The notes beneath the pieces are model-generated. The model was not told the DNA's origin, made no database searches, and saw only the letters and a program-made list of their open reading frames with translations. DNA of 64,000 nucleotides from contig ML977039.1 of the NCBI GenBank assembly GCA_010015675.1, forward strand, positions 85,808 to 149,807. Direction: 5' to 3'. Made by a program: the position numbers and the translations under genes. The stretch comes from Byssothecium circinans. Lineage: Eukaryota > Ascomycota > Dothideomycetes > Pleosporales > Massarinaceae. Numbering within the stretch: the stretch's first letter is position 1; each line of letters begins with the position of its first letter. Below are positions 1 to 64,000 of the stretch, piece by piece.

Positions 1-2135
1 GACAGCGATGACAACGATAACGACGCTGATGACCACACTCCGCTGATGGGCGCATCAACACACGACGTGCGCGCCGGCGGCAGCTACGGCGGCACCAGCA
101 ATCTGTCGAGCGGCATGCGAGTGCCCCAGTTTGCCATGCAGCACCACTCGCAGACCAACCTCGACGACTACGACGTCAACAACCCGCCGTCGGTGCCTGC
201 CAGCCCCATCCTCGGCCCCGACACTACCTATGGCGATGTCATGCTTCCCGCCGATATGGGCACTGACATATCGCCCCTAGGAAGCAGGAACAGGTCCCGC
301 GATGTGCTCATCGACATCGGCGAGGAGCCTGTTTCGCAGCCCAACTTCGAGTCCTTCGGGTCGGTGTCGGCTTCGCCGCCCACGCCAGCCGATTTCCGAC
401 GCCGCATGACGATGCCCGCCGCTGAAGACGTGTGCTTCCCGCAGGAAGGCATGTCGGAAATTGGGCATGAAGACTACCTGCATCGACAAGACGGCGGGGA
501 TTCGCGCGGCCGTCGGCGCCGGCGCCGTTGGCCTGATCTGGGCGCCCTGGAGGCATGGTCGCACGAGGAGAAGGAGCAGCGCACCATTGAGGGCATGCGA
601 GCCCGCAAGGTGAGCGAGCCGTTGATGGTAGAAGGCCGGCTGCGGCCGCAGAAACGCCCATGGCACAGGGATGCTGAGGACGCCCCGTACCGCTTCACCT
701 ACTTCAACGAAGAGTTTGAAAACACCATCCACAGCCAGACCATCAGCGAGCTTGTCCAGCCGGGCCAGACATTCCGAAATCTCTTCATTCCCGATCCTCC
801 CATCATTGAGGACAGCACCGACGACGAGACCGACACCGACGATGGAACCACGCTCGAGCGACCAAGCATGAACGGCCTCTCGCACCCCGGAACACGCATT
901 CCCGCCAAATTAGATCCCAAGCAGACTTCTTCTAGGGAGCAGACACGCTCCAGCACTCCTAGTCGTACACCCACACCACGGCCGGGATATGAAAAACCGA
1001 AGCGTTATGGACCGCGACCTGCGTTCTGGTTGGATGTGCTTTCGCCCACAGATGCTGAGATGAAGGTCATTGCAAAGGCGTTTGGCATACACCCGCTAAC
1101 AGCAGAGGACATCATGATGCAAGAACAGCGCGAGAAGGTCGAGCTTTTTAAGCACTACTACTTCATCAACTATCGGACTTTTGAGCAGGACGAGAACAGC
1201 GAAGACTACCTCGAGCCCGTCAACCTATATGTTGTAGTCTTTCGCGAAGGCGTGATCAGTTTCCACTTTTCGCTTACGCCACATCCGGCCAACGTGCGTC
1301 GTCGCATCCGCCAGCTTAAAGACTATCTGATTCTGTCACCAGACTGGATATCGTATGCAATCATTGATGACATCACCGATGCCTATGCGCCCCTCAGTCA
1401 GCGAATCGAAGAAGAAGTTGACGATATTGACGAGGCCATCCTTCGGTCTTACTCCAATGACGGAGAGCAGGAAAGCAGAAAGCAGAGCTCGTCATTGTTT
1501 AACAATCCGCTCTATGAGAAAGAGCCGGATGAAAAGGCAACCAAAGAAGGCGGGAGAGATATGCTTCGCCGTGTAGGCGAATGCAGGAAGAAGGTCATGA
1601 GCCTTTATCGCTTGCTAAGTACAAAAGCGGACGTAATCAAAGGATTTGCGAAGAGATGCACCGAGCAGTGGGAAGTTGCGCCTCGCAGTGAGATTGGACT
1701 GTATCTGGGCGATATACAAGATCACATTGTCACCATGACTGCTAATCTGAGCCATTATGAGACGCAAGTGATAAGCTTCAAATTGGTTGACATCCACTGA
1801 CAGCCTGCAGGCTACTATCTCGCGCACACAGCAACTATCTCGCACACGTCAATATCCGCATGAATGAGCGACAGGAGAAGACGTCAGATATTCTCGGTAA
1901 ACTCACGGTGATGGGCACCATTGTCCTGCCGATGAACGTGGTGACCGGTATTTGGGGCATGAATTGTAGGAACACTGCTCTCATTGACCGCATGAAGTGT
2001 GACTGACACCTGGCAGGTCTCGTACCAGGCCAAGACATCGAGAACTTGAACTGGTTTTGGTGCATCACATCTGGGTTACTTCTCTTCGGGCTTCTATGCT
2101 ATCTCATTGCGAAGCGTGTGTACGGTATCGTTTGA
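1..2135 (+). CDS. CorA/Alr1-type magnesium transporter, 5' truncated by window edge
   Basis: Mg2+ channel of the CorA-Alr1-Mnr2 family, acting at the plasma or vacuolar membrane. The frame is open from base 1 with no in-frame stop, so the true start lies upstream. Exons: 1-1763, 1811-1965, 2017-2135. The first exon encodes a long acidic and Ser-rich cytoplasmic N-terminus, then the CorA core (around 1021-1400, containing PAFWLDVLSPTDAEM). The second exon carries TVMGTIVLPMNVVTGIWGMN, the first membrane helix with the GMN selectivity motif. The third gives VPGQD and the second helix, ending KRVYGIV. The first intron must be GC-AG (donor GCAAGT at 1764): every GT alternative shifts the frame into a stop, while GC-AG restores the expected ETLLSRTHSNYLAHVNI. 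The Alr1 versus Mnr2 subtype cannot be decided without the N-terminus. Confidence 0.93.
1764..1810 (+). other. GC-AG spliceosomal intron in the CorA gene
   Basis: A 47-nt intron with donor GCAAGT and acceptor CTGCAG. GT donors nearby (1768) do not keep the frame open. Splicing here joins ...HYET to LLSRTHSNYL, the conserved segment before the first membrane helix. Confidence 0.8.
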
Positions 2136-3077
2136 GTGTGTAGCATGAAGGGTGGCCCAATTGTGATTTCATGCAACACTATCCTCGCAATTAAAAAAAA
2201 AGAAGAAAAAGAAAAAAAAGGGGAATTTGTACATCATGTTGTGCAATAGATCTGGTCTTGCATATGCACGTAAACGGAGTCTTTGTTTTTTGTGCAGTCT
2301 CGATCTGCGAAGCGAAAATTGAGTTGGAGGGTAACCAGCACTTTCTGTGGTTCAAGGTTGGTAAAGCGTAACTAGATTATTCATACGACTATACTTTGCT
2401 TGATGTCATCGGAATAGTCACATTATGTAGGTTGCCACTATTCTCGATCGTAGAGGCCTGAAGACGACTGCATCGGATATTGCAACTCAATTGATGATGC
2501 TAGGGAGACAAGAGGTAATCAAGACATATTGGCGATTGTCGTGTAAGAGAAGTGCATATTTAAGCCGGTTAGAAACAAAGTTACCCCTAAGTGTTAGACT
2601 CAATGTTATCTGGGTATTCTAATATACTAGTATCTGTTCGAGCTATTGTCGAGACGTGACGAGGTACAACCCCTGCTATGATGCACGCGAGTGAAGACTG
2701 CGCCGTGGCTTAGGTCAAGAATTCACATTGGCGGCAAGCCAGCCGCCAAGTCAGGTTACGACCAGGCACTCAAGTCTACTATAGTGTAGGAATAATGAGA
2801 GTCCTCAGGGTGTTGGAGGCTGTAGAAGAGCATGCCGCATGGCAAGGTAGAAGTCTATATGGTCATGGGCATCGGATGTACAGCCGTAAATAGAGACCTT
2901 CGCCATGCTTTACAAAGTTTGAGCTTGAAGGAGCAACACATAACCTGCAATGTGAAAAGGAGATGTCCTTTCATACAGGTTGTTCCCAATGAAGCTAGCG
3001 CACCACCATGCGTCCCCGGCTTTCATTTGATCACCATGTGCTGTCAAATGTCCCCTCCCCCATCACAAGCCACCACA
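2136..3077. other. Intergenic region with an A/G-rich tract
   Basis: 3' flank of the CorA gene and 5' flank of CutC. A purine tract (A runs with some G) lies at about 2190-2222. The CutC frame stays open upstream to 2832 without a recognised domain. No other gene seen. Confidence 0.5.
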
Positions 3078-3746
3078 ATGCTTGAGATTGCATGTTTTAA
3101 CATTCAGTCTGCTCTCGCAGCCGACCAGTCGGGCGCCGATCGACTCGAGCTTTGCGCTGATTATGCCTCCGGCGGAGTTACTCCATCAGTCGACACGCTC
3201 CATCAGCTTTGCAAAACAACCACGAAGCCCATCAACGTCATGATACGACCCAGAGGTGGCAACTTCGTCTACTCGGACGATGAGTTTGAGAGTATGAAGG
3301 CGGATATTGCGAGCATGAAGGCTCTAGCAAGTGGTTTCGTTTTTGGCATCTTGGACGAGCAGAATCGAGTCGATGAAGTGCGCAACAGCGAGCTGGTGAG
3401 ATTGGCTGGGAACCTACCATGCACATTCCACAGAGCCTTCGATAAGATAGAGGATATGTCCAGAGCGACCGAGCAACTTGTCACATGCGGGTTTGAAGCG
3501 ATTCTTACGAGTGGAAGCCCATCTGGTGCCGTGGCCGGAGTGGACAAGGTCGCAGAGCTCCAGAGAGAGTGGAGAAGTAACATTACGTTTATTTTGGGGG
3601 GTGGAGTACGGTCTTGCAATCTCAAAAGCTTGTCCGAGAAGACACAGGTGCCATGGTATCATTCCGCTGCTATCACGGCCCCTGGCGAGACCGTCGATGC
3701 AGCAGAAGTCGAAAAGCTCGCACTTGTACTCAAATCAACGGTCTAG
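3078..3746 (+). CDS. CutC family copper homeostasis protein
   Basis: A single-exon protein of 222 aa, the usual length of CutC TIM-barrel proteins. It starts MLEIACFNIQSALAADQSGADRLELC, the hallmark N-terminus. Further CutC signatures are VMIRPRGGNFVYSDDE, FVFGILD, CTFHRAFDKIED, ILTSGSPSGA and ILGGGVRSCNL. I chose the ATG at 3078 because it directly precedes the conserved core and sits in the context CCACAATG. The frame is open upstream to 2832 and contains other ATGs, so a longer isoform cannot be excluded. The family is named for bacterial copper tolerance; its biochemical activity in fungi is not settled, so the copper role is by family name only. The gene is convergent with the downstream minus-strand gene. 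Confidence 0.9.
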   Translation: MLEIACFNIQSALAADQSGADRLELCADYASGGVTPSVDTLHQLCKTTTKPINVMIRPRGGNFVYSDDEFESMKADIASMKALASGFVFGILDEQNRVDEVRNSELVRLAGNLPCTFHRAFDKIEDMSRATEQLVTCGFEAILTSGSPSGAVAGVDKVAELQREWRSNITFILGGGVRSCNLKSLSEKTQVPWYHSAAITAPGETVDAAEVEKLALVLKSTV

Positions 3747-4085
3747 AGACATGCTATTTGATTCAAAACGGAGATCATTACAGTCTTCCAAATGTTACAT
3801 GCGTCCGATATTGAAGGCTCTAGGCGCTGCATAGCAATTGTAAGGGCCGAAATCTATTCCCCACTTCTATTTGCAAACGGCACTGACACGTTTGACGCAG
3901 TCCTCTGCAGCGCAACTCTTAGATGTTAAGAAGACCGGACCATCAATGGATGAATTTCCTAGGATTGCTCGCCTTTCACGTTCAGCAGAACCCTCCGAAT
4001 GCACGCATCTCGTCGCTCAGCCAGTGCCCGTCTCAGAAATGATCTGTTTTTCCTTTCATATTTGTTATTCCTACATTTCGACAGC
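3747..4085. other. Convergent intergenic region
   Basis: Space between the 3' ends of CutC (+) and the GPI protein (-). Short open frames on the plus strand look like chance; no gene seen. Confidence 0.4.
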
Positions 4086-4980
4086 TTAAAGATACAAGCC
4101 TACGACTTGCAAGAAGGCGGACAATATAGCCAACCCAAAAGACCCCGACCGACTCTTATCTCTTGCTGCTGCTGCCCTAGAGGAAGAAGAACTCGCTGGG
4201 CCTCGCTGACTTGTTGCCGTACTCGTCATGAGAGACGCTGAAGGCGTAATCGTTGTAGGTCCTGTAATCGTTTGCGCTGGTACCGTAGTTCCACTTCTAG
4301 TTGCTGCTGATATTGTTGTAGGAGCCGTAATGGTTGTTCCTCCTACCATCGAAGTTACTACAACAACTGATCCAATCTCCGAGGCTGGAATAGCACCCCC
4401 CACTCCTGTGCCCGTCTACAAGGTTGAGGAACAGAGTCAGTGCATGTCTCACAAGCAGGTCGTACAGTATTTTCCTTACAAATTGTGGCGGAATGGATAA
4501 AGTAGATGTATTCGGTTTTGCTGAAACGTCGTCTGCATACATGTTGCCTATTTCACCTCCTTCCTTCGAGTACTGTCCACTCAGTAAATTTGCCTTCGAG
4601 CCCTGTGAGACAAAATCTCCGGTCGTCAAAGAACCGTACGAACCGTCTGGAAACTGGTAGTTGGTCGTGAACTTGTCGTAACACATGGGTATGTTCAAAT
4701 TCCGAATGTTGACGCAATCGAGTGACTCGCGACAGCAGAAGCCGTCGGCTCGAGCAGAGATGAAGTTGTCCGGCCGGCGCCTCCGAAAATGTATATCCCT
4801 GACGGATGCGAGAAGGTCAATGTATAGAGTTTTCAAGTCGGAACCGACCGTAGGTGACTTAGTACCAGTTGCACCTGATGGATTGCATGGATTGCAGGGG
4901 TCGCGAGTCTCCAAAATCTCGAACTGAATGGCCTGCATTGCCGTTGCTAGGAGAGTGAAGAGCAAGAGCTTAGCAGACAT
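4086..4980 (-). CDS. Secreted, probably GPI-anchored fungal protein of unknown function
   Basis: Exons 4980-4480 and 4415-4086, with a 64-nt intron (GTAAGG...GTAG) between them. The start at 4980 gives a clean signal peptide, MSAKLLLFTLLATAMQAIQF. The mature N-terminal half is Cys-rich (DPCNPCNP, GFCCRESLDC, IPMCYDKFTTNYQFPDGSYG), which suggests a disulfide-bonded extracellular domain. The C-terminal half is Ser/Thr-rich and ends in a hydrophobic tail (SFGLAILSAFLQVVGLYL) preceded by a small-residue and basic stretch, as expected for a GPI signal. I recognise this as a conserved fungal family but know no assigned activity. The protein is likely a cell-wall or plasma-membrane surface protein. 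A longer start at 5025 is possible but would bury the signal peptide. Confidence 0.75.
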
Positions 4981-6042
4981 GGCGACTAGGATTTCTGGTG
5001 CGATTCTCCAGCGAAACGGCAACAAGGAGCTGCTCAGAGCATATAGGTCGCTCCTTCTGCACGCTTAGGGGGAATGATGTTACGGCGAGTATTAGCCGCC
5101 TCAATATGGGGACAATGGGAAGCAACAAGAACGCAAAAATCTCTCCCTGGGGGTAAATGTACTTATCTACGATCCTGAGCAAGCCCATGCAAAAACTAGG
5201 GTTGCGAGTTCATCATACGCCACATGCACTTAGAACGCCCGGCACTTTATTCCCTGTATTCCTCGCTGAAGGTATTTTATAGTTGGTCGTATTTCCTTTG
5301 CCTCGACGTCACACGGTCAGACCTTGGGTGAGGTATCTGCGATCATGCGGGGTCCTTTCAATGCGAGACATGGTCAGCGGATCAAAGACGAGTGAAACAC
5401 TTCCGACCCTTGTATTATCGAAAAGCCGGCAAAATCAGGCATCAGGTTACAGACAAACCGATCATCTTGTCACATGTTGTTCGCCATTTGCTCCAGACTG
5501 ATCCGCTTATCAAGGATTGTTCTTTCGAACGAAACCGTGAGCCGAAAAACACATACCTTTAGGTACCACTTCCCAGCTAGACCTATGGCGTAATACTACC
5601 CTGCAATGGTCTTAACTGGCCAAGTGCGCGTGAGAGCTTTTAATTGACTTTGTTGAGAAGACGAATACGGCTCGGCATGGAGACCTTGCAGGTGACATCG
5701 TCACAACCGCTGGAGTCTAATCCCACTCCAGCTAGTACACCTGTCAGCGGCGCTCTCTGGGAATCTCGGATGCTTTGTACCTGCAGCATAGTCCCACAGC
5801 TTGGAGATCCATGACTTGCAGTAGTGAACTTCCCTAGTAGGTATTGAGAATGCCCGTTGACCTTGAGTCGGGTATCAGCGAAATCGACACTTCTCACCGC
5901 ACGCTCGAGGGTAGCCAGGAAAGTCATCAATAAAGCCTAGTGCATATTTCCAATCATTTTGAAACTATCGCAACCGGAACGCAGGCATGCTGAGGATACC
6001 CAAGTACGGCTAGTTCTAGCTCTCACCAGTAAGCTTGTGAGA
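4981..6042. other. Intergenic region, no gene seen
   Basis: About 1.06 kb between two minus-strand genes. It contains only short open frames without recognisable motifs (for example minus 5640-5930). Presumably it holds the promoter of the GPI protein gene and the 3' UTR of the NTF2-like gene. Confidence 0.4.
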
Positions 6043-6784
6043 CTATTGCCCGTTGACCACGCTCTTCCCCTCCAAATCTCGAAGTCTGATCCCATCCACC
6101 AATCCTCTTTGCTGTCCTCTCCGCCCACCTCTACCTTCAGACCACGCACGCTGTTCTGCCCACGTGATTGGCTGTAAAACAAATGCGCCTAGCAGGCAGA
6201 AGAAGGTTGCCCAGAAGTGCCAAAGCCAGACCAAAATCCAGCCCGGAGGCACTACAAACTTGACAAACTCGTCCACCTGGTAGAGGTCGTTCTGGCTGGA
6301 AATGTAGTACTTGTCATCGCTTCGGCTGTGTTCCAACTTGAGGACAGATGTGAGGTTTACAGGTGCCCGATAGAAGGGAATGATCCAGATGCTGAAGACT
6401 TGAGAGATGTTGACGTAGAGGAGGAGATTGGGCTCATCATATGCTAGTGCACGTTAGAAAGAGAGATGACTCCTTGTATTATATATATAAAGAGCGAGTT
6501 GAAGTGACGCACCAACAGAATTGACGGTGAGATCGATTTTTGGACTCATGATTTTGTACCATCTATAGATTGCCTGAATCAGGAACCGCGAGTTGTCCCA
6601 ACTTCCAGTACGGCAAAAAGGATGTGTAAAGGAGGCATCTGGCGTGAAGTATGTTTCTATTGTTTCGCGCTGAATTGAGGGCGGCGATTGAGTGAGCAGG
6701 TGTATCACCCCAGAAATCTCTTTTGCTAGCAGACTATTAGCGAAACTTCGAGAGAGAGCATATGGACATACCCGGGTTTTCCAT
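6043..6784 (-). CDS. SigF-like NTF2-like domain protein with C-terminal membrane segment
   Basis: Exons 6784-6772 (only 13 nt), 6725-6513 and 6443-6043, giving 208 aa. The short first exon encodes MENP and splices to AKEISGVIHLLTQSPPSIQ. The NTF2-like cone fold follows, with YFTPDASFTHPFCRTGSWDN, FLIQAIYRWYKIMSPKIDL and LLLYVNISQVFSIWIIPFYR. A hydrophobic segment near the C-terminus (VPPGWILVWLWHFWATFFCLLGAFVLQPI) looks like a membrane anchor. All introns are short (46 and 69 nt) with good donors (GTATGT, GTGCGT) and restore the family's continuous sequence. The family is widespread in filamentous fungi. Its ligand or substrate is unknown and I do not assign one. Confidence 0.82.
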
Positions 6785-7030
6785 TCTAACGTCTATCACA
6801 ATCTAGCGATGGGGAGTACTCGCGAGGTGCGATGGAGGCAGGAGGATTGTCGTGTTTGTGACGATCATTACGTCATCCCTCTTCGGGAGCGCCAGCGTAG
6901 GATTCTCCTCACCAACATCGATACTGGGTAACCGGCGCTCGAGGTTTGACGGGCTTGTCTTATAGTTACGGGCCTCGGTACGAAGTGTAATCGGTCATCA
7001 TCCTCTATTCACTATTCATACATCTGCATC

Positions 7031-8182
7031 CTACTCCGCCTCATTGTTCAAGACCACAATCCCATACGGATCGCGGTCGACCTCACTAACGATCACATCA
7101 AAGTCATCTTCTGTCAAAGCCTCCTTGAGGCCCTCGTCGCTGCTCGCCTCTTGTCTGACTTTTGACCATTCCTCTACGATTGCATCCTCCAATTGCTCTG
7201 CCAACACCTCGCTCAGGAAACCCCGCTCTGAATTGCTGTGAAACAAATTAATCACCACCTGGCCCTTCTCAATGGCTGCGAGGGCTTCGTGGTGGCTCAT
7301 TTCACCCGTGAAGAGCAAGTCTAGGTCGAGATTCGAAAGGAGCGAGGCACCGGACCCCGCGCATATACCGACAGAGGATATGGTGATGTCGGATACCGAC
7401 GCATTCTGGGGTATGGCTATCGGGAAGCCTTTGGGGTTGTTCAAGCCGCGTCCTATGCGGTCGAGTAATGAGGGCAGAGTCTGCGGCTCTTGGAAGGTGA
7501 CGATGCGACCCATGCCTGCGCCCGGATGCGAGTCGAGTTCGGGCGACTGCGGGACGATTGGACGGCGAGTGTGTGGGAGGCCTGTCCGGGATGGCGACGA
7601 CTGCTTTGCAAGGCGCAGCTGCGTCTGGCTTGGGTGATGAGTGAGCTTGAACATGGGCGGTCTCAAGTCTTTGCCCACAGCAGGGTCGTGATGGTGATGG
7701 CCCTGGGCTGAAGCTGAAGCACTTCGATGGTAGCTCGTCTTCATGCCCGTCACAATATCAGCCAGCCAGTCGCCCAGTCCTCCCGGGGCAGCATCGAGTG
7801 CTGTATGCGGACTGTAGACGCTGATGCCATGGCTGGCCAGCCTCAGCAGCGTCTGTTGCTGTGTGTTTGCGAGGGTGAGCGACTTCAAGCCGCGGAAGAT
7901 GATGGGATGGTAGGCGACGACAATGGACGAGTTGAGGGCAATGGCCTCATCGGCGACGGCCTTTGTGAGATCGATGGTGAGGAGGACGGTGTTCGACTGT
8001 CGGCGGGCGGCCACGAAGGGGGCTTCGAGGAGCAGGCCGGTGTTGTCCCACGAGCTGTCGGCGAGGGCCTGCGGGTACAGGCGCTGCATGGCGCTGACCA
8101 CGGCCCTCGAGAAGGGCGCACACGTCGCGGTCGCTGCGCTCATGGTGGAGAAGCAATGGCGCCTCAGCGTCGGCGACAACAT
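7031..8182 (-). CDS. NIF3 family protein, probably mitochondrial
   Basis: Single exon, 383 aa, NIF3/YbgI-type di-metal protein. The N-terminus (MLSPTLRRHCFSTMSAATA) is basic and Ser-rich without acids, consistent with a mitochondrial presequence; a second Met at residue 14 could give a cytosolic form. Family motifs: SSWDNTGLLLEAPF, IVVAYHPIIFRGLKSLT, YSPHTALDAAPGGLGDWLA, SVGICAGSGASLL, LFTGEMSHHEALAA and LFHSNSERGFL. The His and Glu residues in these are the known metal ligands. The region around residues 155-225 is low-complexity and variable. The gene is divergent from the BolA gene with 146 bp between start codons. The enzymatic role of eukaryotic NIF3 is not established. Confidence 0.92.
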   Translation of the reverse strand: MLSPTLRRHCFSTMSAATATCAPFSRAVVSAMQRLYPQALADSSWDNTGLLLEAPFVAARRQSNTVLLTIDLTKAVADEAIALNSSIVVAYHPIIFRGLKSLTLANTQQQTLLRLASHGISVYSPHTALDAAPGGLGDWLADIVTGMKTSYHRSASASAQGHHHHDPAVGKDLRPPMFKLTHHPSQTQLRLAKQSSPSRTGLPHTRRPIVPQSPELDSHPGAGMGRIVTFQEPQTLPSLLDRIGRGLNNPKGFPIAIPQNASVSDITISSVGICAGSGASLLSNLDLDLLFTGEMSHHEALAAIEKGQVVINLFHSNSERGFLSEVLAEQLEDAIVEEWSKVRQEASSDEGLKEALTEDDFDVIVSEVDRDPYGIVVLNNEAE

Positions 8183-8328
8183 GCAAAGGGCAGAACGAGC
8201 AAGCAGTCAAGATGTGAGATGTGAGAAATCGAGCCAGACTTGACTTCCAACGTGCCCCTCATCCGCCGCCCCGCCATCTTATCAGATTCTGAGATCAACC
8301 TCAAAAGCAATCGCTTGCGGCCGGTGCG

Positions 8329-8759
8329 ATGGATCCTCGACACCAACTCTCCAACCAGCTCGGCAACCTTACTGTTGGTCCACACGACGAGATGAGTGCC
8401 CAAATGGACGTGGACGCTGCCCGGCAGCCTTCGTCAGGCGTGACAGCCGATGCGATCCGGGCAAAGCTGGTGGAAACGCTGGGGGCCACACACGTGCAGA
8501 TCGCAGACACGAGTGGTAGGTGAAATCGTGCTGTTCTGCCGTTTTGTCCAGTACTTGCCGGAGTGCATGCTGATATCGCGCAGGCGGGTGCGGGCAAATG
8601 TTCGAGGCCGTCATTGTGTCGCCTCAGTTCGCGAAGAAGACCACGCTGGCAAGACATCGACTGGTCAATGGCGCGCTCAAGGAGGAAATCGCCGCGATAC
8701 ATGCATGGACCCCGAAATGTCATACGCCAGAAGAGTGGGAAAGGAAGAAGTCCCAGTAA
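8329..8759 (+). CDS. BolA-like protein, Fra2/BolA2 type
   Basis: Exons 8329-8515 and 8584-8759 with a 68-nt intron, 120 aa in total. The BolA domain occupies the C-terminal two thirds: [32 protein letters not shown] and [32 protein letters not shown]. The RHRLVN motif and invariant His are the Fe-S/glutaredoxin-binding signature. BolA proteins partner monothiol glutaredoxins in iron sensing and Fe-S trafficking. The GGCGQ motif and the lack of an obvious presequence favour the cytosolic Fra2-like type, but a mitochondrial BolA cannot be excluded. The gene shares a short upstream region with the divergent NIF3 gene. Confidence 0.88.
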
Positions 8760-9311
8760 GCATCTTCACCTCCAAACGGTGCCTGTGCGATATCTGAACG
8801 ACATGGCGACGTGCGCTTCACGAGTTGGTCAGGGCAGCATGGTGGATGCGACTGTTGATTCGACACATCGCGATTGCTTCACTGCAAGTATGCACATCCA
8901 TATCACAGTACTTGTATATATAAATACTATTTGGTCTCTTCAAGACACTATCCGTTCATGACCCAAGATTCTTCCTCCGACCGAGGGACCGTTGCTGTGT
9001 GATATGTGACACAGGACACCATTAAAAGTCCTTTGCAACCACTCTTCAAGGTTGCTGAAGTCGTAAGTCGAAGCGAAGAATTGCAGCAGTGTTCGTCTAA
9101 TTGTAACATCTGCTGGAGAATTTGCAGTGCCACACTAGTTGATAGTGTACCGGATTAGTGACGGTCAAACTTGGAAACCGGGTTACCGTAAAGGATTCTC
9201 ATGCTCGCCTCGCCTCACCTTCACCCTGTCTGTCGGTGCCACGCATGCCTGCACGCATAAGGATACTCTAAACCGCAAATTTCTCATCAATTCCAGCAGA
9301 GCACCTGCAAA
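8760..9311. other. Intergenic region between BolA and tRNA-Asn
   Basis: 3' flank of the BolA gene and 5' flank of the tRNA gene. No coding motif seen. Confidence 0.4.
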
Positions 9312-9318
9312 TCCTCCG

Positions 9319-9330
9319 TGGCGCAATTGG
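9319..9330 (+). promoter_or_regulatory. Pol III A box of the tRNA gene
   Basis: TGGCGCAATTGG matches the A-box consensus at the T8-D-loop position. Confidence 0.85.
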
Positions 9331-9349
9331 CTAGCGCGTCTGACTGTTA

Positions 9350-9366
9350 CTCGTCCGCAGAGAGCA
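9350..9366 (+). other. Canonical tRNA intron (anticodon loop, 37/38)
   Basis: 17 nt between A37 and A38. Removal leaves the 7-nt loop CTGTTAA with the GTT anticodon. The position is that cut by the tRNA splicing endonuclease. Confidence 0.85.
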
Positions 9367-9381
9367 ATCAGGAGGTTCGTG

Positions 9382-9434
9382 GTACGTATTCATCAGGAGT
9401 TTCAAATTCACAGCGCCGACTAACAGTCCCTTAG
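9382..9434 (+). other. Spliceosomal-type intron embedded in the tRNA T-stem
   Basis: A 53-nt segment with donor GTACGT, branch-site match GACTAAC (9418-9424) with its A 11 nt from the 3' end, and acceptor TTAG. This is the same length and signal set as the mRNA introns in this window. Excision precisely restores a perfect 5-bp T-stem and the T-loop. The edges are ambiguous by one base on either side because of flanking G residues, but only this phase gives GT...AG. Confidence 0.8.
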
Positions 9435-9444
9435 GTTCGAGCCC
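9434..9444 (+). promoter_or_regulatory. Pol III B box of the tRNA gene
   Basis: GGTTCGAGCCC matches the B-box consensus. It survives the insertion because the last G of the insert replaces the G that the insert displaced. The A-to-B spacing is enlarged by the two insertions to about 100 bp. Confidence 0.85.
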
Positions 9445-9466
9445 ACGCGGGGGAGTCAGGCGTTTC

Positions 9467-9480
9467 TTTTTGGGTTTTTT
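9467..9480 (+). terminator. Pol III terminator T-runs
   Basis: T5 at 9467-9471 and T6 at 9475-9480, starting 12 nt after the tRNA 3' end. Confidence 0.75.
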
Positions 9481-10155
9481 ATACCTCGCTGTTGAGGAAT
9501 GGTTGGGGTTTACCCAAAGCTTAGGTGTTATAAAGCGGAAAGCCGGGGCATTACTCTTTACACCTGAAAAGGTGCAATACCGTGCCAGAGTAATTTTTAG
9601 AGACTCAAGTACAAGCGCATGTCTAAAGGCCTAACAGATATCGTGGTACTGCATGGCTGATTAGATGCGCATGTCACTTCGTCAAACTAGACACAGTATT
9701 AATTTATGATGGAGAGGACAGTCCAACACCAGCTTTAACGCGACCTACGGGCTCCCATACAACCCTCATGCAGCTACGCCTTACAACTCTGGAGACGCTT
9801 TCGACAGTCCAAGAACGAAGCATCCCTGCACCTATGCTCGAACACTGTACATATTCCGTCACCGTAATAGTACCCAAGGCATTTGCGACACAGAGCACGG
9901 CTTGTGAACTGGGGTGACATGCCATTCCTCAAGAGGAGACACGAATTGATAAATGTTACTTAACCGCAGAGCTGTCGTGCCGCGCAGGAAGGCTTATTTG
10001 TATGCACTTGCTCGCTCTCCTCTGCGAGGTTGAATCTTCCAGACCATGTGGGGAACCCCAACCCAGGACAGAGAGCATGGACCCATGGCAACGCCAGATC
10101 CGTTGTGAGTCATCCCAAACTCCGAAAAATTCCAATGTAATATCCCCGAGAGCGC
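9481..10155. other. Intergenic region, no gene seen
   Basis: 3' side of TAF12 (minus) and downstream of the tRNA. Only short frames without motifs. Confidence 0.4.
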
Positions 10156-12123
10156 CTAGATATCGTTCTTTCCACCCATAACCTTGGCCGCCTGCACGGC
10201 ATTCATCTTCTGCGTCCATCCCGGCGCCGGTACGAGCCGGCGCACAGTGCGGACTTCGTCAGATGCGTAGCCGGGAATGCGGATGTTGTAGTTGCGCTCG
10301 AGGACCATCTGAATATCGCGCACGTCAAGCTGCGACGATTCGCGGAGTTTGGACAGTTTGCAGGCGTTGCTGATGACGGTGTCGACAAAATCGTCCGCGA
10401 GTTGGAGCACGGCCTGGAGAATGATTAGCAGCAATAGATGAGCGGAAAGCTACAGACTTACCTCTTCAACCTCTGGAGTGAGAGCCTCGCCCGAACCACC
10501 CGTGACTTGACGAACAAGCTCGTCGAGCTTGCGCTTACTCAGAACGCGGTCGTTTTCGCCCTCAAGCTGGAACGGCGGGTATTTGGAGAGAACCGGCTGG
10601 CCCATCGGGCCCGGCGCACCATTTGTGGGACCGCTCATGGTTGGGCGTGCCTGTCCCATTGCGACTGCATTGGTCGGCATAGGCGGGAGGTTGCGAGGGA
10701 TTGGCATCTTGGGATTGTTCATCTGCTCGCGCTCCCGGCTGCCCGGGGTGTGGAAGTTGCCTTGAGCGCCGCCTTGCATTGGGGTCGTCGTTCGCTGGGC
10801 GTCTTGATTCGAGTACGATCTCTGTGCTGCGCTCACGGCGGCCTGATGCGAGAGGGGAGTAGGTGCAGCGTTGGAGGTGGCTGACTGCGGGTGTGGTGAG
10901 TTGCTTTGTTGGTGGACCTGTGGCATAGAATTTGCTTGGTGGGGATTTATAGGCGGGCGTTGCGGCTGCTGGTGAGTCTGCGGCGGGCCGGGTTGCGCAA
11001 ATTGCGGCTGGTTCTGATTTTGCTGTGGGTGAGAAGCGGGTGGCTGTCGCATGGGCTGTTGCTGTTGCTGTTGCTGCGGGAGCGAAGGCGCGGGGCCCTG
11101 GGTAGTTTGCTGAGACTGTTGAGGGGATGGCCCACCTGCCATGTTCGCGAATTGCTGCGCGGGAGGCACTTGCGCCATCTGCCCGCCCTCAATCTTGACC
11201 TGTGGCTCTTCTTTGATGCTTGTCTGTGACGGTTGGTGTTGGTGTTGTTGTTGCTGTGTGGTGGGAGGAAGCTGTTGGTTTGGTTGCACCTGCGCAGGCT
11301 GGTGAGGGCGTCGCTGCTCCTGATCGGCCTTGTTTTGCGCCTGCTTTCTCCTAAAGTTGTCGATGAAATCTTTTGCCGAGTTGTATTCCTTCTCCATAGT
11401 CTGCTTCTGTGAGAGTAGCTCTGGGGGGATCTCCTGGCCCGCCTGCTGCTTCTGTTCAACCATACTGTTAAGCATCTTGATGCGATGAGTTGCCTTCTGC
11501 TGCCTATTCAAGGCCATCAGATAGCTGTTGCGCATCTCTTTGAGCTTCGCATCGCCCTCGGGCGTCCCCGCCTGTGGGCCATTTACGGGCAGCAAGAACT
11601 TGAAGGCCTGGACGTGCTTGATGATCTCGGGATCGATGCTGGGCGGTTGCTGGTTCGGCTGCGGTGGGCGGGCTTGCTGGGCAGGGTTCGGTGGGGGCTG
11701 TTGCATCGGCGGTTGCTGGGGTGGCTGCTGTGAAGGCTGCTGTTGCGAGGGCTGCTGTGAGGACGGGCCGGACTGGCTCTGGTTCTGGTTCTGTTGGGCA
11801 GATTGGCCTTGATTCTGCTGCTGCTGCTGCTGTGCTTTCACTCTGGCCCGGTGTGCCCTCTCCTGTGCAATGAGCTTCGTCGACCACTCCTGGATCTTGT
11901 CGCGGGCGTGGACGTACTGGGCGCCGCCCTGTGGCTTCGTCTGCATGATGTTCCATAGATTCTGGACGGCCGGCAGGTATTTTTGCTTCATGTCGTTATT
12001 TAGACACTGTAGCTTGGGAATATCCTCGGGCTTGAGCAGCTGCGAGCTCTGCTGCTGCGGCGCAGGCGCCCCTTGCGGTTGGGAGTTGCTCATGGCTGCG
12101 GGCCGTTGTGAGACTGCGTCCAA
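10156..12123 (-). CDS. TAF12: TFIID/SAGA subunit TAF12
   Basis: Exons 12123-10462 and 10413-10156, joined in phase 0 across a 48-nt intron (GTAAGT...CCAG); 639 aa. The long N-terminal region is extremely Gln/Pro-rich, typical of fungal TAF12. The C-terminal histone fold starts at [17 protein letters not shown], continues across the junction as [20 protein letters not shown] and [20 protein letters not shown], and ends with [18 protein letters not shown]12 pairs with TAF4 in TFIID and with Ada1 in SAGA to form an H2B/H2A-like dimer, acting in the nucleus. The intron falls inside the histone fold. The glutamine tracts are encoded largely by CAG/CAA runs and may vary in length between strains. 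Confidence 0.95.
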
Positions 12124-12825
12124 GGGACGGGAATGGTGACTATGTTGATAACAATGTGCAGATGCAATGGTTGACGCAGACGGCGGGATGTGAATGGTGA
12201 GAGGCGAGGGCGCTGGGCGTTGGGCGTTAGCTCGTGGAGGGCGGGGGCCGATGGCGGTTCAGACGAGGTCCACCCGTGGACATGTCACGTCTTGGCACGA
12301 TTTGTTCTCAAGCTAAGGGAAGCATCCATGTCCCAACAACGATTCAGCATGGCATCGAGCACAGGAACAGATCCGGAGAACACATTCATTCATCTACAAA
12401 TATCAATGGAAGAAAGATGTGTTTAGTATCTAGTGCGAAACGAGCCAAGACAGACATGCTCCTTCTCAGCTCTTGCAATTACCTACAGCCTTTTGATGTC
12501 CTTCAAGAGCATAAACCTTACATGGAATGCCTGTCGCGGATGAGCTCGACACCGCATCGAAGGCTGGCTGGCCTTCATCGTATGTTAGCCCTCTATGCAC
12601 TCTGATATGTACGCTCAACACATACTGTGTTCCGGCTCAGACGTGGCTTTTCTCTATCGTAGCCACACGTCAAGTATTTGGGTACGCTTCACGCAATGCT
12701 CAAGGGTGAGAGTATTCCCAGGTTCCAAACGCTCAGCTCAGCCATCAAGGTTCACAGAGTCACAGACTCGGACGTCCCTTCTCGGGCGTGTTTGATCAAA
12801 CGCGAGTGCGATGGCTTGGATAGGC
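12124..12825. other. Intergenic region between TAF12 and DENND6
   Basis: Promoter side of TAF12 and 3' side of the DENN gene. Short plus-strand frames show no motif. Confidence 0.4.
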
Positions 12826-14463
12826 TCAACTTCCTGCTGTCACCGATGCACCCCCAACACCCAGCATACCAGCACTGGCGTCTCTCTCCAGTGATATCTT
12901 CATGTCGAGCCACGAGTAGAAATTGGCCGATTGACAAAACGACTCGTACAAGGCATCTCGAGCGCGATGCTTCTGTATAGGGCTCTGGCCTCGCGGTTTG
13001 ATACTGGAGCCATGCTTTGATAGATTGTTCATAAAGTCTGGCACTGAAAAGCTAGCATAGCGCTGTTTACCACCAGGCGAGACGATGTTTGTGGAGGCCA
13101 AGTATCGGTTGATAGGCGCAAGGAATTGCGCTGTAAGCTCTGCGAAATGACGGCGGATCAACGACCCAAGTTCATGCGTCTGGTCGCCAGATCTCAAAAG
13201 CGTTTCAATGCGAGAAACAATGGCGTGGTCAGATTTGAGAAAACGTCTGGATGGCGATCGGGCCTCGATTCCCCCACCGGGGAGGTCCAAGAGTGCATTA
13301 CGGCTCGATTTATGATGGAGGGAGTGATGTCGCTTTGATGGAACGGGCCCGTCATAGCTCTGGAGGTAGAGGATGTGAGGTCGCATTCGATGATTGACTT
13401 CAACAGCGCTGATGATGCGCTTGAGTAGGAAAGGATTCGTGATTCCAATGATGAATGGTCTGGGTGCACCGCCGTCCACACCGACGCATCTAAAATCTGC
13501 CTGCATAGTCATGTACGGCTTGACCACGCCAGCGTATGGGATTGGACAAACAAGGTCCACCAGAGACGACACTGCTTCGCTCGCTAGCTGAGGTGACTTG
13601 GCAACGACAACGATGCTTTCACAGAGCACGAGCTTTTCGAATAGAACGTAGAGGTCCGAGATGCAGGGCATGAAGAGCATGATTGTGTCCCATGATCCGA
13701 GTGGCTCGTAGGCACAGATGGAAGACCGCTTGTCAGAGATCAAGGGGATCGGTCCTGCGAGGCCCTGGAGGGGAAAGGCGAAATGCGGCGCAACGTCCAA
13801 AGTGACTACGGAACCCAGAAACGGCAGCTCCTGTTTCCCGAGCGAGGGTGCCGGCCAGGTAATCATTTGTGAATGGGCAGCTTCGAGAGTCGCCGGGTCG
13901 CTAATGTGTCCAGAGAGAGTCATTTGGTGTAGAATGCGGCTGTAGAAAGAATGGAAGTTGTGGTTGGTGATGAGGACAAGGGTGCGTTGGTTGAAGCTTC
14001 TCTTCATGGTATGATCGAATTCTTGACGGAATACGCAAGCGGCGTAGAAAGTGTCGGGACTGGCATGAGGAGGCTGTGGAGAGCTGAGGGGGATGTCTGG
14101 CGAGTTGTTGGCGATGGTAAAGTTGAAGGCGAGATCGTCAACAGTCTCCGTGTTCTGCTGCTCGGGGAAGCTGGCAGTGTTAGGGTGCGGTAGACGGATA
14201 GGCCATGAGAAGTACCTGTTGAAGCAGATTGCGGTGAGGTCCGAGGGCGAGAAGGGCACATCTGGCGGATATACGATTTCAACCTCAGGTCCTACAGTGC
14301 ATGGGTCAACTGCGAGCTGGGGGCGACGAGAAGTCGTCTTACCTACCGACATCGACGTTGAAGTTGCAGACGACGCTTTCACGTGTCAGTCTCCGGCAGT
14401 GCGCTCCATGGGCAGACAGACGTACAAGGCGATGGCCCAGTGCTGGAAGCCCGTCACCGTCAT
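12826..14463 (-). CDS. DENN domain protein, DENND6 type
   Basis: Exons 14463-14426 (38 nt), 14375-14347 (a 29-nt micro-exon) and 14291-12826; 510 aa. The spliced N-terminus reads MTVTGFQHWAIAF, VVCNFNVDVGPEVEIVYPPD, the conserved DENND6 opening that no single frame shows. The cDENN core includes EPLGSWDTIMLFMPCISDLY, LFEKLVLCESIVVVAKSP and VDLVCPIPYAGVVKPYMTMQ. A C-terminal helical region follows (LIRRHFAELTAQFLAPINRY). DENN proteins are guanine-nucleotide exchange factors for Rabs; metazoan DENND6 acts in endosomal recycling. The fungal target is not known to me. The gene is divergent from VAC14. A repeat of GAGGTT units (about 14490-14513) lies just 5' of the start. Confidence 0.88.
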
Positions 14464-14791
14464 GTCGTGGGGCGGGCGGTTGTCGGGGCTGAGGTTGAGG
14501 TTGAGGTTGAGGATGAGCTTGCACTGCACCTGGACTTGAGCACGCCGTGGGAGTAGCGGCAGCGCGCGTCCTGTATATCAACTATGTACGGTAGAGAGAG
14601 GCCGCTGTGCTGTGCTGTACAGTACATATGTACGCATCCATGCCCACGCTCCAATGCACTATGACGTGCACTAGTCCCGCGTCAGCCTCGCCCGCAGCAA
14701 CATTTCCACCTCACCTCACCTTGACCGTCACCTTCGCCGTCACCTCCGCCGTCACCACCACAGCAACCCTCGCCCCCCGTCGAAGCTGCAC
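14464..14791. promoter_or_regulatory. Shared divergent upstream region of DENND6 and VAC14
   Basis: 328 bp between the two start codons. It contains the GGTTGA-type hexamer repeat near 14490-14513. No other gene fits, so both promoters must lie here or overlap the neighbouring 5' exons. Confidence 0.5.
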
Positions 14792-17700
14792 ATGGACGCC
14801 AACATCACCAAGGCGCTCAACGACAAGCTCTACGACAAGCGCAAGAGCGGCGCCCTCGAGCTCGAAGGCCTCATCCGCGAATCGCTCGCCGCGCGCGACT
14901 TCGACCGCATCCAGAAGATTGTGCACCAGCTCTGCCACGAATATGCCTACGCCGTGCACCAGCCGCACGCCCGCAACGGCGGCCTCATCGGCCTGGCCGC
15001 CGCCTCGATAGCCCTGGGCCCCGAAGTCGCCCGCTACCTCGACGAGATCGTGCCGCCGGTGCTGGCCTGCTTCTCCGACCAGGATGCCCGCGTGCGCTAC
15101 TATGCCTGCGAGAGCATGTACAACATTGCCAAGGTCGCAAAGGGCGAGATCCTGCTCTACTTCAACCAGGTCTTCGACGCGCTCTGCAAGGTAGTACGGC
15201 CGCTTCCTACACCCGTCGTTGCTGCTGGGCCTGCACCCACCACAGGACACTGCTGACAGCCAAGACACAGCTGGCCGCCGACTCGGAGCTGTCTGTCAAG
15301 AACGGCGCCGAGCTGCTCGACCGCCTGGTCAAAGACATTGTCGCCGAGTCCGCCGCCTCGTACGTCTCCGTCCTCCATTCTCCCGAGCTCGGAGGCGACG
15401 AGGCCCCAGACGCCGACGACAAGGCGGCCCAAGACCATCCGACCGCCTTCTCGCTCCAACGCTTCCTGCCCCTCCTCGAAGAGCGCATCAACGTCATCAA
15501 CCCCTTCACCCGCACCTTCCTCGTCGCCTGGATCACGCTGCTGGACTCCATTCCCGACCTCGAGCTCGTAGCATACCTCCCGCGTTTCCTGGGCGGCCTG
15601 TTCCGCTTCCTCAGCGACCAGAACCAGGACGTACACACGGCGACCCAGGTGGCCTTGGACAGATTCATTAGCGAGATACGCAAGATCGCACGCATAAAGC
15701 GCGGCATTGCAGAGAGCAAGAAGAGCCACGGAGACGACAACTTCAAGCGCTCCACTTCAAGCCTGCAGAGCGGGGGGGACGACGATAGCGAGGCCGCTAG
15801 CACCAGATTTGCCCAATCCCAGAGCCACTCGCTCGATGACAAGGACGACGGAAGCGTGGACAGCCGGTCAGTCGCGGCCGATGACGAAAAGTCGGGCAGT
15901 GGTGACGGAGACTGGGTCCCCGGTCAAGATGTTCAGGTTGACCACCCAAAGATCCTGGAGATCCTGGTGAACTATTTGGGAGCTCCCTTTGGCGACAAAG
16001 GTGCGTTTTGCGCTACCACCCGCTGGCTGCGTGTATTGACAACCTGCAGAGGAAGAAAACCACGAGATTCTGCTCACAACTCTCCGATGGATCGACAGTC
16101 TCTTTGAAATATGTCCCGAAGACATCATGCCTTTCGTGCCCAGCCTCTTGACGCACGTGCTGCCCAGGATGTCCCACGATCTCGACTCCGTTCGACAAGC
16201 AGCAAACAAAGTCAATGCATCGCTGATGGACTACATCATGTCTCTCTCCGATGATAGCCGTCGCTCGGATGGTACAACAGGTGCTCAGATACAGCTACCC
16301 AACTCGCTTTCAGCCTTGGGCAAGGAACTTACGGGTGTAGAGCGCCGAGAGTCAAGTTTGTCGAGCCGTTTGCTAAAGACTGTAATTCAAGATCGCACCG
16401 ATGTTAGGTCAGCAGAGGGCAAGGGTACCAGGACACCGACTCCTGCAGAAGAACGTGGCCCATCGCCGCGTCCAGTTCCCGAGCTTGACTACCAAGCAGC
16501 GGTGAATGCGCTCACTCTTCAATTTCTGAACGAACACGAAGCGACACGCGTGGCAGCCATAGCATGGCTCATCATGCTCCATAGGATGGCGCCCGGAAAG
16601 GTACACCCAATCTCCACCATATAAGGCTCGACTGACCATGGGAACCCAGATTCTCTCAGTCGAAGATGGGACATTTCCTGCACTGCTCAAGACATTGTCT
16701 GACCCCTCGGAAGCGGTCGTCACGCGTGACCTTCTACTGCTCTCTCAAATCTCAAAAAACAGCGACGACTCTTACTTTACTTCCTTCATGGTCAACTTGC
16801 TAAAACTGTTTTGCACGGACCGAAGACTTCTCGAAACCCGCGGTAATCTCATCATCCGGCAACTATGCGTCACTCTCAGCGCAGAGAGGATATACCGAAC
16901 AATGGCGGACTGTCTCGAGAAAGACGAGGTATATTCGTTCGGTCAGTCTCGTGCGCGCTCATAGCTGACCCTTGTAGGACGTTGAGTTTGCGAGCATCAT
17001 GGTCCAGAACCTCAACAACAACCTCATTACCGCCCCAGAACTGGCTGATCTAAGAAGGCGTCTTCGCAATCTCGACTCCAAGGACGGACAGTCGTTCTTC
17101 GTGTCTCTATTCAAATCGTGGTGTCACAATGCGGTCGCAACCTTTTCGCTGTGTCTCTTGGCTCAAGCATATGAACAGGCATATCATCTTCTTCAAATCT
17201 TGTGAGTGATGCTGATGTCAATTACGGCTCTAGCTAACCACGACAGCGCTGATTTGGAAATGACGGTCAACATGCTCATTCAGATCGATAAGCTTGTCCA
17301 ACTTCTCGAGTCGCCGGTTTTCACATGTAGGATACAAGCTCTTCCTCCAAGAAAATCAACTAACATGATTTCAAGACCTGCGCATGCAGCTTCTCGAACC
17401 AGAGAGGTATCCACACCTCTACAAATGTCTCTACGGACTCCTGATGCTCCTCCCACAATCTTCAGCATTCGCAGCTCTGAAGAATCGTCTGAACAGCGTG
17501 TCCGCAATTGGCTACCTCCACATAGCACCTCGAACGTACGTCTCCACTTCCAACTTTAATCACTTGAGGCAAAAGAGCTCAGAGACCGGACCTTCCAGTG
17601 CACCGCAGGCTGCGACATCATCAAGCTTCGAGCGCCCGAATCGCCTCAAGGCCCGCGAGGAAGGCGGTGTGAAATGGGTGGACTTGTTGGAGAAGTTCAA

Positions 17701-17956
17701 AAATACACAGGAGAAGGCGCGGAAGAATCAGCGACTGGCGAGCATGGGCGAGGATGTCGGCCCGAGTCCAGTCCAGGACAAGGGACCGCCGGAGGTGCCA
17801 CCGAAGACTGCCCCAGTGGGTAGAGCACCTCCTGCTGCGTTGAATAGGCCCCTGCCTCCCGTGGCCGGCCCCCCGGCTGCGGGACACAAGCCGAGAAATA
17901 GCCTGTCGAATTTGGGGAGATTTGCTGGTGGGGTGGCAGGAAGGCGTAAGAAGTAA
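14792..17956 (+). CDS. VAC14: Vac14, scaffold of the PI(3,5)P2 kinase-phosphatase complex
   Basis: Seven exons: 14792-15190, 15271-16000, 16050-16600, 16650-16928, 16978-17201, 17247-17326 and 17376-17956. Six introns of 45-80 nt all keep frame (947 aa). The N-terminus [19 protein letters not shown] and HEAT repeats (for example [20 protein letters not shown] and [14 protein letters not shown]) are typical. The Vac14/Fig4-binding C-terminal domain includes [38 protein letters not shown] and [20 protein letters not shown]. Vac14 organises Fab1 and Fig4 at the vacuole/late endosome and controls PI(3,5)P2 turnover. The tail after about residue 800 is Pro-rich and low complexity. A further small intron near 17530 is possible but not needed. 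Convergent with VMA12. Confidence 0.95.
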
Positions 17957-18067
17957 TTCCTGCTTTGGTGCGGTGGTCGGTACAAATTTCTTCAGATTGC
18001 ATGGCGAGGCGTTGTGGGCATTGTACTTTGATCTTCTCAGTAGCGTGTGTACAACAGCGAGCCATCT

Positions 18068-19006
18068 TCAGCGATGTTTGCCCTTTCTATATCTGACAGC
18101 ATCCTCGCTCTTCTCGTCGGTGGCCGATGAAATGCTCACTTCTTTGGCCTTCTTGTCGCTGCTGTCAATGACCCAGCTCTGCACGATCTCTTTGATCTCT
18201 GGTTTTCTCCTTTCCTTCCTCTTTGCCTCGGCCACTTTCCGCACGTAGCTACTGTAGACGACCACCTCCGCGATGGCCACTGCGCCACTCCCGCCCATGC
18301 TCAGACCCAGTCTCGTCGGCGCGCTCCAATGTCTCGCAGCCATCCATATGAAAACGGCACACGCGACCACCGATACCAAGACGTTTATGATGAGGATGAT
18401 CTGGCGGTGGACTTCATCGTAGGAAAGCTCATCCTCGTCGGTGGCGGTTTGGGTACCGACGGAAAACGCTGGCGGTGACGAAGCGTTCTGAAAACGCTGC
18501 GAGAAGGTTTCGGACTTGGGGAGGTAGGATGTGGGTGCCGCGGACGGGTTCAGCATGCGTTCGTAGGCGCGGGCTTCTTCCTCGGCGCGCAGTCGCGCCA
18601 TGAGGGCTTTGTACTCGGTGGTCTGAGGTTTCTTTGGGGGCGGAGGGGGGATGTAGATGCTCGAGCCGCGCAGGAGGGCGTCGAGGGTGCGCGGGGCGGG
18701 CAGCGGCTGCTGCTGTGTAGACTTGTCGGCCTGCAGAGGCTCGACCGAGTCTTGTCGTGCGGTGATACTTTCCTCTTCCTGCGAGCACCTCCTGGCCTTC
18801 TCCTCGCGCGCCGTGATGTCAGCTTCATGCTTCCTCAAGAGCCTCGACAGGTCAATCAGCTGGCCGTGTGAGACGGGCTGTCCAACCGCCGGCGCGGCGA
18901 GCGAGGGCTCCGAAGAGAGTTGCAGCTCCCCAAAGTCTTCGGCGGCCACCGCTTCAGCTGCCTCAAGCGCGCGCACGATGGCGGGCGTCACGGTGAGCAG
19001 CACCAT
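18068..19006 (-). CDS. VMA12: Vma12-like ER assembly factor for the V-ATPase
   Basis: Single exon, 312 aa, starting MVLLTVTPAIVRALEAAEAV. The frame is open upstream to 19582, but that part is compositionally unlike the protein and overlaps the COQ1 5' end. The Vma12 (Vph2/TMEM199) signature is LDALLRGSSIYIPPPPPKKP followed by EYKALMARLRAEEEARAYER. Two membrane helices lie near the C-terminus (IILIINVLVSVVACAVFIWM and GLSMGGSGAVAIAEVVVYSS), then a basic, Lys-rich tail. Vma12 works with Vma21 and Vma22 in the ER to stabilise Vo subunit a during V-ATPase assembly. Its stop codon is 111 bp from that of convergent VAC14, and it is divergent from COQ1 (275 bp). Confidence 0.9.
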   Translation of the reverse strand: MVLLTVTPAIVRALEAAEAVAAEDFGELQLSSEPSLAAPAVGQPVSHGQLIDLSRLLRKHEADITAREEKARRCSQEEESITARQDSVEPLQADKSTQQQPLPAPRTLDALLRGSSIYIPPPPPKKPQTTEYKALMARLRAEEEARAYERMLNPSAAPTSYLPKSETFSQRFQNASSPPAFSVGTQTATDEDELSYDEVHRQIILIINVLVSVVACAVFIWMAARHWSAPTRLGLSMGGSGAVAIAEVVVYSSYVRKVAEAKRKERRKPEIKEIVQSWVIDSSDKKAKEVSISSATDEKSEDAVRYRKGKHR

Positions 19007-19281
19007 GCCGTGGATAGCTAGGCAGTGTTGCAGTCGGTGGTGCTGTTCTGGTGGTGCTGTGGTGGTGGAAGCTGTCCGGCGGTCGTCGCCCGATCTTATC
19101 TTGCCTCGTAGCGGAATTCCACTAGCGTCGTGAATCGGCCGTAGATAGAGCCCAGACCAAGACGACGCCAAAACTTTCTCAAGTCGCTGCCGCCAACAAC
19201 TAAACACGCCTTTTACGCCCCAGACTGCTGCCGGCAAGTGCCAATTGCTCACAAGGACTTTGTAACTGACGTTTTGTTTCG

Positions 19282-20661
19282 ATGACGAGCCGATCCGCAC
19301 GGCTTGCGACGAGCCTCCCGCCGTGTATGCCAATTCGTCTCTCGCCATGCTCGCCGCTTTCCAGATGCACAGCTCTCTACCACCCGTCTCGGCGGCGTAA
19401 CCAGTCATCATGGGCAGCTGCCGTCTCTGCTGCTCAGACCATTCTAAACCCCCCAGCACCCGATCCAAATGCACCCATTTCGGCGGACCCGTTCCGGACC
19501 GTCGCAAAAGAGATGAAGTTTTTGACCAAGAACATACGGCAATTACTCGGTTCAGGGCATCCCACACTCGATACCGTCTCAAAGTACTATACGCAGAGCG
19601 AGGGGAAATATGTGCGGCCGATGCTGGTGCTGCTCATGAGCAGGGCAACGGCCCTTACAGAAAAGACGGCGAGAGACACAAGTCCGTTCAGTGTCAATCG
19701 TCCCCTCACAGATCCCAACATCCTTGTAGATGAGAATCCCTCTGCCCCGGATGCGGCAGGATACCTCACTGCATCGTCGGTAGCCCAAGACGCGACATAT
19801 CGAAGCGAAGACTCAGACATACTCCCATCGCAACGCCGGCTAGCTGAGATCACCGAACTGATCCATACGGCCTCGCTCCTGCATGACGACGTAATAGACC
19901 ACTCGATATCACGCCGCTCAGCCCCCTCCGCAAATATCGAGTTCGGCAACAAAATGGCAGTGTTGGCAGGCGATTTTCTGCTTGGCCGCGCTTCAGTCGC
20001 GCTCGCTCGGTTACGGGATCCGGAGGTGACTGAGCTTCTTGCAACTGTCATTGCAAATCTTGTCGAAGGCGAATTCATGCAGCTAAAGAACACTGCCTCC
20101 GACGAGCGCAACCCCATCTGGACGGAGAATACCCTTGCATACTACCTGCAAAAGACGTACCTCAAGTCCGCGTCGCTGATCTCGAAATCCTGTAGAGCGG
20201 CAGCCATTTTGGGTGGTAGCAGTCCAGAAGTGGTGGAGGCGTCGTATCAATACGGGAAGAATTTGGGGCTCGCCTTCCAGCTAGTGGACGATATGCTGGA
20301 CTACACAGTCAGCGGAGAGGAACTTGGCAAGCCGGCTGGTGCAGACCTGGAGCTGGGCCTCGCGACGGCACCCTTGCTTTTTGCGTGGAAGGACAACAAG
20401 AGCTTGGGCAAGCTGGTCGGGAGAAAGTTCGCCGAGGAGGGGGATGTACAGCGGGTGTGTATAACTCCACCTCGACGTTTGAAGTACTAAACAGAACAGG
20501 CACGCGACATCGTCTCGCAAAGCACAGGTCTAGAGCAAACCCACGCCCTGGCCCAAGAGTACGTCGACAAAGCCTTGCAGTCAATCGCCTCCTTCCCCGA
20601 CAGCGATGCGAAGAACGGCCTGATCGAAATGTGCACAAAAGTGATGAAGAGGAGGAAGTAG
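19282..20661 (+). CDS. COQ1: Mitochondrial polyprenyl diphosphate synthase (ubiquinone side chain)
   Basis: Exons 19282-20454 and 20500-20661 with a 45-nt intron; 444 aa. The N-terminus is Arg/Ser-rich and lacks acids for about 40 residues, a good mitochondrial presequence. Trans-prenyltransferase motifs: GKYVRPMLVLLMSRA, the first Asp-rich motif in LIHTASLLHDDVIDHS, and the second in LGLAFQLVDDMLDYT. The conserved lysine segment GNKMAVLAGDFLLGRASVAL is present. The second exon ends ...MCTKVMKRRK, the expected C-terminus. The enzyme makes the long isoprenoid tail of coenzyme Q; chain length (often C50 in these fungi) cannot be read reliably from sequence. Divergent from VMA12. Confidence 0.95.
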
Positions 20662-20957
20662 ACGGAGACCGGACTGCTGCTATCGAAAAAGTGGCGGCAC
20701 AGCTGTATTGTACGAGTAATAGGGGCACATCACGGCGTTCTAGGCAGCAAAAAGGCGGTGCTGTCCATGTTCAGAGCATTTACTCAAGCGATGGGATTCC
20801 TTGTACACTTACTGTATACACATATTCAACTGAATTGTACGATGTTACTGACCAGGTGTGGGTCAACGTAAGTTGGACCTTCAAATGGCTCTTCGATTGA
20901 TTGATGGGTATCTATAAAGCATGGTAATGGTTTTGAAACCGAAACATATGGCCAGTA
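20662..20957. other. Convergent intergenic region
   Basis: 296 bp between the stop codons of COQ1 (+) and the WD40 gene (-). No gene seen. Confidence 0.4.
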
Positions 20958-22280
20958 TCAACCATCTACAAAAGGGTTCGGTGGGAGAACATCTGGATCG
21001 TACCCGTTTGACGCGGCTTCCGTGGTCGTGGTCTCGGTTGCAGGACGTGGCGGTGGTACTTTATCTCTCCACACCCGCACAGCCTTGTCTAACCCTCCGC
21101 TCACAATGAGCCTCTCGGACGGATGCGTGTCCACAGATAATACGGCCTCAGAATGGCCCGCCTCAATCCTCTGCAATACATTCTTCGAGCTCACGTCCCA
21201 CAAGACAATGTCCCCATTCTCGCTCCCGGATGCGACGAATGCGTACTGATGCGGCGGGTCGCTTCCGTAAGTGCCAAACGCACCCGAAAGACTGTAGTTC
21301 TTGTTGTTATGGCCCTGATACGTCTTTACGCATTTGCCCTTTCCTTCAATGTAATTCCAGAGTCGCACACACGAGTCCAGCGTCCAGGCTAGCACATACT
21401 TTCCATTCGGCGAGAAAATAACGGACGAGACCGGTGCATTGTCTTCGTGCACGAGGGTTCGCAGGCACTGGCCGGTTGCAGTGTCCCAAATACGGATCAG
21501 GCCGTCATGGGAGCAGCTCACGCTTAGTGTGCCGTCGCGCACAAAGTCGACACCGCTGACGGGATCAGAATGCGCAGGCAGGGAGCGCATCACGCGGGCG
21601 GCACGCACATCCCAAAGGAAAACGGCTTCATCGTACGAGCCGCTGACGAGCATGTTGCCCTTGGGCGAGAAGGCGATGCTGTAGACGTAGTTGTGGTGGC
21701 CAATCAAGGGGGTCGGGTGCGCCAACCCGGTCGATACATCCCACAGGCGTATGGACTTGTCGTCTGAGCCCGAAGCCAGCAGCCGCGAGTCGGGCGCCCA
21801 TGCTATCGTGGAGATGCCGGCGAGGTGTCCTTCAAGCGTGTGCTCCAGCCTCCCGGTTGACGCGTCCCAGATCTTGATGGTGGCGTCGGCAGAGCAGCTT
21901 GCTATCCACTTGCCGTCGGGAGAGAATTTGACCGCCGCTATAGCCTTCTTGTGGCCGCGAAGGATCATGGTCGGTCGGTAATGGAGCTCCGTAGGCTTGG
22001 GCGGGGGCGGGGTGGGATGAGGCGAGGGCGATAGGGAGCGCATGTGAGAGTGCGGCCTTGAGCGGGAGCGGCTCTGGTGTCTGTAGTAGGCCCTGTCGTC
22101 CTCGTTGTCTTCATTGCCCTCCCTGCTGAACCGTCGCGGCCGCTCCGTGAGCCTGTATTCGGGGGATGCATTGGGCGGCGAGCGCGACGCCGAGCGCTTT
22201 CGCGGGGGGGCGTCAGTCTCTTCGTCGTCATCTTCGTCGCAATCTCTGCGACGTTTTGGGGAGCTGCTAGGGGCGGCCAT
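20958..22280 (-). CDS. WD40 protein, COMPASS subunit Swd3/WDR5-like
   Basis: Single exon, 440 aa. About 105 N-terminal residues are charged and Arg/Ser-rich, with low-complexity Pro runs. Seven WD repeats follow, the first beginning ILRGHKKAIAAVKFSPDGKW. GH...WD spacing is clear in DATIKIWD, DKSIRLWD, DEAVFLWD, DGLIRIWD, DSCVRLWN, NGDIVLWD and DKAVRVW. This repeat order, with the NYIEGKGKCVKTYQGHNNKN segment, is the WDR5/Swd3 type. Swd3 is a core subunit of the Set1/COMPASS H3K4 methyltransferase in the nucleus. The N-terminal RS-like region is an extension relative to human WDR5. It is divergent from ISC1 with 180 bp between starts. Confidence 0.9.
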   Translation of the reverse strand: MAAPSSSPKRRRDCDEDDDEETDAPPRKRSASRSPPNASPEYRLTERPRRFSREGNEDNEDDRAYYRHQSRSRSRPHSHMRSLSPSPHPTPPPPKPTELHYRPTMILRGHKKAIAAVKFSPDGKWIASCSADATIKIWDASTGRLEHTLEGHLAGISTIAWAPDSRLLASGSDDKSIRLWDVSTGLAHPTPLIGHHNYVYSIAFSPKGNMLVSGSYDEAVFLWDVRAARVMRSLPAHSDPVSGVDFVRDGTLSVSCSHDGLIRIWDTATGQCLRTLVHEDNAPVSSVIFSPNGKYVLAWTLDSCVRLWNYIEGKGKCVKTYQGHNNKNYSLSGAFGTYGSDPPHQYAFVASGSENGDIVLWDVSSKNVLQRIEAGHSEAVLSVDTHPSERLIVSGGLDKAVRVWRDKVPPPRPATETTTTEAASNGYDPDVLPPNPFVDG

Positions 22281-22460
22281 GGCGGCGGTGGTGGTGGTGG
22301 TGTTGATGGGTGTCGACGCGTGTTGGGCAGCTGTCAGATGCAGCCAGACTGCCAGAGGCAGCCCGCGGGCGATGCCGATCTTCCGCCGCGCTAGTCACCT
22401 CCTCCGCACCTCCGCACCTCCGTCGTGTCTCCGCAGCTTCTGGGGGTTGTTGCTGCGACA

Positions 22461-23849
22461 ATGTCTCCCCACGCGGCCCAGCCGCCATCGCGCCTCCGCA
22501 TCCTCTCGCTCAATTGCTGGGGCCTCAAGTACATCTCCAAAGTGCGCAACGAGCGCCTGGCCGAGATCGGGAACCAGATCGCCGCCGCCGCACACCCCCC
22601 AGACATCGTCGGCCTCCAGGAGTGCTGGACGCAGCAGGACTACCATGCCATCCGCGAGAGGACGCGCCATCGGCTGCCCTACGGCAAGTTCTACCACAGC
22701 GGCATCTTCGGCGGCGGCTTGGTGATCCTGTCCAGGTGGCCCATTGAGGAGAGCAACATGACGCAGTATCCGCTCAACGGGCGGCCGGCTGCCTTCTACC
22801 GGGGCGACTGGTTCGTGGGCAAGGGCGTCGCGCACGCAAGAATCCGCATGGGCCCGCGGCCGAGGGACGTCGCCGAGGTCTTTTGCACTCACCTTCACGC
22901 GCCCTACGAGGCCGAGCCGCACGACTCGTACATCTGCCACCGCACCGCCCAGGCATGGGAAATCACCAAGCTCATGCGCGGAGCAGCCGAGCGCGGCCAT
23001 CTGGTCATTGGCTTGGGCGACTTCAACATGATCCCCCTCTCGCTCGCCCACCGTATCATCGAAACCCACTCGCCAGTCCGCGACGCCTGGCGCATCCTGT
23101 ACCCCGATTCCTCCGTCGGCGCTGCTCTGGACAAAGTAGAGCAGCTTAGAAACGTGCCCATGCCGAGCGCGGAGCACAACCTGACGCAGAACGGTGCTAC
23201 CTGCGACAGTGCGCTGAACACCTGGCGATGGAACAAGGCGCACAGCCAGCGCCTTGCCAACGGCGAGAATGTCCAGATCGAGCCCACCGTCGACGATCCG
23301 CATGCAAAGCGACTGGACTACATATTCTTCAGCAGTGCGACAAGCGGCGCCACTGAAGAGTGGGCGTTGAAGGAGGCGAATGTGGGAATGACAACACGGC
23401 ACCCGACTTTGTACTGCTCTCTGAGTGACCACTTCTCTGTCGAGGCCACACTCGAACGCAACATGGAAGAGTCCGCTCCACGTTCCGAGAGCTGTGCTGG
23501 CACATTGCCGGAGAGGTATCTTCCAATCAAGACATATGACGAGATCCTCGCCACCATCCACAAGTACGAAGCGCGCGAACGTACCCAAAGGCGGTTACGC
23601 ATGGGTCATTTTGGCTTCCAATTCCTTCTCACCGTAGGCTGCTTTATCGGTGTGTGGTGGTCGCCTCACAATTACGTCGCTTTCATCTTGATGTTCCTGA
23701 GCTCGTTGGGACTGAGCGTGGGCGTCCTCGAGGGATTGATGGGTGGCTTGTTTGTCGCTAGTGAGCTTAGGGCGCTGAAAGAGTTTGAATGGGAAGTCCG
23801 GAATACCAGACAGAGAGCCTTGACGCATGAAGAGAAGGCGCCGTCATGA
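22461..23849 (+). CDS. ISC1: Neutral sphingomyelinase / inositol phosphosphingolipid phospholipase C
   Basis: Single exon, 462 aa from the Met in MSPHAAQPPSRLRILSLNCW; a Met 12 residues upstream (22425) is possible. It has the endonuclease/exonuclease/phosphatase fold. Motifs: LSLNCWGLK, the catalytic Glu in VGLQECWTQQD, GGGLVILSRWPI, THLHAPY, GLGDFNMIPLSLAH and the catalytic pair in SLSDHFSVEA. Two adjacent C-terminal membrane helices (FGFQFLLTVGCFIGVWWSPH and VAFILMFLSSLGLSVGVLEG) match the Isc1/nSMase2-like anchor. The enzyme hydrolyses complex sphingolipids to ceramide at ER or mitochondrial membranes. A 397-residue open frame on the opposite strand is a shadow of its GC-rich codons. Confidence 0.94.
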   Translation: MSPHAAQPPSRLRILSLNCWGLKYISKVRNERLAEIGNQIAAAAHPPDIVGLQECWTQQDYHAIRERTRHRLPYGKFYHSGIFGGGLVILSRWPIEESNMTQYPLNGRPAAFYRGDWFVGKGVAHARIRMGPRPRDVAEVFCTHLHAPYEAEPHDSYICHRTAQAWEITKLMRGAAERGHLVIGLGDFNMIPLSLAHRIIETHSPVRDAWRILYPDSSVGAALDKVEQLRNVPMPSAEHNLTQNGATCDSALNTWRWNKAHSQRLANGENVQIEPTVDDPHAKRLDYIFFSSATSGATEEWALKEANVGMTTRHPTLYCSLSDHFSVEATLERNMEESAPRSESCAGTLPERYLPIKTYDEILATIHKYEARERTQRRLRMGHFGFQFLLTVGCFIGVWWSPHNYVAFILMFLSSLGLSVGVLEGLMGGLFVASELRALKEFEWEVRNTRQRALTHEEKAPS

Positions 23850-24991
23850 GCGTCCCACTGGGGGACGATCAGTAAGGAGTGCTGGATAGATCCACACGAT
23901 CAATCCAGACTTAGCAAAGAAATATAACACATAATTGATATAGATATACCAATGCTGGCAGTAGTTATATATCCACGAGCCCGATCCCCCCTCCTTCTAT
24001 TCAGCATCCCAAACCTTGTCGAATCTATGGAAAAGATTGGCATGCTTTCTATCTTACTTGCTTCCTACCCGCACGGTGCCGCCTTGGACAATGAAATCAG
24101 TAGGCATTGCTCTTCTTGGGCAACAGCGTCCAATTAGTAGCTCCGCGAAGAACAATACTGCAGTGTGTGCCATGACGCCAATCTCTGTGTTTGTTCAAGG
24201 AGCTACTCCGATACGCCGGTAACAACATGCAGAAGTAGCTCCAACGGCGTTCATCCACACTGCCGATCCCGCACCGATTTTAGCAGTACCCCGCATTCCT
24301 TCCCTGCATCGAGCGATCGAAGCTTTCGGTTTCACAATAGTGTTGCGACAGTGGTGTGAACTGCCCAAGGTCTTGGAACTGAAGGAGACGTGAAGTTCTT
24401 TGTTGCAGCGTCGAAAGTGGAACAAAATGAGAGGGCAGGACTATAGTAGATCAAAGATACACCGGTGTACCTTCGAAGGTAGCACAGTATCGAAGTTCAA
24501 ATCCTTCACATGCTCATTATTCGTAGAGTTTCTGCGGTGTAGTGGGTTCATGATATTAAGGTTTGGTGGCTTCAAGTACCACCGTTGGTAGCATTATGGA
24601 GAGGTGAAGTCACACTGATATCAGAACCGTTGTTTGGGGACGCGCCCATTATTATTGTCCCGTCCGCGAAAATGAAGTCAGAGGACGTCAGGGTTGAAAA
24701 GAATGCAGAGAAGCGGTGGTATTCTATGTGACTACATTACTAACAAGAAATCCTAACAGACTGGTCGTGCTCGAAACATTTATACTATTTTGGGTATCAT
24801 ACATCGTTCTGATCTGAGCACTTCATTTCAGAAACACGCCATGCGCCGAACGGGTCCATATCCGTACAAATCATAATACAAACAGCGAAACTGATCAAGT
24901 GACATCCCAACGGTGGTCCTCGGAACTAGTGATGGTAGACAGCGCTCAGCTCATCCATAAGCACTCCGCGTCCTTTCCCGGAAAAGGCCGT
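23850..24991. other. Intergenic region, no gene seen
   Basis: About 1.1 kb, AT-richer than its neighbours. Short open frames only, with no recognisable motif or tRNA fold. Confidence 0.4.
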
Positions 24992-25591
24992 TCAACTCCA
25001 GGTCTTGCAGGTTTGAGGATTGAGATCCAGATGCTCTGCAATAGAGGAAGCAAACACTCGCTCTTCACTGGAGCCAGTCGAGCGGCGGCGACGTTGTTGG
25101 CGAATCTCGTGCTCAGTGTCCATGAGACGTCCTTGTATCCATTGACGGTACTTGCCATCTGTACGGCAAGATTCCGTATTGAGAAGCTCAGTCAATATGG
25201 CTTTGATCTCTTGACTGACCTCTGCGAGCTTGTGGGCATCTTCCGTATCCGCGATGCTGTGACGATGTGCTGACCCCGGCTGTGCCGGGATAGGATTAGA
25301 TGCCGTGGTGGCATATGTAGCATCACCTCCCCAGGTCGTCGTGAATATCGGTCGAGACTGTATTGGTGAAGGGGCCATGGACCGGAATTCGGGAGAAGAG
25401 CTCGTGGTTGGGACAGTTGCAGGAGTGTGAAGAGACAATCGACGACGGAGCACTTCTTGCTCAGATAAAAGAGCCATATACTTTTGCATTGAGTCGTTCT
25501 AGCGATGGAGTCAGCCGAACATGCGATGAATCGCCGTTAGAGAGGAATCAGGACTTACACTAGTCGGGGAATATCTGGTTGGTGGTGCCAT
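24992..25591 (-). CDS. Small conserved-looking protein of unknown function
   Basis: Exons 25591-25559 and 25498-24992, joined across a 60-nt intron (GTAAGT...CTAG); 179 aa. The splice gives MAPPTRYSPTSNDSMQKYMALLSEQ, a smooth helical start. The protein is hydrophilic, with Ser/Thr/Pro-rich linkers and a helical, charged C-terminal half (AHKLAEVSQEIKAILTELLN, GRLMDTEHEIRQQRRRRS) that could form a coiled coil. No signal peptide or membrane segment. I recognise no domain. The perfect donor and the in-frame junction are the main reasons to call it a gene. It could be a nuclear or cytoskeletal adaptor, but nothing in the sequence decides this. Confidence 0.6.
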
Positions 25592-27465
25592 TGATGATAA
25601 CGGTGATGATGCTCTTCTGGAGAAAGGGAATTAGGTGTAGTGGCAGCAGATGGGCTTTGCAAAGAAATGCGGGAATTTATATGCAATGGCAGAGTTCGGA
25701 GACCACGAATGAGACCTGTCGTTAAGACGACCAAGAAGCAAGCCTAGTCTAGACTATTGGGGCCGTCGGTGGTTCGTCGGTCTCGCAAGCGGGGTTTGAG
25801 CTCCAAAGTCTGGTGCGTTTATGTCAGGCGATGGTGTGTAGATGCCAGAACGGCACGAAAGTAATCCTGCAGCAAGTGACGTTGCGACCAATTTCAACAA
25901 GGGCGGAGTGAAGATAGGAGAGTTGCAAACAGCAGTGAACGGGGCTTTTAGGGGAGTCCTTATGACAAGGCCATGACGTCCAACCGTGAGCATCCGCCAG
26001 AGAGGAAACAAAGCGGATCCTGTCTCGGAACCTCCAGCAGCCTCCATGGTCGGAATCGGCGGGCGCTCAGATGCTTCCTCCGAGTGTACAGGCTGCGAAA
26101 TTCGCCAAGACCACATCACGTCACCGGTAAATCGGTTACCTGCTTTTGTCTGCGCTGCCGTGCCCGTTGTTTTGAATCAAAGATACGTCTTTCCGTCCAA
26201 AGAAGGCCCCTGTTTCGGTACACTACACGCTATAGTGCCGTAAAGTTGTTGATAGGCACTGCTGACCCACACAGGTCGCGTTCCTGAAAGTCTTGTACAA
26301 AGGCTACTAGTATCGTTGTGACAAGCGGCAGTACCTGCATGCATACCACCGTCGCCTCTTCAAGCAGGTTCCATTTAATCTCTCGATAACGGTCTTCTAC
26401 AGAGGACCAATCCATGTGTCAGATGTCCTCTCCCAACCAACACGGCCACCATGAGATGCAATATGATGACGTTAAGGCAGCAATAACTGGCACAACGACT
26501 GATTTATTCTTTAGCCAACGATGCGGAGTAGTCTCAAATACACCTACGTCACTTCTGAGCTGAAGCTCATCACGTCAGATCAGCTTCCACAAATCCATGG
26601 GAACCGCACCTCGTATCTTCGAGCAGGCAACGTGGCTGCGATTAAGATCAGCATGATCGACTCGCGATTCGCTTTTATAATTACTCCATGTTATCGTCAC
26701 CGCCACATGAGCCCGTACGAAAAAGAAGCAATCCCCGTCTGGCCTGACCATTACGCGATCACGTGGCGATGTATATTCCTTACAGGGATCGTGCCTTCTC
26801 AAAACACACAGTTAATGAGTCGTTCCTCCCTCAAGCTCAATTCCTCCACGTGTACCTCTCATAAACAAACAGTCAACGAGCTGTAGATGGGTTTGAATTG
26901 AGAAATAGCTGTTAATGAATTGTTCTGAGAAGGTAGGATCCCTCTAAGGTTGGAGAGACGTAAGCAAATGATAAACTTCATGCTCCTGATATTTGTCGAT
27001 TAGGTGTTTAAGACAGATCCTCAATGCTACCACCATAACAAAGTCTGTATAGCAATTTTCTTGCTTCCAGTCCTAGTGCCAACTGGTTCATGGCCAAACA
27101 ACTCCAGACCGGTGTGACTTTGGGGCCTGGTCAACAAAAGCGTGTCGGTCTGAGCATTGACCATGAAAGTACCGCGAAGTTGATATCGGTCGATGCTTAG
27201 CTGTTTGGGCACGCATGATGGCTTTGTTGTCAACTCTTCCCATCATTAATACTAAATGAAATGAGAAGATAAAGCACGGAACGCTTGGTGAAAACTGCTT
27301 TATGTCGCGGAGCTAATTAGCGCAAAAGCTTGGAGAATGATCAAACCCAAATCGCGAAACCCGCTAGCATAGTGGCAAGTCAAGACGGTAGAATTCGGTT
27401 GAATATTTATTGGCGACTTTAGGTGTGTGCCCAACAGATCGCCTTATATTAGATTCGGGATTTGT
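25592..27465. other. Sparse region; possible but unsupported small frames
   Basis: 1.9 kb. A minus frame at 26230-26415 (MDWSSVEDRYREIKWNLLEE, then a hydrophobic stretch) and one at 25754-26119 could be exons of a small gene, but no splice model joins them and no domain is visible. The rest is AT-rich without features. Confidence 0.35.
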
Positions 27466-28346
27466 TCATAGCGATGACCCTCCGTCTACGCAGAGATTTT
27501 GGCCAGTGACGCTCCTACTCAGGACCAATGTCCGCACTTGATCTGCAACATCATCAACAGTCGCCAGTCTCTTTAGTTTCGTGTTGTTTTTCGCTACCTC
27601 TCGTTTGCTTTCGGGGAACTTCAGGCTAAAAAAAGACAAACATGTGTCAGCGAATATCCTGAGCTACGGTGGTCGAAATCAACGTACCCCCATTCGGTCA
27701 ACAGCATCCCAGGGCTGACGCTATTCACCCTGATCTTCGGAGCAAGGATGACCGCCAAGCTTTTGGCAAGATGGATTTGAGCAGCTTTTGTGACGGCGTA
27801 GGGAAGACTAGATCCAGAAGGTTTCACGCCGGCCACACTGGCGGTGGAAATGAAAGTGCCTTCGTTTTCAGCCAGGGCATCTTTGGCGGCGTATGCAAGC
27901 CACAAATGCGTCTTGACGTTCATGACAAAGCACTTATCCCAATCCTCCTCATTCACGCCTTCATCAAGATTCAAGAAATTCGTCATGCGTGTCCAGCCCG
28001 CGTTGGAAACCACAACATCCAACCGGCCCATCGTAGTGATGGTATCCTCGACAAGTTTTTCGACTGAGGACTTGGACGAGACATCGGCCTGTACAAGGTG
28101 AAATCGTGGGCTCGACGGTGAAGGGTGCGTGGTGGGGAGTTTGGATAGTTCGTCGATGAGTTGTTGGGCACGAGATGCATTGGAAGAGTAGTTGACCACC
28201 TAGGCAATGTTATCACCCAGGGTGTCTTGACTGCCACAAATGCACGGCAAGGTAGTTACCACTCGAAAATCGGCAGCGAGGACGCGTGCCACTTGAGCAC
28301 CAAGCCCAGCCGAGCTTGCAGTGATGAGGGCAACCCTCTGGGCCAT
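27466..28346 (-). CDS. Short-chain dehydrogenase/reductase
   Basis: Exons 28346-28260, 28199-27688 and 27625-27466 (introns of 60 and 62 nt); 252 aa, classical SDR length. The first exon holds the nucleotide-binding motif ALITASSAGLGAQVARVL, and the junction gives ADFRVVVNYSSNASRA. The NAG motif is in LDVVVSNAGWTRM. The catalytic Ser lies in GTFISTASVAG, and the YxxxK pair is in LPYAVTKAAQIHLAKSLA. NSVSPGMLLTEWG follows, and the final exon ends with the SDR C-terminus SVTGQNLCVDGGSSL. The N-terminal VVNYSSNAS suggests NADP(H) preference, an inference from family rules. The substrate is unknown and there is no adjacent biosynthetic cluster to suggest one. Confidence 0.9.
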
Positions 28347-29075
28347 GTCGAAACCGTTTGTGACGCTTTACTTGGAGCTGGGTTGGAAAGACCTACGTTC
28401 TTCCCGGCAGACAGGTCTTGCCCGAGAAAAGATTGACGAGAGAGAACATACCGTGCCCGAATCGCAATGGTTCCTTGCACCTACCTATGTAGTTGTGGGG
28501 AGTGGGGCAGCATTCCGCGTCGAGAGCACCATGGAACCGTTCCGCTCCCGGCGTCGGTACGTACTCGGTACGACTATTGGGGCACGCCATCGCATCTCAG
28601 TCGTTGTTCACACTGATCAAGTAGTATTCACTAAAAGAACCGCGATGATGCGACCGGGACACTGGCTCTACGAAGATTGTTCCTCTCGAGCAAGGAATAG
28701 GGTTAAAAATGAACACGCTTCATCACTAAGCGAGCGATAACGAAATCGAAACGGCGAGATACATGTTGATTAATCTCTCTAGACTCTTCTAATAATGCTC
28801 AAGTCTATGAACATGAACCACCAGACCACACAGAGGTTTGCCCGGGCTGAGTGTTGGCAGTAGCCCTGACCAAACGCACATATCTCAAAGTGTACAACAA
28901 AGTTTTGCAGCGGCAGATCCATGAGCGACATGACCCAAACACTCCGACCTCGCAATGCAAGGTCACAATGCAGAGCCCTTGGAGACATACATCATGAATC
29001 ATCGAATCCCGTCTTGAGCCCCTGCCACCTCACACAGTAAATGGCGAGCCATTCGCCGTTCATGGCCGAACCCGC
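28347..29075. other. Intergenic region, no gene seen
   Basis: Promoter side of the SDR gene and 3' flank of the GPI protein gene. Only motif-less short frames. Confidence 0.4.
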
Positions 29076-29617
29076 TTACAAGAAAGCAGCGAGGGCACCA
29101 GCAACAGCAAGAAGGGAGAGACCAGTCTTGCCAGCCGATCCGGGGAACTCGGTGGGGGAGGGCTTGGAGGTGCCAGCAGGGGCAGATGCAGTGGGGTAGG
29201 TAGGAACGGTAGCGTTACCGGTGGGGTAGGCAGGAGCCGCCGGCTTGCTAGTCGGGGCGACCGGAGCATAGGAGGACTCAACAGGCTTGGAGGGCACAAC
29301 AGGCTTGGAGGAGGGCACAACCGGGGCATAAGTGCTGGAAGAGATGGGCTTGGTAACCGTGTACTCCGGGATAGTGAGAGTGGTCGACTTGCTCACGGTG
29401 ATGTAGCTCGAAGGTCCAACTGGGATAGTTGTTGGGCCCTAGGGAGATGTCAGCAGATGAATTAGAGGAAGAGTTGGAAGCGGAGTAAACGTACAGGGCA
29501 GACAGTGGTGTAGTCCTTGTAAACCTTGGTCTCGTAGACGGGCGTGGTCGTGTTGTAGGCGACAGCAGAGGCGCTAACGGAGGCCACGAGGGCGAGGATG
29601 GCGGCGAAAGACTTCAT
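29076..29617 (-). CDS. Small GPI-anchored cell-surface protein, Ser/Thr/Pro-rich
   Basis: Exons 29617-29495 and 29438-29076 with a 56-nt intron; 161 aa. The signal peptide is MKSFAAILALVASVSASAVA. The mature part begins with a Tyr/Thr-rich segment (VYETKVYKDYTTVCPGPTTI), then degenerate repeats of the VVPSSKPVVPSKPVESSYAP type. The C-terminus GSAGKTGLSLLAVAGALAAFL is a GPI attachment signal. Composition and layout are those of covalently linked fungal wall proteins that are heavily O-glycosylated. No catalytic domain. Strong codon bias to C-ending codons suggests high expression (inference). Confidence 0.82.
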
Positions 29618-31079
29618 TGTGATTGTTGGGGTGGTGAATTAGGTACGTTGGTATTAAGTATCGGGCGGGAAACGAGTGTAATCGGTATATAAACCGGGAT
29701 TAAGTATAATGAATGTGTGGTGAGGAGACAGAAACGCAGAAGGGACAAGACGCACTTTATATTCAGATAATGGCCCCTTGTTCTGTCAGTCTAATGAGGC
29801 GTCTGGAAAAGGAGTCAATTTCGTGGTTGCATCGTGCCGTGCGCGTGGCGTTCGCGACCTGGCAATACGAAAAAGGAGAAGCGCTGATAGAGCAATAGGG
29901 TGTTGTGACAGGCTAATATCTGGGCTATTTATTGACGGACGTTATCGGAAGCTGGCCCCCGTATGAAAGAGGTTAAGTTGTGAGAGAAACGAAATGAGAA
30001 ATCATCGACCCCTGGCCAGCACCATGCAGCCTCAATGTAATGGTACCACGCCAGCCTGCTTTGGGGTAGACAGCCCCGGCGCAGGTGTTGTTCACGCAGG
30101 TCCCGCGTGCATAGCCGTCTAACCTTAGCTGGATATTGTTTAGGGCCGCATGAAAGGAAAGTGTGTTGTGGAAAGCACTCCAGGAACTCAGCTCCTGAGC
30201 GAAACTTCGACACGTTCCGAGTAATTATGTCTACTTGCAGATCGCCGGGAAGGTCTTGGAGCTCCACACTCGACATCTAGGCGACTTGGGATCCCGTCGA
30301 TGCTGGGAACAACAATTCAGGGGTGCGAGGTGAAGTTGCCCATGGGTTGGCCGGAGTTGTTGCTGCCCCCGCGTTAAGGCAAAAATAGCCGCCAGCACTG
30401 ATATTGTGGTTATCGACTTATCATCGGTGGAGATGACTGAGCACGGGTCCTTGCCGTGCCTGTGTGGACCCAACTATTCCCGACATGGCCACGCCGCCAC
30501 GATATCCAGTAACACGTGGGGTGATGGCTGTTCCCCCAGGGCCCTACCGCGGCAAAAAGGTCCCATGTGGTACTCTGTTCGGTCATGGCCAGATGTTGTC
30601 GGTGCGGCTAATTGACGAGTCGTAAGGTAATCATTGATGAAGCATCAAATTCCACGCAGTGACTGGCTGGTGGGCATGCACTATTGCTGAAGGGGAACTG
30701 CTGGTGCTATCATTGGAATACGCTCGGAAGATAAAGCGACGCGTCGCGCATACGCCTGGTGCTTCGGAGACGTTCAGAAAGCGCCCCTCACTCCACGAAC
30801 AGCATATGCAGAGAGCGTGTGAGTTTGGATGGAGGTGGGTTGCGGTGCGGCGCGCTTGTTATGAAGCTGGCCGCAAGTGGGGCGCCGACTGCGCGCTACA
30901 GAACCTTCACCACCCAAACCCAGGCAGGCAACATTACCACCACCATTCTCCGTTTCCTGATTCCCCCAAGAGGAATCAGGCAGGGACATATCTTAACCAG
31001 GCCCGAATACTTGAGCTTACTTCCGCTCTGCACGTTTTCGACTCCGCGAACCGCAGTATTACTTCAATGCCACCAAAGA
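29618..31079. other. Intergenic region, no supported gene
   Basis: 1.46 kb. A minus frame with a real ATG at 30276 (MSSVELQDLPGDLQVDIITR) faintly resembles an F-box start but ends at 29929 with no further match. The open frame upstream of the SET gene (30759-31079) is probably 5' UTR. Confidence 0.35.
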
Positions 31080-31694
31080 ATGCCACCAAAGTCAAGTAGT
31101 AGTCCCAGGGGTTGGCCTCGAGAGCTGGTATACCTGCACGCACCACGCTACTCAAAGAAACTCAACGGGGATGCGACGAAAGCGTTGGTAGTTCCCAATT
31201 CTGCCCCAAGTCTACGTTCAATATACCAAGTGCCCAAATCCCAAGGTCCATATACAAACGTCAGAATTACTCCAATATCAAATCCAGCACACCCGGCGAA
31301 TGGGCAATATGGACTATACGCTGCACACAACCTGCCTCCAGATGCGTTCATTCTCCCTTACCTAGGCTACGTACATGGCCCGACAGATCTTGATGAGCAA
31401 TCCGACTACGATCTTTCCCTAGATCGTGAACAAGAGGTCGGGGTGGATGCATCAAGGATGGGAAATGAAGCTAGATTCATCAACGATTATCGTGGGATAT
31501 CCAATAGTCCGAATGCGGAGTTTCGAGATATTTCCGTCGACGTTGGGAACGGTGGAGTGGAAAAGAGAATGGGAGTGTTCGTGTTGAGTGCTGGGAAAAG
31601 CGGCAAGAGGGCAAAAGGGATAGGAAAAGGCGAAGAAATCCTCGTCAGCTATGGCAAAGGCTTCTGGAGCGAACGAGCCGCAATGAAACAGTGA
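31080..31694 (+). CDS. SET domain protein (lysine methyltransferase-like)
   Basis: Single exon, 204 aa, from the ATG at 31080 (MPPKSSSSPRGWPRELVYLH). The frame extends to 30759 but the upstream part lacks a recognisable domain. The compact SET domain runs through most of the protein: GQYGLYAAHNLPPDAFILPY near the start, EARFINDYRGISNSPNAEF in the middle (here N-D replaces the usual N-H of the SAM pocket) and GEEILVSYGKGFWSE at the end. No pre-SET, post-SET or MYND zinc cluster is seen. It is a short fungal SET family of unknown substrate. The altered N-H motif may matter for activity. Confidence 0.82.
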   Translation: MPPKSSSSPRGWPRELVYLHAPRYSKKLNGDATKALVVPNSAPSLRSIYQVPKSQGPYTNVRITPISNPAHPANGQYGLYAAHNLPPDAFILPYLGYVHGPTDLDEQSDYDLSLDREQEVGVDASRMGNEARFINDYRGISNSPNAEFRDISVDVGNGGVEKRMGVFVLSAGKSGKRAKGIGKGEEILVSYGKGFWSERAAMKQ

Positions 31695-31982
31695 TAGAAG
31701 TGTCGCCTTATCGATATCAACCATCTCCAGAGAGAGGACCACACTCTTCAGGTCATACGGAGTCAGACATGGAGATGTTATGCCGCTCAGGAGCTTAAGA
31801 CAACCCGTGGCCAATCAGCCCTGATGAGAGACGATCCATTGTACTTATCCAGACGAGGAATTCATTTTCTTCATGGTAGTGAAAAGGTACAATAACGCCA
31901 CATCTGTCCAACATACTGCCCCTCGAACAAGAAGCAGGACCCGCAAGCGTTGGTTAGAACGCCTTCCCTCCGTGGGACTATC

Positions 31983-32469
31983 TCATAATCCCCTTCTTAT
32001 GCTTTGGTATCCTCCCACTTCCACATCCTCGCTACTCCTTGTATCCCAAACCGCCCTGTCACTATCGTCTTCACTCGGCCCATTTATCCCAGGCTGCAAC
32101 ATCTCTTTATCTTCATCCTCTTCCTTTACGCTCTTTGCTCGACGCTTCTTCCACAACCACCATGTCAACCACGCTAGCAGGCACAGTGCGACGATACTTC
32201 CAATGACAATAAGGACGAACTTCCAGTTTTCGACCTGAATGGTGCCGACTTTAATTTTATTGCCTTTGGACTTGGGCTTTGTCTTTGACTTTGTCTTTGA
32301 CTTGGAGCTCGTCTTCGATTCCGATTTTGGTTGCCGCGAAAAGAGAAGGTCGTCGGTACTGCGAAAAGGTCAGATATCAGCTCCCAAAAGCGGAGACTGA
32401 ACGTACATACATCAATGACCACATGGCGCGGTGGAAGAGTCTGACGGAGTCGTTGAAAATGGGGGCCAT
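31983..32469 (-). CDS. Small single-pass membrane protein
   Basis: Exons 32469-32411 and 32358-31983 with a 52-nt intron (GTATGT...GCAG); 144 aa. The N-terminus is MAPIFNDSVRLFHRAMWSLI. It is followed by a Lys/Ser-rich repeat (KSKTKSKTKPKSKGNKIK, encoded by tandem 6-mers), one membrane helix (WKFVLIVIGSIVALCLLAWL) flanked by KKRR, and an acidic cytosolic tail (EEDEDKEMLQPGINGPSEDD). No signal peptide, so probably tail-proximal or type III insertion. I know no function. The intron restores frame from a good ATG, which supports the model. Confidence 0.7.
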
Positions 32470-33177
32470 GTTTGTCTCTGGTGGGACTGATGCGCCGTGA
32501 CCAAGATTTTACTTTGTTACTTGCGCCGAATTGCAATTATCTTGAAGCGGTGGAGATGTTTGTAAAGCTAAAGAGGTAAAGATATAGTTGCTTTGAAAGT
32601 TGGACGTCTGAGGATGGTCAGTAGCTGAGAGCTGAGGATTCAGGAACTAAAATGACGGGACACAAGGAAGATTGCGGCATCTTCCTTTGAACACCTCCCC
32701 TATCATGCGCAGCTGACGGCGGGTCATACACCATTTCCTAGGATCTCGTAGTATTCTACCTTTCTAGTAAGTATGAGCGAGATCTCACTAACGCAAAGTG
32801 GAGAATCAGTGAGCCAAGCCATTAGTTGGATTTTTGACATTTGAATATTGCGCAATGACAGGTCAATGCACAGTTCGATGGGAGACTGTGATTGGTGGTC
32901 TTTGAAAGCAAGCTTCTTTACTGAAATCTTCGGTGGTAGATGAAACATTCTTCTCGTGACTATCTACTGTGAAGATCTCTAGACTCATCATGCGGCAACA
33001 GTCTGCTTTCAAGTGCGTGATTGTGACTATAAGCATATCGCGTCCCATGCACACGGGCCATTGCCATAGCGAAATCATCCCATCTGTGAAGACCACAAAG
33101 TATGTTCCCAGTACTAGACAAGAATCGAAATTGTGGGCAAAATACCTGCTTCTAATACCTTTTAGCCACCAAAAGGC
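32470..33177. other. Intergenic region, no gene seen
   Basis: Upstream of the membrane-protein gene and 3' flank of the ankyrin gene. No motif-bearing frame. Confidence 0.4.
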
Positions 33178-34208
33178 TTACAAAGACTCACCAGTCTCCG
33201 CCCTCGGTCTCGCACCGTCCATGGGTGTAAAAGGGGACCAACCAGCGCCTCTTTCTGTGGGTGTCATGGCTCGTCTTCTCTCCACAGGACTCCAGTCCAT
33301 GCCAGGCGCCGGCAACCCAGCAATGGCAGCATCATCTCTTGCGCGTTGTCTATCGCCACCTGAAGGATTGACGATACCAGCACCAGCACTTTGGGTTGGG
33401 GGTCCATCTGAATCCGTGACCAATCTTACACCGGCATTTCGCTGCCTTTCCTTTTCCCTCTCTACCCGTTTGCCTTCAGCTTTCTTCTTCTCAAACTCTA
33501 TTATGAGCGTCTTGAAGTACGCTTCGGCGGCAGGTGTTGCGCTGTAGTGCACTGGTGTCCACGAGTAAGCATTCTGAGCGAGCGGATTGGCGCCGTATTG
33601 GAGGAGCATGCGTAGAGCCTTTAGTTCACCGGCCGCCGAAGCATGGTGCAGGGCATTATTGCCTTGGTGGTCGAAAGTATTCAGGATCGAAGGAGCGAGG
33701 AGTAGAAGCGTGGGGATGAGGTGCAAAGTGCCAGTTCCGGAGCGACAGGCTAGCATGAGCTTCGCGGTGTCAGCCTGCAGCATTTACCTGGGGAGAATAG
33801 CCTACGGCATCCAAACCACTCTTGTTCTGCAAGGCTATGCAACCGGGGAAGCGCTTTGCCAGCATCACGCCCGTGTCCTCTTTGCCCGCAATTGCCGCCA
33901 GCATGAGCGGCGTCTCCCAGTCACTGTTGATACTTACAACATCCTGTTCGTGGCCGGCATCAATCAGAAATTCCTGCGTCGTGGTGACGATCAGTTCATG
34001 TGTCATGCCTGGGCAGGTGTGTCCACAAATGTCTTACAGCAATCTGAGTGAAGCCATGCTTCGCCGACAAATGCAATGATGTGTTGCTCCTATCGTCGAA
34101 ATTGGGGTTGCGCAGATAGGCTCGATTATTTCGCACGATCCGTTGGACGAGGGCGAGGTCGTTGAGAAGGACAGCGCGGCGTAGGCGACGAGATACGTCA
34201 ATCCTTAA
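33178..34208 (-). CDS. Ankyrin-repeat protein, first exon not located
   Basis: Supported exons: 34208-34038, 33973-33806 and 33759-33178 (introns of 64 and 46 nt), all phase 0 and giving at least 306 aa. Repeats: RRAVLLNDLALVQRIVRNNR, NTSLHLSAKHGFTQIA, WETPLMLAAIAGKEDTGVML, SGLDALMLACRSGTGTLHLI, QGNNALHHASAAGELKALRM and WTPVHYSATPAAEAYFKTLI. The C-terminus is a charged coiled segment and a Pro/Arg-rich tail. The first supported exon begins LRIDVSRRL without a Met and follows an acceptor (CTAACACTTTAG), so an upstream exon with the start must lie between about 34209 and 34480. Candidate ATGs there have only weak donors. The layout resembles fungal ankyrin proteins related to S. pombe SPAP16F5.05c; the function is unassigned. 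Confidence 0.78.
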
Positions 34209-34607
34209 CTAAAGTGTTAGCTGTGATACTTCCTATGCTGGATGGAAATGATGTATGTGGACGATTAGCACCGGTAAGGGTAGGAGAGCACCCACATGTC
34301 GATGCTACTTGATAGCAAAGCATGGTTTGATGTGCGGCGAAGCTCAAGTGTGGAACCGGATGAGGGGAGTTGTTGGTGGAGGGGGGTCGGAGCTGGACTG
34401 GCGGAGGTTGACAAATTGGGTTAGTCCACACGTGCATGGGATACATTGATTGATGCATCACGACGATGGACACTACTCGAGAATTTCTTGTTTGCTATTG
34501 CCATTAAATTGATCTTACACCGACTGAAACCGCGCAATCGATGGGTGTTAGGAAGCAAGGCCATCCGACAGAGGCAAAGGGTCTTCGTGCAGTTGATTCT
34601 AGCCCAT
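34209..34607. other. Gap containing the missing 5' exon of the ankyrin gene
   Basis: A minus frame at 34473-34198 (MSIVVMHQSMYPMH) has candidate donors GTGTGG and GTAGCA, neither convincing. The 3' end of RPN3 abuts at 34608. Confidence 0.35.
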
Positions 34608-36338
34608 CTACAGTCCGTCAAAATCTCCCGTCGCATCATCATCATCGATGTCACCCTCCTGAATCTCCTTGGCGAGCTCTCGCTCCCGGTCTCGGGCTTC
34701 TTGAGCATTCTTCAGCTCCAAACGATGCTGGTTCATAGGATAACGCATCGCCTTGACGCATTCATCGTGCAGCGTCAAGCAAGCTCGAATGCGCTCATGA
34801 AAGGCCTCTCCTGGCTCTCGGGTAGCGTAAATGTCGCCGGCCTGCTTCGTCTGCATGAAACCCTTCTCGTGGTCGATCGAGGCCTCGATGACGCCATCTC
34901 GAATGGCCTTGGCAACGATATATTCGGCAGACTCTTCGCTCTCCAGCCCAAGGCGAATGCAGATGTCTCGGAGCGAGATGCGTGAATACGAAAGGGACAG
35001 CATGCGGATGCCGGTTTTGATCACATTCTGACGAAGCCGGAGGATCAAAGTATAGGTCCCGTCGCGGTGAAAGGTCGAGGAGAATGTCTGAACGATTTTG
35101 AGGAAGCCCTGGAGATCACCAACACGGACGGCTTGTACAAGACGGAAGTAGGGCTGAAGCGCGTGCTCAAGGCGGGGCTGACCAAAGACAGCACGATCGG
35201 GGATGTCGCCCATAAGCAACTCGATAACAATCAAGAGCTTCATCGAGGTTTGATAGAATCCAGTGGCGACCGTGTTGGTCGGTGACTTGCGGGTAGCGCC
35301 TGTAAGGTGCTCATGCGCCTCTGTGTAGGATAGCTGGATGGCCCGGATGCGGCCAAGGTAGTAGAGATAGCGTGCGACTTGGTTGTTGGGGGCGTTCTCG
35401 GGAAACTGAGTCTGCGCAACGAGAAGGTCGGCTTGTGTGATATCAGCCGTAGAGATGTAGTTTCGGAGAAGCAGTGTTGTGACTGAAGCCTGCGTGTCTA
35501 GGTCCTTCCTCAGGACAGCACTTCTGAGGGCAGCGAGTAGCTTTCCGCGAATCGTTATGACGGGCGATTGCTTCGACGGCGGCTTGGGGTCAAGCTCCTC
35601 ATGGAAAAGTGAGAAGTAGAAGTAGGCCTTTGCAGCGAGCGAGTCCAACGTCCTCCTGTTCAGCTCGCGGATCTTGTCTACCAGTTGGGTCGAGAACTCA
35701 GCACCGTCTTCGTAGTCTTTCTGGTCGTAGAGGTATACCTGAAGTGGTCAGTTTCATCAGCATGTGCCGAGCATGCAAACATACCTGGATCAGGATGGCG
35801 ATGTAGACGTCGATCTCCGCTATCGGCTCCTTTGCACTGCCCTTGTTTTGCTGGATTTCCTCCTTGTACTGTGCCACGACACCCTGTATCGCCTCGCCAT
35901 CCATGCCAATGGCCTCGATGAGAACCCTCGCGGTGGCGTTGCTCGGCGAGTACGTCAGAACGATGACGGAGCATAGCACGCGGTCCGTCAGCCGTTTCCG
36001 AAGCGACGATATTGAGCGAAGGGCCCTGAGGGTGAAGCGGGCATCGAACTGGGCGACGGCTCGCTCGAGCAGCGTAAAGTTGGCTCGTATGTCTTGGGAG
36101 GTAGCGTCAGCGCGGTCCGGGTACAGGTATTTGTTCGAGGCTAGGTTGGTAGCAATCATGAAGACCGGGCACATGCGGCGGTGTGGCCACGACGCAGTGC
36201 AGTGCGGGCAAGGGCACGAAAAGGTGAAGGTGACCATGTTGTTGTGATGGGTAACTCACCAGCGACTGTCTTCTGCTCCACATTCTCCGTCTTGGGCTGC
36301 TCGGCCTGCGTCACCACACCTTCCATACTGTCCGCCAT
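34608..36338 (-). CDS. RPN3: 26S proteasome regulatory particle subunit Rpn3
   Basis: Exons 36338-36260, 36140-35785 and 35738-34608 (introns of 119 and 46 nt); 521 aa. The N-terminus MADSMEGVVTQAEQPKTENV is joined to ASNKYLYPDRADATSQDIRA. Diagnostic segments: RFTLRALRSISSLRKRLTDR, VYLYDQKDYEDGAEFSTQLV, LAAKAYFYFSLFHEELDPKP, NNQVARYLYYLGRIRAIQLS, and a PCI domain with LRQNVIKTGIRMLSLSYSRI and ISLRDICIRLGLESEESAEY. The C-terminus is acidic (EGDIDDDDATGDFDGL). Rpn3 is a scaffold PCI subunit of the proteasome lid. Head-to-head with SPC34 (287 bp). Confidence 0.96.
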
Positions 36339-36625
36339 GGTGGTCGCCGTGTATCGGAGACTGTGTTCGTCGAGGTGGGAGAAGGCGCGGGGGGTGGTTG
36401 CGGTAGGTGGAGGGCGGCGATGATGCTGGGTGATAATGCACATGTAGATGATGCCGAGAAGGCGGAAGCTCTAGCTAGAGCCGGCTCGGAAAAACGAATG
36501 ATCCGGGCCGGGGCTCCTGTTTATCAAACAGAACAAACACGCCCGCGCCTCTTCCCTTTCCCCTCTCCCCTCGCTTGAAACCCTCCAGATGTCTGTCCTG
36601 GATGTGCCTTAGATTACCGCCAGGC

Positions 36626-37492
36626 ATGACGCTTCTCGACACCCACCTCGAGCAAATATCGCTCTGTGCGCAATCAATCGCAGACCTCCCGTGCGTACCC
36701 ATCGACTGTCCGTAGGCCAGAGCACTAACCTCACCACGTGCTAGCTTCGCCCGCCCCAAGATCTTCACAAATGCGCTTCTACAGCCCCACGATATCACGA
36801 CCCTGATACGAGACACCGAGTCCCACGAACGTGCTCTGTTCTCGGTCCCTCCACCTCCCCCCGCGCCCAAAGCACAAGATGCCCACCGACGCAACACCGT
36901 CTTCAACCCCAACGGAGTCGCGGTCGGCATTTCGGGGGGCGGGGCCAATGCAGTCAGGGCTCCTAAGCGAAACACGGCCGTGGCTGCTGTCCTGGGAACA
37001 GAGCTGGTCGAAAGGATACGCAAAGGCGGCGGCGGCGGGGCAGGCACGGGCTTGGGCTACCGCAAGTATGATGGGAACAACAGGGCCGAAGTAGACGTAG
37101 ATACACTACTCGAGGGGGCGGAGAAGCTGCTCGGAGTATAGTATGTACATCAAAATCTGGGGGTTTCGTGTTGGCTGACGAGGAGCAGTCCAATACCCGG
37201 TGCACAAGAGCGCATCACAGCCATGCGTCAAAGGCACAGCAGGCTCGAAGCATCGATCGAGTACTACGAGTCGCGAGTGGCGCGCCAGACGGAGCAGTTG
37301 AGCCGGCTCGCACGATCCCGAGAATATTCAGACGAGCCTGTCGACGTACTGTCAGAGCACGCAGCGCCGGTAATGTCCGAAGAAGATCTGCGGCGAGAGG
37401 AAGAGGAAGTCAGACAGCTAGAGCGGAAGAAGAGAGGCTTGGAAGATCGAGTGAATTCAATGGGGAGGGACATTTCGGGCGTGTTACGCTGA
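36626..37492 (+). CDS. SPC34: DASH/Dam1 complex subunit Spc34
   Basis: Exons 36626-36690, 36745-37140 and 37189-37492 (introns of 54 and 48 nt); 254 aa, the usual length. The N-terminus MTLLDTHLEQISLCAQSIAD is spliced to LPFARPKIFTNALLQPHDIT, then LIRDTESHERALFSV, the Spc34 signature. The middle contains a Gly-rich linker. The C-terminal third is a coiled coil (RHSRLEASIEYYESRVARQT and EEEVRQLERKKRGLEDRVNS). Spc34 is part of the ten-subunit DASH ring linking kinetochores to microtubule plus ends. Both introns interrupt conserved blocks, so unspliced frames do not show the protein. Confidence 0.92.
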
Positions 37493-37798
37493 ACAGGCCT
37501 GGAGAAAGAAGCGGATCCGTCATGATACCCAACGTAAGTACAACACGTTGAAAGTCTCCCAACTGAACAACTAAGTATTATTCAGACTCAATTAGTGAAG
37601 GATGCTTTGTCGAAGTGAATGCATTGTCTTGAATGCACTGATTTGACAGCATTCGGAGCTAGCTAATAGCAGTGTAGCTTTTTCTACAAACACAGAAAAG
37701 GGTTCAAAATCATGTCTCATTTGTTCATGATGCTGAGGCTAAGCCCTGCTATGTCATGCTAGAGCACGTTCACTTCCTCGTTCCAAAAGCATGGCCTC
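37493..37798. other. Convergent intergenic region
   Basis: 306 bp between SPC34 (+) and the BLI-3-like gene (-). No gene seen. Confidence 0.4.
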
Positions 37799-38460
37799 CT
37801 ACTGTCCTTTCCACTGCTTGACCTCGGCCTCGCTGATCTGCCGTAGTTTGTTCACGGCCGGCGCCTCTCCACTCGCTACCCCCTTGGCCATCTCCACGAA
37901 GCTGCCAACGGTACCTTTTTTGGAAACCGCGTACTGAGCTGTGCTTGCCTGGACGCGAATAATAGCAATGCGTGGATCATCTGGTCCACCATCGTGAGTT
38001 CCATCTCCAAGGTCGCCAATCCACGCCTTGAGGGCGGGCGAGTAGTGCTTCTTGACGATGGTGCGGTCGGTCTCAATAGAGGCATGGCCAGAGATGGACG
38101 CCCATTCGCCAGAGTTGTTGATAAAACCGATGTTAACCGAGGAGTGGCTCTTGAGGTCATCGGTCTTTCCCGACTCGGTATTGGTGTGGAAGAGCAAATC
38201 GAAGCCGTTTCCTTCCTATGGGCATGTTAGACCGGTGCTTGAAGAGCTGAGAAAGTCCATACCTTAGCTGCCAAAGCCATGGCCCTTGAAGCGAGCAAGT
38301 CACTGTCGGACGTTTGTGTTGTCAGCAGACAGAATTTAGTCTTGTCGACGAAAGTGAAGAGGTCCTCGACCTTCTCCTTGAGAGATGGTTCATCGAGGTT
38401 CTTCTGCGTATATGGATCGGCGGCCTTGTTGCCTGTGTCTGCGTTGCTGAAGGTCGACAT
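37799..38460 (-). CDS. BLI-3-like FMN-binding split-barrel protein
   Basis: Exons 38460-38263 and 38215-37799 with a 47-nt intron; 204 aa. Joined sequence: LLASRAMALAAKEGNGFDLL. The pyridoxamine-phosphate-oxidase-like fold has FTFVDKTKFCLLTTQTSDSD at the N-terminal strand, LFHTNTESGKTDDLKSHSSV and INNSGEWASISGHASIETDR. This is the family of the blue-light-inducible gene bli-3 of Neurospora and the general-stress FMN proteins. A flavin cofactor is inferred from the family; substrate and light regulation here are not shown by the sequence. Confidence 0.9.
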
Positions 38461-39219
38461 GGTGGGGGTGATTGATGGAATGCGTGCTGGGACAAACTGT
38501 ATGCGTGGAAGCTTGTTAGCAGGCGATGTTCATACTTTTCTTAACAGGTATATCTCTGTTAAGCAGTTTGGAATTCTGCAGGTAGATAATGATACAACTG
38601 CAATGGGAGTGCATACCACTGGGAAATCGATTGAAGCTGTGTATTGTCTGCGAGGCAGAAGTGAAGAGCTTGAAAACCGTATTTATTTGTGTTTGCTATT
38701 CATGACGTCAAATATCCATTAGGGTTACACAGTAATAGACCCCGCCCATATTGGGTAATCGCGATCCTGAAAGGGCACCAGCCACTCTACGATCGTAACC
38801 TTGCTTAGCTGTGGCATTCGATGGCCCGATACATGACGAGCTAGACATTCCATGCCTTCGTTTTCACTGGCTTATTGTCCCTGACAAATGAATAGTATGT
38901 AATGTCTTGACAGCCTAAATAAGCTTAGACCGTTCTAATGTAGAAGATGGGGCGCCTCCACTGCAGCGTAATAATCTGTTGGGAAATATAAACTGCAATT
39001 GTTCTAGGCACTAGCACCTTTTCAAATAGAAGTGAACATGTCAAGCGTACAGGTTCAGAACCTCGTGTGAATCGGAAACATTTCTTCACCCTTACCGCTG
39101 AGAATATACCCCATTACAAAAGCGACTGAACGTGAAGATCGACCAACGGCCTAAGTAAAGCAAGATAATAGCCAAGTGACATCCTTTCGGACCAGCATAC
39201 CACAATCTGCCCTGTTACA
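38461..39219. other. Intergenic region, no gene seen
   Basis: Promoter side of the BLI-3-like gene and 3' flank of BFR1; AT-rich. If BLI-3 is light-induced, its control elements would lie here, but I see no clear motif. Confidence 0.4.
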
Positions 39220-40844
39220 TCATGCCTCCTCGAGCGTAGTCTTCTTCAGCTCTTCTGCCACGTCGGCCTCGGCATCCTTTTCCTGCTGGAGCTCGGCATC
39301 TGCTGAGACAGAGCTTCCGTTGACAGCCTGGTTTTTCTGTGCGGGCTTCCGGGCGATATCGGTGGCACCATCTGCTTCTTCGGCCTCCAAGCGATCAATC
39401 TCTTTCTGAGCCTTGGCGATATTCTGGAAACTGTCAGCGGGATGCCTTGACACCGATGACATGACTCAACCTACCTCGTTGGTTTTTTGGCTCTGGTTCG
39501 CCTTCCAGTGCGCAAGCTTTTCATTGAGCTTTTCAACAGTGGCGGGCACATCGGCTTGGCTCGAGGGTGCATCGACTCCGACCTTAGCCAGCTCTTCAAT
39601 AATACCAATATTGAGGTTGAACTTCGTTTCAGCCGCAGTAGCAGCGCCCTTGCGACCCTTCTTTCCCTTCTTGCCTCCGCCGCCGATGAAGTACGATTCC
39701 TCATCATCGCCCTTTTTCGGGAGCGCAGTGCCCTTGAAGCCAGAGTTGTCGACAGTTCGCTGTGCAGAAGCAGCAAAGGTGCTTGCGGCAGTCGTCTCCT
39801 TTGCAGGCAGAGCAGACGGGTCAAAATGGCGGATTAAGCCTTCACATGCAAGTATCTCGTCCTGATAAGCTGGAGCACTCGCCTCTTCCAGACGCTTTGC
39901 AGCAACCTCCTTGCGTTTGTTGGCTTGATATTCGAGCTGCTCCTGACGCCTCCGCTCGTTGCGAGCCTTGCGAGCCTGGAAGTCGTAATCTGAGAAGGCA
40001 CGCTTCTGCGCATAATACTTGTCTTTGAATTCCTTCATTGCCTGCCACTTCTCCTGCTGGTCGGCGCGAGCTTTGTCCGTAGCTTCTCGGAGGCCCTTCA
40101 GGTTTGTAAATGCTTCATCCTGCTCCTTCTTCAGAGCATCCAGCTCCGTCTGCAGCTCGTTGTATTTCTGCGAAATGGCCTTTTGCTCCGGATCGTCTAG
40201 GAGCTTCTTTTGTTCCGTGTACTGCGTCTTGAGATCATCGATGGCTTGTTGTTGAGTATCGAAGCTGGCGAAATTTTTGCGAGTCTTGTTAAGACTCGAA
40301 ATGTCGCTGAGCGCCTTCTTCTCGTCCACGAGCTTCATCGTACCCGAGTCGACATCTTTCTGGAGGCGAGCAATCTCCCGGTCGACCTCTTCGGCAGACT
40401 TGTACGGGACCTTGCCTTTTGCTGTCTTGAGTTCGGCGAGGCGGGACTTGATTTGCTCGTCCAATCGCTTCAGCTTGTCGTGGACAGCGTTCCGTGAGGT
40501 CTTGAACCCTTGTTGAGTCTGACGTATCTCGCCGAGCTGCTTCTTCAGCTCCTGTTGCCGCAGCGCGTTGGGTGAGTCCTTGTTATTGGGGCGCGCAAGG
40601 TCCTGCTTTTGGCGCGCAGCGTTCTATGGTTGCAGTTAGGTGATGTCGGGGGTAAGAGAGCAAGCCGGACACGTACAAACTGCTTCTGCGCAATGTTGTG
40701 CGCATTCTCGAGCTTGGCGAGGCCTTCCTTGAACGCGGCCTCGTCGGGCTTCTCCGGCTTGACGAACGTCTGCTTGTTCTCGGAGGCGGAGGAGGACGAG
40801 GCGTCTGCGGTCTTGGGAGCCGCGGAAGCTGCGTCGGTTGCCAT
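39220..40844 (-). CDS. Bfr1-like coiled-coil mRNA-associated protein
   Basis: Exons 40844-40677, 40623-39475 and 39423-39220 (introns of 53 and 51 nt, both phase 0); 506 aa. Charged throughout and strongly helical: FVKPEKPDEAAFKEGLAKLE, NALRQQELKKQLGEIRQTQQ and SAEEVDREIARLQKDVDSGT. The Bfr1 block KALSDISSLNKTRKNFASFD is followed by YNELQTELDALKKEQDEAF and DKYYAQKRAFSDYDFQARKA. A lysine/glycine patch (GGGGKKGKKGRKGA) could bind RNA. Bfr1 associates with polysomes and the ER and affects secretion and ploidy in yeast. The cytosolic/ER location is inferred from the family. Head-to-head with HEM4 (305 bp). Confidence 0.9.
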
Positions 40845-41149
40845 AGTCACCGGTTCTGGCTCTGGACGTGCGGAGATGTCAATTGATCTCCAGATAGTAG
40901 ACCGGGCGGGGCGGGGGGGAGAGGGGCTGTGGGTGTGGGTGTGGGCGTGGAGGAGGCGCAATGGAGAAGCGGCGGTGGTGGGTGCAAAGGATCGAGTACA
41001 CCTATGGTGAATGTTGAACCTGTAATTGAATTTCCACGACCGCCGAGCAAATTGGCCGCCGGCAGGTTTAGCCGAGCTCGCTTACCATACCGATTGCGGA
41101 TTGCACTCGAGCAGTTCAGACTGGTTACCCACTCACGAGCGCCGTCACC
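40845..41149. promoter_or_regulatory. Shared divergent upstream region of BFR1 and HEM4
   Basis: 305 bp between starts, containing a G-rich GT/GTGG repeat near 40910-40960. Both promoters must lie here. Confidence 0.45.
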
Positions 41150-42094
41150 ATGGCCGAGCATACTGTAGCTGCCAGGAAGACGCCCGTTTTGCTGTTGAAG
41201 ACCAAATCCGCTCCAACAGACCCATATGAAGAATACTTCGCCGCGTTTGATAACAACCAATACACGCCCCTTTTCGTGCCGGTGCTGGAGCACAGATTCA
41301 AGCAGGACGCACTCCATGAGGTCCAGCAACACATCGTCGACGGAGCCTTCACTACGACTCCCACAAGACCACAGCCAAAGTATGGCGCCTTGATATTCAC
41401 CTCGCAGCGCGCAGTGGAGGCTTTTGCCCATGTTGTCCAGGAAGTGCGCAAAGACGGAGCTGGTCACTTGGAATCTGTCCTTCCTCCAAGCGTTCCATTC
41501 TACGTCGTAGGGCCGGCCACGGCACGCAGTCTCAAGGCCTTGGATCTCCAATGTTCGGTTCTTGGGGAGGAAACGGGAAATGGCGGCGCACTCTCATCCT
41601 ATATTTTGGACCACTACGACAACATATATCCAGGGGTTTCCAAGCCCGCAATACTATTTCTTGTGGGTGAGAAGAGACGGGATATCATTCCCAAGACGCT
41701 TCAATCCCCAGATCTGCCGCCGGAGAGAAGGGCACGAGTCGATGAACTGGTCATTTACGAAACTGGGGAGATGCAGTCTTTCGAAGCGAATTTTACCTCG
41801 ATATGGCGGCGCAACGTGGCCGAAACAAAAACACGCCAGTGGGTGGTTGTGTTCTCACCAACAGGCTGCCAAGCTATGCTGGCGAGTTTGGGGCTATTAG
41901 ACCCGGAAACCGGACAATCAACTTGGCAATCATCGAAGACTTCAGACAGAGACGTTCTGATTGCCACCATAGGACCTACCACCCGTGACTATCTGATTCA
42001 AGAGTTTGACGTCGCGCCAGACGTCTGCGCGGAGAAACCTACGCCTGAAGGCCTCGGTGAATGCATACGGTCTTTCAACATGGGGTTCAAATGA
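41150..42094 (+). CDS. HEM4: Uroporphyrinogen-III synthase
   Basis: Single exon, 314 aa, starting MAEHTVAARKTPVLLLKTKS. This poorly conserved family is recognised by YEEYFAAFDNNQYTPLFVPVL, ALIFTSQRAVEAFAHVVQEV, FYVVGPATARSLKALDL, ILFLVGEKRRDIIPKTL, DELVIYETGEM, WVVVFSPTGCQAML and VLIATIGPTTRDYLIQE, in the order of the two HemD half-domains. The enzyme closes and isomerises hydroxymethylbilane to uroporphyrinogen III, the fourth step of haem synthesis, in the cytosol. The length is slightly above the bacterial enzyme and normal for fungi. Confidence 0.93.
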   Translation: MAEHTVAARKTPVLLLKTKSAPTDPYEEYFAAFDNNQYTPLFVPVLEHRFKQDALHEVQQHIVDGAFTTTPTRPQPKYGALIFTSQRAVEAFAHVVQEVRKDGAGHLESVLPPSVPFYVVGPATARSLKALDLQCSVLGEETGNGGALSSYILDHYDNIYPGVSKPAILFLVGEKRRDIIPKTLQSPDLPPERRARVDELVIYETGEMQSFEANFTSIWRRNVAETKTRQWVVVFSPTGCQAMLASLGLLDPETGQSTWQSSKTSDRDVLIATIGPTTRDYLIQEFDVAPDVCAEKPTPEGLGECIRSFNMGFK

Positions 42095-43349
42095 ACCGCG
42101 TCAGCGTGAAGAGGTGGTCCATTTGATGGGGTCAAATCTGTTGATTGACTTGATTCTAGCCATGGAGAGATGTAATGGTATGGGAGCCTCATATGCATGA
42201 GGCGTGCTTGCTATGAGGTAATTGCTGTTCTAATTGGCGAGAGGATTTGTCGTTTGTTTTGTAGCAGAGATGAATGCGTGAGTCACATACTAGGTAGCAG
42301 TAGAGGCAGTGTGACGCGTGATGAGAAACGATAATATAACAGATGGACAGGAGGTTACTCGCGCGTAGGAAACGCTACCAGGCTAACGACCTGTTGAATA
42401 TTGGATGGAATAAGATGATCATTGGGGCTACATGAGATGACTGGCTGAATACGGACCTTTCATGCAACTGATCGCTGATGGGGTGAAAACGTTTGGGTTC
42501 ATAAACAACATCAAGCAAATTGATTCAAGCTATACAAGGATGGGAGGTAGGAGTCTTCTATATATAAGCATGCTTACTGCGCTCATCTGACTGATCGACG
42601 AGAGGATTGATTGTTTGTTTCTAGCAATTCAACATGATCTACGTTGTACATCGATATAACCAGGACAATGACTGAGAATACTTCACTGCCTCTGCTCGCC
42701 TGGATGAACCACCACTACAGCCTGAGGGCATTGTGGACCACTTGAGGTGCGATTCCGTAGTCTAGCATAGTCGCAGCCCCTCCCTTTCGTCATGTGTTGA
42801 AAAGGTGAAAACATTTGTCAAGCAGTAGTATATCTAACCTTCTGTTCTACCATAGGAGGTCCGGATGAGTTTCAATCATGTGTGTGCTAGATTTCTGTGT
42901 CGTTGTAAAGTGAAGACATCTTAGGATAAAGAGAGCTAGCTAAGTGTTGTACCTTAAGGTTATTCCTGCTTAGTGCTGATATGTTACCAGCTTGGAGAAA
43001 ACTACGGTGTACGATTCCAAGGTTCATAGATTTGCCCTTGATTGAACTTCACATGGCCACCCTGTAGTAATAGTACCACATTGCCCTGAACAATGTTCCA
43101 ATGCTGAAAACGCCAATGTCCATAGGAGTCTTGAAAGCCTCCCCAACGAGATAAATTATGTACTTGATGATCATGATCATGTTTCCAACTGATGCGTCCC
43201 GCCGATGCGTATTATTTATTATGACGTCACGCCACTGGATAGAACTTGGACTACAAACAGAGGTGTGCAATCAACCAACTTCATGACTTGATCGATCAAT
43301 GCACCTTTGATCCTTGCGATCCAGCAGCATACATAGTTATCCCACCACC
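42095..43349. other. AT-rich intergenic region, no gene seen
   Basis: 1.26 kb downstream of HEM4. Short TA-rich stretch near 42558-42566 and no coding motif on either strand. Confidence 0.4.
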
Positions 43350-44606
43350 ATGACGAAGACACGCGCATCGGTTCACAATCACGACTCGAGCGACGACGAA
43401 GTTGCACCAGGCACGAAGCGCAAGGCAGACACCACCTCCCCGAGGCGCGAGCGGAAAGTTGCAAAGAAACAGACGACCATTGATGAGTCATTTGGTGAAG
43501 ATGCAACCGAGGATGCTGAGATGAAGGGAGGCCCGGCCGAGATGGAGGCGAAAGATGAACGATCCAAGACGAAGGAAGAGCTTGGGACCGCCGAAAATAC
43601 CAACGGCTCAGGCAAGCCCGAGCAAAACAACGAACGTACCGTGCAAACATCTTCGCAACGCGAGAAGAAACTTCCTTCTAGCATTCTAGAGAAGGGTCTC
43701 ATCTATTTCTTCGCCCGCAATCGTGTCAGTGTGGAGGAGGCGGAAAGCGTAGGCGATCTTCAGCGAACTTACTTCGTTCTGCGACCGTTGCCACTGGGAG
43801 CTAAACTGGGCGAGGGCGCTCTCCCAGATCTCAAGAACAACCGCCTCTTCGCTTTGCCTAAGAAAGTCTTTCCCAAGAGCCAGTAAGTTTCCCATGTGAG
43901 CATGTCCTGGGGCGCATGCGCCTCGTACCGTTCCGGGCAATCTGATTTGGTTCCTAATTTGAACATCATCTGACGTACGACACTCTCCAGTAACGATAGA
44001 TTCATGGCTTTTGTAGAGAAGACGCAGACGTCAATTCAGGACCTCAAGGACAACTTCCTCAAAGGTGATGAGTACGAAACCAAGACGGCCGGCACACGAC
44101 ACGTGGAACCGGCAACCCCACTGGCAGAGGGTGTGTATGCTATCACGCGCACCGAAGACACCAGTACTCATCTGGCCTACGCCGTGACCATTCCGTCAGA
44201 TTTGGGAGAAGTTCAGAAGGATTTGGGTTTACGACCTCAAGGAAGCTTCATCATCAGCGTCAAGAACCCCGAGCGACCTGGGCCTGCAAGCACCCATCTA
44301 CCACAAGGTCCAGGGTTCCCAAAGGAGATCATCCAGGAGTTCCGCAACCTGGCATGGGCCAAAGTCAAGCCGGAATACCTGGACTACGCCAATGTCCAAG
44401 TCCTTCTGATTGGCGAGAAGCTGGATTCGGGTACCGAGCCTACAACAAAAGACCGCAAGCATCGAAAGGAGGAGCCAAAAGAGGAGCTTGAGCAGCTCGA
44501 GCAAGAGAATGAACTTCGCGTGGAGCATTTACATGGCGATGACTCCGTATTCGACGACCTCAGGCTAAGCAAAGACGAATTCTCCAAAATCCCGACCACA
44601 TGGTGA
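43350..44606 (+). CDS. Conserved fungal nuclear protein, often labelled BTB-domain transcription factor
   Basis: Exons 43350-43882 and 43991-44606 with a 108-nt intron; 382 aa. The N-terminal 100 residues are acidic, Lys/Ser-rich and contain a likely nuclear signal (PRRERKVAKKQTTI). The conserved core runs from SSILEKGLIYFFARNRVSVE and YFVLRPLPLGAKLGEGALPD through FALPKKVFPKSHNDRFMAFV, TAGTRHVEPATPLAEGVYAI and GSFIISVKNPERPGPAS to EFRNLAWAKVKPEYLDYANV. Homologues in other fungi carry a BTB label, but I see no BTB/POZ fold in the sequence. Treat it as a family of unknown function. Confidence 0.85.
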
Positions 44607-44989
44607 AGGACTTTTGATGTTGTTTTCGGGGCCATCTTGCTGTGGCCTTTTGAGACTGAGAGCCGGCGAGATGGCACAGAGATGGCAATCCCTAGAAAAA
44701 GGACATATCGTTGAATGGCAGATAGGGTAGCATCAGGGCCCAAGTGCAAATGGAGGATTTGGCACCAAGCAGAATATACATGGTGTCAAAAGTTTAAAAA
44801 TCAATCATGAAATGCTGTGTCGTATCAATATCCAATCCCCCGGCCCGAGTGGTTTCACGTGATCTGCGGTAGTCTAACCTAATCTGTCCTAGATCAGCCT
44901 CGGTCAATAGGGCTGCCTCCCATGCATCAACGGATTAGCTTCTGGCATATAACGCTTCCGCCAACCCAAAGCTCGCGTTGATAGACTCC
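44607..44989. other. Intergenic region
   Basis: 383 bp between two plus-strand genes. No motif beyond a putative 3' UTR and a promoter. Confidence 0.4.
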
Positions 44990-46097
44990 ATGGCACAGGA
45001 TATTGCCATTGCCATCTCGAACGGCAAACCCGCCAAATCTCCTGCAGACAAGTCAAACAAGACCCCCGTCGACCCTAACGTCCTCGAAGTAGTGCTCGGC
45101 TCGCTCGTCATCAAGCCCTGGTACCCCTCCTTCTACCCTGACGAGTTGGTCGGAAGACGGGTGGAGAGACTGAACGTGTGCCAATGGTGCTTCAAATATA
45201 CCAAAGAACTGCTACCGTTTCTGGGCCATCTGGTGAGTCTCATTAGCATACACCCGGAAACATGGGGACATAAGGCTAAGCCCGGCAGAAAGCATGCCCA
45301 CGGCACCTCACGCATCCACCTGGCGGTGCGATATACGAACACAACAATCTCGCCATCTACGAACTTGACGGTGCCGAACACAAACTCTACGCGCAGAACC
45401 TCTCGCTCTTCGCGAAGCTCTTCCTTGACACCAAGTCCGTGTTCTACGACGTCACCACGTTCCTCTACTATCTACTCGTGCTCAATGAGCCGTCGCCGGC
45501 TATCAACAACACGCAATCGGGGCCGGAAGGAATGAGACAGGGGCCAGCAAGAGGTCAAGTAGTTGGCTTCTTCAGCAAGGAGAAGATGAGCTGGGACAAC
45601 AATAACTTGGCGTGCATATGTATCTTCCCACCATGGCAGAAACAGGGGCTCGGGCAGGTGTTGATGGCAGCTAGCTATGAGCTGGGACGGAAGGAGGGAA
45701 GAATGGGCGGGCCTGAGAAACGTACTGCTTTCACGTTCCTGCTTCTTCTTGGCTAATGTGCTAACGCCGACGTTCAGCTCTATCCGACCTCGGTCGCCTC
45801 GCGTACACCCACTACTGGTCGCAGACGCTGGCCCGTACCATCTTGATGATACCCGCGAAACGCATCTTTACAATTGCCCATCTTCGTGACGAGACTTATA
45901 TCACTGTTGATGACATTATCTCCACGCTGGAGAGCATGGGAGTGCTTGAGCAGAAGAAGAGAGGCGGTGCTGAAGCCATGGTCAACAAGTCAAAGGTGCG
46001 GGCGTGGGCCGAGAGGAATAAGGTAGACCTGAAAAGTCCCATCAATCTGGAAGCATTTGTGCCGCACGTCCGTGAGGACAGGGAGACGGAAGAGTAG
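44990..46097 (+). CDS. MYST-family histone acetyltransferase, short Sas2-like form
   Basis: Exons 44990-45232, 45289-45721 and 45778-46097 (both introns 56 nt); 331 aa. No chromodomain or PHD, so a minimal MYST. The C2HC zinc finger is assembled across intron 1: CQWCFKYTKELLPFLGHLKAC. Acetyltransferase core: HLTHPPGGAIYEHNNLAIYE, LYAQNLSLFAKLFLDTKSVF, the catalytic Cys in NLACICIFPPWQ, the acetyl-CoA loop QKQGLGQVLMAASYELG, the catalytic Glu in GPEKPLSDLG (across intron 2) and YTHYWSQTLARTIL. It acetylates histone lysines in the nucleus, probably H4K16 if truly Sas2-like. That assignment rests on size only. Confidence 0.92.
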
Positions 46098-46633
46098 TGT
46101 CACAAGAAGGCTGAAAGCCCGCCCAGCAAGTTCTTTAGTGTTGGTTTGCTACAGCGAGAACCAATAGGCGTTTGGGAGTTATATACCCTTTGAATTGAAC
46201 TGTTTACGACACGTGCGAGACCCGAAAGAGATATGATGAGCCAACAACCACATACTGTCGTGTCAATTGTTTAGGACATCTTTGACAGCCTTTGGGGTGG
46301 TGGGAAGTGACTGGGCTGGGTAATACTGTCCTATAGTTTGATCGCCAAAGAGCATATAACTTGGACTACGATGCGTTGGTTGTAGTGAATGCGATGCTAG
46401 CACTAAGATCTGAAAACACTATGTACCGGCTGGAGCATTGCCAGTAGCGCCTTTCAATTATGCAACGAGCCAACAATGCAATTCACTTGAGATGCCAAAC
46501 AAGTACAACATCAGGGTATACGGGCAAAACCAAACACCCCACAGCCGAATCGTGACCCCAGAACACCGGCCTTTTAGCCAAAAGCAAGCTCAAGTTCGAA
46601 CCCATCAGTTCCTCCTGGTCGTGTCCAAAACCT
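46098..46633. other. Convergent intergenic region
   Basis: 536 bp between the 3' ends of the MYST (+) and MIS14 (-) genes. No gene seen. Confidence 0.4.
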
Positions 46634-47335
46634 TCATACCCTCGCCTTCGGGTCAGCGCCCAAATATGCAACCACATCTCCGCACCTTTCCAAACGTGCC
46701 CTTGTCTCCGGCAACCCCTTATTCAACCTGCCTAGGCCTTCTATGGCTCTGTCCCAACTCCTCTCCACGTCATCTTGCCTCTTTATTCCATCCACGCCTG
46801 CAACGCCCGCGCCCGCACACTCCAGTGCAACTCTGTCGGCTTCCATTCCCGCAGTCTCAAACGCTGTTGATTCCTGCCCAAACTGCTCTTGAAACCTTTG
46901 CGCCGCAAGCGCAGGTGTTGTTCGCCGATGCTGCGATATTTTTGATATGAGCGCGTCGCGTTTTTGTATCGCCGAGCCCAAGTGTCCCCGGAGCTTCTCA
47001 TCGAACGGTTCGAACTCTTCCACTTCTACCACACCATTTTCCAGACCGCTGGCTGCGTTGTCCATGTCCACAGCCTCGCCATCTGCCCCCTCACCTCTGC
47101 TCACAACATCTATGCCATTGATCGATATGTTGTGTTTCAAGCCTGCGAGCACCTCCGCGACGAAAGCATCGACAAGGTTTTCCACATGCTTGCGGAATTC
47201 GTCGGGCTCAGCTGTGTTGGGCTGGTTTGGTAGGTGAAGGTCAAGTTTTTGGCGGGCGGTTGCGCGGATTTTCGACGCAAGGTAGACGAGATCGGCGGGG
47301 GATTGAAGCTCTATTTTGCGGTGCTCGGGATCCAT
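46634..47335 (-). CDS. MIS14: Kinetochore MIS12-complex subunit Mis14/Nsl1
   Basis: Single exon, 233 aa, from MDPEHRKIELQSPADLVYLA. The N-terminal signature RKIELQSPADLVYLASKIRA is followed by KLDLHLPNQ, HVENLVDAFVAEVLAGLKHN and ISINGIDV, as in Mis14/Nsl1. The rest is helical (EFEPFDEKLRGHLGSAIQKR, DALISKISQHRRTTPALAAQ). The MIS12/MIND complex bridges the inner kinetochore to Ndc80. The frame is open to 47377 without an ATG, so the start is well fixed. Confidence 0.85.
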   Translation of the reverse strand: MDPEHRKIELQSPADLVYLASKIRATARQKLDLHLPNQPNTAEPDEFRKHVENLVDAFVAEVLAGLKHNISINGIDVVSRGEGADGEAVDMDNAASGLENGVVEVEEFEPFDEKLRGHLGSAIQKRDALISKISQHRRTTPALAAQRFQEQFGQESTAFETAGMEADRVALECAGAGVAGVDGIKRQDDVERSWDRAIEGLGRLNKGLPETRARLERCGDVVAYLGADPKARV

Positions 47336-48266
47336 AGTGGTGTATATGAACAACTGTGGATTGGATTGGAAGTGCACAGATGCGGTCGGTTTTGAGGGAT
47401 GGGTGTGCGCTCGCTGCGCCGCTCAACGTTCGGTAAGATTGATGTGCGACGGTAAATGATATTGAAGAATGCAAGAAAGCCCAAGAAGCGTTGGCGGCAC
47501 TTGTGTGTTGGGGGTTGGTGAGATTCTATGAGTGGGAGTTGATGTGCATTGTCGTGCTTGTTTGTGTTGATGTGGGAGATCGTCGCGCAGCCACGTGATA
47601 ACGATGCTAGCGCTCGGCAACTGGACTCTCGTGGAGGAGAGGAAGTCGGCACTGAGGTAGATATTAAAGGATAACTTTTTTTCAGATTAATGATCTGGAT
47701 AGCTCTGCTAGAAGTTTTACCGAACCTCAACATAGGATTACTTACCGCCGGCTTCTACAGCCCCGCGAGAGCTAGCATCGCCATTTGCCAAACGTGGGGA
47801 AATTGGAGCTTCGTCTGCATGTGTCTTGCGATCTTTTATTAAGAGAACATTGGCTTTCGAAAGTCACCAACACCTTCTTGCGGTGTTGAAAACGTCAATA
47901 GTAATGCTCCAGTCTTGAGCCTGCTGTCCAACCTCTAGCGCTTGACAACTAATTCCGCAGCTGTGGTGCCGTTACAAGGTAATCAAAGCTCGCTCTTAGA
48001 CATTTTGGAGAAGGCGGTGGATTTATGTGCTGATTGGTACGTATAGTTCACACATACAAACATTACTCAACAACCAGCCTTGAAGCCTAAACCTCCTTCA
48101 CCCTTGCGCTACTACCTGCAAGCAGAAGATCCAAAAGGACCTTCACAACACAAGGCCCGCTTTGGAAGCCTTCCCTACTTTATGACCATAGCTTCCGATC
48201 CATATGAACGCCATGCGATTCCTTGTACAGCCATGTGAAGAGGTTACGGGAAGCTCCAATTGTCCA
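47336..48266. other. Intergenic region, no gene seen
   Basis: Promoter side of MIS14 and 3' flank of the unknown minus-strand gene. The frames around 47311-47733 are Ser/Pro/His-rich without a motif. Confidence 0.4.
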
Positions 48267-49136
48267 TTACGAAGGAAACATGCCCGCGACCTCCTCATCT
48301 GTGACGAAGATGTCCTGGATGGGATCCTGCTTGCGTTCGAGATCATTATAATTGACATTCGCATAGCTTGGAAGAAATATCTCTAGATGGCAGTCAGCCA
48401 GCCTTTCCTCATGCTTCCAACCTTGAAGGTCGATTGCCCCGTGCCGTGTAGGCGTGTATCGAAAAGTCCGCCAAACGCCTTCTGAAATTCGGATCTGGTA
48501 AACTGTTCCAAAACTTTTTCGAGTCAGGCTGCGGCAACTGCAACGTCGATCATTGAGCAGCCCTGGGTGACCAGCATGATACGGCGCCAGCGTCTGGCAT
48601 GAAACCATCCTGATCTTACGCTCCCGCAAAGGAACCGGCGAACCCCACATGACGAGAATAGTGCTGGCAAAAGGTGGAAACGTGGAAACGTACCCTGATT
48701 CCAATCGAAGCCTTGTGAAGCTTTGACGCAAGTTATCTGCGCGTAACTGACGATCAGTTTCAGGCCGCAACCTAACACCTTGTGCGGTGCTCGGCCCAAA
48801 GAAACCTTGGAAAGAGACGCACCAGTTGTGGAGACTCTGGGTTGCCAACATCGAGCACGGTGTGTTCGGCCTTGGTAAGGGATGCGGCTGTATGCTTGTG
48901 AGCACATAGCTTGTCGCTCGATAGGGAGGCCATGGAATGAAAGACATACACATCGCAGAAGCTTTCCGAGCTCGATTTGCCTGTGAAGGACGCAGAGAAA
49001 CATTATCCTCTTTGGCACTTTTGTAGCTTTCGAATGCCCACCCGCTTGACTCTCCCGAGCTCGAGCTCGCACTTTCGCCAGCCGCTACGCTCATCATGTC
49101 TGTCTTGCGCGATGGAATAGCGATGCTGGAAGACAT
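48267..49136 (-). CDS. Multi-exon gene of unknown function; splicing tentative
   Basis: Proposed exons 49136-48950, 48887-48823, 48778-48694 and 48382-48267 (introns of 62, 44 and 311 nt); 150 aa. Joined sequences read smoothly: AEHTVLDVGNPESPQL, CGLKLIVSYAQITCVKASQG and GFDWNQEIFLPSYANVNYND, ending DIFVTDEEVAGMFPS. Donors GTATGT, GTGCGT and GTACGT are good. The last intron is unusually long for this window. The unspliced region is also one open frame of 289 codons in the same phase, so the alternative is a single-exon protein or an intron-retained isoform. The N-terminus is Ser-rich (GESASSSSGESSG). I recognise no domain. Confidence 0.5.
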   Translation of the reverse strand: MSSSIAIPSRKTDMMSVAAGESASSSSGESSGWAFESYKSAKEDNVSLRPSQANRARKASAMCMSFIPWPPYRATSYVLTSIQPHPLPRPNTPCSMLATQSLHNWCVSFQGFFGPSTAQGVRLRPETDRQLRADNLRQSFTRLRLESGYVSTFPPFASTILVMWGSPVPLRERKIRMVSCQTLAPYHAGHPGLLNDRRCSCRSLTRKSFGTVYQIRISEGVWRTFRYTPTRHGAIDLQGWKHEERLADCHLEIFLPSYANVNYNDLERKQDPIQDIFVTDEEVAGMFPS

Positions 49137-49603
49137 GATGGCTTGGACACCATAGAATGCTCACGCTCAAAGAGCAACGTCAAAGTGCTGATGAGAAAGG
49201 TACCAAAACTTGGTGAAAGGGTCAAAGAAGCTTCAGGTTACAGCACTCGAGGTCAATATATATGACTGGAGCTTCAAAGACCAGCCAATGGGATGACGAC
49301 ATGGAGCCTCTTCCAACCAGGGTCGTGCTCGTGAGACGATAATCAGGTACTCCACGATCCCTGATGCTTGTATGATGTGTTTATGAAGGGGTAGAGTCTT
49401 TGTTGTCACGCACCTTGTAAAAAGGCTCATAGTCGTCAAATGATATAGTTGCATCATCGGACGAGCTGGAAGTCTTGGTACCCAAGGATGACGCGACGTG
49501 GGAACAAAGCCGCATGACTGTCTTATCTCAGCACAAAATAAGGCTCTTCGGCCTTACCTACCTAGACAGAAGGCCAATAATGCTTTTGCACACCATCTCG
49601 CTG
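49137..49603. other. Intergenic region
   Basis: 467 bp upstream of the unknown gene and downstream of the membrane-protein candidate. No motif-bearing frame. Confidence 0.35.
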
Positions 49604-49686
49604 TTACATCTCCCGTGTCAATTCAGGGTCATATCCAGGCATCACATACTCCAAGACGACTCTTCCACAGGACACATTCTTCTCAA

Positions 49687-50235
49687 CTACAGATAGGCAC
49701 GATATCTACAGCAAGACAGAGGACCCTTGGGATTACATTTCCACCTGGTACACTTACAATTGGGATATCGTTTGGAAGGAAAATTAAAACCACATTCGAT
49801 TCGGTCCCGCCGAAACACAAAGTAATAGTAACAAGCACAAACAGCATGAATTGCAATTGCGCCAGTAGACACGCTTCACCGAGGTACCCGGGCCCAATGC
49901 CATCCCTCGAATGTTGTACAACAGGTCCATTAAAGCGAGAGATGCGAAGTAGAAGAAAGAAAGAACCCCAACAGTATCCGTAACAAAGGAAAAGTCGAAG
50001 GGCACTCGCACCCCTCGTGACCGCTTTGCACATTCGTCCAGCAGCACAATTTGTGGATTTTCCACCTCTTGCGTCGCCTCACTTCATGCACACATGCCAC
50101 ATGGTCACCACCGCCGTAGGGTATCCCGAAAAGAAGATAATAGCAGATCCAGACTCCATTACTCCTTGGCTCCCAAATGTGCCTGTCCGGATACAGAGGT
50201 GAAGAAATACAGGCCAACAATACATCGGACTAGTC
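49687..50235 (-). CDS. Candidate small multi-spanning membrane protein, model unresolved
   Basis: Best partial model: 50235-50083, 50023-49920 and 49873-49687 with introns of 59 and 46 nt (GTGAGG...AAAG, GTACAA...GAAG). The last junction reads FFYFASLALMDLFVSTGAIA then IHAVCACYYYFVFRRDRIEC, two hydrophobic helices with a Cys/Lys-rich tail. The first exon (LYPDRHIWEPRSNGVWICYY, LLFGIPYGGGDHVACVHE) has no Met, and only about 50 bp separate it from the RasGAP stop codon on the same strand. A competing start is an ATG at about 50231 in another frame. A donor GTAAGT at 49757 supports an alternative 3' end at 49604. Something is probably transcribed here, but I cannot fix its structure. Confidence 0.3.
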
Positions 50236-50285
50236 AGGTAGGAAGTGGGGTATCATAGCGTCGTCGTGTGAGTGAGGGCATGGCT

Positions 50286-52775
50286 CTACCAGCCCTTCTT
50301 CCGGGCGAATCGCTTGTTCAGGAGGACAAGTACCTTGGACACGTTGAACTGGACGTACTCTAGATCAAGGTCTTCCTGGTTATCCTTTTGCATTTCGAGT
50401 AGATCGTCTAGCTTCAAATCTAGCTCGAGCAGGCCACGGTTGCGGCCTTTGTAATGAAGGGAGATGACAAAGGTTCCGGGGAGCGGGCTCGTGAAGTTGA
50501 AGTAAATGTTGGCCCTGCGATTCTCCGGCACGTTGCTCTTCTGGATGACGCCTTCTTTTTCGAGCTGCTGGTGGGTGAACTTATACGGTCCCAGGACTTG
50601 GTGCTTCTGCTGTTTCCGTGTTTTGCCTTCGGATTGACTGCGGACATTGTGGAGGTACGATTTGTACGTCTCGAGTTGGCCGATGAGATAAGCGTTGTGG
50701 TCGCGGATGGTACGGTAGACCTCTTCAAGTTTCTTCGTCTCCTCCACTACCTTGTCTTTCATGGACACTAAATGAACAAGTTCTTGCTCGACTTCATCCC
50801 TGAGTAGAGCAAAGTTATCCTCCTTGTCGATGATTCCGAGCTCTTGCAGTTGGCTGAGCAGCTCCATGCTGCGAATGCCCTTCTTCACCATGACTGAATC
50901 GTTCTTCGTCGTAGCTGCTGCTTCTGCAATGCGATCCAGCCTCAAGGGCCTGCGCATGATATTGGAATTCGCAGGGAGGGATCTCAAGATCATGACGAAA
51001 GTGGACTTGGCCTCCATGAAGTAGATTTCCTCCTGCGTGATGTCGAGGGCCGCGGTAATGTCATCAAAAGGCGTTTCCCATTTGCTGAACAACGGCAAAT
51101 TGATGGCACGGTTCTCCTTCCGGGGAAGTTGGGCTGGTGCAGGGCCTAGCTCCTGAAGAATCACGCCGAGGTGAGAGCTGTCTTCCTTTGCTAGTTCTGT
51201 TGCGTGCTTTTCGATCATGGCATGAGTCGCATACACCTCATTGAGGGTGATGGAGAGCTCAATGTTTCTCTGGGAAAGAGCAACATAGTTGTCCATCTCC
51301 AAGCTCTCGTAGAAGTCCTGGACTTCGCAAAGATCGAGTAAGAATTTGTTGATGCGATCCTTGTTCTGGTGAATGAATGGTTGCAGCTTGGCCATGTATG
51401 GTTCCTTCGCATACGAAGGCTTGTTGGCCAGGTTCTGCAGCATCTTCGCGATGTAGGTGAGCACCCGCTTGGGGTTCTCGGCAGGCGTCGCGTCAATCAG
51501 CATGTACGAGCGGGGCGTGACGATGGCCGGGTTGATGAAGCGAAGGAAGAAGAAGCCTCCGATAAGGGTGCAGATTGTCTGCTCTTGCGCATCGGGGTAC
51601 TTGCGGCGTGATAGACTTCGGATTTGCTTGCAGATCCATCGGATGCCGTACGGCGTCTCCTCGAGACCATTGATGATTGTGGACAGAAAGTTGTTGGCGA
51701 TCTCCATGAGCATGGTCAAGCGCGGCGCTATGATCTGCTGCACGGTTTCATTTTCGGCAGCTTGCTCCGCGGTCACACCCTTTGGAAGATTGGCAGGAAG
51801 CTTTCCTTGCTGTGCTTCCACCTCTGCGACCATCTTCTCGTATACCTTGAGAGGATTAATTTCCAGGTCGAGATCCTTCAGTTCAATGAGCGAATTGATA
51901 CTGTCCTGAAGCACGACCTTGAGATAGCTCTGGCCGGGCCCTCTGCGGGTGTACGTTGTCATCATACGGGAGACTGGGGTGTTGGCGCGTAGGAGCGAGC
52001 TGTAGTCTGGAGTGTTATCAAACTGATACGTGAGAACGGACTGTTTATGAGATTAGCACCCATCACGACAATCCTGTTCGGACGACTTGCCTGAAACATG
52101 GTCAAGAGGAGGTGCTCTTCGCGGCTCTCATACTGGTTGCCGTAGATGGTAAACATGACAGTCTGGAGCAATGCGTCGATCTCTGCCATGGACACGAGGC
52201 GGCAGAGATGGGCAATATGCCGGGGCTCGGACTGGAGAAGGAATAGAAGATTGCCGTATTTTTGAGTTTTGTCGTCGTTGGGAAAGAAGCCCTCCTGCAA
52301 CTCGGCGGCTTCGTCGAGGTGGCTTGCAACTTCGTTTTGCTGTGCAGCGTTAGCCAGGCCTGGTGGCACCGTCGTTTACGGACATACCTCCTCCAAGGCC
52401 ATGCGGTTCTGGATGAGAAGCGCTATCCGCGAGTCGAGGTAGCGCACGTCTTTTTCGAGGACGAAGTTCTTCTTTGATTGCGTCGAGATCTTCGTTTTGT
52501 AATCCCGCAGTATCTTCTGCGCTGTGTGCATGTTAGCCTGGCCACGAATCGCACGTCTGGTCCTGCCTACCTCGTGCCAGGTCGTCTTCAATCTCGAGGT
52601 CCTTGTCCTTGGCCGACATGGACAGATATAGGGCGGTGACGGAGTAGCGCTTCGACTGGCGCACTGAACGCGAGCCATCGTGCGAAGACATTGTGTTCTG
52701 GCGGGAGACGGGGATGAAAGACGATGAAGAGGATGTCGACGCGCGCGACGGAGCGTGCAGCATGGAGACGGCCAT
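50286..52775 (-). CDS. Ras GTPase-activating protein (Gap1/Sar1 type with RasGAP-C domain)
   Basis: Exons 52775-52571, 52521-52388, 52339-52091 and 52040-50286; 780 aa. The N-terminal coiled coil ([20 protein letters not shown]) leads to the GAP domain: [20 protein letters not shown], the arginine finger in [20 protein letters not shown], and [20 protein letters not shown]. The C-terminal RasGAP-C/IQGAP-like domain has [20 protein letters not shown] and [20 protein letters not shown]. It accelerates GTP hydrolysis by Ras at the membrane, as S. pombe Gap1. Intron 3 (52041-52090) is GC-AG with donor GCAAGT. The start at 52775 ([15 protein letters not shown]) is the only ATG. The open frame continues upstream to 52934 through a poly-Thr stretch without a Met. 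Confidence 0.93.
52041..52090 (-). other. GC-AG intron in the RasGAP gene
   Basis: A 50-nt intron with donor GCAAGT and acceptor AACAG. Removal joins LLLTMFQ to [13 protein letters not shown], the conserved approach to the arginine finger. No GT donor keeps frame. Confidence 0.8.
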
Positions 52776-52820
52776 GGTGTGGCGGGTGCGAGCGGAGTCC
52801 GGGCAGACAGCGGTCGGTGT

Positions 52821-52847
52821 GGTGGTGGTGGTGGTGGTGGTGGTGGT
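52821..52847. repeat. (GGT)9 microsatellite
   Basis: Nine perfect GGT units, 46 bp upstream of the RasGAP start codon. Read on the minus strand they would encode Thr in the Met-less extension. Confidence 0.95.
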
Positions 52848-53860
52848 AGTGTTGTTTTTGTTGTTCTGTCGTCGTCGTCGTGAGGAATGCGGTTCCACGG
52901 GGCGCAGCGGGGTGATTGGCTTGGTTTGCGACAAAGACTCAGTGCGTCAAGGTAGCAGCCACGCCTCTGCGGCGCTCTGCTTTGTGTGACGGGTAATTGG
53001 GCGACAGGATGTTCTTTGTGGGCTGGACTGAGGTGTGTGGTGTCGGTGGTGCCTGTATGTGCGGGCGCGCGCGATGCCAGGATGGCCCGACCAGCGAGAC
53101 GGCGTCCTTTGCGTTCGGGAGGGCGCGCTTCTGAGGGGGTGAATGCTGCGAACACCCGTCGGACACGGCACGGTGGTGAATGGTGGAAGGTGGTGAAGGG
53201 AGGGGAGGGTAAAGGGGATGGTGAATGGGCAGTCGTGGCTGACAGGCTGGCGGGCGGGCGGGCGGGCAGGCGCGAGGGGGCGGCAGCGGGATCAGAGAGG
53301 AAGCGACATGCCAAAGACGGCAGGCTCGAGTGGGCAATGGCAGCGGCAGCGGCAGCGGCAGCGCAGGGGCAGGTGCGCGTGGACGGTGGTGATGGTGTGG
53401 TCGTGGTCGAGGTCGAGGTCGTGGCGACGGTGGGGTGAGGGTTAAGGTGGTAGGTGGTAGGTGTAGCGAGGAGGGCGGGCAGGACAGCAAGGCAAACGCA
53501 CGGCGGACCGGAAACAGAGCAGCAGCTCGAGGCGATCGTATGCAACTGCCCAAGTGCGGTTTCAGGGCGCCGCGCTCAAGTGAAGGGCCACGGCCACGGA
53601 AGCAGCGCAAACGTCAGCAGCCGCAGCAACACCACAGCAGTGGGACGTGAACAGTGCGAATGGGCGAGTGCGTCTGTAGCGGATTGATCATTGACCTCAA
53701 GGCACATCAGACTCTCCCTCCCTCTACTGTAATAGGCAACATGTAACATGTAACCGGCCGCCAAGCTGCCTACCTCGGTCTCCACCCGCGTTTCAGACGC
53801 CTGCAGCTGACCGCGCACGGCCTGTTCCTGAATACCTGCATTCACCTTGTTGGTAATTCC

Positions 53861-53902
53861 ACTAGATACTAGACACTAGACACTAGACACTAGACACTAG
53901 AT
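53861..53902. repeat. 7-bp tandem repeat ACTAGAC x6
   Basis: Six units, the first and last ending in T instead of C. It is followed at about 53915-53930 by a shorter CAGTTCT-type repeat. Confidence 0.95.
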
Positions 53903-54256
53903 ACAATACACCTCAGTTCTCAGTTCTCAGCCCGCCGTCTTCGTCTTTTCCCCGTGCTTGGCTGCCAGGACTGTGGACTATCTACCAAGCACCGGTACAG
54001 GAGCCGCCCAAAGCCAAAGGTATCCTAGCCTGCTGTCGACCAAACGCCAGATGCCATCCCTCCGAACGATCACTACCTGTTGTCCCGCAGATATACAAAC
54101 CGCAAAGGGAAAAAACAACGCATAGGAAAAAGAACGCAAACATCAGAATCGCCATCGCTCGGTTGGGGAATAATAATGAATGACGACCAGTGCCTGTCTG
54201 TGCGCCTGGCCTGCTTGTCGATCTTGCGTCGACTCCGCAAAGTGGCGCGAGCCGAG

Positions 54257-56807
54257 TCAGTGCACCACCGCCCCAAGAAGAGCCATCAACCCGAAATAGC
54301 TGCCCGCGCATTAGCCTAATGTCCCAACGAAACCCACTTGCTATCTTTTGATAACCATCCACCACAGGCAGGCACTGCCACATGGCTCCCTCCTTCAGAC
54401 GTGGCTTGCTGGAACTTACACAGACAAACATGCAGTCCATTCCCGCATTGTCATCAGCTCCTGCAATTCCTCTGTCGACGTGAACATTCTCATCGTGGCC
54501 GCGCCTGTCACACAGAGGATAAACAGTCGGCCGAGCAGGCCGGGAACGATCGCAAACGCCATCAGCGGGAGTACGAGAATCATGGGGAGCCAGATAGTGG
54601 CAGGTTGGTGAGATGCCGCCCCACCAGCTATGCTTGCCGATCTCCGTCGTGAGATCCTCAAAAGATCATCTTTGCGCTCGAGAAACCGACTCTCAACATG
54701 GTCAATTGGTGTGTGATTTTCCATCCATGTTTTGTAGCCATCTATGTCTTCCAATTCGGCTGGCGCCATGTCTCTGAGCATATTGCTGAAGGAGGACAGG
54801 GCTGTGTCTACTCGCATTGTCAGCGTGGTGCATAACTCGCCCTCACAGATGGAAATCGTCGCCATGGTCACCGGAGCACCTACTGTACTGTCCTAGCTTG
54901 AGATAGATCCGACCCAGCAGTTCAGTCCTCCGACCATGCAGCTCACTGCCGTAGCGCATCTCACTGCGTCGAGAAGCAGGGTGATGACGCCCTGCTCCAT
55001 TTCTCGGCGAATATTGCGCGACGCATTCATCGAGGTAGCGCAGTTCATCCTCCAACTCGGCAATTTCATCTTGGATGTGGAGCAAGACACGATGGTTGAG
55101 ATGCTCGAATTTGCGGTACATCGGGACCACATTCTCTTCGACTGAACTGTGCTGCATGTCTTTGGAGCCCTCACTCAGCTTGTTCGCTAGTAGCTCGTAT
55201 CCCGCAAGGGTGCTTCTGCTCAGGTCGGGACCTGACAGATGGTGTTGATACTGGGTAGGATGCACAGTCGGGTAGTGCAAAGACGGCTGGGGGACTGCTG
55301 TGCTAGGAGCTGCCATAGGTGGACGGTTGACCATTGCCGAAGGGCCTTCATATCCTGGCGAGTACGGCACAGGCGGCATTGGATGGGGTGAATAGTATAC
55401 CATCTGTGGTGGTGGAGGCGCGGCTGGTAGGGCATTGTGTGCTGTGGCGTGAAGGTTGATAGGCGACGCCCCTGACTGCACATATGGACTGTAGAGCGGC
55501 ATTGCGTGGCTGGCGTACGGCGATTGTCCTCCAACAAATTGAAATCCTCGATGGGGCTGAGGGCTCTGCAAAACATGCTCATTGAGTGCCTGCTCCTGGC
55601 GTCTGAGTCGTCTGCTGTGACGGTCGCTGTGATGAGAAGCGGATGATGATGGGAGTCTCGGGGGTGGCATCTTCTCCAAAGCCATGTGGTGTGCATGTTT
55701 AACTGTCCCATCAGCAGCTATGCCTCCTTCACTATCATCGTGCTCTTCCTCACTACTCTCCTCTTCTTCGCCATTCACCCGTTGGCAGTGTTCACTCTCT
55801 TCTCCATCATCACTTACACTGGCTTGGTGGGCCAGGTCAGGGGTAGCCTCACGGACTGAAATTTCAGAGCCCGAGTCGTCGTCGTCATCATCACCATCAT
55901 CACGAGAAGTAGCGTAGGCTGGCCGTCTCAGTGACGCAGGGGACGTCAAAGGAGACTCCATATCAGCCTCTCCGGCCAACGATGAGCGCCCGTCATTGTC
56001 GGTAGAATCAGACTCGACGGAAGAGGCTGAAGAGGCAGTCGAAGGACGACTGTGCTGTTGGCCACCACGAATATCCTCCGCATTCAACTCTTGGTTCCCG
56101 TAATGGAGAACACTAGCTTGCTGGCGGTCCATCACGCGACAGCCCTGCGTTCTATCCCGCAATTTGGATCGCTTGCGCCTAGCTTCGTAGCTTCTATCGT
56201 ATGACTGCTGCGTAATGGTCGAATTGCTTCCACTAGATGCACCAGATACTTGAGTGAGCCCAGAAAGGACCGAGACCAGTGAGGTGTTTGGGAAACTGAT
56301 GATGTTTTCAACGCGGCGTTGCAGGGAGCCGTGCTTTTGCCTGACCGAGCGACGACTCAAGGTCGCATCTTCGACGGGCCGATGACGTCGGCGCGTTGAT
56401 GCAGCGTCTTCCCTCGAACCGATTGTAGAGCCTCTCCGACGTCTAATGGTCTTGCCTTCTCTGCCCTCAAGAATACGACTGAGTTTGGGAAAGAAACCAA
56501 TACTATCTTTCTCTTGTTCTGCCGGCGAAGGTTCGGGCGAGGTGTTGCTCGGGGACTTTTTCGAATCTTTGCGTGGAGTGGCCCGCCCGCCTTTGGTTGT
56601 GCGAGCGTCGTCCTTAACGTCTACCCATATCGACGGGCTGCTTTCATCGGTAGCTGTTTTAGCTCGCACTGGGCGTCTGTGCGAAATGGCAGAAGCAGAC
56701 TGCACTTGGGCATCAAGGTCGACTGTGTTGATCGGAGAGGTCACCGAGTGTGGGCTCCGACGCCGTATCGAGGCTCTGCGGTCCGTCTGTGACTCGATAC
56801 ACAGCAA
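54257..56807 (-). CDS. DUF6594 membrane protein with long disordered N-terminus; start unresolved
   Basis: Supported exons: 56807 (or just below)-54884, 54810-54420 and 54299-54257 (introns of 73 and 120 nt), about 785 aa. Residues 1-550 are low complexity with acidic and Ser/Arg runs. The DUF6594 domain follows: TLAGYELLANKLSEG, VPMYRKFEHLNHRVLLHIQD, IAELEDELRYLDECV, then HVESRFLERKDDLLRI. Three C-terminal membrane helices end with the family's last segment, spliced from 43 nt: CLSVYFGLMALLGAVVH. There is no in-frame ATG upstream of 56132 within the open frame, although the sequence before it is clearly coding-like. A start exon consisting of only ATG (56886-56884) followed by donor GTGGGT and acceptor TCACAG fits in phase. 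The family's function is unknown. Confidence 0.8.
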
Positions 56808-56887
56808 TCAGTCTCGTCTGCAAGATCTAATAAGTCATGTCGCAAAGGGCGGGGAGCGGAGAAGAAATTGCTTTTCTACCCACCATG

Positions 56888-57539
56888 TCTACGTGTACTC
56901 GTAGGGCTGCAGCTGGCCCCAGCAGCGGACAGTGTGCGTGCGTCAGTGGATCTGGAAGAGGCGACGCGGTCCTAGTCCTAGAGCGCAGATGAAGGCCGTC
57001 AAGGGCAGAGTTGTGACTGTGACGCAGTGTGCGGTTGCTTGCATGCTGGAAACAAAGGCACTGGTGAGCAAAAGCATACGTTGTGCCACAAGAGAGGCTT
57101 AAGGAGTGATGCAATCAGGGTGCAGCGTGATACGCGGCGCCGTCGAGACAAGGTTTGGACTGAGACACAGAACACGCAATCTGGCCATGGCAGCTTCAGA
57201 CTCGGAGGAGAGAAGAGCACTCGATCACCACTTCATGATGGATGCAAGCATGTGGAGCAAAGGGATTGGCAATTGCAGGCAACGGGCGGGCGGATGGCGG
57301 CCCAATCGTCGGCTGCAGGCGGGTCCGACATCTATCTGCAGACATCACGTGCCTCCCGCAGAGGGCTCCAGACATCTGGATGTCGTCCTCCCCGCCCTTC
57401 TGGACGCGAGCTTTCGCCTTGGAAGCATTGGTCCGCGACACTGTCAGCCCCGTGGCATTGTTCAACAATTAGTTTACACAGTATCTATAGGCTAACCGGT
57501 TCATCTAGGCTTCAAGGTACAGTACAGATCTGCTGTCTC
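56888..57539. other. Intergenic region, no gene seen
   Basis: 5' flank of the DUF6594 gene and 3' flank of the NADH dehydrogenase. GC-rich short frames without motifs. Confidence 0.4.
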
Positions 57540-59581
57540 CTAGAAGCGACTGATGTCGCGGCCAAAAATCCAGTTAATCATCCTGTGCGACCAAGTCAGC
57601 TTGAAACTCTCCTCTTCACATTAGGCAAGCTTACCAATAAGTTGGAATCAGAATCTTGTTCCGCCAACTCACGCTTTTTGTAAGATACGCTCCTCGCCAG
57701 ATTACCCACGCCAACTTGCCCGAGATATTCCCGCCTTCACCGCCTTGGAAAAGCGCATTCCAGTTCCCGATGTACGCCATGACACCCATGTTTTTGAAAG
57801 TGAAGCCTGCTTTATCGAGATCGTTCTTGTTCAGCCTCTTAGCGAGCCACAAAGCTTTCTGAGAAGCCACCTGTGCCGTGGCGGGATAGCTTGTACCTTC
57901 CAGGATTGCGCAATCACCAATAGCATAGACATCCTGAAGGATTCCTTCTACTTTGTCTTCCCCATCGCTAATTAGCTTGACCCGAAGCCGGGAGTCCGTC
58001 ATGAGAGATCCTGTTTTGGCATCCTTCTTGACCTTCCAACGTTGGGAGTGGGGATCATACATTGACTCGTCAGACCGCGCCTTGAGATGAATGAATGTTT
58101 GAGGTAGTTCATGGACCTTGTTGATTGCGTTGGCCACGAAGGGGTTTTCCATGAGTCCGGTGCTCCATACGACCATCCCCACACCAAGCTCGCCCTCCTC
58201 TTTGAGCTTCAGCGTGAAGACAGAGTGGTCATCCGAAACCGTTGATTTCTCACCCGGTATGCCTGGCCGCAGTTCTTCAACATGATGACTGGTCTTAATA
58301 TCGATGCCTTCCCGCCTGAAGTTCTCCATGGCATACTTTCCAAGCTTTTCATCAAACATGGGGAGTACCTTGTTGGCAACGTCATAGACAGTGATCTTGT
58401 GGAAGGGCATTAACTCGGAATATATGCGTGCAAGGTCCTCTTCGATGCTGTGGAGACAAGTTCAGCGACTGATCTACCAACACTTTGAAAAATGGGTCTT
58501 ACATATCGTGGAGCTCAGCAGCGAATTCTATACCCGTTGGCCCTCCACCCACGACAGCGAAGCTTAGGAGGTGTCGTCGCATCTCATCGCTTGTCGTTGG
58601 CAATGCGGCAGCTTCGAAGCATGCCAGTAATCGGTTCCTAATCCTGCGAGCATCACCGACATCCTTGAGAAAAAAGCTGCATAGTGTAAGCATGTATCAT
58701 CTAAGACCATGTCTGAGGTGCCTACGCGTGTTCTTTGACACCTGGAGTGCCAAAGGTTTGGCTATAGCAACCAACAGTGATGATCAGTTTGTCGTAGGTC
58801 AATTCGAACAGTTTCCCCTTCTTTGCTTCAATTTTCCTCTCATGCTGCCTCTGTTCCTTCGTCTGGTTCGCGTGCCGATCCTGCGTCAATGCCACAGAAG
58901 ATGAGGGATCCTCAACTGCCTCTTCGATAGATATCTTTTTATTCTTGAAGTCCACACTATCCGCCCACCCCTGGAAAAAGTCGATGTTCGTCCTCCTCGT
59001 CCGGACAGGCTCGAGAGCTGTTCGGAACTCGAGGGTACCGACTGATGTAGACGCCAGAAGAGGAGTGAAAGCGAAGTAAGATCTAGGCGACACAACAACA
59101 ACCTGGTACTTGGCCGGATCAAGATTCTTAGCAGCGGTGTAACCGCCCCAGCCTGACCCTAATATGACAATCCTTTCGCGATCTTCTCCCAGCATGGTCA
59201 GCATGAAATCTCGACGCAGAAGGCCTGCCTCTCGCGGGGTTGAAAAAGTCGGCAGTAGCAACTCTGTGTTAAGGTGGCCATCAAAATCCTGGCAGAGATA
59301 TACAGATTATTCATATATCGAAGCTTGCTTTTATTTTCCACCTTACTGCCGACTCTCTCCACCCCACGAAAGGCTTACTTCATGTTTGATGTAGGGTGTA
59401 AACACTCGCCTTTTCTCCTAGAGTCCAGTTGGCTGGTAGTGATCTTCCTGGACTGCTGAAACACAGCTGGGGCTTGGTGACTTGGATGGTTCAGGCTTGT
59501 TGAGACTGACGGTCTGATGCAGGCTGCCCGAGTGGTGCCCTGAGAAAGCAGCACGCAGACTCGCGACCTCACTTGGTGCAT
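57540..59581 (-). CDS. Type II (alternative) mitochondrial NADH dehydrogenase; 5' frame problem
   Basis: Secure exons: 59417-59379 (39 nt), 59288-58726, 58676-58503, 58447-57635 and 57582-57540; 543 aa. FAD site: [24 protein letters not shown] site: [19 protein letters not shown]. Also [60 protein letters not shown] and the C-terminal membrane-binding segment [20 protein letters not shown]. The enzyme passes electrons from NADH to ubiquinone without pumping protons. A mitochondrial presequence is encoded from the ATG at 59581 ([20 protein letters not shown]), but it is one base out of phase with the 39-nt exon ([13 protein letters not shown]). Either a further small intron ending CTCTAG at 59418 or a one-base deletion near 59411 explains this. 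Confidence 0.88.
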
Positions 59582-60173
59582 GGTGATACTTCCTGAGAAG
59601 TTTTCGGCTGCACTTGTTGGCTTCTTATGAGATGAAGATATAAATTTGAAGCTGATTGTTGTGTGACGAAATTTCACAGTGGGTAGTTGCGAAATCGACG
59701 AAACGTAGGAATGACGCACAGGCTCCGAAACTGTGCGGCAGCTCGGTCGTGCACGGCGATGTAATCCGGATGAGAGACCCAACCCAGAACCGACTCAATT
59801 AATCAATAGAATAGAGCGAGGCGCCAATCAAGATAATGGCAGGCATATTGTCCGAAAATGTTTCGAGTGCGAATCAGTGCTGTTGCTCGTCGCAAATATG
59901 GGAGCACAATCTAGATTTCGGAACTCCGCCAACATTGTGACGCAGTCAGGAGCTGGAATAGAAGTTTTCATTGGCTTTCACTGGCGGGAGCGGCTTTCTC
60001 ACAAATCATCAAGGTGTGTAAGATCAGACGCTAGAGTAAACATGTATTCCCGATCTATTCTTGTGTATTTACGGTGGTACAATAAAATTGGGCAAAGACC
60101 TGTGACCTCAGACCTGGCAGCACCCGCCAGAACACCATATTCGACGCCGCCTCTAGGGACTGCACTCGTAGTC
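59582..60173. other. Intergenic region, no gene seen
   Basis: 592 bp between the NADH dehydrogenase start and the arginase stop codon. No motif. Confidence 0.4.
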
Positions 60174-61266
60174 TCATAGAAGCGTGTCTCCCAACGCACA
60201 TCGTACAATACTGCAGCCAGCTCGGACCGTATCGCTTGCTCCATGCTCATCGAGGCTTGGATTGACCTCTACCAAGTCCAGAGCGATCAAAGAGCCTGTC
60301 TCCGCTACGCACTCAGCGATGAAATCGCCCTCGCGCAAAGTCAAGCCTCCCCGAACGGGTGTGCCCGTGCTGGGAGCCCACATCGGATCCAAGGCATCCA
60401 CGTCGAAAGAGAGGTGAATTGGAGTGTCGCTTCCGATCCAACCGAGCGCCATGTCCATGACTTTGCCAATCCCATGTCTGCATTTGCCATGTCAGTTCGA
60501 GCATCTTCGACGTGAAGTGGTGGTTTCGAGCAACCGCCTGACTTACCTGTCAATGTCATGCATGGAGAAAGCTCTGATTCCGTGATCGCGCAGAATCTTC
60601 TTCTCGCCCTTGTCAATGTCACGAAGGCCAATGTAGACAATCTTTTGGGTGCTTATACGATGGTGGTCTTCGATCCAGCCAAACACGTCTTTTCTCTCCT
60701 CGGTCGCTAGGCCCGTCAGGAACGCAACGGGCATGCCGTGGATGTTGCCGCTTTCCGATGTTTCTGGAGTGTTGATATCGGCGTGAGCATCGACCCAAAT
60801 GACGGCAATCTCTCTACCCAATCGCTCCCGTGTCGCCTTTGCTGTTCCAGAGATGGTCCCCACCGCGATGGAGTGATCTCCACCGAGGGTCAAGACCAGC
60901 TTCCCAGCTTTGGAATGGCTATAGACCTGTTCGCTGACCTCTTTCGTGACCGAGCTGACAAACTTGGGCTGCTTCATGTTGCGGTATGGCGGGTCGTCGG
61001 CCGGTATCTTCTCAGCATAGTTGTGGACCTGACCGTCGTACGAAACCTTCATTTCCAGGTCTTCTTCAAGCTGTCGAATGAGCCCAGCTTCGATGAGGGC
61101 CATGGGTGCAGCATCAACCCCCGCTTTCGGCTGTCTCTGGTCAGCTGTGGCATGTAAGCGTACAGTACGCGAAGCTCACCTGGCCGCCACTGAACCCGAC
61201 GGCCACGACACCGAGGTCATGGCGGTTGGGGAGGAACCTGGGCTGTATTTGAGGCGCGGACGTCAT
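60174..61266 (-). CDS. CAR1: Arginase
   Basis: Exons 61266-61180, 61130-60547 and 60477-60174 (introns of 49 and 69 nt); 324 aa, the standard fungal length. N-terminus: [40 protein letters not shown]. The binuclear manganese ligands are all present in [30 protein letters not shown] and [12 protein letters not shown]; the substrate loop is [15 protein letters not shown]. It converts arginine to ornithine and urea in the cytosol and is usually induced by arginine. The third exon continues [16 protein letters not shown] and ends CALGDTLL. Confidence 0.97.
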
Positions 61267-62011
61267 CTTGTCGACGAGTTGCTGTGGGAGCTGTTAGTCG
61301 TTGGATGGGAGATTGGGCAAGCAGGTGTGCGTGCGGTGGATATGGATGTTAATTCGCGGCGCCAGAGGGTAAACGAAGGGCGCCACGGTCGAGGCTTCCG
61401 ACACTGAACACTGAACAGGGCGCGTACAAACAGATTTACGCCTTCGCGATCCGTGTATGCGCGATGCAGCAAAGGGGGCTGCCTACGCTCTGAGTGGTTT
61501 GGATTCTGGTAAGCTGTGGAGCGCAGGAACATCCAAATGTGCAAAGGTGAGGAATGGCCGGCCTTTTATCTTTGCTGGCGGGCGCCATCTCTTAGGTCAT
61601 GCATGGTGCAGAATTCTCTCCCATCGCGAGCACCTGTACTTAGGAGAATAGTTGAAGTTGTACTCGTCTGCACCTGTACTTAGGGGATGTTTTATCTCGT
61701 GGGCCCCACTAGCGGCTGAGAAGCCGAGGCGCCTGCGGGAAAGGGGAAAGACGCAGACACGACACGACTTGCAGCCGACCATGTAGTGCCTTCACACCCT
61801 CTGCCAGCGCCGGAGAGGGTTGCAAAAAGGTATCTGGAGCATGTTTGCATGTGGGTTGAAACGTGAAACCTGAGAACGGCACGGCACGGCACGGTTCGGT
61901 GGAGTCCAGTCGATTCCATGTGATTGGTGGTGCCTGCGGATCCACGCCCACCTCAGATACTGCATCATCAACCCGTCAAACTCACACGCCCGTCATCACA
62001 AAGACATCGAC
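61267..62011. other. Intergenic region with a short direct repeat
   Basis: Divergent upstream region of arginase and the DUF167 gene. GCACCTGTACTTAGG occurs at 61630-61644 and again at 61670-61684, and GGCAC units cluster near 61880. No gene seen. Confidence 0.5.
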
Positions 62012-62427
62012 ATGTCCAATCCAGCCATTCGCCTCGTCACCGCCAAAGGACGCCAAGCACCCATCTCCATCCAGCTTCTGTGTCGTGTCAAGCCCGGAGT
62101 GAGCGCGAATAGGCAGGGCATCGCGGCCGTGTCGGAGGACGCCATTGAGCTTTGCGTTGCGGCACGGGCGAGGGACGGCGAGGCAAACAGAGCTGTCAGG
62201 GCAGTAATCGCAGAGGTGAGCTCATGCCGCACCATGGTTTACAGCGTCAGGTGTTGACGTTGGATCAGGCACTCAAGGTCCCCAAATCCGATGTCGAGGT
62301 TGTAAAGGGGTTCAAGAGCCGCGAGAAGACCGTCTCAATTAACAGCATCTCTGTTGACAAGGACAAGACTCCGGAAGAGGAAATTGAGCTAATTAGGATT
62401 ATATTGCAAGAGAGCGTTACTCGTTAG
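62012..62427 (+). CDS. DUF167 / YggU-type small conserved protein
   Basis: Exons 62012-62215 and 62269-62427 with a 53-nt intron in phase 0; 120 aa. Family motifs: RVKPGVSANRQGI, ARARDGEANRAVRAVIAEAL and KVPKSDVEVVKGFKSREKTV. The family (UPF0235) is found from bacteria to mammals with a known fold but no firm function. The start at MSNPAIRLVTAK is the first ATG of the frame. Confidence 0.88.
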
Positions 62428-62477
62428 CTATTACTTCGTCAATGAGGCCCCCCAGCTTCCGCGTTCATGAAACCCTC

Positions 62478-63115
62478 TTAGTACTCCCAGGCACCAGCAT
62501 CAGTAGTGTTGACTTCGGGGTAATCAGCTAGGTTCGCTATGTGGGTACACATGTAACATACCAGTAAGAGAACTGAAGCCAAGGCAGCTCGTGCTGTTCA
62601 CAGCTGCAATGTTGCCATACACCTGCCAGGGCTTGCCCTCTGTGGTGGGGCAAGCAATGAGACCGCTGGTGAAGATGAGGTTACCGAAGTTCTCACCCTC
62701 AGTTCTCGACCAGCCGTCCACAATCGAACCTTCAGGCTTGTACACCGAATGGGGTGCTGTGTACGAAAGAGCACCGTCCGGAGCTACGTACACTATGATT
62801 GAGTTAGCACCATAGTGTCCACGTCAAACGTAGCTAGTACGACATACCCTGCTGGCCACCCGGAACAATGACACCGAGACTGAGAGTCCCATCTCCTCCA
62901 GCGAAAACAGTCTCGTTTCCTGGATACGCATTGCATACTTCGCCGACTTCAGGAGGGCAGTGCGGTGACGGGCTTCCACCTAGTGTGAATTTCCCGCCAT
63001 TGGCGTTCAGAGGGAGCAGATGGATGGGTGACGCGCTGCGGGCAGATATGACACCAAAGTAGCCCTGAGCCATTGTGCTAGCTACGAGAGCAGAGAAAGC
63101 GGCGACGGTCTTCAT
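62478..63115 (-). CDS. Secreted protein of the fungal IgE-binding/allergen-like family
   Basis: Exons 63115-62848, 62792-62562 and 62512-62478 (introns of 55 and 49 nt); 177 aa. The signal peptide is MKTVAAFSALVASTMAQ, followed by GYFGVISARSASPIHLLPLN. The conserved block GGDGTLSLGVIVPGGQQ joins across intron 1 to VYVAPDGALSYTAPHS. Then come GSIVDGWSRTEGENFGNLIF, a Cys pair (LIACP, TSCLGFSSLT) and a spliced tail VNTTDAGAWEY. Homologues are abundant wall or secreted proteins, some reported as IgE-binding. No enzyme motif. The function is structural or unknown. Confidence 0.88.
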
Positions 63116-64000
63116 CGTGCAAGGTGTGGTTCGAAGGCTGAAGCGAGCGTAGGGGAGCAGAAAATGACGCTGTATCGGGGACTTGGACTTTGAACTAGAA
63201 CAAGGTAAAACAGTAATAAGAATGAGGACAGAGAGACACGGAGCTCTGCGTATTTATGTTGCTAATGCCCATGCATATTGAATATCGTAATGGTGAGGGG
63301 CAACACCAACTAACACTAGCAACGACTATCATCACTCAACTAGGGTTGCTAGCAAGGCCGCCCACAACCTTGCCAGATCACTGGTTGCTATTATTGCCTG
63401 GGCGCACGTAGAAATGGCCGTAGCCATGATGCCTCAGACCACACCTCGTGATAACCATCGATTGATACAAAGAGACCTCGGTCATTCACGCGTTATCGGC
63501 CTCAAAAGCTGTGACCTTGGACCCATCGGGATAGACTGCCATAGGTATCTACAGGCACCGGGCGAGTCACTGAGCAACGAAGAGGGTGAAAACTGCATGG
63601 TGGTAGCAAAGGATAAATGCGATGAAAGCATGGTCACAAGATCAATAGACTGTTGGAAACATGGGATGGCTAAGCGACGCATGCATCATGCACGTTTGTA
63701 GCAATTCGATAGTCTCGTCGTTGTCCATGTCCCTTCTGAATGGCTGAGGTCCTAACCACTGCGTCGTGCAACAAGGCATACAAAACAAATACCGTTGTCA
63801 AATGTGAAAACATCTCTGGAATCTGGGTGCGCAGCTGCGGACTTTTCGGGTTCCCTCTGAAAGTCACATCTGTGCAATGTTTTACTCGCGCCACGCACTA
63901 CCTCGCTTCGCTCGGTAGTGCTACTAGGCTCAACGCAACCACCACGCTCAACGCGCTTTTTGCCAAGCACATCTATTTACACCTACTTTTCTACCTACCC
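63116..64000. other. Right-end region, no gene seen
   Basis: 885 bp upstream of the secreted-protein gene. Small frames only. The last 110 bp contain an inverted repeat and C/A-rich sequence that may be the edge of a repeat element. Confidence 0.4.
63895..63921. repeat. Perfect 8-bp inverted repeat with 11-nt loop
   Basis: Arms GCACTACC (63895-63902) and GGTAGTGC (63914-63921) around TCGCTTCGCTC. It could be a transcript hairpin or part of a dispersed element. Confidence 0.8.

Follow-up and report, generated by a model that had tools for sequence, protein, structure and literature searches.

A tRNA-Asn(GUU) gene with two introns lies in the window, that is, the whole stretch of 64,000 nt analyzed here, which corresponds to C63:85808-149807 in a genome of 48.4 Mb assembled in 109 contigs. 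The cloverleaf was read by hand, and the parts of the gene are arranged as follows (positions are those of the window):

9312..9455, plus strand: whole tRNA-Asn(GUU) gene (exons and two introns), called as a tRNA by ARAGORN after insert removal, although misnamed Ala
9312..9349, plus strand: exon 1 (acceptor 5' strand, D-arm, 5' strand of the anticodon stem, and loop to A37), identical in the C7 copy
9319..9330, plus strand: A box TGGCGCAATTGG (regex match)
9350..9366, plus strand: ordinary anticodon-loop (37/38) intron of 17 nt, in which the pair between base 32 and intron position -3 is formed (pairing test)
9367..9381, plus strand: exon 2 (A38, 3' strand of the anticodon stem, variable loop, and T-stem bases 49-52), identical in the C7 copy
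9382..9434, plus strand: spliceosomal-type intron of 53 nt, GTACGT...TTAG, between T-stem bases 52 and 53 (signal tests)
9420..9424, plus strand: branch-site motif CTAAC (within GACTAAC), ending 10 nt before the intron end
9434..9444, plus strand: B box GGTTCGAGCCC (regex match), whose first G is the last intron base
9435..9455, plus strand: exon 3 (T-stem base 53, T-loop, 3' strands of the T-stem and acceptor, and discriminator G), identical in the C7 copy
9467..9471, plus strand: T5 run, a candidate Pol III terminator, with a T6 run next at 9475-9480

On direct reading, the description of this gene in the original prediction, with a 17-nt anticodon-loop intron and a 53-nt insert at 9382-9434, proved correct to the base, and the GTACGT donor, GACTAAC branch site, and TTAG acceptor it had named are all present. 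Removal of the insert re-forms the T-stem CGTGG/CCACG around the loop TTCGAGC, as had been proposed. The A box, B box, and T-run are likewise in place, and the B box is intact in the DNA despite the insert because the last base of the intron supplies its first G. Neither ARAGORN nor Rfam (at its gathering threshold) found a tRNA at this locus in the unspliced window; in the ARAGORN call obtained after insert removal, the anticodon intron is misplaced. Protein-coding sequence of the window assigns the genome to Pleosporales (Dothideomycetes), with an identity of 94% to Pleomassaria siparia for an Rpn3 exon and of 58% to Massarina eburnea for a DUF6594 protein.

A count of other tRNA-Asn genes, one of the checks suggested earlier, gave one more copy, at C7:490035-490167, in which a 52-nt insert (GTATGT..GCTAAC..TTAG) occupies the same site and the anticodon intron is different. 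A genome-wide search with the Asn anticodon-arm pattern (up to one mismatch) returned four places, of which two are the Asn genes and two are not tRNA genes, and BLAST with joined exons returned, for Asn, only the C63 and C7 genes; no uninterrupted Asn gene was found by either kind of search. The exon bases of the two copies are identical (74/74), while their flanks have diverged and their inserts match at 35 of 47 aligned bases. The two inserts probably share ancestry, since this match exceeds the maximum of 34 obtained in 200 shuffles. The earlier interpretation of a spliceosomal-type intron in a Pol III gene therefore stands with respect to the signals and the Pol III boxes, but the idea that the insert arrived recently in this copy and is either spliced or silences it is not supported. 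Both Asn genes found carry the insert at the same site, and an insert present in every copy found of an essential tRNA cannot mark a silenced copy, provided that no intact copy is absent from the assembly or escaped the searches.

The search for further tRNA genes with GT...branch...AG inserts, which had also been recommended, raised the total to at least 14 genes, with inserts in the acceptor stem, D-loop, anticodon stem, and variable arm and at three points of the T-arm. None of the 14 is at 37/38, the position of the introns cut by the tRNA splicing endonuclease (Tsen). The reading covered all 50 tRNA-family matches plus the places given by further pattern and BLAST searches, and the base numbers of the insert sites, listed below by contig, were assigned by hand:

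T-stem 52/53: Asn (C63), Asn (C7), Lys-CUU (C4), Lys-CUU (C11), and His-GUG (C8)
T-loop 57/58: Lys-CUU (C24), Lys-UUU (C2), and Gln-CUG (C25)
T-stem 50/51: Thr-UGU (L047, C53:284035-284176)
Variable arm: Ser-GCU (C33)
D-loop: Arg-CCU (C23) and Thr-AGU (C63, about 24 kb outside the window)
Acceptor stem 4/5: Arg-ACG (C12)
Anticodon stem 29/30: initiator Met (L111, C16:963388 region, minus strand)

The inserts are 48-73 nt long and resemble one another in their ends and internal signals. They start with GT in 13 of 14 cases (GC in Arg-CCU) and always end with AG, and all but Arg-ACG (13 of 14) carry a CTRAY motif that stops 8-11 nt short of the intron end. Donor, branch, and AG occur together in 12 of 13 inserts compared with 0.00025 of 13 expected from shuffled inserts allowed the same boundary slide, under criteria (including the 8-11 nt range) that were fixed after the inserts had been seen. 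A strict GTRNGY-CTRAY-AG pattern fits inside 10 of the 14 interrupted genes, missing Lys C4, Lys C11, Arg-ACG, and Arg-CCU, and in none of 30 uninterrupted tRNA-family loci, which are a weak control at only 71-106 nt in length. Over the whole window and both strands, the same pattern gave 31 fits compared with 13-26 in five shuffles, corresponding to a chance of about 0.02 per gene. The same signals are seen in two mRNA introns of the window (46 and about 76 nt; GTATGT..CTGAC..TCAG and GTAGGT..CTGAC..GTAG), which were placed by hand at gaps in alignments to homologous proteins, two of four such gaps in two genes being resolved.

Removal of the inserts also restores recognition by tRNA-finding software. 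ARAGORN called a tRNA in all 14 genes after removal and gave the correct identity in 12, misnaming Asn C63 and Lys C24 because the anticodon intron was misplaced. When left unspliced, only 5 of the 14 were called, 2 of them with the correct identity, and the Rfam tRNA model scored 6 of the 13 genes submitted above its threshold. Such genes are thus missed or misnamed by tRNA finders, and spliceosomal tRNA introns may lie unseen in other fungal genomes.

The internal promoter elements are largely retained in the unspliced DNA. An A box was matched by regex in 12 of 13 genes, the exception being Arg-CCU, the gene that needs the GC donor, and was recognized by eye in initiator Met. For the B box, 10 of 13 genes gave a regex match, located in the exon or spanning the 3' splice site, and the B box of initiator Met, GGATCGAAACC, read by eye, falls outside the regex. 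In the five genes interrupted at 52/53, the final G of the intron replaces G52 and the DNA still reads GGTTCGA, and in Thr-AGU the first G of the D-loop intron completes the A box. An insertion at 57/58 cuts the B box, and all three introns at this site contain GTTCGA, although only the one in Lys-UUU provides a B box satisfying the strict regex, the other two being off at one end base. Among the 11 other introns, GTTCGA is found only in Thr-UGU, and 0.135 occurrences would be expected in 13 inserts. We read the intronic GTTCGA at 57/58 as a likely replacement promoter box; a remnant of local duplication is a possible alternative, because GTGGGTTCGA occurs in both the intron and the exon of Lys-UUU. 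In Thr-UGU, GTTCGATTCC is present in the intron even though the B box of this gene is not split, and the exonic B box is off consensus (GGTTCAATTCC). All 13 genes examined (Gln, with 6 nt of downstream sequence, was left out) are followed by a run of at least five T residues no more than 41 nt away, and in 10 of them the distance is no more than 16 nt. Avoidance of T-runs inside the introns, considered as a possible mark of Pol III transcription, was not significant, with one intron containing T4 compared with 2.8 expected (P 0.18).

For several tRNAs, every copy found is interrupted: both Asn genes, all four Lys genes, and the single genes for Thr-UGU, Ser-GCU, Arg-CCU, and initiator Met. The Lys search consisted of one exact 14-base pattern, which gave four places, all of them interrupted genes, and BLAST gave one gene each, interrupted, for Thr-UGU, Ser-GCU, and Arg-CCU. 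The anticodon-arm pattern for the initiator gave five places, none a tRNA gene, and missed the gene because the intron splits that pattern; a later initiator search gave six places, which on reading were one initiator Met gene, one uninterrupted Ala gene, and four that are not tRNA. A split T-loop pattern matched 24 places (59 for the reversed control), all of which were read and three of which are tRNA genes, and a query of twelve fungal tRNAs gave three places only. No uninterrupted gene for Asn, Lys, Thr-UGU, Ser-GCU, Arg-CCU, or initiator Met appeared in these genome pattern and BLAST searches, which are lower bounds: 63 of 1,497 first-look candidates were scored, two canonical tRNA genes absent from the first tRNA-family search were recovered by other searches, and an uninterrupted copy could have escaped. 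Since the only copies found of these essential tRNAs are interrupted, removal of the inserts must take place in the cell, provided that no intact copies were overlooked in the searches or lost from the assembly. This argument does not extend to Arg-ACG, Thr-AGU, Gln-CUG, and His-GUG, because uninterrupted genes exist for them (L018, L005, L012, and L003, respectively).

Two interrupted genes have uninterrupted paralogs that serve as empty sites for comparison. The exons of Arg-ACG on C11 are the same as those of the interrupted Arg-ACG on C12, and the exons of Thr-AGU on C4 equal those of the interrupted Thr-AGU on C63 except for the last base; in both pairs, the other differences are confined to the anticodon intron. 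Because uninterrupted paralogs have matching exons, the inserts are, by this comparison, exactly bounded and have been gained or lost over evolutionary time. A general invasion of Pol III genes was considered and rejected, as such introns were not seen in U6 or 5S genes: the full-length U6 match in the genome (region C14:277621-278945) has none, nor does any of 21 full-length 5S matches. Two shorter U6-like matches, one over and one under the family cut-off, lie within 1.4 kb of the full-length U6 match. A search for relatives in viral contigs gave no matches.

Taken together, the inserts are real and repeated within the genome, we consider them very probably spliceosomal, and we assign a probability of about 0.87 to the reading that they are U2-type spliceosomal introns in Pol III tRNA genes. 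It is also quite likely that such introns have repeatedly colonized tRNA genes where the promoter boxes stay or are supplied, and that essential tRNAs (the initiator, all Asn, and all Lys) are matured by the spliceosome on Pol III transcripts, often followed by Tsen on the same molecule. Under this proposal, the A and B boxes of the interrupted gene would direct Pol III transcription as far as a T-run, and where insertion would otherwise destroy the B box (T-loop 57/58), the intron would bring its own. The spliceosome would then remove the insert in the nucleus, restoring the T-arm, D-arm, variable arm, anticodon stem, or acceptor stem, after which the restored cloverleaf would be trimmed and the ordinary anticodon intron, where present, removed by Tsen and ligase. 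We infer from sequence the splicing, the spliceosome as its agent, the Pol III origin of the transcript, and the order of these steps.

Other explanations must be weighed against the same observations. The inserts could be ectopic tRNA introns that are excised by Tsen, with tRNA ligase joining the ends, like those of Cyanidioschyzon merolae, cryptophyte nucleomorphs, and archaea, where introns outside 37/38 are known in the D and T arms (parts of PMC4090602 and PMC9602550). Both tRNA-Asn genes do have an ordinary anticodon-loop intron as well, and a counterpart of the 32 : -3 pair is present by position in 6 of the 14 inserts (5 of 7 control anticodon introns have the pair). However, the four-pair helix of the bulge-helix-bulge motif is absent from all 14 inserts, which form 0-2 of the four pairs, although this test is weak because none of the seven control introns, with 1-3 pairs each, has all four. 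What counts for more is that the inserts share GT, CTRAY, and AG signals, which, to our knowledge, Tsen does not need. We regard an ectopic-intron origin as very improbable, and the inserts are probably not endonuclease introns.

No more credible is the idea that the interrupted genes are pseudogenes, with working copies elsewhere that were missed or are unassembled. When one of many synonymous eukaryotic tRNA genes has an insertion in its D or T arm, it is usually regarded as a pseudogene (according to part of PMC4090602), and this view could draw on the lower-bound nature of the tRNA searches, including the single pattern used for Lys. It is weakened by the contrast between exon and intron conservation and by the lack of intact copies in the searches: the Asn exons are identical while the introns and flanks diverge, the cloverleafs, terminators, and most promoter boxes are kept, and the sole initiator tRNA found is interrupted. 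An uninterrupted Asn copy would, moreover, outscore the interrupted ones in both Asn searches, and none appears. It is unlikely, if less so than either of these, that the introns are spliceosomal but the tRNAs are processed from RNA polymerase II transcripts, for example as lncRNA exons, with the spliceosome never encountering a Pol III transcript. In favor of this is the normal association of the spliceosome with Pol II transcripts; against it, the internal promoter boxes and T-run terminators are kept here, and the introns that break the B box carry their own GTTCGA.

Pol II transcripts are the usual substrates of the spliceosome, U6 is a Pol III transcript, and 18S rRNA is a Pol I transcript. 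Introns of nuclear tRNAs are assigned to the splicing endonuclease, whereas spliceosomal introns in small RNAs are associated with U6 and U3. We know of no route for making nuclear tRNAs that uses the spliceosome, and no earlier report of spliceosomal introns in nuclear tRNA genes was found among the full-text literature matches listed, judged by title and the start of the abstract, preprints and most subscription journals being outside the scope. One close parallel is offered by fungal U6 snRNA genes, in which spliceosomal introns have been described (Tani and Ohshima 1989 and Canzler et al. 2016, as cited in PMC5832005). As with the tRNA inserts, the host there is a small structured fungal RNA gene, but it is one gene, whereas here there are many tRNA hosts with internal promoter boxes and the full-length U6 match of this genome is intronless. 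Fungal U3 snoRNA likewise contains normal spliceosomal introns, 133 of 138 of them in the 5' half of U3, but is not a tRNA (part of PMC5832005). To judge by its title, Rogers et al. 1993 (via part of PMC11782384) described an mRNA-type intron in deuteromycete nuclear 18S rDNA, also a structural RNA gene of filamentous fungi; the host there is an rRNA and the transcript, as stated above, a Pol I transcript, unlike the tRNA genes here. C. merolae and the Guillardia theta nucleomorph also have D- and T-arm introns in eukaryotic tRNA genes, sometimes beside an anticodon intron. In the parts of PMC4090602 and PMC9602550 available, those of C. merolae are attributed to the splicing endonuclease and bulge-helix-bulge motifs, those of Guillardia are 3-24 nt long with the mechanism given as unknown, and their descriptions contain no GT-branch-AG signals, unlike the inserts here.

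If spliceosomal introns in Pol III tRNA genes are indeed present, two splicing systems would be joined in one tRNA precursor, and the spliceosome would be able to act on Pol III transcripts that are short and have very short exons. The activity of the spliceosome would in that case be a direct requirement for translation, and the genome would provide naturally occurring cases of intron gain or loss, together with paralogs that have empty sites.

Several minor observations were made while reading the tRNA genes. Ordinary anticodon-loop introns are present in many, although not all, of them (L005-L030 and others) and differ in length among copies with the same exons; the initiator Met gene apparently also has one of only 5 nt (ARAGORN), which is unusually short. 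The interrupted His-GUG gene (L043, C8:1072748-1072882) differs widely in its body from L003 and, by hand reading, has one anticodon-stem mismatch, and may be a divergent or decaying paralog. In addition, tRNA-like elements that are almost identical to one another, about 81 nt long (GGTGGGATGGCTCAGTGGTAGAGTGCTGCAGCC...), and conserved in their tail were seen at L037, L038, L042, L044, L049, L117, and L118 (on C22, C18, C13, C2, C20, C44, and C20, respectively), and these look like a tRNA-derived SINE family of the fungus.
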